Shown here piece after piece: positions 1-49,588 of a DNA stretch of 49,588 nt. The DNA comes from Chamaesiphon sp. 336R_metabinner_41. GTDB taxonomy: Bacteria; Cyanobacteriota; Cyanobacteriia; Cyanobacteriales; Chamaesiphonaceae. The translations under genes and the position numbers were made by a program. The notes beneath the pieces are model-generated. The model saw only the letters and a list, made by a program, of their open reading frames with translations, made no database searches and was not told where the DNA came from. Location of the stretch: contig JANYDE010000053.1 of NCBI GenBank assembly GCA_025359915.1, positions 1 through 49,588 of the forward strand, written 5' to 3'. Numbering within the stretch: position 1 is the stretch's first letter; each line of letters opens with the position of its first letter.

Positions 1-115
1 CTTTTTTCAGGATCTCCTCAGTCTTACTAAATATTTTCTTTTTGACAGTTGGTCATCCTTGATTGATTTCATGCTTTATGGCTCAATCTCTAGTCTGGCA
101 GCCAACTCCTCCTAG

Positions 116-271
116 CTTTTTGAATTTGGAATTGCTGCGCAACGGTGGCGCACTAGAAAACCTTTCGGCGAACCGATCGTCTCCGCAGGGCCATTTGTGA
201 TGAATACGCAAGCCGAAATCGAGGCGGCGAACCGAGATTATTACGCAGGTAAGTTTGGGCAGTGGACTTGA
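116..271 (+). pseudogene. Pirin family protein, C-terminal remnant
   Basis: The open frame ending at the TGA at 269-271 reads KPFGEPIVSAGPFVMNT followed by an acidic helix and YAGKFGQW. This matches the end of pirin-like cupin proteins, where GPFVMNT is a hallmark. Only about 50 codons are present, and the frame is closed by a TAG at 113-115. No start and no metal-binding N-terminal cupin are visible in this frame, so it is a gene remnant. Bases 1-115 show nothing else recognisable. The pirin assignment is good; whether the loss is old or caused by a neighbouring event cannot be judged from this window. Confidence 0.7.
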
Positions 272-292
272 TTAAGTAATAAGTAAAAATTA

Positions 293-948
293 ATGGCTCA
301 GTATAAACACGATCGATTTTTCAAATTTTACCTGCGATCCTTATATCAGTCCAAAGGTGAAACAATTCAGAATATCCAAGTCAGAAATGATGAAGATCTA
401 GAAATAGATTTTATGTTTATCGCTCAGTCAGACAAATTTGGCTGGCAGCAAGAACGGTTAGGATTGTTCGACTCTTTAATGAAAATTAATCCGACGATTA
501 TCATCGAGCATTACAGTGGATATCTTCAAGATAAGCATATTCAAAAATCGAGCAATTATCCCCAGAGCGACGGGAGAAAAATGATACAATACGAGCAAGC
601 CTCAAATATTGCGTGTATCTCAAAGATTTACCAGTAGATAGTTTAAGTACAGAGGAGCAAGAGTTTATGAGAACGATGGCACAGATCGATGCTTGGTACG
701 ACGCTGAAATGGATAAAGCGGAACGGAAGGGCAAGCTAGAGGGCAAGCTGGAAGGTAAACTTCAAGGCAAGCTAGAATCTGCTACCAGAGCTATTGGTGT
801 GAAGTTTCAGGGATATGTACCAACGGAGAATATGATGAGTCAACTCGCTGCGTTGAATGAACAGCAGTTAGATGATTTTATCGTTGGGCTGTTTAGTTGG
901 CAGGTAGTAGCTCAGATGGAAGAATGGCTTAAATCACTTGATAGTTGA
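293..948 (+). pseudogene. Rpn-type (PD-(D/E)XK) nuclease/putative transposase, frameshifted and internally deleted
   Basis: The frame from ATG 293 begins MAQYKHDRFFKFYLRSLYQ and runs through DEDLEIDFMF and PTIIIEHYSGYL, the N-terminal half of the cyanobacterial Rpn/PD-(D/E)XK family. The expected middle part is missing after about residue 83. From there sense jumps between frames: the +1 frame near 541-576 (IEQLSPERREK), back to the first frame for MIQYEQA, then the +1 frame from about 600 for KYCVYLKDLPVDS to the TGA at 946-948. Two of the shifts sit in short homopolymers (an extra A near 577-581, a lost C near 599-600). The tail has four GKLEGK-like repeats and a DUF4351-like end. It is a degenerate gene. 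Family assignment is confident; exact breakpoints are inferred. Confidence 0.75.
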
Positions 949-993
949 TATCCGATCGCACAATGCAATTTATTGTAAAATGTTGAAGATATT

Positions 994-1671
994 ATGAAGA
1001 AATTGGTTCTTTTTGACTTAGATGGAACATTGCTCGACAGAGACGAATCAGTCAAGCAATTCATCGCGATACAATACGATCGACTTAATAACCATTTAAG
1101 CCATATTCCAAAAATAGATTATGCAGCTAGATTTATCGAACTAGATTGTCATGGACATGTCTGGAAAGATAAAGTTTATCAATATCTAGTGACCGAATTT
1201 CAAATTACCAGCATTACTTGGCAAGCATTACTGAATGATTATGAGACACAGTTTCAGTTCCATTGTGTGCCATTTATCGGGCTGGTTGAAATGCTAGATA
1301 CATTGAAACAGCAAGGTTATCGATTGGGGATGATCACAAATGGACGAGGAGATTTTCAAGCTAGCGCGATATCAGGATTGGGTATTCAAGACTATTTCGA
1401 TGTGATTCTGATTTCTGAAATAGAGCAAGTCAGAAAGCCGGAAGCGGAAATTTTTGATAGAGCGATGACTCGATTGGGATGCTCGGCGCAGGATAGTGTA
1501 TTTGTTGGAGACAATCCCGAAGCAGATATTATGGGAGCCAAGAATGCCAAGCTGCGGACAATTTGGAAACGCAGTCAGCTCTGGCAAACAGCAGAGGGGG
1601 CTGATGCAATTATCGATCGATTGATGGAAATCCCTTCTATTCTTGAAAATTTCAACTCGATCGATCGGTAA
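994..1671 (+). CDS. HAD superfamily (subfamily IA) hydrolase
   Basis: Probable small-molecule phosphatase of 225 residues. All four HAD motifs are visible: DLDGTLLD with nucleophile Asp8 and Asp10, MITNGRGD with Thr115, the Lys148 region RKPEAEIF, and VFVGDNPEADIMGAKNA with Asp173 and Asp178. The helical cap between motifs I and II is typical of class C1 phosphoglycolate-phosphatase-like enzymes. The length is normal and the ATG at 994 puts motif I at residue 8, as usual. The substrate cannot be told from sequence; phosphoglycolate, nucleotide or sugar phosphates are all possible. It stands alone between the Rpn remnant and the next gene. Confidence 0.88.
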   Translation: MKKLVLFDLDGTLLDRDESVKQFIAIQYDRLNNHLSHIPKIDYAARFIELDCHGHVWKDKVYQYLVTEFQITSITWQALLNDYETQFQFHCVPFIGLVEMLDTLKQQGYRLGMITNGRGDFQASAISGLGIQDYFDVILISEIEQVRKPEAEIFDRAMTRLGCSAQDSVFVGDNPEADIMGAKNAKLRTIWKRSQLWQTAEGADAIIDRLMEIPSILENFNSIDR

Positions 1672-1824
1672 TGTCAATTCATCACCACTAATCGCAGTGG
1701 ATTTAATGATATCCAAATTTGTGACGCTGCTGAACATCACACGGGATTCTTCTAGGCAGCCGACGGGATATACTGATTGATAAATATCTCGTTCACGGAG
1801 TGTCTGCGAAGCAGAATCGACATC

Positions 1825-3474
1825 ATGCTTAAGTCTGAAGGCACATTATCCCCACATCCTACCATTCTACCGATCGGTGTGTATGCCCTGTCAGGACTTG
1901 CGGCTGATGGAAATCGACTAATTGCGATCGATACTGTGCGCGGATATCTTGTGTCGATCGATCCAGATACCAATAATACAACTATTCTCAATCCGCACCA
2001 TGTTTCGGACTGGATTGGGGTAACTGGTTTATCTCTGTGGGAAGATACATTTTGGTTCGCCAAAGGGCAAGAAGTTTTGTCGTGCAATCGTCAAACCCTC
2101 TCGCCAGCTACATTTACTCGTCTTCCTTATCCAGTCACAGGGGTTGCTGTCTGGGAGTCAAATGTATATGTGAGTTGTCAGAAATCTGGCTATATCCATG
2201 TGTTCGATCGACATACAGGTGACTTGCTAAATAGGCTTCCTCAGCCTGGAGTCGGTACTGAAACTCTGACGGTGTATGAGGATGCGCTGTGGGTATGCGA
2301 TCGAGCCGAGCAAACTGTCTATTGTCTCGATCGTACCACTGGAGCGATTAAATTTAGTGGGCTGACACCCTTTGCATCCCCGACAGGGATTACCTTCTAC
2401 GCGCCTGGAGCTGAAGAGCCGACTTGCTATGTTGCTTACGCCGATGAAGAACCCTATATTCGCGACGATCCTAATGCCAAATTCCCCTATCAATTGACAT
2501 TCCGCGATCGAACATTCATCCATCCACTGTACATCCACCACCACCCCGCCGATCGTTACACCCTTTCCAACGGCTTCCTGGTGGAAATGTCCTACGTCGA
2601 GGAATTACTCCCCCTCGAAGCTGTCACCCTAAATAATGTCGAGTGGCGAATTGCGCTCCCCTCCGATACCCTCCGCCAACGGGTGCGCCATTTTGAACCG
2701 ATCGGACATGAATTTGAGATCGAAGAAAAAGAAGGACAAAAAGTCGCCGTCTTCAAATTCGATCGAATTAATCCCCATCAAGGCGGCTTAATCGGCTGGA
2801 AAGCAGTTATCGAAATGTATGGGTTTAAATATTCCCTCACTCCTGACGACATTGATGATAGTCTCACCCTACCAACTGAGTTAGCACATTATTTAGTCGA
2901 TGATGATGATTTAGCGATGGACACCGAAACCATGCGCCAAGCAGCCAAAGAAGCCGCTGGTACGGAAACAAACGTGCTGCGGAAGATGCTCAAAATTCGC
3001 AACTATGTCTACGACAGGTTATCCTACGGCATCCAACCCCGGATAGATACTCCCGATGTCGCCCTCGCCCGTGGCGTTGGCTCCTGCGGTGAATACGTCG
3101 GAGTCCTCCTCGCCCTCTCCCGCCTGAATGGAATCGCCTGTCGGACGATCGGACGGTATAAATGTCCTGCCTATCCCGATCGACGAAATATGCCCCTTCA
3201 GCCCGATTTTAACCATGTCTGGTTAGAGTTTTATGTGCCTGGAATCGGCTGGCTACCAATGGAATCGAATATGGACGACACGATCGAGCGGGGACCATAT
3301 CCCCAGCGGTTTTTCATGGGTTTAGCCTGGTATCACACCGAAATTGGTAAGGGAATCTCGTTTGAAAAAATGAAAGCTGCCGACAAACCCGAACATATCT
3401 CGATGGGCGATTTAGCCATCAATCATATTCGCTTTCGGATCTTGGACGAGCTAATCCCCACTAATCTGCTATGA
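1825..3474 (+). CDS. Beta-propeller / transglutaminase-like domain protein
   Basis: Protein of 549 residues with two parts. The N-terminal 200 or so residues contain repeated short strands of NHL/PQQ-propeller type (for example VYVSCQKSGYIHVFDRHTGD and ALWVCDRAEQTVYCLDR). The C-terminal part is a transglutaminase-like cysteine-protease fold: GVGSCGEYVG carries candidate nucleophile Cys421 and FNHVWLEFY carries His464. The usual third residue in DPT is here MESN, so the triad is altered. No signal peptide is obvious. I chose ATG 1825 over the in-frame TTG at 1777 because the extra 16 codons overlap a repeat-like stretch and look non-conserved. Enzymatic activity and substrate are unknown. Confidence 0.75.
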   Translation: MLKSEGTLSPHPTILPIGVYALSGLAADGNRLIAIDTVRGYLVSIDPDTNNTTILNPHHVSDWIGVTGLSLWEDTFWFAKGQEVLSCNRQTLSPATFTRLPYPVTGVAVWESNVYVSCQKSGYIHVFDRHTGDLLNRLPQPGVGTETLTVYEDALWVCDRAEQTVYCLDRTTGAIKFSGLTPFASPTGITFYAPGAEEPTCYVAYADEEPYIRDDPNAKFPYQLTFRDRTFIHPLYIHHHPADRYTLSNGFLVEMSYVEELLPLEAVTLNNVEWRIALPSDTLRQRVRHFEPIGHEFEIEEKEGQKVAVFKFDRINPHQGGLIGWKAVIEMYGFKYSLTPDDIDDSLTLPTELAHYLVDDDDLAMDTETMRQAAKEAAGTETNVLRKMLKIRNYVYDRLSYGIQPRIDTPDVALARGVGSCGEYVGVLLALSRLNGIACRTIGRYKCPAYPDRRNMPLQPDFNHVWLEFYVPGIGWLPMESNMDDTIERGPYPQRFFMGLAWYHTEIGKGISFEKMKAADKPEHISMGDLAINHIRFRILDELIPTNLL

Positions 3475-3598
3475 ATAATTTTGCATATAATGAAAATAAA
3501 ACCAAAAAAGAACAACAATTAAAAAACAACTTCAATACATATTATTGACTTTTTAGCAAGTCTTATTTAGTAAGATCGATCGAATATTTTCTGTGCTA

Positions 3599-4684
3599 CT
3601 AATTTCGATCTTCTTTGAGATAACGATTACCTTTGGATGAAGATTCTACCCGAATTGAGAAGGGTAAATCTTGGGCGTATTCTTCTAATTTATTAGCAAA
3701 TTGCCTAACCGATCGAGCATTCCCTAATTTGCTACTAGCTTCGGTTTCTGTAATTGTCCCGTGTTTTTCGATATGTTGCAAAACGGTCAAATGGGGATTA
3801 TCGATAAATTTATAATACCATTCTCCCTCTAGCCTCAACTTTTCGATAATATTCGATTCTGGTGATTTTTCAGATAGAACTAGCTCTAATTTTTCTATCT
3901 CCGCTGTAAGATCTTCTTGCCTTTGCTGTCGATCTTTAATTGCTGAATCTGTTTCGTGCAGTAGTAACTGCTGTCGTTCAACTAATTCTCTGAAATTAGT
4001 ATCTTCTAGCTGTTGTTGACTTTGCAAATCCTGAATCTGCCGATCTAATTCTCCTTTAATTGTCGAACACTGTTCGATTTCGGTTTGAATATCAACAAGC
4101 GATCTGTTTGCAATATCCTCTAATGCAGCTATTTCAACTAGCCGATCTTGTGCTGTCTGGACTTGAGGTGATTCTACCTTGAGACTAATACTATTCGTAT
4201 CTATTTCGAGCAGATGAGCTTGTTGTTCCTGAATTTTGCGATCTAATTTCGTTGATAAAATTTCTTGTTCCTGACAGTAGCTGGCTATCGAGACTAATTG
4301 CTGCTCTAACTGCTGGTGTCGATCTCGATCGGTATTAATTCGATTGGTCAAATTAGCTGCTAAACTATGTAATTGCGATACCCTAGATTCGATCGATTGG
4401 CAATCTTTGTGCCGCACCTGCAACTGTTCGTCCAGTATTCTCCTTCGTTGCTGCAACTCATTTAACCGCAACTTTCCTCTCACCAATTGTCGATCTATCT
4501 GGCGTTGTCGCTGCCGAGAAATCGTGACAATACTCGCTCCAACTCCTGGCATCGCCGCCAAACCCATCAGTGCCGACTGAGGGAGATTTTGAGTAAAGGG
4601 TAAAGTACAACCACAGCTCACCCCAAAGGCGATAGAGCCAATCTTGAACCAGTTTTTGAGACTTGGGGCTTGTTTGGTAGACAC
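3599..4684 (-). CDS. Membrane-anchored coiled-coil protein with a C-terminal helical (possible winged-helix) domain
   Basis: Not a family I recognise. The 361 residues show an N-terminal hydrophobic stretch (about residues 13-52, glycine and alanine rich, probably one or two membrane passes). A long Gln/Glu/Arg-rich coiled coil follows from about residue 55 to 280. A compact end (about 285-361) contains HIEKHGTITETEASSKLGN, which looks like a helix-turn-helix or winged-helix DNA/protein interaction module, then a strand pair ending GNRYLKED. The gene is transcribed alone, opposite its left neighbour. A role as a membrane-tethered sensor or scaffold is only a guess. Confidence 0.65.
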   Translation of the reverse strand: MSTKQAPSLKNWFKIGSIAFGVSCGCTLPFTQNLPQSALMGLAAMPGVGASIVTISRQRQRQIDRQLVRGKLRLNELQQRRRILDEQLQVRHKDCQSIESRVSQLHSLAANLTNRINTDRDRHQQLEQQLVSIASYCQEQEILSTKLDRKIQEQQAHLLEIDTNSISLKVESPQVQTAQDRLVEIAALEDIANRSLVDIQTEIEQCSTIKGELDRQIQDLQSQQQLEDTNFRELVERQQLLLHETDSAIKDRQQRQEDLTAEIEKLELVLSEKSPESNIIEKLRLEGEWYYKFIDNPHLTVLQHIEKHGTITETEASSKLGNARSVRQFANKLEEYAQDLPFSIRVESSSKGNRYLKEDRN

Positions 4685-4838
4685 AAAGCTAGTAACTAGA
4701 GGATCGGGGCTAAACGGTACTTACATTTTTGGGCTGATTGAGAATATCGAGGGTACTCACCGAAGATCTAATACAACTCGATTCTCCAAAGAGAGGCTAT
4801 TGTTTTTGGCGTTTGCCTGCCGTAGGCACAGACAAACG

Positions 4839-5086
4839 CCTGATTGACGGACAAATCTTTTTTCGGTAGGTTGGGTTGCGGATGCGCGCTCGTCGGGAAA
4901 CCCGACGGTTTAGCGAAAAGTGCGGTCTTGGGGTTTCCCCAAGTAGAGCACCTTTTCAAGACAGCGCACCAAGCAGAAGAATGAAACCCAACATTTCTAG
5001 GGTGTTTGTGCGGATGTTGGGTAGAGCGATAGCGAAACCCAACCTACCAGTTTTGGAGGTTTCAGGAGTTTTGTCCGTCAATCAGG
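4839..5086. repeat. Nested inverted-repeat (MITE-like) region
   Basis: The gap between 4685 and 5222 has no convincing gene. An outer 17-bp perfect inverted repeat (4839-4855 with 5070-5086, CCTGATTGACGGACAAA) encloses an inner 13-bp perfect pair (4865-4877 with 5036-5048, GGTAGGTTGGGTT). Inside are a CGTCGGG-AAA-CCCGACG hairpin (4891-4907), the small hairpin element at 4914-4962 and another short ACCCAACA/TGTTGGGT pair. The GGTAGGTTGGG...CCCAACCTACC termini resemble non-autonomous repeat elements common in cyanobacteria. No transposase is encoded. Confidence 0.75.
4914..4962 (-). repeat. Small mobile hairpin element, copy 1 (long form, 49 bp)
   Basis: Read on the minus strand it starts GTCTTGAAAAGG and ends CACTTTTCG, with a central CTTGGGG-AAA-CCCCAAG hairpin. 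It is identical to the element at 37494-37542 except for one base (4945). It is flanked on both sides by AG (4912-4913 and 4963-4964), a candidate 2-bp target duplication, and it splits another hairpin repeat whose halves are still recognisable outside it. Confidence 0.8.
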
Positions 5087-5164
5087 GCAAACGCTCTGCT
5101 ACCGCCAACGATATTTAGACGACTAATCTAATTCTGAAATTAGCATACCATAAGTGTTAGGTTA

Positions 5165-5195
5165 AACTATGGATTTTGATCGACAATCCATAGTT
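5165..5195. promoter_or_regulatory. 11-bp perfect hairpin upstream of the acyltransferase gene
   Basis: AACTATGGATT (5165-5175) and its exact reverse complement (5185-5195) are separated by 9 nt and end 27 bp before the ATG at 5223. There is no T-run, so it is not a classical terminator. It could be an operator or a 5' UTR structure. Confidence 0.5.
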
Positions 5196-5222
5196 AAGAA
5201 CAGGCAGGGATGATTGAGTAGC

Positions 5223-6206
5223 ATGACCAAAACTGAAAATAATCCAACATTAGATGGAATTCGTGGATGGGCATTTCTCATTGTATTAGTAATGCATGGA
5301 TTTTCAATCTGTTTTGATGGATCTCAGCAATATCTTCAAGGCTGTGGCAAATATGGCGTGTGGTTGTTTTTCGTACTTTCATCATTTTTATTGACAAAAA
5401 ACTATGTCTTGACCAATGGTAATAAGCGAAAATATCTGATTGGTAGAATATTCAGGATACTGCCACTGTATTTTATCTGCATTGCTGTTTATTCTGGATT
5501 GAATATTATTCAGCCTACGATATCGGAAGCAATCTTAACTAGCGTTGGACTATTCGGACCGCTCCACCTTTGGACAATTCCAGTTGAGTTTTGCTTTTAC
5601 ATAATTTTATTAGGTCTTCTGTTTGTCCCAAATCAATCGACGCGAAATCTGATTATGTTGTTTATGGCTGTTGGCAGTCTGATCTCATTAACTTATATTC
5701 CCAAAGATCCAAGTTCAAGCAATGTGTTTTGGTACATCCCCTCATTTTATTGCGGTTATATTCTAGCTGTGCTCTTCCCGAGATACTCCGCTGTTAGATT
5801 TGGGATGGCAGTTCCGCTGATAATTTTGACTGGATTTGTAATTCTAAGTCCAGGCATTCAATTTTTGCTATTTAAGATTGAACCATCCCCATATCTAATG
5901 AATATGTATTTCCCCTTGTCTATGCTTTGGGGGATATTTATATTGGCAGTATTAAATACTCGTTCAAAATACATTGATCGAATATTCAAGTCTCGTTTGT
6001 TGTTGTTCTTAGGTAAAATCAGCTATTCAGGGTATTTATTTCATTTAGTTATCATGATGGAACTAAGAAAATTTATGGGCAGCAGTGTCACGACTGTCTT
6101 TTTCAGTATTGTTTTGAGTATTGCAATCGGCTATCTAGTGAATCGCGCCATCGAAATGCCACTATACAAAATCAGAAAAATATTGCTAATCAGCCGCACT
6201 GTGTGA
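5223..6206 (+). CDS. Acyltransferase 3 (OafA/NodX-type) membrane protein
   Basis: Integral membrane O-acyltransferase of about 327 residues. The start NPTLDGIRGWAFLIVLVMHG matches the family signature LDGlRG-x-H, with the catalytic His in the first helix. About ten hydrophobic helices follow, and the IPVEFCFYI stretch corresponds to the usual SVEExFY block. Such enzymes acylate surface sugars, peptidoglycan or lipids. The ATG at 5223 is preferred to the in-frame TTG at 5214; neither has a strong ribosome binding site. The gene is AT-rich relative to its neighbours. The substrate is unknown; cell-surface polysaccharide is a reasonable inference. Confidence 0.85.
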   Translation: MTKTENNPTLDGIRGWAFLIVLVMHGFSICFDGSQQYLQGCGKYGVWLFFVLSSFLLTKNYVLTNGNKRKYLIGRIFRILPLYFICIAVYSGLNIIQPTISEAILTSVGLFGPLHLWTIPVEFCFYIILLGLLFVPNQSTRNLIMLFMAVGSLISLTYIPKDPSSSNVFWYIPSFYCGYILAVLFPRYSAVRFGMAVPLIILTGFVILSPGIQFLLFKIEPSPYLMNMYFPLSMLWGIFILAVLNTRSKYIDRIFKSRLLLFLGKISYSGYLFHLVIMMELRKFMGSSVTTVFFSIVLSIAIGYLVNRAIEMPLYKIRKILLISRTV

Positions 6207-6446
6207 ACATTCCCAACCTGAACTGACGGTGTTGCTTCAGTTTTCGCAACGAACATTTAGCACTAATTATTTAGCACAACTAGCTTCCGTAATAACCGAT
6301 CGCTGCTGATTTGCTTTGGAGACATGTCGTCAGCTATGATTTTAGTGTGGGGATTTTTAATCGATCGACGATTTCTTGGTGCTCAAGCAGAGCCTACATC
6401 AACGAGCGGCTGCTAAAATCCCTGAAATAATAATCAGATTTTTAAA

Positions 6447-7862
6447 ATGAGAATTTCGACAAGAGGACAACGGATATTGCAGTTGTGCCTCATCTGTTTG
6501 TTGGCTATCTTTCTCGCCGTGACATTCATCCGAGTTAAGGATAATATGCGCCAAACGCTAGAATACGCCCCAGCTCCCGTAGACAACCCACTCAAAGGTT
6601 TAGTTCCCTACGAATCTGATGTGCGGAAGTTATTCCCGCACTCGATGGAATTCAACTACTTACCATACTCAGCAATAGTCAAAGGGTACGACCAGTTTGA
6701 CTGGCAACCACTAGAAAAAATACTCGACAACATCGCCAGTCGCGGACATCAGACTGTATTCCGCATTTACTTAGAATATCCAGATAAAAAGGGTGTGATT
6801 CCTGAATTTTTAATCAAAGACGGGTTGAAAGTTCATAAGTATCTGAATACAAACAATCAACCACAACCGCCCTCTCATGTTGAAACCCCAGACTACCAGG
6901 ACAAGAATCTGCGACGGTCGATGAAATCATTCATCGCCGCACTCGGGAAGAAGTATGATGGCGACTCACGTGTCGGTTTTATCACCGCTGGGTTACTTGG
7001 TACTTGGGGTGAATGGCATACGTTTCCACGAAATGAACTATTTGCCAGTAAGGTGGTACAGACGGAAGTGATGGATGCCTACACAGCAGCGTTTAAAGTC
7101 ACTCCAGTACTAGTGCGGTATCCAGTTGGGGATGAAGATATCAAGAAAGCCTCGAATATCCGGTTGAAATTCGGCTACCACGATGACTCATTTGCGTGGT
7201 CTACCCTATCCACAGGGAAAAAAGATGATGATTGGTTCTATGTACCATCATTGAAGACCGCTGGTACAGAAGCAGAAGTGAAATGGAAGACTGCTCCGAT
7301 TGGCGGAGAAATTCGCCCTGAGGCTTGGGGCGAGGTGTTTGATGAGCAGCCTCAAAACCAGGAAATCCAGAATTTCCGCAAATGTGTGGATGAGACACAT
7401 GCCACTTGGTTGATGGATAGCGGCATGTTCAAGAAAGATCAGCAATCCGACCGGATTACCCGTGCGAAGGAAGAAGTCCAGCGGATGGGTTACGAATTCC
7501 ATGTGCCCACCGCGAACATTGGTACTGTCAAGGATGGCAAATTATCAGTGTCTGTCGAACTTGTAAACCGTGGGGTAGCACCATTTTACTATAATTGGCC
7601 TGTCGAGTTTGGCTCGATCTCCGATCGCAAATTGAACAAGACTTTCCCTGGCAAGGGCAAGCTGACAGGACTATTACCAGGAGATTCCGCGCGAAAGTGG
7701 GATGAAACCTTAGCTGTCAAAGGGCTTGAGGCTGGCCATTATCAGCTCGCCATGCGCGTGCCAAATCCGCTACCGAAGGGGAACCCGATCCGATTTGCCA
7801 ATGAATCCCAGGATGCGGATATACCTGGCTGGTTGACTCTGGGTGAGTTTGATGTTCCCTAG
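6447..7862 (+). CDS. DUF4874/DUF4832 domain protein, membrane-anchored
   Basis: 471 residues with an N-terminal signal-anchor (about residues 9-28, LQLCLICLLAIFLAVTFI). The exported part begins with NPLKGLVPYESD, the typical entry of DUF4874, and contains the GLLGTWGEWHTFP block. The later part (after about residue 240) is DUF4832, ending in a beta-rich region. The fold is TIM-barrel glycosidase-like, so a role on extracellular carbohydrate is plausible but unproven. The upstream gene is an acyltransferase, but the 240-bp gap argues against a tight operon. The length is as expected for the two-domain form. Confidence 0.75.
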   Translation: MRISTRGQRILQLCLICLLAIFLAVTFIRVKDNMRQTLEYAPAPVDNPLKGLVPYESDVRKLFPHSMEFNYLPYSAIVKGYDQFDWQPLEKILDNIASRGHQTVFRIYLEYPDKKGVIPEFLIKDGLKVHKYLNTNNQPQPPSHVETPDYQDKNLRRSMKSFIAALGKKYDGDSRVGFITAGLLGTWGEWHTFPRNELFASKVVQTEVMDAYTAAFKVTPVLVRYPVGDEDIKKASNIRLKFGYHDDSFAWSTLSTGKKDDDWFYVPSLKTAGTEAEVKWKTAPIGGEIRPEAWGEVFDEQPQNQEIQNFRKCVDETHATWLMDSGMFKKDQQSDRITRAKEEVQRMGYEFHVPTANIGTVKDGKLSVSVELVNRGVAPFYYNWPVEFGSISDRKLNKTFPGKGKLTGLLPGDSARKWDETLAVKGLEAGHYQLAMRVPNPLPKGNPIRFANESQDADIPGWLTLGEFDVP

Positions 7863-8005
7863 TCGGCTTTGCTGAATTGAGAGATGAAAGACTAGATGGT
7901 GAGATGGGCGAGTGGGAGAAGTCTTTGTGAATTTCTAAATCGAATCCGGTGCGTTATGCTGGAGCGGGAATACATCCTCAACATCACACCTAATTCAAAT
8001 CCACT

Positions 8006-8944
8006 GTGGAACTCAAAAACGTCATCATCGCTCATAAAGCCGGAGATCGCAGTAGTAAAACTCTTGCCGAAAAATGTGCTAAACAACTCGAACAAATGGG
8101 TTGTGATGTAATGATGGGGCCGAGTGGGGCTAAAGATAATCCCTATCCCGTCTTCCTTGCCTCTACTAGCAAGCAAATTGACCTGGCGATCGTTTTAGGT
8201 GGCGATGGTACCGCACTCACCGCTGCAAGGCATCTATCCGCCGATGGTATCCCAATTTTAGCGATCAATGCTGGTGGACATTTAGGCTTTCTGACTGAGC
8301 CGTTAGAATTATTTAATACCGAGGCAACCATTGACGGTGAATTGGTGTGGGAGCGGCTGTTACAGGATCGATATGCGATCGAGCGGCGGATGATGCTTCA
8401 AGCATATATCTATAATGGAGATGACCGAAATGCTGAACCAGACAGCGAGAGGTTCCTCGCTCTCAATGATATGTGCATTAAGCCTGCTGCTGCCGATCGA
8501 ATGATCACTTCGATCCTGGAAATGGAAATCGATGGCGAAATCGTCGATCAATATCAGGGTGATGGTTTACTCGTTTCTACACCCACTGGCTCGACTTGCT
8601 ATAATGTCTCTGCAAATGGTCCGATCGTCCATTCTGGCATGGCTGCAATTACCATCGCCCCAATTTGTCCGCTCAGTCTATCTAGTCGCCCGATTGTCAT
8701 CCCCCCAGGCTCTACTGTCAGTATTTGGCCGTTAGGCGATTATGAACTCAATACTAAGCTGTGGACGGATGGTGTTTTAGGTACTTCGATTTGGCCAGGA
8801 CAACGGGTAGATGTGCAGATGGCAAACTGTCAAGCTAAATTCATCATTCTTCGTGATAACTATTCCTATTATCATACCCTGCGTGAAAAGCTACTCTGGG
8901 CAGGTTCGCGGATTCGTTACGACCATCATCATACGAGGAATTAG
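8006..8944 (+). CDS. nadK: NAD kinase
   Basis: Phosphorylates NAD+ to NADP+ with ATP or polyphosphate in the cytoplasm. Over 312 residues the GGDGT motif (65-69) that binds phosphate and metal is clear, followed by NAGGHLGFL, the LNDMC block (the NE/D motif of the active site) and TPTGSTCYNVSANGPIVHS of the conserved C-terminal domain. The start is a GTG at 8006 and gives the usual N-terminus MELKNVIIAHK. The stop codon TAG is immediately overlapped by a heptameric tandem repeat. Cyanobacteria often carry two NAD kinases; which paralogue this is cannot be said. Confidence 0.93.
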   Translation: MELKNVIIAHKAGDRSSKTLAEKCAKQLEQMGCDVMMGPSGAKDNPYPVFLASTSKQIDLAIVLGGDGTALTAARHLSADGIPILAINAGGHLGFLTEPLELFNTEATIDGELVWERLLQDRYAIERRMMLQAYIYNGDDRNAEPDSERFLALNDMCIKPAAADRMITSILEMEIDGEIVDQYQGDGLLVSTPTGSTCYNVSANGPIVHSGMAAITIAPICPLSLSSRPIVIPPGSTVSIWPLGDYELNTKLWTDGVLGTSIWPGQRVDVQMANCQAKFIILRDNYSYYHTLREKLLWAGSRIRYDHHHTRN

Positions 8945-8998
8945 TTGATAGTTGATAGTTGATAGTTGATAGTTGATAGCTGGGAGTTGATAGCTGGG
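8943..8998 (+). repeat. Heptameric tandem repeat (AGTTGAT)
   Basis: Five perfect AGTTGAT units (8943-8977) are followed by AGCTGGG, AGTTGAT and AGCTGGG, eight heptamers in register. The array begins inside the nadK stop codon. This is a short tandemly repeated repetitive (STRR) sequence of cyanobacterial type. Confidence 0.95.
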
Positions 8999-9576
8999 GA
9001 CTTGGATTGCATTCTCTCTCCAAAATAAGGTGTCACAGCACATCTTCTCTATCTCTCAACTTGCTGACACATCTGCCGTTAAACAAACAAAAATACTATA
9101 AACACCCTCAATTCTGGAAACTTCAGCAAATTAACGCATGATTGCTAAGACAAATAGGGTGGGCAAAGTGAAACTAAACAGTTAGACTGTGGATTGAGAG
9201 TGAGAAATTATTTCTGACGATCGCTACAATGATGAACAAGATATGCTCTCTAACGGAAACGATCGAGTGAAGTACGAACTAGGTAACTTTACTTATGAGA
9301 GTGCAGCTTAAGATAAATTGATATTTTAATTAACAATCAAAACTGGCAGAAATTTTAATAAGAGCTACAATCAAAAGGGTTTTACTCAATCGAGGAAATT
9401 CTATCGATCGAAGACTATTAACTGACAGCGATTCGATTCTAACATTTCAGTTTGAGTCGCACCTAGTGACCGAGCCGAATCGTGAAAGATTAGCAAGCAA
9501 TAAAACTGTTGCCTGCATGAATCTAGTGCTTATATTAAGTTCATTGTTACATCATAGGAGATAAGAGGATCCACAC
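8999..9576 (+). other. Intergenic region and leader upstream of rpoD
   Basis: About 580 bp without a supportable gene. It is AT-rich with several CGATCG palindromes. A good ribosome binding site (AGGAG within 9556-9560) lies before the rpoD ATG. The region probably holds the sigma-factor promoters and a long 5' UTR, but I see no unambiguous -35/-10 pair. Confidence 0.4.
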
Positions 9577-10719
9577 ATGACCCAGACTAAAGACATGCTC
9601 GCAACTTTAACAACCAAAGACTCCGACAGCGATATTGAAATAATGCTCGACGATGATGTTGATGCTGATGATTTTTCTGCTGACGCTGACGGTGATTCTG
9701 AGGGCGAAGACGAGGATGGTAAGCTGGGGAAGGTGAAAGCCTCCCGCCGTCGCGTTCAAACTAAGAAGAAACAATTTACCGAAGATTCGATCCGGTTATA
9801 TTTACAAGAAATTGGTCGAATTCGCCTGCTTCGTGCTGATGAAGAAATCGAACTAGCACGGAAAATTGCGGACTTACTCGAACTCGAACGGATGCGCGAA
9901 AAGCTCCTAAATGACCTAGATCGCGAACCCCACGACCGAGAGTGGGCTGAGGTTGCAGGGATGCCCCTCAATCAGTTTCGGCATCGGTTATTCTTAGGCA
10001 GACGTGCTAAAGATAAAATGGTACAATCGAATCTACGATTAGTAGTTTCGATCGCTAAAAAATATATGAATCGCGGTCTTTCTTTCCAAGATTTAATTCA
10101 GGAAGGAAGTTTAGGATTAATCCGCGCTGCTGAGAAATTTGACCACGAGAAAGGTTACAAGTTCTCGACGTATGCAACCTGGTGGATTCGTCAAGCAATT
10201 ACTCGCGCTATCGCCGATCAATCACGAACAATTCGTCTCCCTGTCCACTTATACGAGACTATTTCTCGGATTAAGAAGACGACTAAATTATTGTCTCAAG
10301 AAATGGGACGCAAACCTACCGAGGAAGAAATTGCTACTCGGATGGAAATGACGATCGAAAAACTGCGCTTTATTGCTAAATCTGCACAGTTACCAATTTC
10401 CCTCGAAACACCAATTGGGAAGGAAGAAGATTCGAGGCTGGGTGACTTTATTGAAGCTGATGGCGAAATGCCTGAAGATCAAGTAGCTAAGAGTTTACTC
10501 CGCGAAGATCTAGAAGGGGTGCTAGATACATTAAGCCCCCGCGAACGCGATGTTTTACGTCTGCGTTATGGTTTGGATGATGGACGAATGAAGACTTTAG
10601 AAGAAATCGGTCAAATCTTCAATGTCACTCGCGAACGGATTCGGCAAATTGAAGCTAAAGCTTTACGCAAATTACGCCACCCAAATCGGAATAGTATTCT
10701 GAAGGAATATATCCGGTAA
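9577..10719 (+). CDS. rpoD: Primary RNA polymerase sigma factor RpoD (SigA)
   Basis: Group 1 sigma-70 factor of 380 residues. After an acidic, poorly conserved N-terminus come region 1.2 ([16 protein letters not shown]), region 2 ([17 protein letters not shown], then [17 protein letters not shown] and [15 protein letters not shown], which recognise the -10 element), region 3, and region 4.2 ([20 protein letters not shown]) for -35 binding. The length is typical of cyanobacterial SigA, which lacks the large non-conserved insert of E. coli RpoD. The gene is monocistronic, followed by an AGTTGAT heptamer array and a strong hairpin terminator. Full-length region 1.2 and the RLPVH block argue for the primary rather than a group 2 factor. 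Confidence 0.93.
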
Positions 10720-10721
10720 GC

Positions 10722-10749
10722 AGTTGATAGTTGACAGTTGATAGTTGAC
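10722..10749 (+). repeat. Heptameric tandem repeat (AGTTGAT/AGTTGAC)
   Basis: Four heptamers alternate AGTTGAT and AGTTGAC, starting 2 bp after the rpoD stop codon. The unit is the same as in the array after nadK. Confidence 0.9.
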
Positions 10750-10816
10750 AGCGAAAACCTAGAATTCAGCCGTAGGGTGGGCATTGCCCACCATCTATGT
10801 TCTATGCTTACACAAC

Positions 10817-10849
10817 AAAAAACACCATCTTCAAAAGCGGTGTTTTTTT
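10817..10849 (+). terminator. Rho-independent terminator after rpoD
   Basis: AAAAAACACC (10817-10826) pairs with GGTGTTTTTT (from 10839), followed by a T-run. The A-run on the left side would also let it work for transcripts from the other strand. Confidence 0.85.
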
Positions 10850-10906
10850 GATACAATTTTATTATCGATCGAGAGCTTGAAAGTAGATTTTAGTTTCAGA
10901 GGCAAA

Positions 10907-11152
10907 ATGAGTATTACCTTATCAGTGCAGTCCGATACCGATCGAGAGCAGCGATTACTCATGCCAGGAACTTATACTTGGAAAGAGTTTGAAGCCTTAG
11001 AAGCTCTACTATTAGACTCGCCAGGTTTACGGATTATCTACTTGGATGGATCGATCGAAATTATGACACTTGGCGAATCTCATGAACAAATCAAGTCCTT
11101 AATTGGCATGTTCTTAGAAGCCTATCTGATCGCGAAAGAATATACCGTCTGA
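10907..11152 (+). pseudogene. Uma2/DUF820 family endonuclease-like protein, truncated
   Basis: From ATG 10907, 81 residues read LMPGTYTWKEFEALEALL and then RIIYLDGSIEIMTLGESHE, the N-terminal third of the Uma2 (DUF820, PD-(D/E)XK) family that is abundant in cyanobacteria. The usual protein is about 190 residues; here a TGA follows EYTV at 11150-11152. No continuation is seen in the other frames before the next gene on the opposite strand. The catalytic core normally lies in the missing part, so the product is probably inactive. It could still be an expressed short protein. Confidence 0.65.
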
Positions 11153-11260
11153 ACTATGATTTGTCGGACTATATAGATAGACTAAGATTTTTACCAATGG
11201 CTTATCATAGTCCATCAGTCAATCATTCTAATCACCGTTGAGACAGTCGGGGATATGTGG

Positions 11261-11668
11261 TTAGAAAGGGAGCCGAAACCAGCGTGCTGTCCAATTATTG
11301 ATTCGATCGAACAAACCTACTTGCGGCAAAACGCCCCCTGCGGCTTCCCATTTTTCAATTAACTCTAAACCGAGTGGAGTGAGGCGAAAACTATCCGTCA
11401 AGCCTTGTCCATCCACTTCTCGACGCAACATCCCGACTTGGATCAACCAGCTAGTTGCGGATTCGACACTTAACTCTGATAGTGGGTAGCGTGTATAACC
11501 AGAATTTATCCCCAAATCTCCAGCCAATTTTGGTACCGAGACACTTTCCCAGCGCATTTTAGCAAATAGAGCTAAGTGAAATGGCGCACACCGTAGAGCT
11601 AAATCAGCTCGATCGATTGTTGCGACTGGATAGGAGATAATTTTAGCAGGAGGCGGAGTAGCAACCAC
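11261..11668 (-). CDS. Conserved cyanobacterial winged-helix-like protein (Npun_F0494-like)
   Basis: 135 residues. The sequence resembles a conserved cyanobacterial family I recall as Npun_F0494: an RADLALRCAPFHLALF helix, a central HTH-like part (VPKLAGDLGINSGYTRYPLSELSVESATSWLIQVGMLRRE), and a C-terminal FRLTPLGLELIEKWE helix. The pattern looks like a small winged-helix DNA-binding domain, but no function is established to my knowledge. The start is a GTG at 11668; an internal start is possible because the first 15 residues are low-complexity. It lies alone, opposite in direction to the Uma2 remnant. Confidence 0.6.
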   Translation of the reverse strand: MVATPPPAKIISYPVATIDRADLALRCAPFHLALFAKMRWESVSVPKLAGDLGINSGYTRYPLSELSVESATSWLIQVGMLRREVDGQGLTDSFRLTPLGLELIEKWEAAGGVLPQVGLFDRINNWTARWFRLPF

Positions 11669-11851
11669 GATCGCAAGATTGAAACAAACTTAATAAGACT
11701 ATTCTAGCGTGTTAGCCGGAAAGACCGAGATAAATGGCGGATGTTCTCGATCGATTAAATATGAGAAATTAGATATGTGATGGCGATTACCTCTGGTAGG
11801 CTACGCCAACGACATCACCGTTGATTATTCATCCTACCCCTATCTAAAATC

Positions 11852-12040
11852 GTGCCCAACGAAGAAACACCTAAAATTCCTTATCCTTGGTCAGCATTTC
11901 TGAGTCAACCAGTATTTCATCCCAAAGTCAAGCTGATTCTCAATCCCGCCGTATTTCAACAGATCTATCAAGTTCGTCTGCTCGAAAGTTGTCTTCAGAA
12001 AAGACTGACATCTACTGGCTACCCCAAACTCAGCAGCTAA
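11852..12040 (+). CDS. Possible small hypothetical protein
   Basis: 62 codons from a GTG, reading PNEETPKIPYPWSAFLSQPVFHPKVKLILNP in parts. The composition is protein-like, but no family is recognised and there is no clear ribosome binding site. It faces hisC tail to tail. It is the only candidate in the 378-bp gap at 11669-12046, and could equally be a remnant or chance frame. Confidence 0.25.
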   Translation: MPNEETPKIPYPWSAFLSQPVFHPKVKLILNPAVFQQIYQVRLLESCLQKRLTSTGYPKLSS

Positions 12041-12046
12041 TATTGG

Positions 12047-13195
12047 CTAAGTTAAGAGCTGTGTCATTCTCGATCCTGTGCGTTGATTTTCGGCTGGAGA
12101 GCCAATCGAAATCCGTAATCCGCCGCCAGTATGTCGAATTGACGTGCCCTGACTTTTTAGCTTGATGACTAATTCCGCCATCGCCAACTCTGGATTAGCT
12201 ACCCCAGTAATCCGCGCATAGATAAAATTGGCATCACTGCGCCATACTTGAAGACTGGGAATCGCAGTGAGGACGATCGACAATCGATCGCGTTCACTCA
12301 TTGTCTCAGCAATTGTCGCTAATAGCGATTGACGGTGCTGCAATACCAACTCGGCTGCGGCGAGGGAAATACTCGGTAGATTGTAAGGTAATCTTACCTG
12401 TTCTAGGGTTGTAATTAATTGGGGATGTCCGACTGCATAACCCACCCGATGAGCAGCTAATCGAAAAGCTTTGGAAAAAGTCCGCAATACCACCCAATTC
12501 GGATGCTCGGCTAATTCAGCAACGACTGTATGCTGACTAAACTCAAAATAAGCCTCATCAATCACCACCAAAATATCTGACGATAAACTACGCATCCATT
12601 CCAACTCAGCCGTAGTCAGCGCGTTACCCGTCGGTGAATTGGGATGCACCATAAATACCACCCGAATTGGTGGATTTTTTGTGTCTTCAATCGCACTCTG
12701 AGCGGCTACTAAATCAACCTCAAAATTAACCACAGAGCGTTCCACCGTCACTACTGGAATTCCCAATGTCTGTGCCAAAATTCCATACATACTAAAAGTC
12801 GGCGCAGCAACTAAAATACTCCCCCCGCCACCAATACAAGTCGCAATTAAGATCGATCGTAATAATTCATCCGAACCATTCCCCACGCTAATCTGGCTAG
12901 GAAGGATAGAAACATCACTTGATAAGGATTCTGTCACGTATCTCGCGATCGCCGCTTTCAGCCCGTCGTGACCCCCATCTGGATAACGATTGCTCTCGAT
13001 CTCATCTATCCACATTTGCGCCAATTCTTGCTTCAATGCTGGCGGTAGATCGTAAGGACTCTCATTTGTCTCGACTCGATCGATCTCAATCTGCACAGAC
13101 TCTCCCGCTGCGCCACCAGGATGGGGCGTGTAAGCTTGCAAACTAGTAAGTTCGCTCCGAAGGAAGGATAAAGTCGGCTGCGTGGGGATAGTCAT
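12047..13195 (-). CDS. hisC: Histidinol-phosphate aminotransferase
   Basis: PLP-dependent class I/II aminotransferase of 382 residues for the histidine pathway step imidazole-acetol phosphate to histidinol phosphate. Visible motifs are [10 protein letters not shown] near the N-terminus, [43 protein letters not shown] with the PLP-pyridine Asp, and [16 protein letters not shown] with the Schiff-base Lys. The end [21 protein letters not shown] carries the substrate-carboxylate Arg. The length is normal. No other his genes are adjacent, as is usual in cyanobacteria, where the his genes are scattered. Aromatic aminotransferase activity is an alternative within the same fold. Confidence 0.9.
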
Positions 13196-13362
13196 AGAGA
13201 TGGGAGACTAGGTGACTTGGAGACTGGATGACGAGGAGTTGCCAAAAATAATGAATTATCCTTCAATTCAGCCGTGTTTGAATTTCTATCATAGATCGAT
13301 TCACTGGCGCAGCGGCTAAATCAGTTTAAATATCCCACAGAAAAAAAGATTTGGTTTAGGTA

Positions 13363-13391
13363 TTGACATGACTAAAGATATGCCCTATATT
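13363..13391 (+). promoter_or_regulatory. Sigma-70 promoter of tRNA-Glu
   Basis: TTGACA (13363-13368) and TATATT (13386-13391) are separated by exactly 17 bp. The predicted start would be about 10 bp before the mature tRNA at 13410. This is the clearest consensus promoter I found in the window. Confidence 0.85.
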
Positions 13392-13409
13392 GATAAGTGT
13401 CTGAAACGC

Positions 13410-13482
13410 GGCCCCATCGTCTAGAGGCCTAGGACACCTCCCTTTCACGGAGGCGACAGGGATTCGATTTCCCTTGGGGCTA
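13410..13482 (+). tRNA. tRNA-Glu (UUC)
   Basis: A 73-nt cloverleaf can be drawn. The acceptor stem GGCCCCA pairs with TGGGGCT (first pair G-U), the D arm follows, the anticodon stem CCTCC/GGAGG encloses the loop CTTTCAC with anticodon TTC, and the T arm GGGA/TCCC has a TTCGATT loop. The discriminator is A at 13482, and CCA is not encoded. In cyanobacteria this tRNA supplies protein synthesis and, through glutamyl-tRNA reductase, tetrapyrrole synthesis. Confidence 0.95.
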
Positions 13483-13497
13483 TTCAGAATTTAAGAG

Positions 13498-13529
13498 AAA
13501 AGAGGTTAGGCATTGCTTAACCTCTTTTT
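13498..13529 (+). terminator. Rho-independent terminator after tRNA-Glu
   Basis: AAAAGAGGTTA (13498-13508) pairs with TAACCTCTTTT (13518-13528), then a T continues. It lies 16 bp after the tRNA. Confidence 0.88.
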
Positions 13530-13579
13530 GCATTTGGTGGAGTATAAATTTAAAACTATCCCTTAAATCCCAGAAGAGA

Positions 13580-13645
13580 GGGCGGGTTTAAATTAAATTT
13601 TTGGCTTCGTTTTGATTGATTTTATAAACCCGCCCCTACAGATCC
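13580..13645. repeat. Dispersed GGGCGGGTTTA inverted-repeat element, copy A
   Basis: GGGCGGGTTTA (13580-13590) is the reverse complement of TAAACCCGCCC (13625-13635). The right end ACCCGCCCCTACAGATCC (13628-13645) is identical to 23084-23101 upstream of dapA. The element ends 9 bp before the rsmH start. Confidence 0.8.
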
Positions 13646-13653
13646 TCACTTTT

Positions 13654-14520
13654 ATGAATCCTGATTTCTCGCATATTCCAGTCTTAAGCCAGGAAACAGT
13701 CGCTGGTTTGGGCGTAATTGCAGGCGGTTGGTATTTGGATGCAACAGTTGGGGGTGCTGGACATAGTGAACTAATTTTACAGGCTGCGAGTGATGTAAAT
13801 CTAGTGGCGATCGATCGAGATTTACAAGCTTTAGCCGCAGCAAGGGAAAGACTCGCACCGTATGGCGACAGGGTAAGATTTTGGCATGGTAATTATGCTG
13901 ATTATAATCCATTAGAACAAAAGTTCGATGGAATCATCGCCGATTTGGGTGTTAGCTCGGTGCAATTAGATTTAGCCGAGCGGGGATTTAGCTTTCGCAA
14001 TGAAGCACCCTTAGATATGCGGATGGATCGATCGCAAGGTACGACAGCAGCAGATTTAGTCAACTATACCTCGGAAGTCGAACTAGCGCGGATTATTTTT
14101 ACCTATGGGGAAGAGCGGATGTCTCGCCAAATTGCGCGGGATATCGTCGCGGGAAGACCATTTACCACTACTACTCAATTAGCATACGCGATCGGGGGTG
14201 CTGTGCCCAAGTCTTATCGTTATGGACGGATTCATCCGGCGACGCGGACATTTCAAGCTCTGCGAATTATGGTAAATCAGGAGCTAAGTTCGCTGGAAAA
14301 GTTTCTCGCTGTTGCTCCGACTTGGCTCAAACCTGAAGGTAAAATTGGGTTGATTAGCTTTCATAGCTTGGAAGACAGGATTGTCAAACATACTCTGCGG
14401 GAGAATGAGCATCTGAAAGTATTAACCAAGAAACCGATTATCGCCACAGAAGTAGAGTTAGCCGCTAATCCGCGCGCTCGATCGGCTAAACTCAGATGGG
14501 CTTATTTAGTTGAGAATTGA
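13654..14520 (+). CDS. rsmH: 16S rRNA (cytosine1402-N4)-methyltransferase RsmH
   Basis: SAM-dependent methyltransferase (formerly MraW), 288 residues. The N-terminus [10 protein letters not shown] and the SAM-binding [14 protein letters not shown] are diagnostic, followed by [27 protein letters not shown], the [14 protein letters not shown] block and [12 protein letters not shown] near the end. ATG 13654 is chosen because the [11 protein letters not shown] start fits the family; the in-frame ATT/TTG starts further up fall in a repeat element. No dcw-cluster genes are adjacent, which is common in cyanobacteria. Confidence 0.95.
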
Positions 14521-15059
14521 GAATTGATAATTAGAGTAGGATAACTTGTAGGGGCTGGTTTATGCCATCAATATCGATTTTTCTAAATATCTAATTCAAA
14601 CCAACCCCATCTAGCTGTTAAACATTTGATTTTCCAGGCTGGGATAATTTCGATCGAGACGAATAACAACAAAAATGGCTGGTAGTACTACTACCAGCCT
14701 ATGAAAGCTTAAACCCCGATTTCCCTTAGTAATGGTGAATTTACAGTTAGGTCAGCACTACTAAAAAAGAATTATTAAAATTCGTGTTGCTATACTTAAA
14801 TACTTAAATTAGCGGTTTGAATCTATACATAGAATATAGCCTATTTTGATAGCTCCGCACATCAGCCATTTGATTGAACTTGTCTCTAGAGCAAATTCCA
14901 AGCTCAAAGTCTAGATCGATCGGGCTTTGAAGCAGATACAACGATATTGTACAGCGATCGCGATCGCCATCTGGCGTAGTCATTTCGCTTAATTTCAGAC
15001 CTATTTGCTAAGTTATCTAAGATATTTAGCTGAGTGGAAGATCTGGTTCTGGCATTTTT
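14521..15059. other. Intergenic region between rsmH and clpX
   Basis: About 540 bp lie between two converging genes. I see short GAGAATTGA/GATAATTAG repeats just after rsmH, the perfect palindrome at 14677-14699, and a GCGATCGCGATCGC HIP1-like cluster near 14954. No coding frame with recognisable content is present. Confidence 0.5.
14677..14699. promoter_or_regulatory. 23-bp perfect palindrome
   Basis: GGCTGGTAGTA (14677-14687), one central C, then TACTACCAGCC (14689-14699) is an exact inverted repeat with 11-bp arms. It is preceded by AACAACAAAAAT. There is no T-run directly after it. It may be a protein-binding palindrome or a terminator hairpin for rsmH with a very tight loop. Confidence 0.6.
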
Positions 15060-15101
15060 CTCCCATCTCCCATCTCCCATCTCCCATCTCCCATCTCCCA
15101 T
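15060..15101. repeat. Heptameric tandem repeat (CTCCCAT)
   Basis: Six perfect CTCCCAT units end 5 bp before the clpX stop codon (clpX is on the minus strand, so the array lies just downstream of it). Confidence 0.95.
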
Positions 15102-15106
15102 CTCCC

Positions 15107-16498
15107 TTAAGCTGATTCTGGCTTGGGTACTGATGTTGGGTGAATTAAGATTTCGGCAGTCGATCGTTTTTCGACCATTTCGCGGGTGATCGTACAGCGA
15201 GTCAAATCCTTCCGTGAGGGCAGCTCATACATCACATCGAGCATTAGCTCCTCGACGATGCCGCGCAAGGCTCTGGCTCCAGTTTTGCGGCGGTGGGCTT
15301 CTTTTGCAATGGCGCGAATTGCGTCGGGGTGAAAGTCGAGGGCGACGTTATCCATCAGCAGCAGTTGTTCGTACTGTTTGACGAGGGCACTGCGTGGCTC
15401 TGTCAGGATGGAGACAAGGGCGTTTTCATCTAGTGATTTGAGCGTGGCGAGGACGGGGACTCGTCCGATGAATTCGGGTATCAATCCATACTTAACTAAA
15501 TCTTCTGGCTCTAAGTGTTTCATCATATCCGCTGTGCGTTGTTCGCGGTTGATGGTTTCGCCTTGCTGGATAAATCCCATCGACTTTTTGCCTAGGCGTT
15601 GTTCGATCACTTTTTCTAGTCCGACAAATGCACCCCCACAGATAAACATGATGTTGCTGGTATCGATTTGGATACAGTCTTGATACGGGTGTTTGCGTCC
15701 GCCTTGGGGTGGTACGCTGGCAATGGTGCCTTCGAGCATTTTTAGGAGTGCTTGCTGAACACCTTCACCGGAGACATCGCGGGTGATTGAGGTATTTTCA
15801 CTTTTGCGGGCAATTTTATCGATTTCATCGATGTAAATGATCCCGCGCTGGGCTTCTTCTACGTCCATGTCGGCGACTTGGAGCAGACGGAGGAGGATAT
15901 TTTCGACATCTTCACCGACATATCCGGCTTCGGTGAGGGTAGTAGCGTCGGCGACGGCGAAGGGTACGTCGAGGACTTTGGCGAGGGTTTGGGCGAGCAT
16001 GGTTTTACCGCAACCAGTCGGCCCAATCAGTAAGATGTTAGACTTTTGAAGTTCGACACCATCATCGGTGGAGTTAGCTTTATGGACTCCATTGACACCT
16101 GTGGGGGGCTGGGCAGTATTGGAACTGGTAGTTTTGGCTTGGGCATAGCTCAAGCGTTTGTAATGGTTGTAAACTGATACAGACAGGACTTTTTTAGCTT
16201 CATCTTGACCGATGACTCGATCGTCCAAAAATTTCTTTAGTTCTCGTGGTTTGGGCATCTGACTGATATTCATCGGTACAGATTCACGCTTTTTCCGCTG
16301 AGGATCGGGTTTTGTGGGCGGATGTCCTGGCGCACCGTTAGGATCTAGTAATTCTTCATCGAGGATCTCGTTGCACAATTCTACACATTCATCACAAATA
16401 TAAACCCCTGGCCCAGCAATTAACTTACGAACTTGTTCTTGTGATTTGCCACAAAAAGAACACTTGAGATGGGAGTCATAGTTTTTTGTAGGTGCCAT
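15107..16498 (-). CDS. clpX: ATP-dependent Clp protease ATP-binding subunit ClpX
   Basis: AAA+ unfoldase of 463 residues that feeds substrates to ClpP. The N-terminal zinc-binding domain has Cys13, Cys16, Cys35 and Cys38 (CSFCGKS and [10 protein letters not shown]). Walker A is GPTGCGKT (159-166), Walker B is GIIYIDEID, the GYVGEDVE pore loop follows, and the C-terminal small domain contains [18 protein letters not shown]. The IGF-type ClpP-docking loop is present as MGFIQQG. A variable linker (about residues 52-80 and 122-146) separates the domains. It lies 139 bp downstream of clpP in the same direction, so clpP-clpX co-transcription is likely. Confidence 0.96.
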
Positions 16499-16637
16499 AA
16501 AAGAGCGTGCCTCGTGAAGCGATTATAGAATATTAGCAGTTGTTCGATTATCGGCGATTGGTTTGCAGTTATCTTTGATTAATGTACCGAGGATATCGAT
16601 GGCGGTAGATACTATTCGCCGATAACTGCAAACTGAT

Positions 16638-17285
16638 TTAGATACGTTCGATAATACGATCGATTAAACCATAAGCTTGCGTTTCTGCTGGCGACATCCA
16701 AAAATCACGTTCGGTATCTTCGGCGATTTTCTCGATCGATTGTCCGGTATGCTGGGCGAGTAAACCATTGAGATGGTTTTTGAGGTACAGAATTTCTCGT
16801 GCTTGAATTTCGATATCTACGGCTTGTCCCTGCGCACCACCGAGGGGTTGGTGAATCATGATCCGGGAGTTGGGTAAGGACATCCGTTTGCCCTTCGCGC
16901 CGCTGGATAATAGGAACGCGCCCATGCTTGCAGCTAAACCATAACAAATTGTCACTACGTCTGGACGAATTTGTTGCATTGTGTCATAAATTGCCATCCC
17001 AGCAGTAATCGATCCACCTGGAGAATTGATATATAATTGGATATCTTTTTCCGGATCTTCTGCTTCCAAAAATAGCATTTGGGCGACTAATGTATCGGCA
17101 ACATTATCGTTGACATCAGTACCCAAGAAAATAATTCGTTCGCGCAATAGTCGCGAGTAGATATCGAATGCTCGTTCGCCGACTCCAGATTGTTCTACCA
17201 CCATCGGAACGACGTTGGCACCTGCGTAGATTCCGCTCTGGCTATAACTAGTAACCGACCCGTAAGTAGAGTTAGATCCAATCAT
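16638..17285 (-). CDS. clpP: ATP-dependent Clp protease proteolytic subunit ClpP
   Basis: Serine peptidase of 215 residues with the full triad: Ser120 in YGLAASMGA, His145 in [11 protein letters not shown] and Asp194 in TERDFWMS. The handle-region sequence [15 protein letters not shown] is also typical. The first 25 residues (Ser/Tyr/Gly rich) may be a propeptide or an upstream over-extension; ATG 17285 is the only good start at the expected position. Cyanobacteria have several ClpP paralogues and the ClpR relative; the intact Ser-His-Asp shows this is an active ClpP. It precedes clpX. Confidence 0.95.
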
Positions 17286-17522
17286 GATAGGGAATATTGT
17301 AATAGAAAATCGAGATGATAAGTTAATGGGTAAATTTTACCTATTAACCGAATTATACCAATCTCTATGAATTTAGGCTCTAGTCTTGACGATCGAGCAT
17401 GGTGTATAAACCCCCCATTCTCCATCGGTGATTATCAACGATCTTTTTCTTTTAACCGTACACCATCTGCGGAGGGCGCAGAAAAAGAAAGATTTAGAGA
17501 TTTAGAGCTTAGTCACCAATCA

Positions 17523-17602
17523 CCCGCGACTAAAGTGCGGGCTAATAGCTCAAGTCCACTTAAGTGGACTTAATTCAGGTAGCCCGTGATTTATCTACGG
17601 GC
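17523..17602. repeat. Triple-hairpin dispersed repeat between clpP and tig
   Basis: The gap 17286-17642 contains no gene. It holds three palindromes in a row: CCCGC/GCGGG (17523-17541), a perfect 20-bp palindrome AAGTCCACTTAAGTGGACTT (17552-17571) and GCCCGT/ACGGGC (17582-17602). This CCCGCGACTAAAGT...AAGTCCACTTAAGTGGACTT...GCCCGTG layout resembles an interspersed repeat common in cyanobacteria. It could act as a transcriptional punctuation mark between tig and clpP. Confidence 0.75.
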
Positions 17603-17642
17603 GGTTGATGACTCAGTACAAGAGCCTGGTATGGTCTCTTAA

Positions 17643-19022
17643 CTATTCTGCCACTGCTTCTGCTAGAATGTCGATCGCTTCAGCTTCGCCAGCGTCCTCT
17701 GCATCATCGGCTGGTTTCAAAGAGCCTTCAGGTACCAATTCTACTTTGGCGTTATCTTTGAGCCACTCTAAGGTTTGCTCTTTTTGGAGATCTTCGGTGA
17801 TGAAACTCCGAAGCCGATTTTCGTCGATATCTTGCCCTACTAATTGAGGCAGAAGTTCGGACATTTTGGCGGCGATAGCTTCGTCTGTTACGACGATACC
17901 TTCTTTCTGGGCAATTTCAGCGATCGCGAGTTGCTGTTTGAGGTTATTAATTGCATCGGGGCGACAATTCTCTTTCATTTTGGGAATTGTTTCGCGGGTG
18001 AAGAGTTTGTTGACATCCATCCCATACTGACTAAATTGATTAGCCATTTGGTTAAGGATATTCATTGTCTCCCGTTCGAGCATTGTTTCGGGTAAATCTA
18101 CGTCAGCAATATCGATTAATGCGGTTTCGATCGCATTCATGATATTCTGATCGGTAGATTTTTTCGCTTGCTCTTGGAACCGAGTCGCGATCGATTCTTG
18201 GTACTCAACCAGAGTATCAAAATCGCTAGCTTCTTTAGCGAAATCGTCGTCTAAGCTGGGTAATTCCTTCGCTTTGAGATCTTTGAGGACAACATGGAAA
18301 ATCGCGGCTTGAGCGGCTAAATCTTCACGAGCATAATCTGCTGGGAAGGTGACATTGACGTTGCGAGTTTCGCCGATGCTCATCCCGACGATCCCATTGA
18401 CGAGATCCGTGATAAATTTGCCTTCGGATAATTCGATATCAAAGTCATCAGCTTGAGCACCGCTAATTTCGGTACCATCTGCCAATTTACCGTTGTAATC
18501 AACAACAGCAATATCATCGAGTTGAGCAGCTCTACCAACTACGGGGATAATTGTCGCCTTTTCATCCCGCTGTTTCTCGATAAAGTCAGCAACTTGAGCC
18601 GCATCATAAACGATTTCTTCAGCCTTAACAGCTAATCCGGTATAAGCACCCAGCGTCACAGATGGCGGTACATCTACAGTTGCTTTGAAAGTCAAAGTTT
18701 GTCCAGGGACAAAAGTTACGAGTAAATCGTCAAAACTAGACGAGATTTGGTAGTTACCAATTGCGGGTACTGCTTCCTGTTTAATCGCATCGTTAATCGC
18801 TGGTTCGAGCAGAGCTTCGAGAGCCATTGCTTTGATCTGCGCTTGTCCCATCCGTTGTAAGATTACTTGCCGAGGGATTTTTCCCTTGCGGAACCCAGGA
18901 ATATTGGCACTGGTGGTCAGTTTTTTGATTGCTTGTTCGTAATATTTAGTCGTTTGGTCTCCGGTAACTTCAATCTCTAAACCAATCCGGCTTTGTTCGA
19001 GTTTTTCCTGGGTAACTTTCAT
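17643..19022 (-). CDS. tig: Trigger factor, ribosome-associated chaperone/PPIase
   Basis: 459 residues from ATG 19022 (the first M of MKVTQEKLEQ). The in-frame upstream start at 19040 would add MLEIRI, which is not family-like. The ribosome-binding tail loop GFRKGKIP is at 43-50. The FKBP-type peptidyl-prolyl isomerase domain (about 165-245, VVDYNGKLADGTEI and LVNGIVGMSIGE) and the long helical C-terminal chaperone domain follow. The end is acidic and alanine-rich. The order tig-clpP-clpX on one strand is the classical bacterial arrangement. It diverges from arsR at 19373. Confidence 0.96.
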   Translation of the reverse strand: MKVTQEKLEQSRIGLEIEVTGDQTTKYYEQAIKKLTTSANIPGFRKGKIPRQVILQRMGQAQIKAMALEALLEPAINDAIKQEAVPAIGNYQISSSFDDLLVTFVPGQTLTFKATVDVPPSVTLGAYTGLAVKAEEIVYDAAQVADFIEKQRDEKATIIPVVGRAAQLDDIAVVDYNGKLADGTEISGAQADDFDIELSEGKFITDLVNGIVGMSIGETRNVNVTFPADYAREDLAAQAAIFHVVLKDLKAKELPSLDDDFAKEASDFDTLVEYQESIATRFQEQAKKSTDQNIMNAIETALIDIADVDLPETMLERETMNILNQMANQFSQYGMDVNKLFTRETIPKMKENCRPDAINNLKQQLAIAEIAQKEGIVVTDEAIAAKMSELLPQLVGQDIDENRLRSFITEDLQKEQTLEWLKDNAKVELVPEGSLKPADDAEDAGEAEAIDILAEAVAE

Positions 19023-19155
19023 AATGCGTATTTCTAACAACAGTCGATGATGAGATTTAATAGGGCTATGCGATCGCGTAATTTATGATATGCTCGATCT
19101 AACCATGCAGATTACTAAGGGTACCATGTCCGAGATGTGGTCACATTGCTACATT

Positions 19156-19181
19156 CACACATTGTCAAAGTAAAATGTGTG
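19156..19181. promoter_or_regulatory. Inverted repeat in the tig/arsR divergent region, possible operator
   Basis: CACACATT (19156-19163) and AATGTGTG (19174-19181) are perfect 8-bp arms separated by 10 bp, in the 350-bp region between the divergent tig and arsR genes. The size fits a dimeric winged-helix repressor such as ArsR, but binding is only inferred. Nothing else stands out in 19023-19372. Confidence 0.4.
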
Positions 19182-19372
19182 GTCGATCGGCACAATCCGC
19201 CTATTTGATGATAGTCTATATGTCGATCGTTATTAGAAATAAGGATTAAATTTAAGATCGTGATTTTCCTTCGCCCTAGTCATTTCAGACTTTAACTATT
19301 GTATTTGCCTAACACGATCGTAGATCTAGTGCTAAACTATATGCAAAACTTTGAAGATAGAGAGATATCCAG

Positions 19373-19693
19373 ATGCCTTTCGAGCCTAGTTACTTCAAGG
19401 CGGACTTTTTTAAAGTGCTGTCAAATCCGGTGCGGATTCAAATTCTAGATACTTTGCGACAGGACGAACAAAACGTCAACTATATCTCCCAGTATCTAGA
19501 AATAGAAGCTTCGTCAGTGTCGCAGCAGTTGGCGGTACTCCGACGGCTCAATCTGGTCAAGAGTCGCAAACAAGGCAATTTTGTCTTTTACTCAATTTGC
19601 GATCCAGCTATTTTCAAGGTATTAGATGCCGCATTAGAAGTTTTTAACAATCATCTGGTGGAGGTGCGGAACACTTTAGAACAGATGAAATAG
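19373..19693 (+). CDS. ArsR/SmtB-family transcriptional regulator
   Basis: 106-residue winged-helix protein. FFKVLSNPVRIQILDTL is the conserved N-terminal helix, and EIEASSVSQQLAVLRRLNLVKSRKQGNFVFYSI is the recognition helix and wing. No CxC or other metal-binding cysteines are visible (only one Cys, in SICDPAIF), so the classical As/Cd/Zn sensing site is absent. In cyanobacteria similar metal-site-free ArsR genes sit next to SulP-type anion transporter genes. Here the carbonic anhydrase and an isolated STAS domain follow within 1.2 kb, which supports a link to anion or bicarbonate transport. Confidence 0.88.
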   Translation: MPFEPSYFKADFFKVLSNPVRIQILDTLRQDEQNVNYISQYLEIEASSVSQQLAVLRRLNLVKSRKQGNFVFYSICDPAIFKVLDAALEVFNNHLVEVRNTLEQMK

Positions 19694-19734
19694 AACAAAA
19701 AGCAACGGAGTCAAACAGGTGATTCATCGCCAGA

Positions 19735-20439
19735 TTAACTAGTCTGAGTGCGGCGATCTGCTAGATCGCAGTAACGTCCTTGAGCCATTAGATTTGGGAC
19801 GGGAAAACCTTCAGCTTCGAGTGGTACGAAGATACCTTGAGTAGCATTGAAAGCGAAAATCTTCCCTGTTTCAATCTCATATACCCAAGCATAAATAGCG
19901 ATTTTCTGAGCGCGTAATTTCGATCTAACTGCGGGATAAGTAGTTAGATTTTCCACTTGGGATAGTACATTTTCTTCGATCGCTAATCTGAGTAATTCTT
20001 CCCCACTATATTCGGGGTAATTCTCAGACAATAACAACCGAGTAGACTCAGCATGATACTTCAACCAATCGTTAACCAAAGGCAATTTAGATGATAATTC
20101 TTGTAGCTTCAACATCGCTTTCATACTGCCACAATCTGAATGTCCACAGACAACAATATGTTCAACTTTCAGTGATTTGACAGCATATTCGATCGCAGCA
20201 CCCTCACTACTACTGGTATTACTATGAGGCGGAATAATATTTCCTAAGTTACGAATAATAAATAGTTCTCCTGGCTGGGTTTGGGTCAGCAATCCAGGCG
20301 AAACCCTGGAGTCGCAACAAGTGACAAACAGAATTTCTGGGCTTTGGTTATGAGATAAGCTCTCAAACAATTCTTGGTTTCTGGCAAAATAGTTGTTTTG
20401 AAACTCACTTAGTCCCCGAATGATTCGCTTGATTGCCAT
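19735..20439 (-). CDS. Beta-class carbonic anhydrase (CcaA/IcfA-like)
   Basis: Interconverts CO2 and bicarbonate, 234 residues. The zinc ligands are Cys41 (TCCDSR), His100 and Cys103 (CGHSDCG), and the Asp43-Arg45 dyad is intact. RNLGNIIPP and EGAAIEYAV are typical. The sequence and the RIIRGLSEFQNNYF start resemble the carboxysomal CcaA subgroup, but the long C-terminal extension of CcaA is missing. It lies between arsR and the STAS gene, on the opposite strand to both. No signal peptide is seen, so it is cytoplasmic or carboxysomal. I leave the symbol empty because the subgroup is not certain. Confidence 0.92.
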   Translation of the reverse strand: MAIKRIIRGLSEFQNNYFARNQELFESLSHNQSPEILFVTCCDSRVSPGLLTQTQPGELFIIRNLGNIIPPHSNTSSSEGAAIEYAVKSLKVEHIVVCGHSDCGSMKAMLKLQELSSKLPLVNDWLKYHAESTRLLLSENYPEYSGEELLRLAIEENVLSQVENLTTYPAVRSKLRAQKIAIYAWVYEIETGKIFAFNATQGIFVPLEAEGFPVPNLMAQGRYCDLADRRTQTS

Positions 20440-20467
20440 TAGATTTAAAGTAATAATTAGTTTGATA

Positions 20468-20863
20468 ATGTATGAATTAAATATTGCTGTTTATCGGGTA
20501 GATGGCCCTGTATTTTTTGGGGCTGCGGAAAGGTTTGTTACTTTCCTGCGCGACCAACCAGAAGTCAAATATTTAATTCTGCGGTTGCGGTTTGTACCAA
20601 ATATGGATACGACTGGCTTAGTGGCTTTAGAAGATATTTATCATGATTTAGAGCGTCATGATTGCCGCTTACTGCTGACTGGTTTACAGCCCCAAGTTAG
20701 ACAACTATTAGAACGTTCGGGATTATTAAAGACAATTGGCTTATCCAATTGTTTTGAAACAACGACAGATGCTATTTATTCACTTACCCCCTGGATGGAA
20801 TCAAGTATTCAATATTTAAACGATGATTTTAAATCGCTGGAATTGAGGGAATTACAGGAATGA
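20468..20863 (+). CDS. Isolated STAS-domain protein, probable C-terminal remnant of a SulP transporter
   Basis: 131 residues from ATG 20468: LNIAVYRVDGPVFFGAAERF, LRLRFVPNMDTTGLVALEDI, CRLLLTGLQPQVRQLLERSGL. This pattern is the C-terminal STAS domain of SulP anion/bicarbonate permeases (VYR-x-DGPlFFGaa is typical). The transmembrane part of some 400 residues is absent. Upstream lies the start of the carbonic anhydrase gene on the other strand, with 28 bp between the two start codons. No strong ribosome binding site is visible. It may be a decayed transporter gene or a functional stand-alone STAS regulator. Confidence 0.75.
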   Translation: MYELNIAVYRVDGPVFFGAAERFVTFLRDQPEVKYLILRLRFVPNMDTTGLVALEDIYHDLERHDCRLLLTGLQPQVRQLLERSGLLKTIGLSNCFETTTDAIYSLTPWMESSIQYLNDDFKSLELRELQE

Positions 20864-21130
20864 TTTTAGAATAACTATATGCCATCTTAGAAATAGTCCA
20901 GCGTGAAATAAATAATCTTGAATTCATCTAAAAATCATGAAGAATATTGCGGTTCTTCAAAGACATCGAAAAATTTTGCTTTCTTAAGCAGACGCTGTAA
21001 TTTGTCGATCGATCAATTAGATCGTCACTTAAAAATTAAGCGGTATCGTCAATAGCAAAAGCAGCACCCATCAGGTCTAAAACCTTGTCTTTGAAGGTGA
21101 TACCAAATTAAATTGAGTAGATGACAGATT

Positions 21131-21219
21131 GGCTCCTCCCCTTTATAAGGGGATGTTGTCTTGACGCGCTAAACCCTCGGGAAACCCGAGGAGCGCGCGT
21201 CGCTGGGTGGGGTAGATAT
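21131..21219. repeat. MITE-like repeat carrying an inserted hairpin element
   Basis: The 464-bp gap 20864-21327 has no gene. CTCCCCTTTATAAGGGG followed, after the inserted element at 21158-21202, by CTGGGTGGGGTAGATAT looks like one arm set of the same CCCC/GGGG-rich repeat family seen at 22824-22898 and 37343-37574. Confidence 0.6.
21158..21202 (+). repeat. Small mobile hairpin element, copy 4 (short form, 45 bp)
   Basis: Begins GTCTTGACGCGCT, has a CCTCGGG-AAA-CCCGAGG core and ends GCGCGCGTCG. It aligns end to end with the copy at 24098-24142. The bases that differ in the stem (CG:CG here, TT:AA there; C:G here, G:C there) keep the pairing. The flanks are TT and CT, so the target duplication is imperfect here. 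Confidence 0.75.
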
Positions 21220-21327
21220 CTGTCGCTTTAATTCAATCGATTGGGATGACAAGTTTTTGAATTGCAGTATAAATCCCCATTGCAAAAATGACCGTCTGTC
21301 TTCTACCATCGTTAGAATTACTAAAAT

Positions 21328-21639
21328 ATGGGTAAAATTAGTTTAAAAGTCGTGCCATCTTCTTCTAGAGATTCGATTGTAGGGTGGCTGGGTGAATCAT
21401 TGAAGATTAAAGTAAAGGCTCCGCCGGAAAAAGGTAAAGCTAATGCTGCGGTAATTGATTTAATCGCTGCCAAATTAGGTATAGACAAGCGATCGATCTC
21501 AATCTTTAGTGGTGAATTATCTTCGTTAAAAATATTAGAAATCGATGGTTTAGATGATGCTCAGATTTTAGAGGCGATCGATCGATCTGAAAACAGCAAC
21601 GCACCACACCGCACCAGCAACACCCAAAATTCCGAGTAA
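21328..21639 (+). CDS. DUF167 (YggU) family protein
   Basis: 103-residue cytoplasmic protein. SLKVVPSSSRDSIVGWLGESLKIKVKAPPEKGKANAAVIDLIA is the family signature (VxPxAxxxxI and KVxAPPxxGKAN). The conserved core ends near residue 85; the last 15 residues (Asn/Thr/Ser rich) look variable. The function of DUF167 is unknown. It lies 134 bp upstream of asd in the same direction and may be co-transcribed. Confidence 0.88.
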   Translation: MGKISLKVVPSSSRDSIVGWLGESLKIKVKAPPEKGKANAAVIDLIAAKLGIDKRSISIFSGELSSLKILEIDGLDDAQILEAIDRSENSNAPHRTSNTQNSE

Positions 21640-21773
21640 CATCATTTGTCTGGCACTACTGACGATCGAAGATGGGAGTAAATATTTGGATTCGATCGAA
21701 TAGATCCTAAACTATCGAGTAGAATTAGATTTAGATCGCTTCATAACTATCGATACCAGTGGAGGTAGCTTTC

Positions 21774-22799
21774 TTGTCTGATTCATATCGGGTTGCAATT
21801 TTAGGAGCAACAGGTGCCGTCGGTACGGAATTAATCGAACTATTAGCCAGTCGCAATTTTCCGATTGCCGAGCTTAAACTATTTGCGTCGCCAAAGTCCG
21901 CAGGTACAAAGTTAAAGTTTCGAGGTGAGGAAATTACGGTAGAGACTGTCGGGGAGAAATCTTTTGACGGGATTGATATTGTCTTAGCCTCCGCTGGCGG
22001 TTCGACATCAAAGGCTTTAGCAGCTCAAGTAGTCGCTGCTGGCGCGGTGATGATTGATAATTCCAGTGCGTTTCGGATGCTTCCCGATGTACCGTTAATC
22101 ATTCCTGAAGTCAATCCTGAAGCCGCAGAGCATCATCAAGGCATTATCGCCAATCCCAACTGTACGACGATTTTAATGGCGGTAGCAGTCTACCCGCTCC
22201 ACCAAATTCAACCGATTCAACGCATCGTAGCCGCGACTTATCAGTCAGCTAGTGGCGCAGGTGCGCGAGCAATGGCGGAAGTCGAAACTCAGAGTCGGGA
22301 TATTCTCGATGGTAAAACACCCAAACCGGAAATTTTCCCCTATCCGTTAGCATTTAATTTATTTCCCCACAATACCCCGATCGACGAACATGGGTATTGT
22401 GAAGAAGAGATGAAAATGGTCAACGAAACTCGGAAGATTTTCGGTACGCCAGATTTACGAGTCACTGCTACGTGTATTCGTGTTCCGGTACTCCGTGCCC
22501 ACTCGGAAGCCATTAACCTCGAATTTGCCAAACCGTTCGATCCAGATACGGCTCGATCGATCTTAGCGACTGCTCCTGGTGTAAAATTAGTAGAAGACTG
22601 GAAAAATAATTACTTTCCGATGCCGATCGATGCTTCGGGCAAAGATGACGTATTAGTCGGACGGATTCGTCAGGATATTTCTCATGCGAATGGGTTGGAG
22701 CTATGGCTCTGCGGCGATCAAATCCGCAAGGGTGCAGCGTTGAATGCGGTGCAGATTGCTGAATTATTGATTGAGAAAAATTGGCTTAAACAGAAGTAG
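21774..22799 (+). CDS. asd: Aspartate-semialdehyde dehydrogenase
   Basis: Reduces aspartyl phosphate to aspartate semialdehyde with NADPH, the branch point to lysine/diaminopimelate, threonine and methionine. 341 residues. RVAILGATGAVGTELIELL is the dinucleotide-binding start, ANPNCTTI carries catalytic Cys130, YQSASGAG follows, and the substrate-binding Arg and catalytic His blocks (CIRVPVLRAHSE) are present. The start is decided by a strong Shine-Dalgarno GGAGGT (21761-21766) seven bases before TTG 21774; the GTG at 21759 would lie in front of that site. dapA, the next enzyme of the pathway, follows 340 bp downstream. Confidence 0.95.
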   Translation: MSDSYRVAILGATGAVGTELIELLASRNFPIAELKLFASPKSAGTKLKFRGEEITVETVGEKSFDGIDIVLASAGGSTSKALAAQVVAAGAVMIDNSSAFRMLPDVPLIIPEVNPEAAEHHQGIIANPNCTTILMAVAVYPLHQIQPIQRIVAATYQSASGAGARAMAEVETQSRDILDGKTPKPEIFPYPLAFNLFPHNTPIDEHGYCEEEMKMVNETRKIFGTPDLRVTATCIRVPVLRAHSEAINLEFAKPFDPDTARSILATAPGVKLVEDWKNNYFPMPIDASGKDDVLVGRIRQDISHANGLELWLCGDQIRKGAALNAVQIAELLIEKNWLKQK

Positions 22800-22823
22800 A
22801 TGGTTTGATTGGTGTCGGAGATC

Positions 22824-22898
22824 TTTACCCCCAACCCCCTTATAAAGGGGGCTTTCCGGCTCCCTCCCCTTGGAAAGGGGAGGGCTGGGGTGGGGTAA
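22824..22898. repeat. CCCC/GGGG-rich MITE-like repeat after asd
   Basis: TTTACCCCC at the left and GGGGTAAA at the right are terminal inverted repeats. Inside are two palindromes, CCCCCTTATAAAGGGGG and CTCCCCTTGGAAAGGGGAG. It is of the same type as the elements at 21131 and 37343. It could also terminate the asd transcript. Confidence 0.7.
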
Positions 22899-22987
22899 AA
22901 ATCTACGCAGCTAATCAAGCATCATTTGGATGGACAGAGCGATATTGAAACCCAACATCCAAAACGTCAAATATTACTGGTGGGGTT

Positions 22988-23101
22988 GGGCGGGTTTGAA
23001 TGAGATTTATAGTTCATTCGTGATTGATAGCATAAAGCGGATGCGTTCCGGTCGGGTTCCCCGACCATGGAAACGCACCAAGCACCCGCCCCTACAGATC
23101 C
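22988..23101. repeat. Dispersed GGGCGGGTTT inverted-repeat element, copy B
   Basis: GGGCGGGTTT (22988-22997) and ACCCGCCCCTACAGATCC (23084-23101) frame about 114 bp. The right end is identical to copy A before rsmH (13628-13645). Inside, GGTCGGG-TTC-CCCGACC (23050-23066) is a further hairpin. Confidence 0.75.
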
Positions 23102-23106
23102 GATGA

Positions 23107-23133
23107 TTTCCCTTTCCCCTTTCCCCTTTCCCC
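23107..23133 (+). repeat. Pyrimidine heptamer repeat (TTTCCCC) before dapA
   Basis: One TTTCCC and three TTTCCCC units end 6 bp before the dapA ATG. They occupy the place of a Shine-Dalgarno sequence, which is not seen. Confidence 0.85.
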
Positions 23134-23139
23134 TAACCT

Positions 23140-24024
23140 ATGACAATTGATTTCGGACGAGTCATCACAGCAATGGTTACACCCTTCGACAGCGAGGGGA
23201 ATGTCCACTATGCAGAAGCAGAGAGATTAGCGGCGTATTTAGCCGACAATGGTTCTGATGGAATCGTCGTCTGTGGAACGACGGGGGAATCGCCAACATT
23301 GAGTTGGGATGAAGAATATCAACTATTTCAAGTCGTTCAAAAAGCTGTCGCTGGGAAAGCCAAAGTAATTGCCGGAACTGGATCGAATTCTACCAGTGAA
23401 GCGATCGAAGCCACCCAAAAAGCTGCTAAACTAGGAGTAGATGGCAGCCTCCAAGTAGTGCCCTACTATAATAAGCCGCCGCAAAGTGGTCTGTATCAGC
23501 ATTTCGCCGCGATCGCTTCAGCATGTGACCTACCGATGATGCTCTACAATATTCCTGGGCGCACAGGACAACAGCTAGAGCCAGACACAATTGCTAAACT
23601 AGCTAAATTAGACACAATTGTTGCAATCAAAGAATCCACGGGTAATCTAGATATAGCGAGTCAAATTCGCAGCCTTACCCCGCCAGATTTTGCGATTTAT
23701 TCAGGTGATGACTCCTTAACCCTCCCAATCCTATCAGTAGGCGGTGTCGGAGTCGTCAGCGTTGCCAGTCATTTAGTTGGAAACCAAATCCAGGCAATGA
23801 TTTCAGCATTTACATCCGGTCAAAATCAGGTAGCAACTCAACTCCACATCCAAATGTTACCACTGTTCAAAGGTCTATTTTTCGCCCCCAACCCCATGCC
23901 GATTAAAGCCGCTCTCAAACTCCAAGGCTGGGAAGTAGGCTCACTCCGCCTCCCCATGTGCGAATTACCCGCAGAATCATTACCCCAACTCCAACAGCTT
24001 CTTCAACAACAAGGCTTAATTTAA
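23140..24024 (+). CDS. dapA: 4-hydroxy-tetrahydrodipicolinate synthase
   Basis: Condenses pyruvate with aspartate semialdehyde (the Asd product) in lysine and peptidoglycan precursor synthesis. 294 residues, normal length. Motifs seen are [13 protein letters not shown] (Thr47-Thr48), [17 protein letters not shown] with Tyr136, and the Schiff-base Lys164 in IKESTGNL. The ATG at 23140 lacks a Shine-Dalgarno and directly follows a pyrimidine heptamer array, so translation may depend on another mechanism. rnj is next downstream, an order that recurs in cyanobacteria. Confidence 0.96.
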
Positions 24025-24070
24025 TCGATAAATAATACTCTCTGAAAGCCTAGCATTTACCACTCACAAA

Positions 24071-24152
24071 TAACCTCTCTGCGTCCTCTGCGCCTCTGTC
24101 TTGATTCGCTATACCGTCGGGGTACCCGACGAGCGCGAATCGCTGCGGTTAA
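24071..24152 (+). repeat. CTCTGCGTCCTCTGCGCCTCTGCGGTT repeat split by a hairpin element
   Basis: CCTCTCTGCGTCCTCTGCGCC ends in TCT at 24097 and resumes as CTGCGGTTA at 24143. Joining the two gives the widely dispersed bacterial repeat of this type. The intervening 45 bp are the small mobile hairpin element. Confidence 0.75.
24098..24142 (+). repeat. Small mobile hairpin element, copy 3 (short form, 45 bp)
   Basis: Begins GTCTTGATTCGCT, has a CGTCGGG-GTA-CCCGACG core and ends GCGCGAATCG. It is flanked by CT on both sides (24096-24097 and 24143-24144), a candidate 2-bp target duplication within the interrupted repeat. Confidence 0.8.
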
Positions 24153-24745
24153 AAAAAAGATCGGAAGAACGGGTATATTGACACCCAAAATATTGACCGA
24201 TCGCCGATATTATGATACAACTAAGGTAACGAGAAAAAATTGTCAATTAGCTCAGAAACCGCCAGGTTAAAATTTGACAAATAAATAGCAGAAGCTGAGT
24301 CGGTAAGATTGGATTAGAATCCATTAAATTCTAGAAATACCGCAAGTCGATCGGACGGTGACAAACCAGGTCTTAGTACTTACGATCTACGTCGGTGTTA
24401 GATACAAATATTCAGTTAGTTTAATCATAGCCAGTGCAAATTTCCAGCGCATAGTTTCAGCTTGTTAGCGAGTTATATTATTTTGATTAAGGCTTGAGGG
24501 TAGAGCGTTATAGCAACTACCTGTCGATCTTTTCGTTTACGTTGTAGATCAAATTAGAAAAAGTAATCTAACTTGCGATTCTCCCAGTGAGAAGCTCTCG
24601 GGAACGAAATCACTGCCATGGTTATTCAAAATCTTCGCTCTTAACTAATCGGCAATACAGCTAACTGAGTAAAATCGCTGCGATTAGTTAATCGAAATCA
24701 TCAGTTTTGTCCAACAATTTATTCAATCTATCTTTAGTTATCTAA
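24153..24745 (+). other. Long leader region of the rnj gene
   Basis: About 590 bp without a coding frame. It is AT-rich after 24160 and contains short inverted repeats such as GGATTAGAATCC (near 24310) and TTGTAGATC/GATCTACG pairs, but no motif I can name. RNase J genes often autoregulate through their 5' UTR, so a long regulatory leader is plausible. No promoter could be assigned with confidence. Confidence 0.35.
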
Positions 24746-26632
24746 ATGCGTCCAATCATTAAATCGTCCGTGGCACCAGCAGTTAAAAAGAATCCTAACG
24801 AACCTACACTCAAAATCATCCCATTGGGTGGTTTGCATGAGATTGGTAAAAATACTTGCGTCTTTGAAATCAACGACGAAATCTTATTATTAGATGCTGG
24901 ATTAGCTTTTCCTACCGATGGAATGCACGGTATCAATATCGTCTTGCCAGATATGACTTATCTGCGCGAAAATCAGCATAAAATCAAAGGGATGATCGTC
25001 ACCCACGGACATGAAGATCATATCGGTGGTATCCCTTATCACCTCAAGCAATTTGATATCCCAATTATCTATGGCCCTCGCCTCGCGATGGCTCTATTGC
25101 AAGGTAAATTAGAAGAAGCTGGGGTAGCTGACCGCACTAAAATCAAGACAGTCGCGCCGCGTGATATCGTCAGAATTGGCGAATCATTCTTCGTCGAGTT
25201 TATCAGAAATACTCACTCGATCGCTGATAGCTTTACAGTCGCACTCCATACTCCCGTTGGCGTAGTAATTCACACTGGAGACTTCAAATTCGACCATACC
25301 CCAGTGGATGGCGAGGCGTATGACTACGCTAAACTAGCCGAGCATGGCGAAAAAGGTGTGTTGTGTCTAATCAGTGACTCCACCAACTCCGAAATACCTG
25401 GATTCACACCATCCGAGCGTTCCGTATTCCCCAACCTCGAACGGTTTATCAGTACGGCGAAAGGACGAGTAATGGTAACAACATTCTCATCCTCCGTTCA
25501 CCGGATCAACATGACGATCGAGATCGCCATGAAGTACAATCGTAAAGTCTGCGTTGTTGGTCGATCGATGCTCAATGTCATCGCTCATGCTCGGAACCTC
25601 GGCTATATCAATTGTCCCGATAACGTCTTTGAGCCACTTCAATCAGCAAACCATCTCCCTGATAATCAAGTCCTGGTATTAACTACTGGCTCCCAGGGTG
25701 AAACTCTCGCCGCGATGACTCGGATTGCGAATGGTCAACATCGCCAAGTGAAGATCCGCAAGGGCGACACAATTCTGTTCTCAGCGAACCCAATTCCAGG
25801 CAACACCATCGCCGTAGTCAACACCATTGACAAATTGATGATGCAGGGTGCTAACGTCATCTACGGACGCGATAAGGGCATTCACGTTTCTGGACATGGT
25901 TGTCAGGAAGATCAAAAACTGATGTTAAGTCTGACTCGTCCTAAATACTTTATCCCAGTTCACGGCGAACACCGGATGTTAATTAAACATTCTCAAACCG
26001 CTCAAAGTACCGGAATTCCCGCCGAGAATATGGTAATCATCGATAACGGTGATATCGTCGAACTGACTGAAAATAGTATCTGTAAAGCTGGTAAAGTACC
26101 TTCAGGTATTCAACTAGTCGATAATGCGGGTATCGTCCACGACCAAGCACAGGTCATGGAAGAACGCAAACAGCTTGCTGGTGATGGTGTCGTAACTGTT
26201 GCGCTAGCGATCGGATTAGATGGTAAGATGATGGTCAAACCTCAGGTTAATCTCCGAGGGGTGGTGACTGCTGTAGATCAGTCATTAATTGCTGCATTAA
26301 TTCAAAAAACGATCGAGAATTGCTTGATCGATCGTTGGGACAGATTCGCTCGTACATTTGAATCTGGTCAAAGTGAGATAGACTGGGCAGGTCTCCAAGC
26401 CGAGTTAGAATCTTCCCTCCAACGGTTAGTCCGGCGCGAGTTGCAAAGTAAGCCACTATTGGTATTGATGATGCAAACTCCAGAGGACGATTCTACTCCT
26501 CGCAAGGCTAGCATTCCAGTTAGTGCTGGTGTAGGCGTAGGCGTTCCAGTCGGTGCTGCTGCTGGTTCTAGCCCTAGTCTCGCCCCAATCGGTCGTCGCA
26601 AACAACGTTCGACGGCAAAAGCTGGAGCTTAG
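24746..26632 (+). CDS. rnj: Ribonuclease J
   Basis: Metallo-beta-lactamase / beta-CASP ribonuclease of 628 residues with 5'-3' exo- and endonuclease activity on RNA. The zinc motif HGHEDH is at 87-92, the second ligand block is VIHTGDFKFDH, the beta-CASP part includes DSTNSEIPGFTPSE and LTTGSQGE, and the late HVSGHGCQEDQKLML / FIPVHGEHRML histidines are present. The family length is about 550; here a C-terminal tail of some 60 residues (VGVGVPVGAAAGSSPSLAPIG) is low complexity and basic at the end, as in other cyanobacterial RNase J. It is followed by two hairpin terminators. Confidence 0.94.
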   Translation: MRPIIKSSVAPAVKKNPNEPTLKIIPLGGLHEIGKNTCVFEINDEILLLDAGLAFPTDGMHGINIVLPDMTYLRENQHKIKGMIVTHGHEDHIGGIPYHLKQFDIPIIYGPRLAMALLQGKLEEAGVADRTKIKTVAPRDIVRIGESFFVEFIRNTHSIADSFTVALHTPVGVVIHTGDFKFDHTPVDGEAYDYAKLAEHGEKGVLCLISDSTNSEIPGFTPSERSVFPNLERFISTAKGRVMVTTFSSSVHRINMTIEIAMKYNRKVCVVGRSMLNVIAHARNLGYINCPDNVFEPLQSANHLPDNQVLVLTTGSQGETLAAMTRIANGQHRQVKIRKGDTILFSANPIPGNTIAVVNTIDKLMMQGANVIYGRDKGIHVSGHGCQEDQKLMLSLTRPKYFIPVHGEHRMLIKHSQTAQSTGIPAENMVIIDNGDIVELTENSICKAGKVPSGIQLVDNAGIVHDQAQVMEERKQLAGDGVVTVALAIGLDGKMMVKPQVNLRGVVTAVDQSLIAALIQKTIENCLIDRWDRFARTFESGQSEIDWAGLQAELESSLQRLVRRELQSKPLLVLMMQTPEDDSTPRKASIPVSAGVGVGVPVGAAAGSSPSLAPIGRRKQRSTAKAGA

Positions 26633-26661
26633 ATTTAGTCAAAGTTAGAATTAAATAAGAT

Positions 26662-26700
26662 AAAAATGAATCAAATCGATCGCGATCTGGTTCATTTTTT
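26662..26700 (+). terminator. Terminator after rnj
   Basis: AAAAATGAA (26662-26670) pairs with TTCATTTTT (26691-26699) around a CGATCGCG-containing inner stem, ending in a T-run, 30 bp after the rnj stop codon. Confidence 0.75.
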
Positions 26701-26744
26701 GGTGTTTTGGAATAGCAAGGAACTCAAATAGGATCGCTATAGAC

Positions 26745-26786
26745 AACAAAACTACCTTCAGTAATGCTGTAAAGGTAGTTTTTGTT
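26745..26786 (+). terminator. Second strong hairpin terminator
   Basis: AACAAAACTACCTT (26745-26758) pairs with AAGGTAGTTTTTGTT (26772-26786) with one bulged T. It may serve as a back-up terminator or end a small transcript that begins after the first one. The rest of 26787-27119 shows no gene; it presumably holds the promoter of the PadR gene. Confidence 0.75.
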
Positions 26787-27119
26787 ATCCACGGCATATC
26801 TCGGTGAAAATAGCCAATTACTTTAGTCACGATCTAAATAGGTAATATAGTCCTACCTCGATTGGGCTGAATCTATAACAATAGATAGATGTGGGCATAG
26901 GGGTAGAACTAATAAGCTAGATCGATAGCAGTTAAAGATACATCAAAATAGCAAATATCTTCTCTTACTAAAGAAAGGTAGACGAGAACATAAATTAACT
27001 CAATCTACTTAAACAACTACGGCGATCACTCTTGGTGCTGGATTAAGATTCTATCAGAGTGTAAAGCAAAGGGAGAGTATCCCGATAGACAATTTATTGA
27101 GGATCTGGAGCAAGTATTA

Positions 27120-27680
27120 ATGGCACTTACCTACGCAATTCTGTCCGTGTTAGCCGATCGACCACAGAGTAAAAATGACATCATTAAATACTTTGAAAAC
27201 TCGCTTGGATTTTTTTGGAAAGCCAGTCATCAACAGATTTATGCAGAGCTAGAAACGCTCGAACGACAAGGGTGGATTAATGTCGATCGAAACCCGCAAC
27301 AGCGATATCGACTAAATCCACTAGGCAGACGACAGCTAACTGAATGGATTAATAAATCCTGCGAATTACGTCAGATTCAAGATGATTTTTTGGTTAAATT
27401 GCTTGCAGATAGTTCGACTAATCTCTCAGTAATTCAGCAAAAATTAACCAGATGTCAACAACGACATCTGGAAAAATTATTATTGTATCAGATTATCGAA
27501 GAGCAGTGTTTTTCAAATTCACAACAGCGATCGACTACAAAAATATTTTCGTGTCTTACGCTACAGCAGAGCATTTGTCACGAACAAGAATGGATCGAGT
27601 GGTGTTACGAGTCGATATCGACACTGAAGATCCTCCAAAATCGAGCTAATCAACAAAAATTAATTTACGATTTTAACTAA
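27120..27680 (+). CDS. PadR-family transcriptional regulator
   Basis: 186 residues. The N-terminal winged helix MALTYAILSVLADRPQSKNDIIKYF, then FFWKASHQQIYAELETLERQGWI and the RYRLNPLGRRQLTEWI wing, are characteristic of PadR. The second half is helical, with LLLYQIIEEQCF and TLQQSICHEQEWIEWCYE, corresponding to the Vir_act_alpha_C dimerisation domain. The ligand is unknown; relatives respond to phenolics or to drugs. The gene is isolated between rnj and a convergent LCP gene, so no target is obvious from the neighbourhood. Confidence 0.9.
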   Translation: MALTYAILSVLADRPQSKNDIIKYFENSLGFFWKASHQQIYAELETLERQGWINVDRNPQQRYRLNPLGRRQLTEWINKSCELRQIQDDFLVKLLADSSTNLSVIQQKLTRCQQRHLEKLLLYQIIEEQCFSNSQQRSTTKIFSCLTLQQSICHEQEWIEWCYESISTLKILQNRANQQKLIYDFN

Positions 27681-27846
27681 TCAAATCTCTAATACTAATA
27701 TTCAATAAATATCATTGTTGTTTCGATTTATTCCCTGTCGTTGGTGCCGATTAAGATATTGGTAAACCGTATTTTCAAGTAATTGTTATTAATAGATTGA
27801 GTATTATTATCGATTTCTGCCATTACCACCCTGTAAATTTGTAATC

Positions 27847-28014
27847 ATGCTAAATAAATTATTCATTCTGACTCTTTTCGGGATTGCCACTGTTGCTATA
27901 GCTCACCCTGGAATAATTACCACATCACAAACTACTAATGAAGTCTCATCAACAGAAAGGTTTATATCTACTGAAATAACTAAAATAATAGTGGCGATAA
28001 ATAAGATACTTTAA
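27847..28014 (+). CDS. Possible small secreted peptide (55 residues)
   Basis: A short frame from ATG 27847 begins MLNKLFILTLFGIATVAIAHPG, a convincing signal peptide with a likely cleavage after AIA. It continues with a Thr/Ser/Ile-rich mature part of about 35 residues. There is no strong ribosome binding site and no family match I know. It lies in the 500-bp gap between the PadR gene and the convergent LCP gene, where nothing else is coding. A chance frame or a degraded exported protein is possible. Confidence 0.4.
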   Translation: MLNKLFILTLFGIATVAIAHPGIITTSQTTNEVSSTERFISTEITKIIVAINKIL

Positions 28015-28181
28015 TTAAATTCACTCAGGTTGTGACAAAAGGAATGCTATGTGTTGAGAAGACAATGTTATATTAGAATAACATCACAAAGATACTCCTG
28101 TTGAGGAAATTGCGGTGGCGATTAGCTCGATCTTCACTATACTTGATTTAGGTATATTATGGCGATCAATCGACTAAATAA

Positions 28182-29603
28182 CTATTTATGACTATGCTGT
28201 TCAAATCCTTGCCAGTCTTTGCCAACTTTAATCGTGATATCAGAATAAAGATTTCCAGTCGTGCTAATTTCAGCCTTACCAACACCCAAACTATTCGCGA
28301 CATCCTGACTAGTGACTAGTTCACCTTGTTGGGCAATAATTTGGGTAGTTTCCAGATTTTCTTTGAGGACTTTGGGATCTTTATCCAACTGAACATTTTG
28401 ATAGCCAGCTTTTTTGAGTTTAGAGATCAGCCGTTTTGTTGCATCTGGATAGTAGCCAGTATCTTGTACTTTGATTCTTAGGCTTTTAGCAGATTTAGCT
28501 GTGTCTTTAACTTGACCGAGATCGAAATATTTCGCCATCATATTCTGAATTCCAACCGCATCTGGTAGCCAATAACTAACGCTATGTTTACCATCGCCGT
28601 TATAGTCACCAGGCATGATTAATGTTTGAATCCGATCTTTACCTTTACTCTGATCGAAAGTAAATCCACCGATCGCCATCATTTCCTCTACACTCAGATT
28701 AGTATCGACACTATCATTGACGATCGACATAAGCTGCGGAATTCTAGTGACAGTTGCTGGATCTGCCCACTGTTCTAACATCGCTCTCACGACCATTTGC
28801 TGACGCTGCATTCTCCCGACATCACCATTAGCATCATGACGAAAGCGGAGAAAATTCAACAGCTTGTGTCCATCTAAATGTTGTTTACCAGCTTTAAAAT
28901 TTACATAAAAATGTTGAGAGTCATCCTGATATTTGATGTCTTTAGAAATCGTCACTGTCAGACCATTGAGCGCGTCAATTAGTTTTTCTAGTCCGAAGTT
29001 ATTCAACCGAATATAGCGATCGATCTGAACTCCTTGTAAGGTACTACTAACTACCTTAGCTGCTTCGGCGACACCGCTTTCATGATCGATCGCATTGATT
29101 TTTTCAGACTTCCCATTTACCGCTACTTTCGTATCGCGAGGAATACCAAAGATCACGACTTTATTAGTAACAGGATCGAATCGCAGCAGCATCATCGTAT
29201 CCGATAGCCCATCTAGAGAATTAATCTCAGCATCGTAGCCAGTCTTTTTCCTTTCTTTACCATCACTATTTTTGATATCTGAGAGATTTGTTTTAATCCC
29301 CAATAGCAGAATATTGACTGGTTTACTAATTACAGGCATCTGTAAAGTGCTGCGTGAAAAAGACTCATTTTGACGAAATGCTGCTGCTTCTGTCGAACTG
29401 AGTTCTCGTTTGAGCAAAGGTGTATTTGATAAAGAGCTAGCGATTAATCCTCCACCAACTAAGGATATTAATCCCACCCCAATCAAGCCTAGACATATTT
29501 TCCAATTAGGTTTCCGGCGTTTGAGTAATTTATGCTGCGTTGCTTTCGGAGGAGATGATATTGATTTGAGATCTTTCATTCGCATCGACTTATATTTTAC
29601 CAA
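28182..29603 (-). CDS. LytR-CpsA-Psr (LCP) family cell-wall glycopolymer transferase with LytR_C domain
   Basis: 473 residues. A basic cytoplasmic tail precedes one membrane helix (about 33-53, CLGLIGVGLISLVGGGLIAS). The LCP catalytic domain follows: VNILLLGIK, LSDTMMLLRFDP, FGIPRDTKVAV, GVQIDRYIRLNNFGLEKLIDALNGL and LNFLRFRHDANGDVGRMQRQQ hold the conserved Asp/Arg residues that bind polyprenyl pyrophosphate. The last about 100 residues are a LytR_C domain. The family attaches polysaccharides to the cell wall. TTG 29603 has a GGAG ten bases upstream; ATG 29585 is the alternative start. A fasciclin protein gene lies upstream on the same strand. Confidence 0.9.
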   Translation of the reverse strand: MVKYKSMRMKDLKSISSPPKATQHKLLKRRKPNWKICLGLIGVGLISLVGGGLIASSLSNTPLLKRELSSTEAAAFRQNESFSRSTLQMPVISKPVNILLLGIKTNLSDIKNSDGKERKKTGYDAEINSLDGLSDTMMLLRFDPVTNKVVIFGIPRDTKVAVNGKSEKINAIDHESGVAEAAKVVSSTLQGVQIDRYIRLNNFGLEKLIDALNGLTVTISKDIKYQDDSQHFYVNFKAGKQHLDGHKLLNFLRFRHDANGDVGRMQRQQMVVRAMLEQWADPATVTRIPQLMSIVNDSVDTNLSVEEMMAIGGFTFDQSKGKDRIQTLIMPGDYNGDGKHSVSYWLPDAVGIQNMMAKYFDLGQVKDTAKSAKSLRIKVQDTGYYPDATKRLISKLKKAGYQNVQLDKDPKVLKENLETTQIIAQQGELVTSQDVANSLGVGKAEISTTGNLYSDITIKVGKDWQGFEQHSHK

Positions 29604-29703
29604 GCAAGGAATGCTCCAAATCCAAAAATATTCTCATTATCTTCCAATTGCCTTGAATCTGTCTTGAATCTGTCTTGGCTGTTTGTGCTGGCGAGATTCT
29701 ACC

Positions 29704-29988
29704 TTAGTTTCGTGAACTTCTGCCATTAAACCAATCAGATCCATTATCTTTATCAGTTTCAAGTTTTTTAAGCTTGGATCGATCGATAGGTACAAAATTT
29801 TGACTAGTCTTGGCAACTGTTTGCTTGGGTTTAAGAAAGCCAGATGTTAGACAACCGGAAAGATCCTCATCTTTTAATAATTGATTGGATACAGCCCGAT
29901 CTGATACTTTCAGGCGAGTTCCATGAGGTTGCTTGGCTAGACAACCAGAAAGATCTTCATCATCTCTTATTTCAGGATAATCTTGCAT
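29704..29988 (-). CDS. Small hypothetical protein with a duplicated DEDLSGCL motif
   Basis: 94 residues, not recognised. The segment DDEDLSGCLAKQP recurs about 30 residues later as KDEDLSGCLTSGF, and the underlying DNA is also duplicated (around 29847-29875 and 29938-29966, near-identical over about 28 bp). The rest is Lys/Asp/Ser-rich and probably disordered. There is no signal peptide or membrane segment. It is the middle gene of a same-strand set FAS1 / this / LCP with short gaps (35 bp to the FAS1 gene, 100 bp to the LCP gene), so co-expression is likely. The conserved Cys in each copy suggests paired metal or disulfide sites. Confidence 0.55.
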   Translation of the reverse strand: MQDYPEIRDDEDLSGCLAKQPHGTRLKVSDRAVSNQLLKDEDLSGCLTSGFLKPKQTVAKTSQNFVPIDRSKLKKLETDKDNGSDWFNGRSSRN

Positions 29989-30023
29989 AATGAGAATATA
30001 AATAGATGGAATAGAATGTAACC

Positions 30024-30461
30024 TTAAACGAGTTGATAATTTGGGATCAATACTCGATCGATCTCATAGATAATGCCATTTTTAGCGGATATAGCTGTTG
30101 ACAATACAGTGGAGTCACCAATTTTGATTCCATCACTTAGATCGATATAAATTAGCGAACCATCTATAGCTGTAAGAGTGATGTTTACATTTCCTTGGAC
30201 ACAACATATATTTAGCAAGTCTTGATATGTCAGCTTTTTAGGCACGATATGAACACTCAAGATCTTAGCTAATAGAAAAATATCTTGTGACAACCGTAAT
30301 AACGTATCTTTTGGTAACTCCGAAAATGCTCGATCAATTGGAGCAAATATCGTAAAGTCACCCTTGCCATTTAAAGTTTTAGCAAGCCCTGCAACTTTAA
30401 CAGCAGTACCAAGTGTTTTAAGTCTTTTTGTATTAAAGACAGTATCAATAATACTAGTCAT
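30024..30461 (-). CDS. Fasciclin (FAS1) domain protein
   Basis: 145 residues forming essentially a single FAS1 domain: MTSIIDTVFNTKRLKTLGTAV, the H1 box TIFAPIDRAFSELP, an ILSVHIVPKKLTYQDLL helix/strand, and the H2-like end IYEIDRVLIPN. No signal peptide is visible, unlike most exported FAS1 proteins, so it may be cytoplasmic or secreted by another route. FAS1 domains mediate adhesion or polymer interactions. It lies upstream of the 94-residue gene and the LCP gene, which suggests a surface-related set. A palindrome sits upstream of its start. Confidence 0.88.
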   Translation of the reverse strand: MTSIIDTVFNTKRLKTLGTAVKVAGLAKTLNGKGDFTIFAPIDRAFSELPKDTLLRLSQDIFLLAKILSVHIVPKKLTYQDLLNICCVQGNVNITLTAIDGSLIYIDLSDGIKIGDSTVLSTAISAKNGIIYEIDRVLIPNYQLV

Positions 30462-30489
30462 AGTGAGGTATAGAATATTGAATTATAGT

Positions 30490-30513
30490 GATATCATGAG
30501 GATAAATGATATC
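30490..30513. promoter_or_regulatory. Palindrome upstream of the FAS1 gene
   Basis: GATATCAT (30490-30497) and ATGATATC (30506-30513) are perfect arms with an 8-bp spacer, about 30-50 bp before the FAS1 start on the minus strand and within the divergent region with the histidine kinase. It is a possible operator. Confidence 0.4.
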
Positions 30514-30680
30514 CTTGTAAATCTATAATATGATAGTCAAATCAGGATTGACAAGGTTATAGAATAGTGATTGGGCTAGATTCATATCAACTGATATACG
30601 TTTTAAGCTGATCTATATCGATCGTTTAGAGCGTTTAGATTCAATTGATTGCTAGACTAAAGCTTTAATCGGATATTGCG

Positions 30681-31772
30681 ATGACAAATCCTTTGTTGTA
30701 TAGTCGAACATCAATCGGGATATTCTGCGGTCTGATTTTTTTGCTAGAGATTATAGCTCCAACCGAATATGTATTTGGGCACTTATATATTGCTCCGCTA
30801 CTACTAGCTAGTTTCCAGTTAAGCAGAACCGATATATCAAAAGTAACAATAGTCGGAATATTTTTAACATTACTAGACTTTATAATTCCTAATAGTTCTT
30901 ATTTGAGTGCATTGGATTTTGGCTCACTACCGATTCATACCCTGGTGAATAGACTAAATGTCGTAGTTGTCTTGCTACTGACAAATTGGCTGATTCAACG
31001 TAATCTAAGCTATGCAGAGCAGATTGATATTCAAACCGAGGAGATTGCCTATCATAAAGCAGAACTAATCGCGCAATTATCACTTGCTAAAATGCGTGAA
31101 GATTTCGTCCATACCTTGACACACGATCTCAAAACTCCCTTGTTAGGTGGGATTGAAACTATTAAATCTTTTCAACAAGCACAATTTGGAGTAATAAGTT
31201 CGATTCAAACTCAGGTATTAACAATGATGTCTCAATCACAACAAAGATCGCTTCAGCTTGTAGAAACTCTCCTCGATATTTATCGCAACGATGCAGAAGG
31301 TTTGGTGTTGCAATGTCAATCGATCGATCTATGGTCTCTAGCAAAAGAATCGATCGATGCGGTGAGAGTTTTAGGGTTAGAGCGCGAGGTTAAGCTAAAC
31401 TTAAAATGCTATGAATTAGCAGATCGACAGCTTGGAGTAACTGCCGATCCATTACAATTAAGTAGAGTATTTAGTAATTTACTTAGTAACGCTATTTATC
31501 ATTCACCGCGTGGTGGACAAATCGATGTCACAATCTATCACAATCAGCATCGATATATCGTGCAAGTTGCAGATCGAGGTCAAGGAATAGATCCTGCCGA
31601 TCTACCACTATTATTTGACCGATTTTATCAAGCTCATCAGCAGGTACAAGGATCTGGATTGGGGCTATATTTATCCCGCCAAATAGTTGAAGCACATGGT
31701 GGTAGAATTTGGGCAGAATCAGAATTGCCTCAAGGTACAAAGTTTTGTTTTAACTTGCCAATCGGCATCTAA
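30681..31772 (+). CDS. Membrane sensor histidine kinase (HisKA/HATPase_c)
   Basis: 363 residues. The N-terminal about 110 residues form three or four hydrophobic helices of a small membrane sensor without an obvious extracytoplasmic domain. A coiled linker leads to the HisKA H-box FVHTLTHDLKTPLLGG with phospho-acceptor His148. The ATPase domain has the N box LLSNAIYHSPRGG, G1 DRGQGIDPADL, the F box LFDRFYQ and G2 GSGLGLYLSRQIVEAHGG. The next gene, a response regulator, starts 4 bp after the stop codon, so the two form an operon. The signal is unknown. Confidence 0.92.
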   Translation: MTNPLLYSRTSIGIFCGLIFLLEIIAPTEYVFGHLYIAPLLLASFQLSRTDISKVTIVGIFLTLLDFIIPNSSYLSALDFGSLPIHTLVNRLNVVVVLLLTNWLIQRNLSYAEQIDIQTEEIAYHKAELIAQLSLAKMREDFVHTLTHDLKTPLLGGIETIKSFQQAQFGVISSIQTQVLTMMSQSQQRSLQLVETLLDIYRNDAEGLVLQCQSIDLWSLAKESIDAVRVLGLEREVKLNLKCYELADRQLGVTADPLQLSRVFSNLLSNAIYHSPRGGQIDVTIYHNQHRYIVQVADRGQGIDPADLPLLFDRFYQAHQQVQGSGLGLYLSRQIVEAHGGRIWAESELPQGTKFCFNLPIGI

Positions 31773-31776
31773 TTTA

Positions 31777-32475
31777 ATGACTGATTTATTGAACTTATTA
31801 TTGGTTGAAGACGATCCACTATTTCGGCTGGGTTTGGCTACTTGTCTGCAACGAGATCCAACGATTGAGTCCGTCACAGAAGCATCAGATGGTGAAACTG
31901 CACTTAGCTTAGTCAAAAAACAAATTTTTGATGTTGTTATTCTCGATCTAGGTTTGCCTGGATTGGGTGGGATCGAAACTTGTCGTCAGCTCCAACAGTT
32001 ATATCCCGATTTACCCATCCTGATTTTGACTTCTCATCCAGACAAACAGTTGGTATTAAAACTAATTGAAATAGGTGCAAAAGGCTATTGTCTCAAGGGA
32101 ATTGATGCCGAAAAATTGGTCTTGGCAATTCGATCGATCTCAATGGGTGCGACTTGGTGGGATCGCAATGCTAGCAACCAGATTCATTCTACAATTATTC
32201 AGGTGCAGGAATCGCCGCTTGTTGTTAATGCTCAGTCTAAAATTAATCAAGTTGAAAAATTACCGCCGTCTGTTAATGAGTTTCAATTGACTAAGCGAGA
32301 ATTAGAAGTATTAACTCTAATTACTCAGGGTAGAACCAATCAACAAATTGCCGAAATACTATTTATTACTTCTGGTACAGCAAGAGTTCACGTTCATGCT
32401 ATCTTACAAAAACTAGATGTAACCGATCGGACTCAAGCAGCAATTTTTGCTCTACAACAAAATTTGTGCTCTTAA
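31777..32475 (+). CDS. NarL/FixJ-family response regulator
   Basis: 232 residues from ATG 31777. The receiver domain has the acidic pair Asp12-Asp13 (LLVEDDPLF), phospho-acceptor Asp57 (VVILDLGLPGLGG) and LILTSHPD. The C-terminal LuxR-type HTH (about 170-230) reads LTKRELEVLTLITQGRTNQQIAEILFITSGTARVHVHAILQKLDV in parts. A frame reaching back to 31687 overlaps the kinase and is not needed; ATG 31777 gives a standard N-terminus 4 bp after the kinase stop. It pairs a HisKA kinase with a NarL-type output, a common cyanobacterial combination. Confidence 0.92.
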   Translation: MTDLLNLLLVEDDPLFRLGLATCLQRDPTIESVTEASDGETALSLVKKQIFDVVILDLGLPGLGGIETCRQLQQLYPDLPILILTSHPDKQLVLKLIEIGAKGYCLKGIDAEKLVLAIRSISMGATWWDRNASNQIHSTIIQVQESPLVVNAQSKINQVEKLPPSVNEFQLTKRELEVLTLITQGRTNQQIAEILFITSGTARVHVHAILQKLDVTDRTQAAIFALQQNLCS

Positions 32476-32644
32476 AGATAGAATTAACAGCTAAAAGAAA
32501 TATATTAGAGATACATTTTATTGTGGTGAAGATAGTTCAGGCAATTACATCAACAAGAGAGCTAGTCAGAAACTAAGGAAACTAATTTCCACTACCTTCA
32601 GTTCTTTAAATCTAATAAATCGATCTAATTAAGCTAAATCCGTC

Positions 32645-33289
32645 ATGCCCAATCTTCGCTCTAACCGCCAGAATTTAATTAATAGCCTGCGACAGCAAGG
32701 GGGATGGCTGATTGGCTATCTGCTCATCTTGAGCGTGGTTGCTTGGCTGTGTACGGAAGTATGGGAGAAAGAAGCATTTAGTCTCGATCGATCTTTATTA
32801 TTATGGATTCATCAATTTGCCAATCCTCAACTCGATCGTGTGATGCTATTTATTACCGCTCTGGGCAATCCAGGCATGGTAATCACAGTTTTTATTATTA
32901 CTATCGTTTGGCTGGGGATGAAGCGGCGATATACTGATGGATTCAGATTTCTAATTATCTGTGTGGGTGGATTATTAATCAATCAAGTAATGAAGTTATT
33001 TTTTGCTAAACCTCGCCCCGAATTATGGACGCGATTAATTAGCGAACATTCCTTTTCTTTTCCAAGTGGTCATGCCGTTGGTTCGATGGTTGTGTATGGA
33101 TTTATTGGTTATATCTTAGCCAGAGAGTTTCCTGTTTATCAAAGATATATTTATGCGGCTGCTAGTATTCTAATTATCGCAATCGGGTTTAGTCGGCTAT
33201 ATCTAGGCGTACACTATCCCACAGATGTTATTGCCGGATATGGAGTAGGTATATTGTGGCTGATTACTTGTTTAAAAGTAAGATTTTAG
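32645..33289 (+). CDS. PAP2-family phosphatase (membrane lipid or undecaprenyl phosphatase-like)
   Basis: 214 residues with about six transmembrane helices. The three catalytic motifs of the PAP2 superfamily are complete: KLFFAKPRP (KxxxxxxRP), FSFPSGHAVGS (PSGH) and SRLYLGVHYPTDVIAG (SRxxxxxHxxxD). The start ATG 32645 precedes a basic tail. Likely activities are dephosphorylation of phosphatidic acid, phosphatidylglycerol phosphate or undecaprenyl diphosphate. It stands between two two-component systems with no clear operon link. Confidence 0.9.
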   Translation: MPNLRSNRQNLINSLRQQGGWLIGYLLILSVVAWLCTEVWEKEAFSLDRSLLLWIHQFANPQLDRVMLFITALGNPGMVITVFIITIVWLGMKRRYTDGFRFLIICVGGLLINQVMKLFFAKPRPELWTRLISEHSFSFPSGHAVGSMVVYGFIGYILAREFPVYQRYIYAAASILIIAIGFSRLYLGVHYPTDVIAGYGVGILWLITCLKVRF

Positions 33290-33353
33290 ACACTATTAGT
33301 TGAGATTTTAACCTCTTATACGGTCTTTATTTAGTACAGTTAAATCGATAAAA

Positions 33354-34004
33354 TCATAGCGATCGAGCCAACAAAGCTGCTTGAGTTCGATCGCGCACAT
33401 TTAAGCAACTAAGAATATTAGTCACGTAATTTTTGACGGTATTTTCCGATAGAAATAAGGCGTTAGCAATCTCGCGGTTATTTGCGCCAGAGGCAATCAA
33501 TCGTAGTACTTCTAGCTCTCTAGAAGTCAATAATTCCAGTTCTGGCGGTGGTGGGTTAGAAATTGTCTCTGGTACTAATAATACTTTTTCTAGCAAGCCT
33601 GGGCCGAGTTGAGTGTGTCCTTTATACACGGCACGAATTGCTGAAGCGATTTGATCCGGTTCGGTATCTTTTAATAAGTAGCCTTTTGCACCTAATCGCA
33701 TTGCTTGAGAGACATATTCATCATCATCAAAAGTTGTTAATACGATTACTTTAGTCTGTGGATATGATTGAGAAATTGCTTGAGTTGCAGCTACTCCATC
33801 CATCACAGGCATCCGAATATCCATCAAGACAATATCGGGGTGGAGCATGGCAATTTGATCGTTGGCGTAGCCTTCCAGCATGGAAATCGCTTTTTGACCA
33901 TTTTCAGCTTCACCAATTACTTGCAGATCGGGACTGCACTCCAGCATACTTTTAATGCCCTGGCGAATAATATGCTGGTCATCAACGATTAAAATTCGGA
34001 TCAT
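33354..34004 (-). CDS. NarL/FixJ-family response regulator (LiaR/DesR-like)
   Basis: 216 residues from ATG 34004. The receiver domain shows IRILIVDDQHIIRQG with the acidic pair, phospho-acceptor Asp62 (IVLMDIRMPVMDGVAAT), VLTTFDDDEY and GYLLKD. The LuxR-type HTH LTSRELEVLRLIASGANNREIANALFLSENTVKNYVTNI is complete. Its start codon overlaps the stop codon of the upstream kinase gene (ATGA), so translational coupling is certain to be possible. The pair diverges from the RND efflux adaptor at 35393, making the efflux genes the best candidate targets. Confidence 0.93.
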   Translation of the reverse strand: MIRILIVDDQHIIRQGIKSMLECSPDLQVIGEAENGQKAISMLEGYANDQIAMLHPDIVLMDIRMPVMDGVAATQAISQSYPQTKVIVLTTFDDDEYVSQAMRLGAKGYLLKDTEPDQIASAIRAVYKGHTQLGPGLLEKVLLVPETISNPPPPELELLTSRELEVLRLIASGANNREIANALFLSENTVKNYVTNILSCLNVRDRTQAALLARSL

Positions 34005-35209
34005 CGCAGTTGCAGTTGGGGTAGTGAAATTGAGATACAGCAACCATTCCCAGGTTGACTTTTGACGTGAAATTTACCGCCCAGAGCGACGGTGCGTTCT
34101 TGCATTCCTCGGAGTCCGAAACCAGTCGTATTGCGATCGGGATTGAAGCCACGTCCATTATCGGCGATCGATAGCTCAATTGAGCCATATTCTTTGGTGA
34201 GTTGGACGACGATTTCTTGCGCCTGAGCGTGTTTGTGGATGTTGGTTAAGGATTCTTGGACGATCCGATAGAGGGTAGTGTCGATTTCTAGGGTTAGAGT
34301 AGTCGGGATGTCGATTTTGCAGGTGGGAGTGATGCCTGTATTGTGCTGAAAATCGGTGAGTAATTTTTGGACAGCTACCGTCAAGCTCTTTCCTTGTAAG
34401 GGATTAGAGCGGAGGACAGAGATCGATTTGCGGATTTCTAGCATCGCCTCTGCACCTAGTTGTTTGGCTTGCTTGAGGAAGGTGTGAGCGCGAGCTGGAT
34501 CGGTTTCCCAAAATAGCAAAGTGTTATTAATTTGAATGGTTTGGGCTGATAAGGTGTGCCCTAAACTATCATGAATCTCGCGGGCAATCCGGTTGCGCTC
34601 TTGGAGCGTGGCTTGATCTTCGATCCGCAGCGCATATTGGCGGAGTTGAATGTGAGCGGTTTCTAATTCTTCGCGAATCTGACGTTCGGCGAGGAGGGCG
34701 TTGATTAATAATAGGGCAAAAATTAGCGATGAACCGGACATCAGGACATTACTGATCCGCCAATCCCAAACTGTTGAGAGAATGCGATCGCGCACAATTG
34801 GCTTCGTCAATATCATTGTACCGTAAGTGAGCAGCCCCAAAACAAGGATAAATATCTGACCCGATCGAGCTAGCAAGATACAACTTCGCATTACTAGCAC
34901 CAACCATAGCACCAAGACCGATCGAGCCGACAAACCGAACCCAGTCACCGCGAGAAAAATTAGACCGCATTCAGCAGCCGTATAGAGCCATCTGGTTGCG
35001 ATCTTTCCCGTCGGCAATCGCAATCGCATCAAGCCAAATAACCCGATCGATATGACCCGCAATACTAGCAGCCAAGAAAACTCAAACGGCAATAGTATTT
35101 CCATAAAAGCAGCGGTGCCTAAGAACAGCCATTCTAGGATCGGTAATAAGCGAAATGGTTGGGAAATGTTGCCGAGCATGGTCATGTCCCGAAATAGATA
35201 GTCGTTCAT
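34001..35209 (-). CDS. Sensor histidine kinase of the NarX/LiaS/DesK type (HisKA_3)
   Basis: 402 residues. The N-terminal 175 residues contain about six hydrophobic helices and no large periplasmic domain, which suggests membrane-stress or envelope sensing as in DesK/LiaS. The HisKA_3 motif ERNRIAREIHDSLGHTL has phospho-acceptor His213. The ATPase domain contains VQESLTNIHKHAQA, the G1 box IADNGRGF and GFGLRGMQERTVALGG. It forms an operon with the NarL-type regulator through a 4-nt overlap. The 184-bp divergent region to the efflux adaptor probably contains both promoters. Confidence 0.92.
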   Translation of the reverse strand: MNDYLFRDMTMLGNISQPFRLLPILEWLFLGTAAFMEILLPFEFSWLLVLRVISIGLFGLMRLRLPTGKIATRWLYTAAECGLIFLAVTGFGLSARSVLVLWLVLVMRSCILLARSGQIFILVLGLLTYGTMILTKPIVRDRILSTVWDWRISNVLMSGSSLIFALLLINALLAERQIREELETAHIQLRQYALRIEDQATLQERNRIAREIHDSLGHTLSAQTIQINNTLLFWETDPARAHTFLKQAKQLGAEAMLEIRKSISVLRSNPLQGKSLTVAVQKLLTDFQHNTGITPTCKIDIPTTLTLEIDTTLYRIVQESLTNIHKHAQAQEIVVQLTKEYGSIELSIADNGRGFNPDRNTTGFGLRGMQERTVALGGKFHVKSQPGNGCCISISLPQLQLR

Positions 35210-35392
35210 TGTTTATATCCGATTTCGATCAAGTAGCAACAGATACATTCCTCCCCGATTTGCGGCTACCAACTAGGAAAAAAGTCATGGGTGCCTGATT
35301 ACTTTATAACTAGTGAGGTTAGGAAAATTGGTTCTATCGAGAATTATTTTCCACCTCTATGATGGAGGTATAAGCACTGGACGGGAAAAATT

Positions 35393-37327
35393 ATGACCGA
35401 TCGCATAGCTATTCATAACGATCCTCAAACCCATGACTTAAATGGTTTAGGGGAAAATAAAATTCAGTCAGATGCCAACTCCGCCTTGGTAATTGTCGAT
35501 CCTTCGATAGATAAGGATGAAGCGGAGCAATTGCAATTAGAATCCCCCGCACAAGAAGGTCGCTCTTGGGGCAAAACTGCCGTGTTATTTGGGGCAGTTT
35601 TGGGCGTAGGCGCATTGGGATTTTGGGGAATTCGGAATTTTAGTGCCAACTCTGTCCCGAAAGAGAAACTCGATCGAAAGCTCAAAGTTACCCCCGTATT
35701 AGTCGCTACAGCGATCCAAAAAACTGTCCCCGTCCAGATTAACGCGATCGGTACCGTTCAGTCTGGTTTAAGTGTTTCAGTTACGCCGCAAGTTAGCGGG
35801 CGAATTAATGGAGTTTTCTTCAAAAAAGGTCAAGAAATCAAGAAGGGACAACTCTTATTTACGATCGACCAACAATCTCAAACTGCGGTGATTCAACAGG
35901 CTCAGGGTGTGATCCTCAAGGATGCGGCACTAGTCCAACAGGCGCAAGCGACGCTGGATAAGGATACTGGATTAATTGCTACCGCTCAAGCTACCTTGCA
36001 AAAAGATTTACAAGCGATCGAGCAAGCGAAATCTACACTAGATAAGGATACTGGACTAATTACATTAGCTCAAGCCAATCTCACCAAAGACCAAGGATTA
36101 ATCAGACAGGCAAAAGCCGTCCTCGCCAAGGATATCGCCCAATCTAAATATGCCCAGGGGCAAAGCCAACGGTACGGCAATTTGTACAAACAGGGTGCTG
36201 TCAGCCAAGATCAGGCGCAGCAATACTCCGCAAACGGTCAGGTAGCCGTCGCCAATATTCAAGCTGACACCGAAGCAATCCGTAATGCCGAAGCAGTTGT
36301 ACAGGGCGATCTCGCAGCGATTAAAAACGCTCAGGCGACAGTACGCGGCGACCAAGCGGCAATTAAAAATGCCGAAGCAGTAGTACAGGGCGATCGAGTC
36401 GCGATCGAAAACGCCAGAGCCGTAGTACGCGGCGACCAAGCGGCAATTCGCAACGCCCAAGCCGGAATGGGTTCCGACCAGGGCACATTGAAAAATGCTC
36501 AAGTTCAACTGGGTTATACCAAAATTTACGCTCCGATTGATGGTCGAGTCGGGAATATCCTAGTACAGATCGGGAACGTAGTTCAACCTAGTGGCAACAC
36601 TCCGCTAGCATCGATCGTACAGATCGACCCAATTCAAGTTTCCTTCGCCGTGCCAGCGTCTAATTTACCTGAAATTCAAAAACAGACCAAAGGCGGCAAA
36701 CTCCCCGTCAGCATCAAGCTAGCCGCCACTGACAGCCAACCAATTTCGGGATTGCTCTCGTTTGTCAATAACACGGTAGACAACACAACTGGCACGATTC
36801 AGTTAATTGGTGACTTCAACAATACCGACGGGAAGCTATACCCTGGGCAATATGTCAATGCAACTCTAACCCTGAGTGAGACACCTAACGCGATCGTCGT
36901 ACCGTCCCAAGCCGTGCAGAATGGCCCAAATGGTCAGTTTGTCTTTGTCGTCAAACCAGATCTGACCGTCACAAATACGCCAGTAGTGGCGACTAGTGCA
37001 GCGGATGGCTTGAATGCGATTAAAACGGGGCTTAAAGCGGGCGATAAGGTTGTAATCGATGGTCAAGCTAATTTAGTTGATAGTGCTCAGGTGAAGGTCA
37101 AAGAGCCTGGAGCAGGTAAACCGGATACTGGGGCAAAATCTGGAGATTCGATCGCACCCACTACCGATCCTAAATCTGGCGATATTCTCAAGCCTAGTCA
37201 GGATGCTAGTCCAGCCGCACCATCTGGCGATCCAGCCAGTGATAAGCCTCATAAATGGTCTGGGAAAGGTCGATCGAACCCTGATGCACCAGCGGCATCG
37301 CCTAGCCCTGATGCTCAGAAACCTTGA
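35393..37327 (+). CDS. RND efflux periplasmic adaptor with an expanded repeat-built alpha-hairpin
   Basis: HlyD/AcrA/MdtA-type membrane fusion protein of 644 residues; simple family members have about 400. An unusual N-terminal 60-residue cytoplasmic part precedes a signal-anchor (63-80). The lipoyl halves are GQEIKKGQLLFTID (about 147-159) and YAPIDGRVGNILVQIGNVV (about 379-397). Between them the alpha-hairpin is made of 14-residue units, six descending (170-253) and six ascending (285-368), meeting at the tip RYGNLYKQGAVSQDQAQQ (260-277), which fits the RxxxLxxxGxxS outer-channel docking motif. The beta-barrel and membrane-proximal domains follow, then a Pro/Asp/Lys-rich tail of about 80 residues. 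It precedes an RND permease gene. Confidence 0.92.
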   Translation: MTDRIAIHNDPQTHDLNGLGENKIQSDANSALVIVDPSIDKDEAEQLQLESPAQEGRSWGKTAVLFGAVLGVGALGFWGIRNFSANSVPKEKLDRKLKVTPVLVATAIQKTVPVQINAIGTVQSGLSVSVTPQVSGRINGVFFKKGQEIKKGQLLFTIDQQSQTAVIQQAQGVILKDAALVQQAQATLDKDTGLIATAQATLQKDLQAIEQAKSTLDKDTGLITLAQANLTKDQGLIRQAKAVLAKDIAQSKYAQGQSQRYGNLYKQGAVSQDQAQQYSANGQVAVANIQADTEAIRNAEAVVQGDLAAIKNAQATVRGDQAAIKNAEAVVQGDRVAIENARAVVRGDQAAIRNAQAGMGSDQGTLKNAQVQLGYTKIYAPIDGRVGNILVQIGNVVQPSGNTPLASIVQIDPIQVSFAVPASNLPEIQKQTKGGKLPVSIKLAATDSQPISGLLSFVNNTVDNTTGTIQLIGDFNNTDGKLYPGQYVNATLTLSETPNAIVVPSQAVQNGPNGQFVFVVKPDLTVTNTPVVATSAADGLNAIKTGLKAGDKVVIDGQANLVDSAQVKVKEPGAGKPDTGAKSGDSIAPTTDPKSGDILKPSQDASPAAPSGDPASDKPHKWSGKGRSNPDAPAASPSPDAQKP

Positions 37328-37342
37328 TACTGGCTACGCTTG

Positions 37343-37574
37343 AGATCTACCCACCCCGCCCTATGGGCACCCCTCCGAGGAGGGGATTTTAAGAAGGGGT
37401 TTCTAGTTTTCTCAATAGAAGGTGTCTAAGAAATTTAGTTGTCAAATCAAAGTCCAACCCAATCGCAGATTGGGCAAAATCCCCTCCTCGGAGCGAAAAG
37501 TGCGGTCTTGGGGTTTCCCCAAGTGGAGCACCTTTTCAAGACAGGGGTGCCCGAAGGGCGGGGTGGGTAGATCT
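37343..37574. repeat. MITE-like element with 48-bp terminal inverted repeats, one arm interrupted
   Basis: The left arm 37343-37390 is one 48-bp block. Its reverse complement occurs at the right as 37476-37491 plus 37543-37574, with two mismatches in total; the two pieces are pushed apart by 51 bp. AGATCT occurs at both outer ends. The centre has a CCCAATC-GCA-GATTGGG hairpin (37458-37474). No protein is encoded. The element fills nearly all of the 282 bp between the adaptor and permease genes and may fold into a large hairpin in their transcript. Confidence 0.85.
37494..37542 (-). repeat. Small mobile hairpin element, copy 2 (long form, 49 bp)
   Basis: Differs by one base from copy 1 at 4914-4962. 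It is flanked by AG at 37492-37493 and 37543-37544, whereas the uninterrupted left arm of the host repeat has a single AG equivalent at this spot. This is direct evidence for insertion with a 2-bp duplication. Confidence 0.88.
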
Positions 37575-37609
37575 CCGCCGAAGTCCAATCAAACCCAAAG
37601 CGAAACCCG

Positions 37610-40600
37610 ATGAACCTCTCTGAACTCTACATTCGCCGCCCAATCATGACCACCCTCGTCATGATTGGCATCCTGATCTTCGGCTGGATGAGCTATCAAA
37701 CCCTCCCCATCAGCTACCTCCCCAACGTAGACTACCCCACCATTCAAGTCACCGCCTCCCGCCCCGGAGCCAGTCCCGAAAATATGTCCGCGTCTGTCTC
37801 CCGCCCGCTCGAAAAGCAATTTTCTAGCATCGCCGGATTAGATACGCTCAGTTCTACCAGCACCCTCGGCAAAACTCAACTCACCCTCCAATTCAATCTC
37901 AGTCGGAATATTGACGATGCTGCCCAGGATGTGGAAGCGGCGATCCAAGCCTCCTCGGGACAGATTCCCAACGACTTACCCAATCCCCCAACCTATAGCA
38001 AAGTCAACCCCGCCGATCAACCAATCCTCTATCTCTACCTCAAATCTCCCACCCTTCAACTGTCCGAAGTCGATAGCTACGCCCAATCCTACATCGCCCA
38101 GAAACTTTCGACGATTAGCGGTGTCGCTCAGGTGCAACTCTATGGCTCTCAAAAGTACGCCACCCGCATCCAAATTGACCCCCAGCAATTGGCGAGTCGG
38201 CAACTCGGTTTAGAGCAAGTCCAGACGGCAATTCAGCAGGGGAATGTCAACTTACCCACGGGAAGTCTGTCGGGGAAATTTAAGAACTTTGCTGTGCAAA
38301 CTAACGGTCAGCTCAAGGATGCCGCCGCCTATCGGAAACTCATTGTCGCGTACAAAGATGGTGCGCCAACTTATTTAGAACAACTCGGACGCGTGGTTGA
38401 CAGCGTAGAAAACGATCGAGTCGCCAGTTGGTATAACGATGACCGAGCAATCATCCTGGCGATTCAGCGACAACCAGGTACTAATACAGTAAAAGTTGTC
38501 GATACGATCAAAAATCTCCTACCCAGTATCCGCACGCAGATTCCTGCTTCGATCGAACTAGGGGTGATGTATGATGCGGCTCAATCGGTACGAGATTCGG
38601 TCGATGATGTCAAGTTTACGCTGGTATTGACGATCGGTTTAGTCATCTTAGTTATCTTCCTGTTCTTACGCAACTTATCCGCCACAATTATTCCCAGTCT
38701 GGCATTACCCGTCTCGCTGATTGGCACCTTCGCGGTGATGCAGCAACTCAACTTCTCCCTCGATAACTTATCGCTGATGGCGTTGACGCTCTCGGTGGGG
38801 TTTGTAGTGGATGATGCGATCGTGATGCTGGAGAATATCGTTCGCCATCTAGAAATGGGTGAAAGTCCTTTACAGGCGGCTCTCAATGGTTCTAGAGAAA
38901 TCAGTTTTACAATCTTATCGATGACGCTTTCCCTCGTCGCCGTATTTATCCCAATGCTGTTTATGGGCGGCTTATTGGGACGACTATTCCATGAATTTGC
39001 TGTGACGATCGCCGTCGCCATTTTAGTCTCAGGATTTGTATCTCTGAGCCTCACCCCGATGCTGTGCAGTCGGTTCTTACGTCCAGTAGACCACAGCAAA
39101 CAAAGCCGCTTTTACAAGGCTTCAGAAGCAATGTTCGATCGAGTCCTCACTGGATACGATTGGAGTCTAAAAAAAGTGATGAAATATCATCTCACCACGA
39201 TGATTTTTTCCGCAGTTTTATTAATCGCCACTGTCGGATTATTTACCCTCGTCCCCAAAGGATTTATTCCCAGCGAAGACACCAGCCAAATCATCGGTGT
39301 CACCCAAGCGGCTCAAGATGCTTCATTTAACGAACTCAGCCGCCATCAACAACAAGTCGTTGACGTAATTCGCCAAGATCCGAATGTTGAAGCCGTCAAT
39401 TCTAATATCGGCGGGAGTAACGGATCGATCGCGCCGAGTAATTCTGGTAGCTTATTTATCCGCTTAAAACCTCACAACGAACGCTCTGTCGGTGCCGATG
39501 AAATCATTCAAAGCCTCCGCCCCAAATTAGCCGCGATTCCAGGAATTCAAGTATTTTTACAAAATCCACCCGCGATTCCCGTCGGTGCCCAACAAACCAC
39601 CGGACTTTATCAATTATCCCTCCAAAGTTCGGACGCAACCGTCCTAGCAAAATACGTCCCCCAACTCGTCGATAAGCTCAAAGCTCTGACACAAATTCAA
39701 GATGTCAACAGCGATTTGGCAGTAACATCTCAGGTGAAAATTGATATCGATCGCGACCAAGCATCAGCCTACAATATCACCGCCCAGCAAATCGAAAATA
39801 CCCTCAGAAATGCTTACGGCTCCTATCAAGTTTCCACTGTTTATGGTGCCAGCAATCAGTACCAAGTGATTCTGGAGTTGATGCCGCAATATCAACAAGA
39901 TCTTAATTCACTCCTCTCGCTCTACATCAAATCCACCAGTGGACAAACCGTGCCCCTCAGCACCTTTGCTAAACTCTCTCAAGGTACAGCACCACTAACT
40001 ATCAATCATGTCGGTCGATCGAATGCCGCCACAATTTCCTTTAATTTAGCTCCAGGAATATCTTTGGGCACTGCCAATGAATCGATCGATCCGATCGTCA
40101 AAGAAAACATTCCACTCAGTATCACCACTAGTCAGCAAGGTGCGAGTGAAGTCTTCCAAAGTTCGCTACCAAGTTTAGGATTATTACTAGTAATTGCCAT
40201 CCTAGTAATTTATCTGATTCTCGGTATTCTCTACGAAGATTTCCTACATCCAATTACGATTTTATCTGGTCTACCTTCCGCCGGATTTGGGGCATTATTA
40301 ACATTACTGATATTCAATGTTGAATTGAATGTCTATTCCTTCATCGGAATTATTCTCCTAGTTGGTATTGTCAAGAAAAACGGGATTATGATGGTGGATT
40401 TTGCGATCGAAGCTCAACAAAGTGAAAAACTTCAACCAGCCGCCGCTATTTACAAAGCCTGTCTGGTGCGGTTTCGACCGATTATGATGACCACAATGGC
40501 AGCTTTAGTGGGTACACTACCGATCGCATTAGGCGTTGGTGCAGGTTCCGAATCTCGCCGTCCGTTGGGGATTGCGGTAGTCGGGGGACTGGTGTTTTCG

Positions 40601-40708
40601 CAAGTATTAACGCTGTATTTAACTCCTGTTTTTTACATCTATATGGAGTCATGGCGGAAACAACTTACACAGCTTAAATTGCGGCGAACTACCTCGCGAT
40701 CGAATTGA
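37610..40708 (+). CDS. RND multidrug efflux permease (HAE1 family, MdtB/MdtC-like), first copy
   Basis: Inner-membrane proton-driven drug exporter of 1032 residues. It starts with the family signature SELYIRRPIMTTLVMIGILIFG. Twelve transmembrane helices and two large periplasmic loops are evident. The proton-relay aspartates in helix 4 are Asp401 and Asp402 (VGFVVDDAIVMLENI), and the helix 10 lysine is in GIVKKNGIMMVDF. GSREISFTILSMTLSLVAVFIPM is the conserved cytoplasmic-face motif. It would assemble with the adaptor upstream and an outer-membrane TolC-type channel that is not encoded here. One adaptor with two different permeases recalls the MdtABC arrangement. Confidence 0.95.
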   Translation: MNLSELYIRRPIMTTLVMIGILIFGWMSYQTLPISYLPNVDYPTIQVTASRPGASPENMSASVSRPLEKQFSSIAGLDTLSSTSTLGKTQLTLQFNLSRNIDDAAQDVEAAIQASSGQIPNDLPNPPTYSKVNPADQPILYLYLKSPTLQLSEVDSYAQSYIAQKLSTISGVAQVQLYGSQKYATRIQIDPQQLASRQLGLEQVQTAIQQGNVNLPTGSLSGKFKNFAVQTNGQLKDAAAYRKLIVAYKDGAPTYLEQLGRVVDSVENDRVASWYNDDRAIILAIQRQPGTNTVKVVDTIKNLLPSIRTQIPASIELGVMYDAAQSVRDSVDDVKFTLVLTIGLVILVIFLFLRNLSATIIPSLALPVSLIGTFAVMQQLNFSLDNLSLMALTLSVGFVVDDAIVMLENIVRHLEMGESPLQAALNGSREISFTILSMTLSLVAVFIPMLFMGGLLGRLFHEFAVTIAVAILVSGFVSLSLTPMLCSRFLRPVDHSKQSRFYKASEAMFDRVLTGYDWSLKKVMKYHLTTMIFSAVLLIATVGLFTLVPKGFIPSEDTSQIIGVTQAAQDASFNELSRHQQQVVDVIRQDPNVEAVNSNIGGSNGSIAPSNSGSLFIRLKPHNERSVGADEIIQSLRPKLAAIPGIQVFLQNPPAIPVGAQQTTGLYQLSLQSSDATVLAKYVPQLVDKLKALTQIQDVNSDLAVTSQVKIDIDRDQASAYNITAQQIENTLRNAYGSYQVSTVYGASNQYQVILELMPQYQQDLNSLLSLYIKSTSGQTVPLSTFAKLSQGTAPLTINHVGRSNAATISFNLAPGISLGTANESIDPIVKENIPLSITTSQQGASEVFQSSLPSLGLLLVIAILVIYLILGILYEDFLHPITILSGLPSAGFGALLTLLIFNVELNVYSFIGIILLVGIVKKNGIMMVDFAIEAQQSEKLQPAAAIYKACLVRFRPIMMTTMAALVGTLPIALGVGAGSESRRPLGIAVVGGLVFSQVLTLYLTPVFYIYMESWRKQLTQLKLRRTTSRSN

Positions 40709-40781
40709 ACATTTTGATTTTCGACAAATAGCTGTCTCACTAGATTAAAATTAGAAGAAGTAGTAGTTCAACCTAAAAATT

Positions 40782-41185
40782 ATGAAGACTTTACCAATTA
40801 ATTTGCCTAAGCCGATCGTTCAGCAATTTTGTCAGCGATATCATGTTCGGAAATTATCTCTATTTGGCTCAGTATTGCGAGAAGACTTTACCCCAGAAAG
40901 TGATATTAATTTTCTGGTAGAATTCGATCCAGAAAATATCCCTGGACTTTTCTGTTAGCAATTGTTAAAGATCTGGAAATTATTGGAGAAGCTGCTAATA
41001 ATGTTTCGACTGAATGCCAAGAAAAATATTCATATATTCCCTGGCGGGCAATGGTAGGAATGCGTAATCGTTTAGTTCATGCCTATTTTGGGATCAATTT
41101 AGATGTGATTTGGCAGACTGTTCAGCAAGATTTACCATCTTTGATGCAGTCCTTGGAGCGTGCGCTAGAAGAATTAGAAGTTTAA
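40782..41185 (+). pseudogene. MntA-HepT toxin-antitoxin remnant fused by deletion
   Basis: The first frame (ATG 40782 to TAG 40956-40958, 58 codons) is the N-terminal part of an MntA-type minimal nucleotidyltransferase antitoxin: KLSLFGSVLREDFTPESDINFLVEFDP. The second catalytic Asp of GSx(9)DxD is changed (SDIN instead of SDID). Reading then continues one frame over from about 40943 as TFLLAIVKDLEIIGEAANN, IPWRAMVGMRNRLVHAYFG and a C-terminal helix to TAA 41183-41185, the C-terminal half of a HepT toxin with its RNRLVH (Rx4-6H) motif. The MntA end and HepT start are missing. Both proteins should be inactive. Confidence 0.85.
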
Positions 41186-41283
41186 TCGATCGAGAATTAA
41201 TTCAACGAGGTGTATCACCTCAAGATATTATTCTTGGCTTTCGATCTCCCAGCATCCGAAAACTTCTCGCAGCCAGTAATTAA
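41182..41283 (+). pseudogene. XisI-like C-terminal remnant
   Basis: The frame ending at TAA 41281-41283 reads IDRELIQRGVSPQDIILGFRSPSIRKLL. This matches the end of XisI-type proteins (GVPxxDIVLGFxxPxxR), which with XisH form modules common in cyanobacteria and often adjoin MntA/HepT genes. Only about 32 codons remain, directly abutting the HepT remnant. The assignment is moderate because the fragment is short. Confidence 0.55.
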
Positions 41284-41309
41284 TGTAGATTTCAGGATAG
41301 GTAGAGAAC

Positions 41310-41915
41310 ATGAGCCAGGTATTTATAGAAGAAAAAATCTTTGACAAAATAGACTTTACTCAAAACCCATTGAGCAAAGGTGAGTATGAATACTGTACTT
41401 TTATAAACTGCAATCTTTCATATACAGATATTTCAGATCTTAAATTTTTGGAATGTGAATTCTCAGGTTGCAACCTCAGTTTAGTAAAGCTAGCCCAAAC
41501 AGCATTAAAAGATATTAAATTCAAAAATTGCAAGATGTTAGGACTGAATTTTGGTGACTGTAATGAATTTGGATTTGCAGTAAATTTTGATACTTGTATA
41601 CTCGATCGATCGTCGTTCGTCAGCATGGCTTCTTCCCTGAAGCAGCGAGTAAAAATCAAACAGACAGTATTTAAAAATTCTCAACTTCACGAAGTAGATT
41701 TTACCGAGTGCGATCTCAGTTCTGCTGTCTTTGACGACTGCGATCTAACAGGAGCGATCTTCAAAGACACGATTCTCGAAAAAGCTGACTTTCGGACTGC
41801 TATTAATTATTCGATCGATCCAGAATTAAACCGTATTAAGAAAGCAAAATTCTCTCAATCGGGGATAGCAGGACTTTTAGATAAATACGATATTGAAATA
41901 GATTTGGTGAATTAA
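41310..41915 (+). CDS. Pentapeptide-repeat protein (Qnr/McbG-like)
   Basis: 201 residues with recurrent A(D/N)LxX-type units, for example CTFINCNLSYTDISDLKF, CEFSGCNLSLVKL and VDFTECDLSSAVFDDCDLTGAIF, which fold into a right-handed quadrilateral beta-helix. The closing part NYSIDPELNRIKKAKFSQSGIAGLLDKYDIEID is typical of the Qnr/McbG/YjbI branch that mimics DNA and protects gyrase. Whether this copy protects gyrase is not shown; the link to drug efflux genes on both sides is suggestive. It is followed 3 bp later by the methyltransferase gene, so the two are co-transcribed. A+T content and codon use look higher in A/T than in the flanking RND genes. Confidence 0.88.
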   Translation: MSQVFIEEKIFDKIDFTQNPLSKGEYEYCTFINCNLSYTDISDLKFLECEFSGCNLSLVKLAQTALKDIKFKNCKMLGLNFGDCNEFGFAVNFDTCILDRSSFVSMASSLKQRVKIKQTVFKNSQLHEVDFTECDLSSAVFDDCDLTGAIFKDTILEKADFRTAINYSIDPELNRIKKAKFSQSGIAGLLDKYDIEIDLVN

Positions 41916-41918
41916 ATT

Positions 41919-42599
41919 ATGAAACTCAATGACGTTGTACCTTGGGGCAGAACATTAGCAGAATATAAATTGATGTTTAATCTGTCAGAAGCAGATTTAA
42001 ACTCAAAAATTCTTGGTTGTGGTGATGGCCCAGCTAGCTTTAATGCCGAAATGACAGAGAAAGGATATTCCACAATATCAATCGATCCTATTTATCAATT
42101 TTCTGCCGAACAAATTAAACAGCGTGTTAATGACACCTATGAGCCAGTTATTTCACAGGTAAAGCAAAATTCGGATCGCTATATTTGGAAAAATTTCCAT
42201 AATGCTGATGAGCTAGGTCAATCTCGTCTTGCCGCAATGGAAAAGTTTTTACTGGATTACAAAACTGGTAAAGATGAAAGACGCTATTTATTCCAATCTT
42301 TACCAAATTTAGAATTTGCCGATCGTCAATTTGAATTATGCTTATGTTCTCATTTGCTTTTCCTGTACTCAGATCAGCTTTTATTTGAGTTCCATGTTGA
42401 TTCAATTTTTGAACTCTTGCGAATTTGTCCAGAGGTTCGGATTTTTCCATTACTTAAACTTAATGGTGAGCCTTCGCCTTATCTCGATCGAGTGATGCAG
42501 GAGCTATCTAGCAAAGGTTTTAGTGTGCAGATTCAACCCGTTGCTTACGAATTCCAAAAAGGCGGTAATCAAATGTTGAAAGTCGTTTGTAGAATTTAA
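41919..42599 (+). CDS. Putative SAM-dependent methyltransferase
   Basis: 226 residues. ILGCGDGPASFNAEMTEKG corresponds to motif I of class I methyltransferases, followed by the acidic residue at the end of strand 2 in STISIDPIYQF. LPNLEFADRQFELCLCSHLLFLYSDQLL resembles motif IV and the following helix. It has a long helical insert (about 65-110). The target is unknown. It starts 3 bp after the pentapeptide gene and ends 17 bp before the second RND permease, so this pair may be transcribed with the pump. Confidence 0.78.
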   Translation: MKLNDVVPWGRTLAEYKLMFNLSEADLNSKILGCGDGPASFNAEMTEKGYSTISIDPIYQFSAEQIKQRVNDTYEPVISQVKQNSDRYIWKNFHNADELGQSRLAAMEKFLLDYKTGKDERRYLFQSLPNLEFADRQFELCLCSHLLFLYSDQLLFEFHVDSIFELLRICPEVRIFPLLKLNGEPSPYLDRVMQELSSKGFSVQIQPVAYEFQKGGNQMLKVVCRI

Positions 42600-42616
42600 T
42601 TGGGAGCTACACAGTC

Positions 42617-45600
42617 ATGAATCTATCAGAAATCTTCATTCGTCGTCCAGTCATGACAGTGCTAGTCACCCTGGCAATTCTGTTCTTTGGGATGATGAGC
42701 TATACCCTCCTCCCGATTAGTGCCCTCCCCAGCGTCGAATATCCCTTCATCCAAGTCTCCGCCAGCTTACCTGGAGCCACCCCCGAAGTCATGGCTGCTT
42801 CTGTCGCTGCACCCTTAGAGCGACAATTTACCGAAATTGCGGGACTCAATTCCTTCAACTCCAGCAGTTCGACAGGTAGCACGAGTATTTCGCTCCAATT
42901 TGACTTTAGCCGCAGAGTGGATGAAGCCGCCAAAGATGTTCAGGCTGCTATCTCTGGGGCGGCTGGACAACTCCCAGCGGGGATGCCCAAGCCACCGACC
43001 TATCGCAAGGTTAACCCGTCGGTTGCGCCGATTTTGTATCTATATCTCTACTCTGATACTCTACCGATTTCGACTGTTAATGACTACGCTGAGGTAACTA
43101 TCTCCCAGCCGATTTCGTCGATTTCGGGGGTGGCACAGGTTAATATTTTTGGTCAAAAGCAGTATGCGGTAAGGGTACAACTCGACCCGAAAGCCTTGGC
43201 GAGTAAAGGGATTGGGCTTGATGATGTGCGATCGGCAATTGCATCGGGTAATGTTAATTTACCTACGGGAAGTCTATCTGGCGACCATAAAAGTTATTTG
43301 ATTCAAGCTAACGGTCAACTGAGTACGGCGGATGCCTATCGATCGCTCACAGTGATCTATAAGAATGGCGCAGCGGTTAAACTTCAAGATTTAGGTACCG
43401 TGCTGGATGATGTCCAGAATAACAAAATTACCAACCGCTATAGCGATGACAAAGTAACTAATAAAAAAGCGATCGTCCTGGCGATCCAACCTCAGCCAGG
43501 AGCCAATACCGTTCAGATTGTCGATGCGATTAAGGCGATGATGCCCAATTTGCGGGCGCAGGTACCGCAATCGATCGAGATGGGCGTATTTTACGATCGA
43601 TCGATCTCGATTCGCTCCTCGGTCGAAGATGTCAAATTCACCCTGATTTTATCGGTTTGTCTGGTAGTCCTGGTGATCTTTCTCTTTCTCCGCAACGTCA
43701 CCGCCACCATCATTCCCAGCTTGGCAATCCCTGTCGCCATCATCGGTACCTTTGCAGCGATGTATGTCTTGGGCTATTCCCTGGATAACTTATCCTTGAT
43801 GGCTCTGACGCTATCGGTGGGGTTTGTAGTGGATGATGCGATCGTCGTGCTAGAGAATATTATCCGTCACCGCGAACTGGGTGAAGATCCGATGACGGCG
43901 GCTTATAAAGGCTCCCGCGAGATTAGTTTTACGATTCTGTCGATGACGCTCTCGTTGGTGGCGGTATTTATCCCGATTATGTTTATGGGTGGCTTGATTG
44001 GCAAGCTGTTTCATGAATTTGCGATCGTGATTACGGTAGCGATTTTGATATCGGGATTTGTCTCGCTTAGTCTCACGCCGATGCTCTGTAGTCGGTTCCT
44101 CTCGCCTGCACCGTCGAAACCGAATTTTCTCTATCGCTCTCTCGAACAGAGTTTCGACTTGCTCCTACGCGGCTATGCGTGGACGCTCAGACCAGTATTG
44201 AAGTATCGCGGACTGACGATCGTTGTGTCCCTGATGATCTTACTGGGCACGGGTTATCTATTCACCCTCGTTTCCAAAGGGTTGATTCCTTACGAAGATA
44301 CCGGACAGATTACGGGCAGCACCAAAGCCGCTCAGGATATCTCGTTTGAGAATATGCTCAAGCATCAGCAGCAGATTGTGCGGATTCTCAGGAAAGACCC
44401 GAATATTGCGGCGATTAACTCGACGGTTGGCTCTGGCGGGCCGAATGGTTCGGCGAATAGTGGGCGGATTACGATTCGGCTCAAACCTCGCGACCAGCGG
44501 AAACTCAATTCGGAAGAGATTATTAAAGGATTCGGATCGAAGCTGCGCGGTATTCCAGGAATTCAGGCATTTTTGAGATCGCCTCCAGCTATTCCCCTCG
44601 GCGGTCAACAAACCAATTCCCAGTACCAGCTTACCGTTCAGAGTTTAGACCTCGCCGAACTGCGGCAATATCTGCCGATCTTGTTAGACAAAGTTAAAGC
44701 CATCCCTGGCTTGCGCGGTGTCGATAGCGATCTCCAGCTCAGTACCCCCCAAGTTAATGTGGCTGTTGACCACGACAAAGCCGCTCTGCTCGGAGTGAGT
44801 GCAGCGCAGATCCAGCGCACGCTTGGCAATGCTTACGGTTCCGGTCAGGTTTCGACAATCTACGGCGCGAATAATCAATATACGGTGGTGATGGAACTCA
44901 AACCCGAATATCAGAACGACCCCAGTGCATTATCATCGCTCTACGTCCGCTCTACCACGGGGCAGGTCATGCCACTGAGTTCGGTGGCGACAATTAGCCA
45001 AGGTATCGGCCCACTCACTGTCAATCACTTGTCAGGGTTGCCCTCCGCGACGATTTCTTTCGATACTTTGCCTGGAGTATCCCTAAGCGATGCGAGTGGA
45101 CTCATCAAGCAAGCTGCTAAACAAGTATTACCCAGTACCGTGACGGCTAGCTTCCAGGGTGCCGCTCAAGCTTTTGATGATTCTTTTGGTAGTTTGGGTG
45201 GGTTATTAGTGGTATCGATCGTCGTAATTTACCTAATTCTAGGGATTCTTTATGAAGATTTTATCCACCCGCTGACTATTCTTTCAGGTTTACCATCTGC
45301 TGGATTTGGAGCGTTATTAACGTTATTAGTATTTGGAGTAGAGCTAAATCTCTACTCATTTATTGGCATTATCTTATTAATCGGCATTGTCAAGAAAAAT
45401 GGGATTATGTTGGTAGATTTCGCCATTGAACGTCAACGTGATATTGTAAATATCCTGCCCCAACAAGCAATTTATGAAGCTTGTCTCGTCCGGTTCCGCC
45501 CGATTATGATGACCACGATGGCGGCATTGATTGGCACAATTCCGATCGCGCTGGGGGCTGGTTCTGGCTCTGAAGCGCGTCGTCCATTGGGGATTGCGAT

Positions 45601-45721
45601 CGTCGGCGGTCTATTCTTCTCCCAAATTTTGACGCTCTATCTCACTCCGGTTTTCTATATCTATCTGGAGTCTTTCCGCCAATATCTTGGTCGTAAAAAG
45701 TTAAAACGCGCGATCGACTAA
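42617..45721 (+). CDS. RND multidrug efflux permease (HAE1 family, MdtB/MdtC-like), second copy
   Basis: 1034 residues, clearly paralogous to the permease at 37610: SEIFIRRPVMTVLVTLAILFFG start, helix 4 aspartates Asp406 and Asp407 (VGFVVDDAIVVLENI), GSREISFTILSMTLSLVAVFIPI, and the helix 10 motif GIVKKNGIMLVDF. Both copies look intact and keep the relay residues. Together with the single adaptor upstream they may form a heteromeric MdtBC-like pump or two alternative pumps. The intervening toxin-antitoxin debris and two cargo genes suggest that an originally contiguous operon was split. The start is ATG 42617 with GGGAG ten bases upstream. Confidence 0.95.
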   Translation: MNLSEIFIRRPVMTVLVTLAILFFGMMSYTLLPISALPSVEYPFIQVSASLPGATPEVMAASVAAPLERQFTEIAGLNSFNSSSSTGSTSISLQFDFSRRVDEAAKDVQAAISGAAGQLPAGMPKPPTYRKVNPSVAPILYLYLYSDTLPISTVNDYAEVTISQPISSISGVAQVNIFGQKQYAVRVQLDPKALASKGIGLDDVRSAIASGNVNLPTGSLSGDHKSYLIQANGQLSTADAYRSLTVIYKNGAAVKLQDLGTVLDDVQNNKITNRYSDDKVTNKKAIVLAIQPQPGANTVQIVDAIKAMMPNLRAQVPQSIEMGVFYDRSISIRSSVEDVKFTLILSVCLVVLVIFLFLRNVTATIIPSLAIPVAIIGTFAAMYVLGYSLDNLSLMALTLSVGFVVDDAIVVLENIIRHRELGEDPMTAAYKGSREISFTILSMTLSLVAVFIPIMFMGGLIGKLFHEFAIVITVAILISGFVSLSLTPMLCSRFLSPAPSKPNFLYRSLEQSFDLLLRGYAWTLRPVLKYRGLTIVVSLMILLGTGYLFTLVSKGLIPYEDTGQITGSTKAAQDISFENMLKHQQQIVRILRKDPNIAAINSTVGSGGPNGSANSGRITIRLKPRDQRKLNSEEIIKGFGSKLRGIPGIQAFLRSPPAIPLGGQQTNSQYQLTVQSLDLAELRQYLPILLDKVKAIPGLRGVDSDLQLSTPQVNVAVDHDKAALLGVSAAQIQRTLGNAYGSGQVSTIYGANNQYTVVMELKPEYQNDPSALSSLYVRSTTGQVMPLSSVATISQGIGPLTVNHLSGLPSATISFDTLPGVSLSDASGLIKQAAKQVLPSTVTASFQGAAQAFDDSFGSLGGLLVVSIVVIYLILGILYEDFIHPLTILSGLPSAGFGALLTLLVFGVELNLYSFIGIILLIGIVKKNGIMLVDFAIERQRDIVNILPQQAIYEACLVRFRPIMMTTMAALIGTIPIALGAGSGSEARRPLGIAIVGGLFFSQILTLYLTPVFYIYLESFRQYLGRKKLKRAID

Positions 45722-45817
45722 ATCTATAAAACAGCCTATTTATCCGTTGGATTGAGATCGAGTCAAAACATTGCTAATCTAAAGACAGTGAGTCTTTTTT
45801 ACTTCCCCAATTATTGA

Positions 45818-46492
45818 ATGAATGCCAAGCCAAAATCTAAACTTCATCAAAAATTCAGCGTCCGCTCTCGACTATTTATATCCCTCCTCCTCGCGGGCAT
45901 AGTTGCAATTTTATTGCCAGCTTGGTTTCATTTGGCAAGCCGTCTCCTTTGCGTTTGGGATGCCGCGATGATTTGCTTTTTGGGCTTGACTTGGCGATTA
46001 ATGCTGCAAGCTACCCCAGAAATGATGCGTTCTTCTGCGCTCCAAGAAGATGAAGGACGCTTAACAATTTTGAGCTTGATTACGATGGCGGCTTGCATTA
46101 GCGTTGTCGCGATCGCATTTATTCCCCACAACAAAAAGACCGTCGATACGGCCTTTATCTTGCATTTAGGCGTAGCCATCTTAACGATTATTGGATCGTG
46201 GCTATTAGTGCATACTATTTTTGCTCAACACTATGCTCACACTTATTACCAGGGCGATAAAACACTGGCTGAACGGAAATCCGCAGGGTTAGATTTTCCT
46301 GGTGAAATCGAGCCAGATTATTGGGATTTTTTGTACTTTTCCTTTGTAATTGGAATGACGGGACAAGTTTCAGATGTAAATATTACTTCTCGAAAAATGA
46401 GACGATTGAGTTTACTCCAAGGTATTTTATCATTCTTTTTTAACACAACAATTTTAGCGATCACAATCAATATTGTCGCCGGAATAATTTGA
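45818..46492 (+). CDS. DUF1345 membrane protein
   Basis: 224 residues with about five hydrophobic helices. The conserved DUF1345 features are WDAAMICFLGLTWRLM, HLGVAILTIIGSWLLVHTIFAQHYAH with the following YY, and the C-terminal DFLYFSFVIGMTGQVSDVNITSRKMRRLSLLQGILSFFFNT signature. The function is unknown. The gene lies 96 bp downstream of the second RND permease in the same direction. The length is standard. Confidence 0.9.
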   Translation: MNAKPKSKLHQKFSVRSRLFISLLLAGIVAILLPAWFHLASRLLCVWDAAMICFLGLTWRLMLQATPEMMRSSALQEDEGRLTILSLITMAACISVVAIAFIPHNKKTVDTAFILHLGVAILTIIGSWLLVHTIFAQHYAHTYYQGDKTLAERKSAGLDFPGEIEPDYWDFLYFSFVIGMTGQVSDVNITSRKMRRLSLLQGILSFFFNTTILAITINIVAGII

Positions 46493-46505
46493 TCTGTCGT
46501 CGCAG

Positions 46506-46910
46506 CTAACTACCTGGCTTGCAAGTATTATAATCCACGTGCGATATTACTTGCTGGGGTTGAAGTAGACCATCTAGGTCGAGACACAGCATTCGATAAT
46601 TACGAGTGACAGGAATACTAATTACCGCTCGATTGTGGCGCAGTCTTTTACCCCGAAATTCGCGATAATCTCGACTAGCTTGTAAACCGTCAATAATATT
46701 TCTCGCTTTTAAAATTACATGGGCTGGTAAATGCTGGAGATCGATTCGCCAGAGGCGACGCTACGCGAACGAGTCGAAACTAAAACTATTTCGCCAGCTC
46801 TGTTTTTCTGCTTTCTGTCGATCGTCGATTACATCCTCCTGCAAGCAACGATGGCAAATTTGCCCATAGCCTTTATGACCACATTGAAATATTTTTCTGT
46901 GTCTGCTCAT
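46506..46910 (-). pseudogene. DUF7682-like zinc-finger protein with one in-frame stop
   Basis: A single continuous frame of 135 codons runs from ATG 46910 to TAG 46508-46506. It starts MSRHRKIFQCGHKGYGQICHRC, with a C-x-H...C-H-x-C zinc-binding motif, and ends HLPAHVILKARNII, KRLRHNRAVISIPVTRNYRML and SHVDYNTCKPG. The sequence resembles a cyanobacterial zinc-binding family I know as DUF7682. Codon 50 is TAG (46763-46761), inside a short palindromic repeat (46745-46769). Apart from that stop the frame is intact, so the interruption is recent, or the repeat may be tolerated if the stop is bypassed or translation restarts. Bases 46911-46946 are spacer. Confidence 0.7.
46745..46769. repeat. Small palindromic repeat inside a coding frame
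   Basis: TTCGCCAGAGGCG and CTACGCGAA form TTCGC/GCGAA ends with a CGCC-AGA-GGCG inner hairpin. Similar TTCGCGTAGCG...GGCGAA sequences are frequent small dispersed repeats in cyanobacteria. It supplies the TAG codon that interrupts the zinc-finger frame on the minus strand. Confidence 0.65.
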
Positions 46911-46946
46911 AGTCTACACCCCGATATCTATTAAGGATTGAAGTAG

Positions 46947-47306
46947 TTATTTTGCCGATCGATTGGCACGCATCGCTTGATAAATTCCTTCAATCTTCGT
47001 CTTTTGATCTGTGCTCAGGTTAATACTATTCAATGCTTGCCGCATCTTTTCACCTGCTTGCATTTTTGTCTCTAATTCTTTAATTTGTGCTGGGGTTAAA
47101 ACAGCTTTAACTTGATTGCGAGTTTCCTCGCGTCTTTTCATCGCTTCTGGCGAGCGAGCTTGATTATTCCCCCCACTATTTACTTCACTAGGACTCGAAG
47201 AATTTTCGGTCGCTTTTGGCTGGTTGTCAGAACTTTTACATCCAGTGATTCCGGCTAGGAGAATCACACTGAGGAATAAAGGTGTAATAATTTGTTGCTT
47301 ATTCAT
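46947..47306 (-). CDS. Lipoprotein with Spy/CpxP-like LTxxQ motifs
   Basis: 119 residues. A lipoprotein signal peptide (LFLSVILLAGITGC) places the lipidated Cys at residue 23. A Ser/Asn-rich linker follows, then a helical domain with LTPAQIKELETKMQ and LSTDQKTKIEGIYQ, the LTxxQ-type repeats of periplasmic Spy/CpxP chaperones. It is likely an envelope-stress protein anchored to a membrane. It is short but complete. It is convergent with DUF1345 and divergent from acsF. Confidence 0.8.
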   Translation of the reverse strand: MNKQQIITPLFLSVILLAGITGCKSSDNQPKATENSSSPSEVNSGGNNQARSPEAMKRREETRNQVKAVLTPAQIKELETKMQAGEKMRQALNSINLSTDQKTKIEGIYQAMRANRSAK

Positions 47307-47405
47307 AAATAAATAAATGTCCCTTTAAAGATGCGATCAAAATGTTTGAATAGGATTATCCTAACCGTTCCGATCTAATTGCACATCACCTTAATTTCCT
47401 AAATT

Positions 47406-47450
47406 AACCAGGAAAAAAGTCACGATCGCTTTGTGACTTTTTTCCTGGTT
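47406..47450. promoter_or_regulatory. Perfect 18-bp hairpin in the lipoprotein/acsF divergent region
   Basis: AACCAGGAAAAAAGTCAC (47406-47423) and its exact reverse complement (47433-47450) enclose a 9-nt loop with GATCGC. It lies upstream of both divergent genes, 100 bp from the lipoprotein start and 380 bp from the acsF ATG, so it does not end either gene. It could terminate or attenuate a leader or an unannotated small RNA. Confidence 0.55.
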
Positions 47451-47831
47451 AGAGCTTTCAGAGAGACTAATTTTCTACCTGAAATAAAAAATAGTCTAAA
47501 TTAGGATGATTTCGTAAAAGCTTGGACAATAGATGGGTTCATACTTTTGGTGATTCTCTAAACACAGTTTTCTCCTCTAACTTTAACAGCTCTTGAAGTG
47601 AACCGATGTTAGCGATCTTGGTTGAGAAACTATTCAATCGTCGTGAGACGACGCGCAAGCTTCGAGTGGAATATTAGAATTTCAATATTTCTTTGGAAAT
47701 GGCTCAAGCCTGCTCCTGATAACGATGCTTTACTTTCAGTAACTATCGGGCAGCCACGGTAACTGACTTGTGTTCGATCGAGTATTCATGAACAATTGGT
47801 GCATAGCCATCCATCTCGATCGATTCACACT
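47451..47831 (+). other. Upstream region of acsF
   Basis: No coding frame is recognisable. Low-oxygen acsF-ho operons in cyanobacteria are controlled from such regions; I see no operator that I can name. A GTGAGACGACG stretch near 47642 and a Shine-Dalgarno-poor start are the only features noted. Confidence 0.35.
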
Positions 47832-48908
47832 ATGGTCAGTTCAATTATTAAATCAGAGTCGGCTGGTCTTCCATCCGGCATTAAAGCACCCGTTCAAGAA
47901 ACCCTATTAACGCCCAGATTTTATACTACTGATTTCGACAGGATCGCGCAGATGGATCTGTCTGGACAGGAGGAAGAATTGGCGGCAATTATGGCAGAAT
48001 TGCGGGCTGATTATAATCGACACCATTTTGTTCGCGATCGAGAATTTGAGCAATCCTGGGCGCATATTGACGGTGAAACCAGACTGGCATTTATTGATTT
48101 TCTAGAGCGTTCTTGTACTTCCGAATTTTCGGGCTTTCTATTATTTAAAGAACTCTCGCGCAAGCTCAAGGATCGTCAGCCTTTATTAGCAGAAGCTTTT
48201 GGCTTATTGGCACGGGATGAAGCGCGTCATGCTGGTTTCTTGAATAAGGCGATGTCAGATTTTGGATTGTCGCTGGATCTGAGCTATTTAACTAAAAATC
48301 GTACCTACACATTCTTTCCACCAGAATGGGTGATTTATAGTGTGTTTTTGTCGGAAAAAATTGGCTACTGGCGATATACTTTGGTGTTTCGCCATCTCGA
48401 ACAACATCCAGAACATCGCATCTATCCACTCTTTCGCTATTTCGATAATTGGTGCCAAGATGAAAATCGGCATGGAGATTTTTTCAAGGTGTTGTTACGA
48501 TCTCAGCCCCAACTATGGAATGGTTGGCAAGCAAAATTGTGGGCGCATTTTTTCCTGTTGACGGTATTTGTTACTCACACCCTGACGGTGTTGGAACGCC
48601 CGATATTTTATGATTCGATCGGTATCGATCCTCATGAATATAACAAAGAGGTAATTCATCATACTAATGAATCTGCTCGGCGGGCATTTTCAAGTATTTT
48701 AGATACTCACCACCCAGCATTATTCCCCCGTTTAGAGCAATGCGCGATCGCTAGTCAAAAGTTAGTAGAAATCTCTAACAATCAACAGTTTAAACCAATC
48801 CAATTTATCCAAAAATTACCTTGGATCGTGGTAATTGTCTGGCAGATGTTGCGACTTTATCTAGCCCCTAGCATCAATGCTGAAAAATCTAGGGCTGAAA
48901 TTCACTAG
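47832..48908 (+). CDS. acsF: Mg-protoporphyrin IX monomethyl ester (oxidative) cyclase
   Basis: Di-iron oxygenase that forms the isocyclic ring of chlorophyll, 358 residues from ATG 47832. The two ExxH iron-binding motifs are DEARHAG (Glu130, His133) and DENRHGDFF (Glu211, His214), with further conserved Glu in the EFSGFLLFKEL helix. The C-terminus ends with a hydrophobic membrane-associating segment (330-344). The context acsF followed by heme oxygenase on the same strand resembles the micro-oxic chlAII-ho2(-hemN) cluster, so this is probably the low-oxygen isoform. A short gene duplicating its C-terminus begins 11 bp downstream. Confidence 0.95.
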   Translation: MVSSIIKSESAGLPSGIKAPVQETLLTPRFYTTDFDRIAQMDLSGQEEELAAIMAELRADYNRHHFVRDREFEQSWAHIDGETRLAFIDFLERSCTSEFSGFLLFKELSRKLKDRQPLLAEAFGLLARDEARHAGFLNKAMSDFGLSLDLSYLTKNRTYTFFPPEWVIYSVFLSEKIGYWRYTLVFRHLEQHPEHRIYPLFRYFDNWCQDENRHGDFFKVLLRSQPQLWNGWQAKLWAHFFLLTVFVTHTLTVLERPIFYDSIGIDPHEYNKEVIHHTNESARRAFSSILDTHHPALFPRLEQCAIASQKLVEISNNQQFKPIQFIQKLPWIVVIVWQMLRLYLAPSINAEKSRAEIH

Positions 48909-48919
48909 GAGATATTGCC

Positions 48920-49162
48920 ATGATCGATCAAACAACACATCGCAGGAAAAGTAACCGTCCCAGCGTTTTAGATATTCATCATCTAGAATTCTCTACCCGT
49001 TTGGAGCAATGTGCGATTGCTAATCAGAAAATTGCGAAAATCTCCAGTAGTAATCGTTATCCAGTGATTCAACTTGGTCAAAAATTGCCCTGGATTGCCT
49101 TAATTTTATGGCAGTTGCTACGCCTTTATCTCCTAACGATTATTAACGCTGAAAATTTTTAG
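48920..49162 (+). CDS. Stand-alone duplicate of the AcsF C-terminal domain
   Basis: 80 residues. From about residue 9 it aligns with AcsF residues 283-352: RLEQCAIANQK against RLEQCAIASQK, and KLPWIALILWQLLRLYL against KLPWIVVIVWQMLRLYL, ending with INAEN against INAEK. The iron-binding part is absent. It has its own Shine-Dalgarno AGGAGA (48907-48912) 7 nt before ATG 48920, overlapping the acsF stop. Over 35 codons that I compared, 13 differ synonymously and 9 change the residue, so the peptide looks conserved rather than decaying. It may interact with AcsF, membranes or a partner such as Ycf54; function is unknown. Confidence 0.8.
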   Translation: MIDQTTHRRKSNRPSVLDIHHLEFSTRLEQCAIANQKIAKISSSNRYPVIQLGQKLPWIALILWQLLRLYLLTIINAENF

Positions 49163-49189
49163 ATCTAAAATTTATTAGGAGCTATTACT

Positions 49190-49567
49190 ATGAGTAATCT
49201 ATCGACTAGTTTACGAGAAGGTACCCAACAATCTCATACCGCCGCCGAAAATACGGCGTTTATGAAATGTTTGATGAAAGGGATTGTAGAGCGGGAGCCA
49301 TTACGTAAATTATTTGCTGATTTGTACTTTGTTTATGATGCCCTAGAAACAGCTTTGCGAAGTAATCTCGAACATCCGATGATCGGTGCTATTTATTTTT
49401 CAGAGTTAAATCGGGCGGAAAGTCTGGCTCAGGATCTCGCATTTTATTATGCTCACATCTTGCACCAATGCATAGATACTAGAATTGAATCGAAACTAAT
49501 TCTAACGCCAGCCCCTGAGAAGCCAGCAGATCTCGTTTACTCTCTATTTCTACTAGCAATAAGTTGA
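49190..49567 (+). CDS. ho: Heme oxygenase, apparently C-terminally truncated or broken
   Basis: Converts heme to biliverdin for phycobilin synthesis. The first about 85 residues are typical: MSNLSTSLREGTQQSHTAAEN with proximal heme ligand His16, FMKCLMKGIVEREPLRKLFADLYFVYDALE, and SLAQDLAFYY. After that the sequence no longer resembles the family, and a TGA ends it at 125 residues, where about 240 are usual. The distal-helix GDLSGGQ motif is missing. I find no other frame that restores it in the last 130 bp. The window ends 21 bp later, so more could lie beyond. The AGGAG at 49177-49181 is a good ribosome binding site. Confidence 0.75.
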   Translation: MSNLSTSLREGTQQSHTAAENTAFMKCLMKGIVEREPLRKLFADLYFVYDALETALRSNLEHPMIGAIYFSELNRAESLAQDLAFYYAHILHQCIDTRIESKLILTPAPEKPADLVYSLFLLAIS

Positions 49568-49588
49568 CAGCGGTTTTGGGAAGTAGTT

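Follow-up and report, generated by a model that had tools for sequence, protein, structure and literature searches.

The window analysed here, contig C11 in its entirety (49588 bases), belongs to a draft genome of 4.2 Mb (G000), and the right end of the contig carries three genes on one strand: acsF2 (47832..48908), an open reading frame of 80 amino acids with an ATG start, referred to below as the mini-gene, and ho2 (from 49190), separated by gaps of 11 and 27 bases. The features of this locus, together with a divergent regulator gene present at related loci, are as follows.

47680..47772, plus strand: operon leader with the blocks ATTTCTTT..AAATGGCT, AGTAACTAT and GGTA.CTGACTTGTG
47832..48908, plus strand: acsF2 (chlAII), for an oxygen-dependent Mg-protoporphyrin monomethyl ester cyclase; open, 358 aa, TIGR02029 E 1.6e-146; parent of the mini-gene's tail
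48907..48955, plus strand: Shine-Dalgarno region of the mini-gene (AGGAG; overlaps the stop codon of acsF2) together with its first 12 codons, derived from the ho2 start
48920..49162, plus strand: chimeric mini-gene (ho2-derived start and acsF2-derived tail), 80 codons, from the ORF list, AcsF tail models and selection tests
48959..49159, plus strand: acsF2-tail-derived part of the mini-gene (PSVLD... to the end), from alignment, with predicted helices at residues 17-43 and 48-79
49190..49451, plus strand: ho2 (heme oxygenase 2), 5' part only (bases 1-262), PF01126; broken by a repeat; parent of the mini-gene's start
49452..49588, plus strand: terminal part of a probable insertion sequence, a repeat with 14 near-identical matches in the genome including this one, at least 9 of them at contig ends
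L036 5413-5787, L037 5362-5736, L035 533-907 and L102 6614-7015 (related loci): divergent regulator gene, HxlR-type by Pfam PF01638 in L036 and L037 and by likeness in the other two

The body of the window's AcsF2 is 86% identical to AcsF2 of Microcoleus sp. CAN_BIN18 (L063). No transposase was identified in the repeat at 49452..49588; bases 547-747 of ho2 adjoin another copy of the repeat on contig C1 (L110, G000:C1:30488-30824), where by eye transporter genes rather than hemN come next, and the middle of the gene was not found. The leader is conserved in two operons of Microcoleus type and in the copies in genomes G001 and G007 that lack acsF2, in which it precedes the mini-gene, and its blocks AGTAACTAT and GGTA.CTGACTTGTG may be bound by a regulator. 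A small divergent regulator gene lies upstream in G002, G007 and on contig C154 of G001; the window's ORF list holds none before acsF2. Across 47300-49588 the only Rfam match was at chance level (RUF1, 21.6 bits, gathering threshold 70), and consensus promoters and terminators occurred at about the level of shuffled sequence (4 versus a mean of 6.0, and 2 versus a mean of 1.7).

In NCBIfam the product of the mini-gene matches the end of AcsF, at positions 278-352 of 361 in PRK13654 (E 3.3e-9) and 262-335 of 337 in TIGR02029 (E 5.7e-8), and at 36.4 and 32.2 bits, against curated cut-offs of 391 and 192.5, it is not a full-length AcsF. Within its own genome it is 51% identical to the tail of the adjacent AcsF2 (E 2.1e-20) and 34% identical to a second AcsF (contig C73). 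The diiron ligands of AcsF fall between E98 and H214 in Synechocystis numbering, according to the accessible text of PMC13297055, and the model matches of the mini-gene, which start at position 262-278, lie behind that region. The residues of the AcsF tail, by contrast, are retained, with 15 invariant positions in 13 aligned sequences (CAIANQK, QKLP and WQL regions). Pfam found no heme oxygenase domain in the product, the contribution of ho2 amounting to about 12 start codons only, and returned a single insignificant match overall; PADLOC and PHROGs gave no match, and neither did a search of the PDB with the profile of the tail. Relative to its nearest relative, the mini-gene of G002, the window copy contains an additional base close to its 3' end, and its stop codon comes five residues sooner.

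We compared the starts of the mini-genes with other gene starts over bases -12 to +36 minus the ATG (45 bases), using 264 other starts as controls, from which 16 ho2-like starts had been removed by a sequence pattern. The start of the window's mini-gene is identical at 25 of 45 positions to its own ho2 and at 29 to the ho2 of Microcoleus (L063), with a median of 23.5 over the 16 ho2-like starts as against a mean of 12.1 and a maximum of 22 over the 264 others. The corresponding values for the mini-gene of G002 are 30 with its own ho2, 32 with that of L063 and a median of 27 against a mean of 11.8 and a maximum of 22; that of G001 shares 25-26 positions with three named ho2 starts, and its median of 21 over the 16 stands against a maximum of 20 over the others. 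The protein starts are alike too (MSNQTTRRWEST in the mini-gene, MSNLSTRLREGT in ho2). On visual inspection, the homologous gene changes from ho2 to acsF2 at codons 13-14, the sequence being acsF2-like from codon 14 (PSILDTHH...), and the approximately 67 remaining codons derive from the acsF2 tail.

Chimeric genes can arise by tandem duplication across a gene boundary, which joins the start of one gene to the end of the gene before it. The mini-gene has this form, with a 5' end similar to the start of the downstream gene, a 3' end similar to the end of the upstream gene, and a location between the two. On these comparisons it is a chimera of the ho2 start and the acsF2 tail, and a tandem duplication over the acsF2/ho2 boundary would best explain it, since a duplication that begins within acsF2 and reaches into the first part of ho2 leaves such a joint in such a place and provides the new reading frame with the ribosome-binding site of ho2. 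The mini-gene of G001 is six codons shorter than that of G002 near the joint, a difference that an in-frame deletion would explain. In a maximum likelihood tree of 28 tails (72 columns, poorly resolved outside the mini-gene clade) the four complete mini-genes form one clade with support of 94/92, apart from both the resident AcsF2 tails and the Microcoleus-type tails, a grouping that assigns them a single origin. The original prediction of an intact 80-codon gene with its own Shine-Dalgarno between acsF and heme oxygenase was correct, as the frame at 48920..49162 is open; its description of this gene as a copy of the last 70 or so residues of AcsF holds for the roughly 67 acsF2-derived codons and not for the first 12 or so, which like the Shine-Dalgarno region come from ho2.

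Our family sample comprised 11 genomes, nine of the genus and two of its sister genus. Relatives of the mini-gene are present in three of the eight other genomes of the genus, with complete copies in G000 (the window), G002, G001 (contig C227) and G007; G001 has a fifth copy besides, lying at the end of contig C154, of which the first 26 codons are visible. The assemblies of G001, G002 and G007 are drafts in many pieces, with completeness of 82, 92 and 89, respectively, and a contamination of 6 in G002. G003, G004, G005, G006, G008 and the two genomes of the sister genus yielded neither a mini-gene nor an ho2 of this type. Their heme oxygenases are of the HO1 type only, at 47-49% identity, with none in G003, and in G004 and G008 there was no AcsF tail at all.

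The state of the operon differs among the genomes that carry the mini-gene. G002 has acsF2, mini-gene and ho2 without an adjacent hemN, and G000 has acsF2, mini-gene and the broken ho2. In G007 the order is mini-gene, ho2 and hemN, followed by another radical SAM gene and one for a desaturase; acsF2 has been deleted, and the deletion (L037 4847-5092, minus strand) fused up to about 12 of the first codons of acsF2 in frame to the body of the mini-gene, displacing its ho2-derived start. On contig C227 of G001 the mini-gene is accompanied by an acsF2 reduced to its start plus a stretch of its end, and on C154 a short acsF2 remnant is followed by the mini-gene and then the contig end. With the mini-gene on C227 of G001, about 22 codons of the ho2 start are fused in frame to a radical SAM gene (L034 2-841, minus strand), a second new chimera that uses the same start codon. 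Thus acsF2 is deleted in two of the four genomes (G007 and both loci of G001), ho2 is broken in G000 and was not found in G001, and no operon gene other than the mini-gene has kept an open frame in every one of the four, which taken alone is weak evidence because the mini-gene is short. Given that the mini-gene was kept where acsF2 was deleted, AcsF2 cannot be its only partner; the mini-gene is independent of AcsF2, and it must have a partner other than AcsF2 alone.

Beyond the family we searched 388 genomes of the order, 388 of the class at E <= 1e-18, and 40 relatives, these draws overlapping; in the order search most rows of one listing had no motif match and were left out. Among the matches listed for the order, open frames of fewer than 200 residues occurred only in G000, G001, G002, G007, G372 and G169; that of G372 (177 residues) belongs to a full-length gene truncated where its contig stops, and that of G169 (89) has no start codon. 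The latter is an AcsF tail remnant (L100 4409-4618) near an ho2-hemN pair on the other strand, and is an independent decayed acsF2. The 40 relatives added G020 (82 residues, the third fragment of a full-length acsF broken by frame shifts) and G035 (88, with a stop), and also returned the remnant on C154 of G001 (67, with stops), while the class search gave short frames in G000 and G169 only. Two peptide patterns applied to the contigs of named genomes found 12 loci, of which three are mini-genes (L062, L072 and L073, in G002, G001 and G007), eight are full-length acsF2 and one is cut by a contig end. Stand-alone mini-genes in other genera, considered as a possibility, did not appear in these searches, which much-diverged ones would escape, and none was present in those low-oxygen acsF loci of other genera that were examined, the place where the original prediction had proposed to look.

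Selection was assessed by counting and by codon models (our own code, a hand-set tree and F3x4 frequencies). The mini-gene differs from the resident AcsF2 tail by about 37 synonymous and 51 non-synonymous changes over 76 codons, for a dN/dS of about 0.14, a figure with saturated dS that also reflects the constraint on AcsF2. By counting, the mini-genes of the window and G002 have a dN of 0.162, a dS of 0.717 and a ratio of 0.23 (80 codons); for G001 and G007 the ratio is 0.44 when G007's replaced start is included, and over 58 homologous codons dN is 0.082 and dS 0.309. Model M0 gave the four mini-genes an omega of 0.25 over 58 codons (2dlnL 28.5 against omega 1), and neutrality was rejected for them in the codon models at p about 1e-7 (omega 0.25-0.29); pairwise fits within the two mini-gene lineages gave 0.34 (2dlnL 6.6) and 0.32 (2dlnL 4.6). 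On a joint tree with eight AcsF2 tails omega was 0.286 for the mini-genes, with omega = 1 rejected at p 9e-8, and 0.177 for the tails, with no significant difference in constraint between the two (p 0.10). A free-ratio fit placed the G001 end branch at the upper bound, nearly all of its changes being non-synonymous, which hinted at greater relaxation where ho2 is not intact; separating such mini-genes in a two-class model did not improve the fit (p 0.83), and with the two end branches lacking an intact ho2 as a class of their own omega 1 was still rejected (p 0.007).

In neutral simulations with substitutions only, all four frames stayed open in 0 of 4000 runs at each of three branch-length settings. 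With neighbour-like dS the G000 and G002 frames were both open in 6.5%, so this pair alone proves little. Between these two genomes dS is 0.72 for the mini-gene versus 0.22 for acsF2, 0.29 for the ho2 piece (91 codons, four of them past the repeat joint) and 0.22-0.54 for four genes of the AcsF1 contig; a fifth pair (dS 0.07, omega 1.26), whose ORF overlaps a gene on the opposite strand, and an ho2 row of 112 codons that extends beyond the joint (dS 0.42) were left out of the comparison. Synonymous divergence in the mini-gene (window 48920-49162 versus L036 3810-4067) is thus roughly threefold that in the adjacent acsF2. With the neighbours' dS as yardstick its ratio becomes 0.28-0.68 (window and G002) and 0.35-0.48 (G001 and G007), looser and still below 1. 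All four frames are open across a split at which the dS of ho2 is 1.56. A division of labour between mini-gene and AcsF2 tail was considered and rejected, since AcsF2 tails are no faster in mini-bearing genomes: body and tail identities to L063 are 0.874/0.726 in G002, 0.862/0.726 in the window and 0.870/0.726 in the mini-less L069.

The constraint on the amino acids of the mini-gene is therefore real but moderate, as seen in four sequences of one genus. It had been proposed from the many synonymous codon differences that the peptide has been kept by selection since an old duplication, and these results support both the old duplication and the selection, neutrality being rejected among the mini-genes. 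Of the outcomes named as telling against it, dN/dS near 1 was not observed (about 0.14 against the AcsF2 tail, 0.25 among mini-genes), and the gene is not absent from all relatives, being present in G001, G002 and G007.

Could the mini-gene nevertheless be a by-product, an accidental and non-adaptive chimeric frame heading for loss in an operon that is decaying in the genus? The operon is damaged in three of the four genomes (acsF2 is gone in G001 and G007, the ho2 of G000 is broken, and none was found in G001), hemN follows only the ho2 of G007 among the copies seen, and remnant tails occur elsewhere, as in the start-less frame of G169; the gene itself evolves fast at all sites, stops five residues short in the window, and shows no visible constraint on the G001 end branch. 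Rejection of omega = 1 under two model settings (p about 1e-7), and even for the end branches without an intact ho2 (p 0.007), speaks against this explanation, as do four frames open over the split with an ho2 dS of 1.56. We consider it disfavoured and unlikely, but still standing because the operon is decaying in the genus.

If the mini-gene were instead a cis-acting spacer, its translation coupling acsF2 to ho2 or holding ribosomes on the ho2 leader and its peptide being irrelevant, the need for an open frame alone would predict an omega near 1 without stops, rather than the 0.25-0.29 obtained. The mini-gene also persists without an intact ho2 downstream in G000 and on C227 of G001, and because of the omega and this persistence a role in coupling alone is disfavoured and appears quite improbable, despite an acsF2 stop that overlaps the next Shine-Dalgarno (TAGGAG) in G000 and G002, a mini-gene stop that does likewise in G002, the retention of TAGGAG before ho2 in G000 although the mini-gene there stops 27 bases before it, and the position of the mini-gene in G007 as the first frame behind the conserved leader.

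Descent from a complete second acsF, acquired by transfer or duplication and since reduced to its tail, is very improbable: the mini-gene is indeed closer to five Microcoleus-type AcsF2 tails (L063, L064, L066-L068; 64-70% identity) than to the resident tail (54%), but the mini-genes form their own clade outside those tails, and a deletion inside acsF, leaving the plain tail that had been named as a further outcome against the original prediction, gives no 5' end made of an ho2 start and its ribosome-binding region.

The product itself was modelled with AlphaFold2, which at low confidence (mean pLDDT 66.9, pTM 0.30) predicts helices at residues 17-43 and 48-79. The best model of AcsF2 (mean pLDDT 69.6; 35-61 in the other four) has matching helices at 297-316 and 321-343 near the chain end, and its fold bears a weak likeness to R2-like ligand-binding oxidases (best E 0.041, none at 0.001); a PDB sequence search with AcsF2 gave no matching chain. 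On the Kyte-Doolittle scale the four mini-genes have the most hydrophobic 19-residue stretches of 27 tails (1.71-1.89; next 1.62), while on the Eisenberg scale two AcsF tails (0.644 and 0.632) lie above the mini-gene of G002 (0.622). The Pro-Ser of YLLPS is replaced by T/A-I/V in all four, though the proline is displaced in some AcsF2 tails too (such as L070 and L103). The hydrophobic moment of the second helix is 0.09-0.23 in the four mini-genes, so that the membrane segment, which had been called amphipathic, is hydrophobic rather than strongly amphipathic. From these models the product would be a small, two-helix, membrane-associated protein.

Taken together, we favour, with a probability of about 0.53, a reading in which a chimera born by duplication encodes a peptide kept by selection, a membrane protein at the docking place of the AcsF tail that tunes a tetrapyrrole enzyme. 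In an ancestor of the Chamaesiphon group a segment from the last 70 or so codons of acsF2 into the first 12 or so of ho2 would have been duplicated in tandem, fusing the ribosome-binding site, start codon and first codons of ho2 in frame to the acsF2 tail and so creating a new gene of the operon. Purifying selection on its amino acids, as the codon models show for the four sequences, has since kept the gene, also in lineages without acsF2. Its product would lie on the thylakoid membrane by its hydrophobic C-terminal helix and, made alongside the low-oxygen enzymes, might occupy the docking place of the AcsF tail on the membrane, on AcsF1 or on a Ycf54-like partner, an occupancy that could tune the assembly or placement of a tetrapyrrole enzyme. 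The more specific proposal of a new cyclase-associated small subunit, a free AcsF tail that acts in trans on AcsF1, Ycf54 or a membrane docking site and has outlived its parent, we put forward only tentatively; the roles first suggested for the peptide, as a regulator or anchor of the cyclase or a competitor for a partner, are likewise speculative.

Compared with known systems, the mini-gene aligns through its last 67 or so residues with the C-terminal region of AcsF (TIGR02029, PRK13654), but it stands alone, without the diiron-binding part and with an N-terminus derived from ho2. ChlR is a MarR-type regulator, whereas the divergent gene that occupies its place here is HxlR-type by Pfam in the two examined. 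The chlAII-ho2-hemN operon is the low-oxygen operon of cyanobacteria in the accessible text of PMC4500134; acsF2 and ho2 have the same order here, G007 also has hemN downstream, and the clusters named in that text have no gene between chlAII and ho2. No structure of AcsF exists, and the enzyme has been modelled with Ycf54 and ferredoxin, according to the portions available of a 2026 review (PMC13297055). No role for the AcsF tail is given in the accessible parts of PMC4500134, PMC7319587 and PMC13297055, and neither a stand-alone AcsF tail nor a gene between chlAII and ho2 was found described in the literature covered, outside which most subscription literature lies. A tail that occurs naturally on its own, that is under selection and that can be separated from the enzyme offers a ready means of asking what the AcsF tail docks to. 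With chimeras made by boundary duplication the mini-gene shares the same joint, but here the duplication is inferred and a small protein was kept after the loss of its parent, and the gene is a clear example of how a small gene can originate at the joint of a duplication and capture a ready-made ribosome-binding site. Single domains of the orange carotenoid protein also have stand-alone homologues in cyanobacteria, and these are described proteins; the mini-gene is likewise part of a larger protein kept separate, in this instance in one genus and as judged from sequence.
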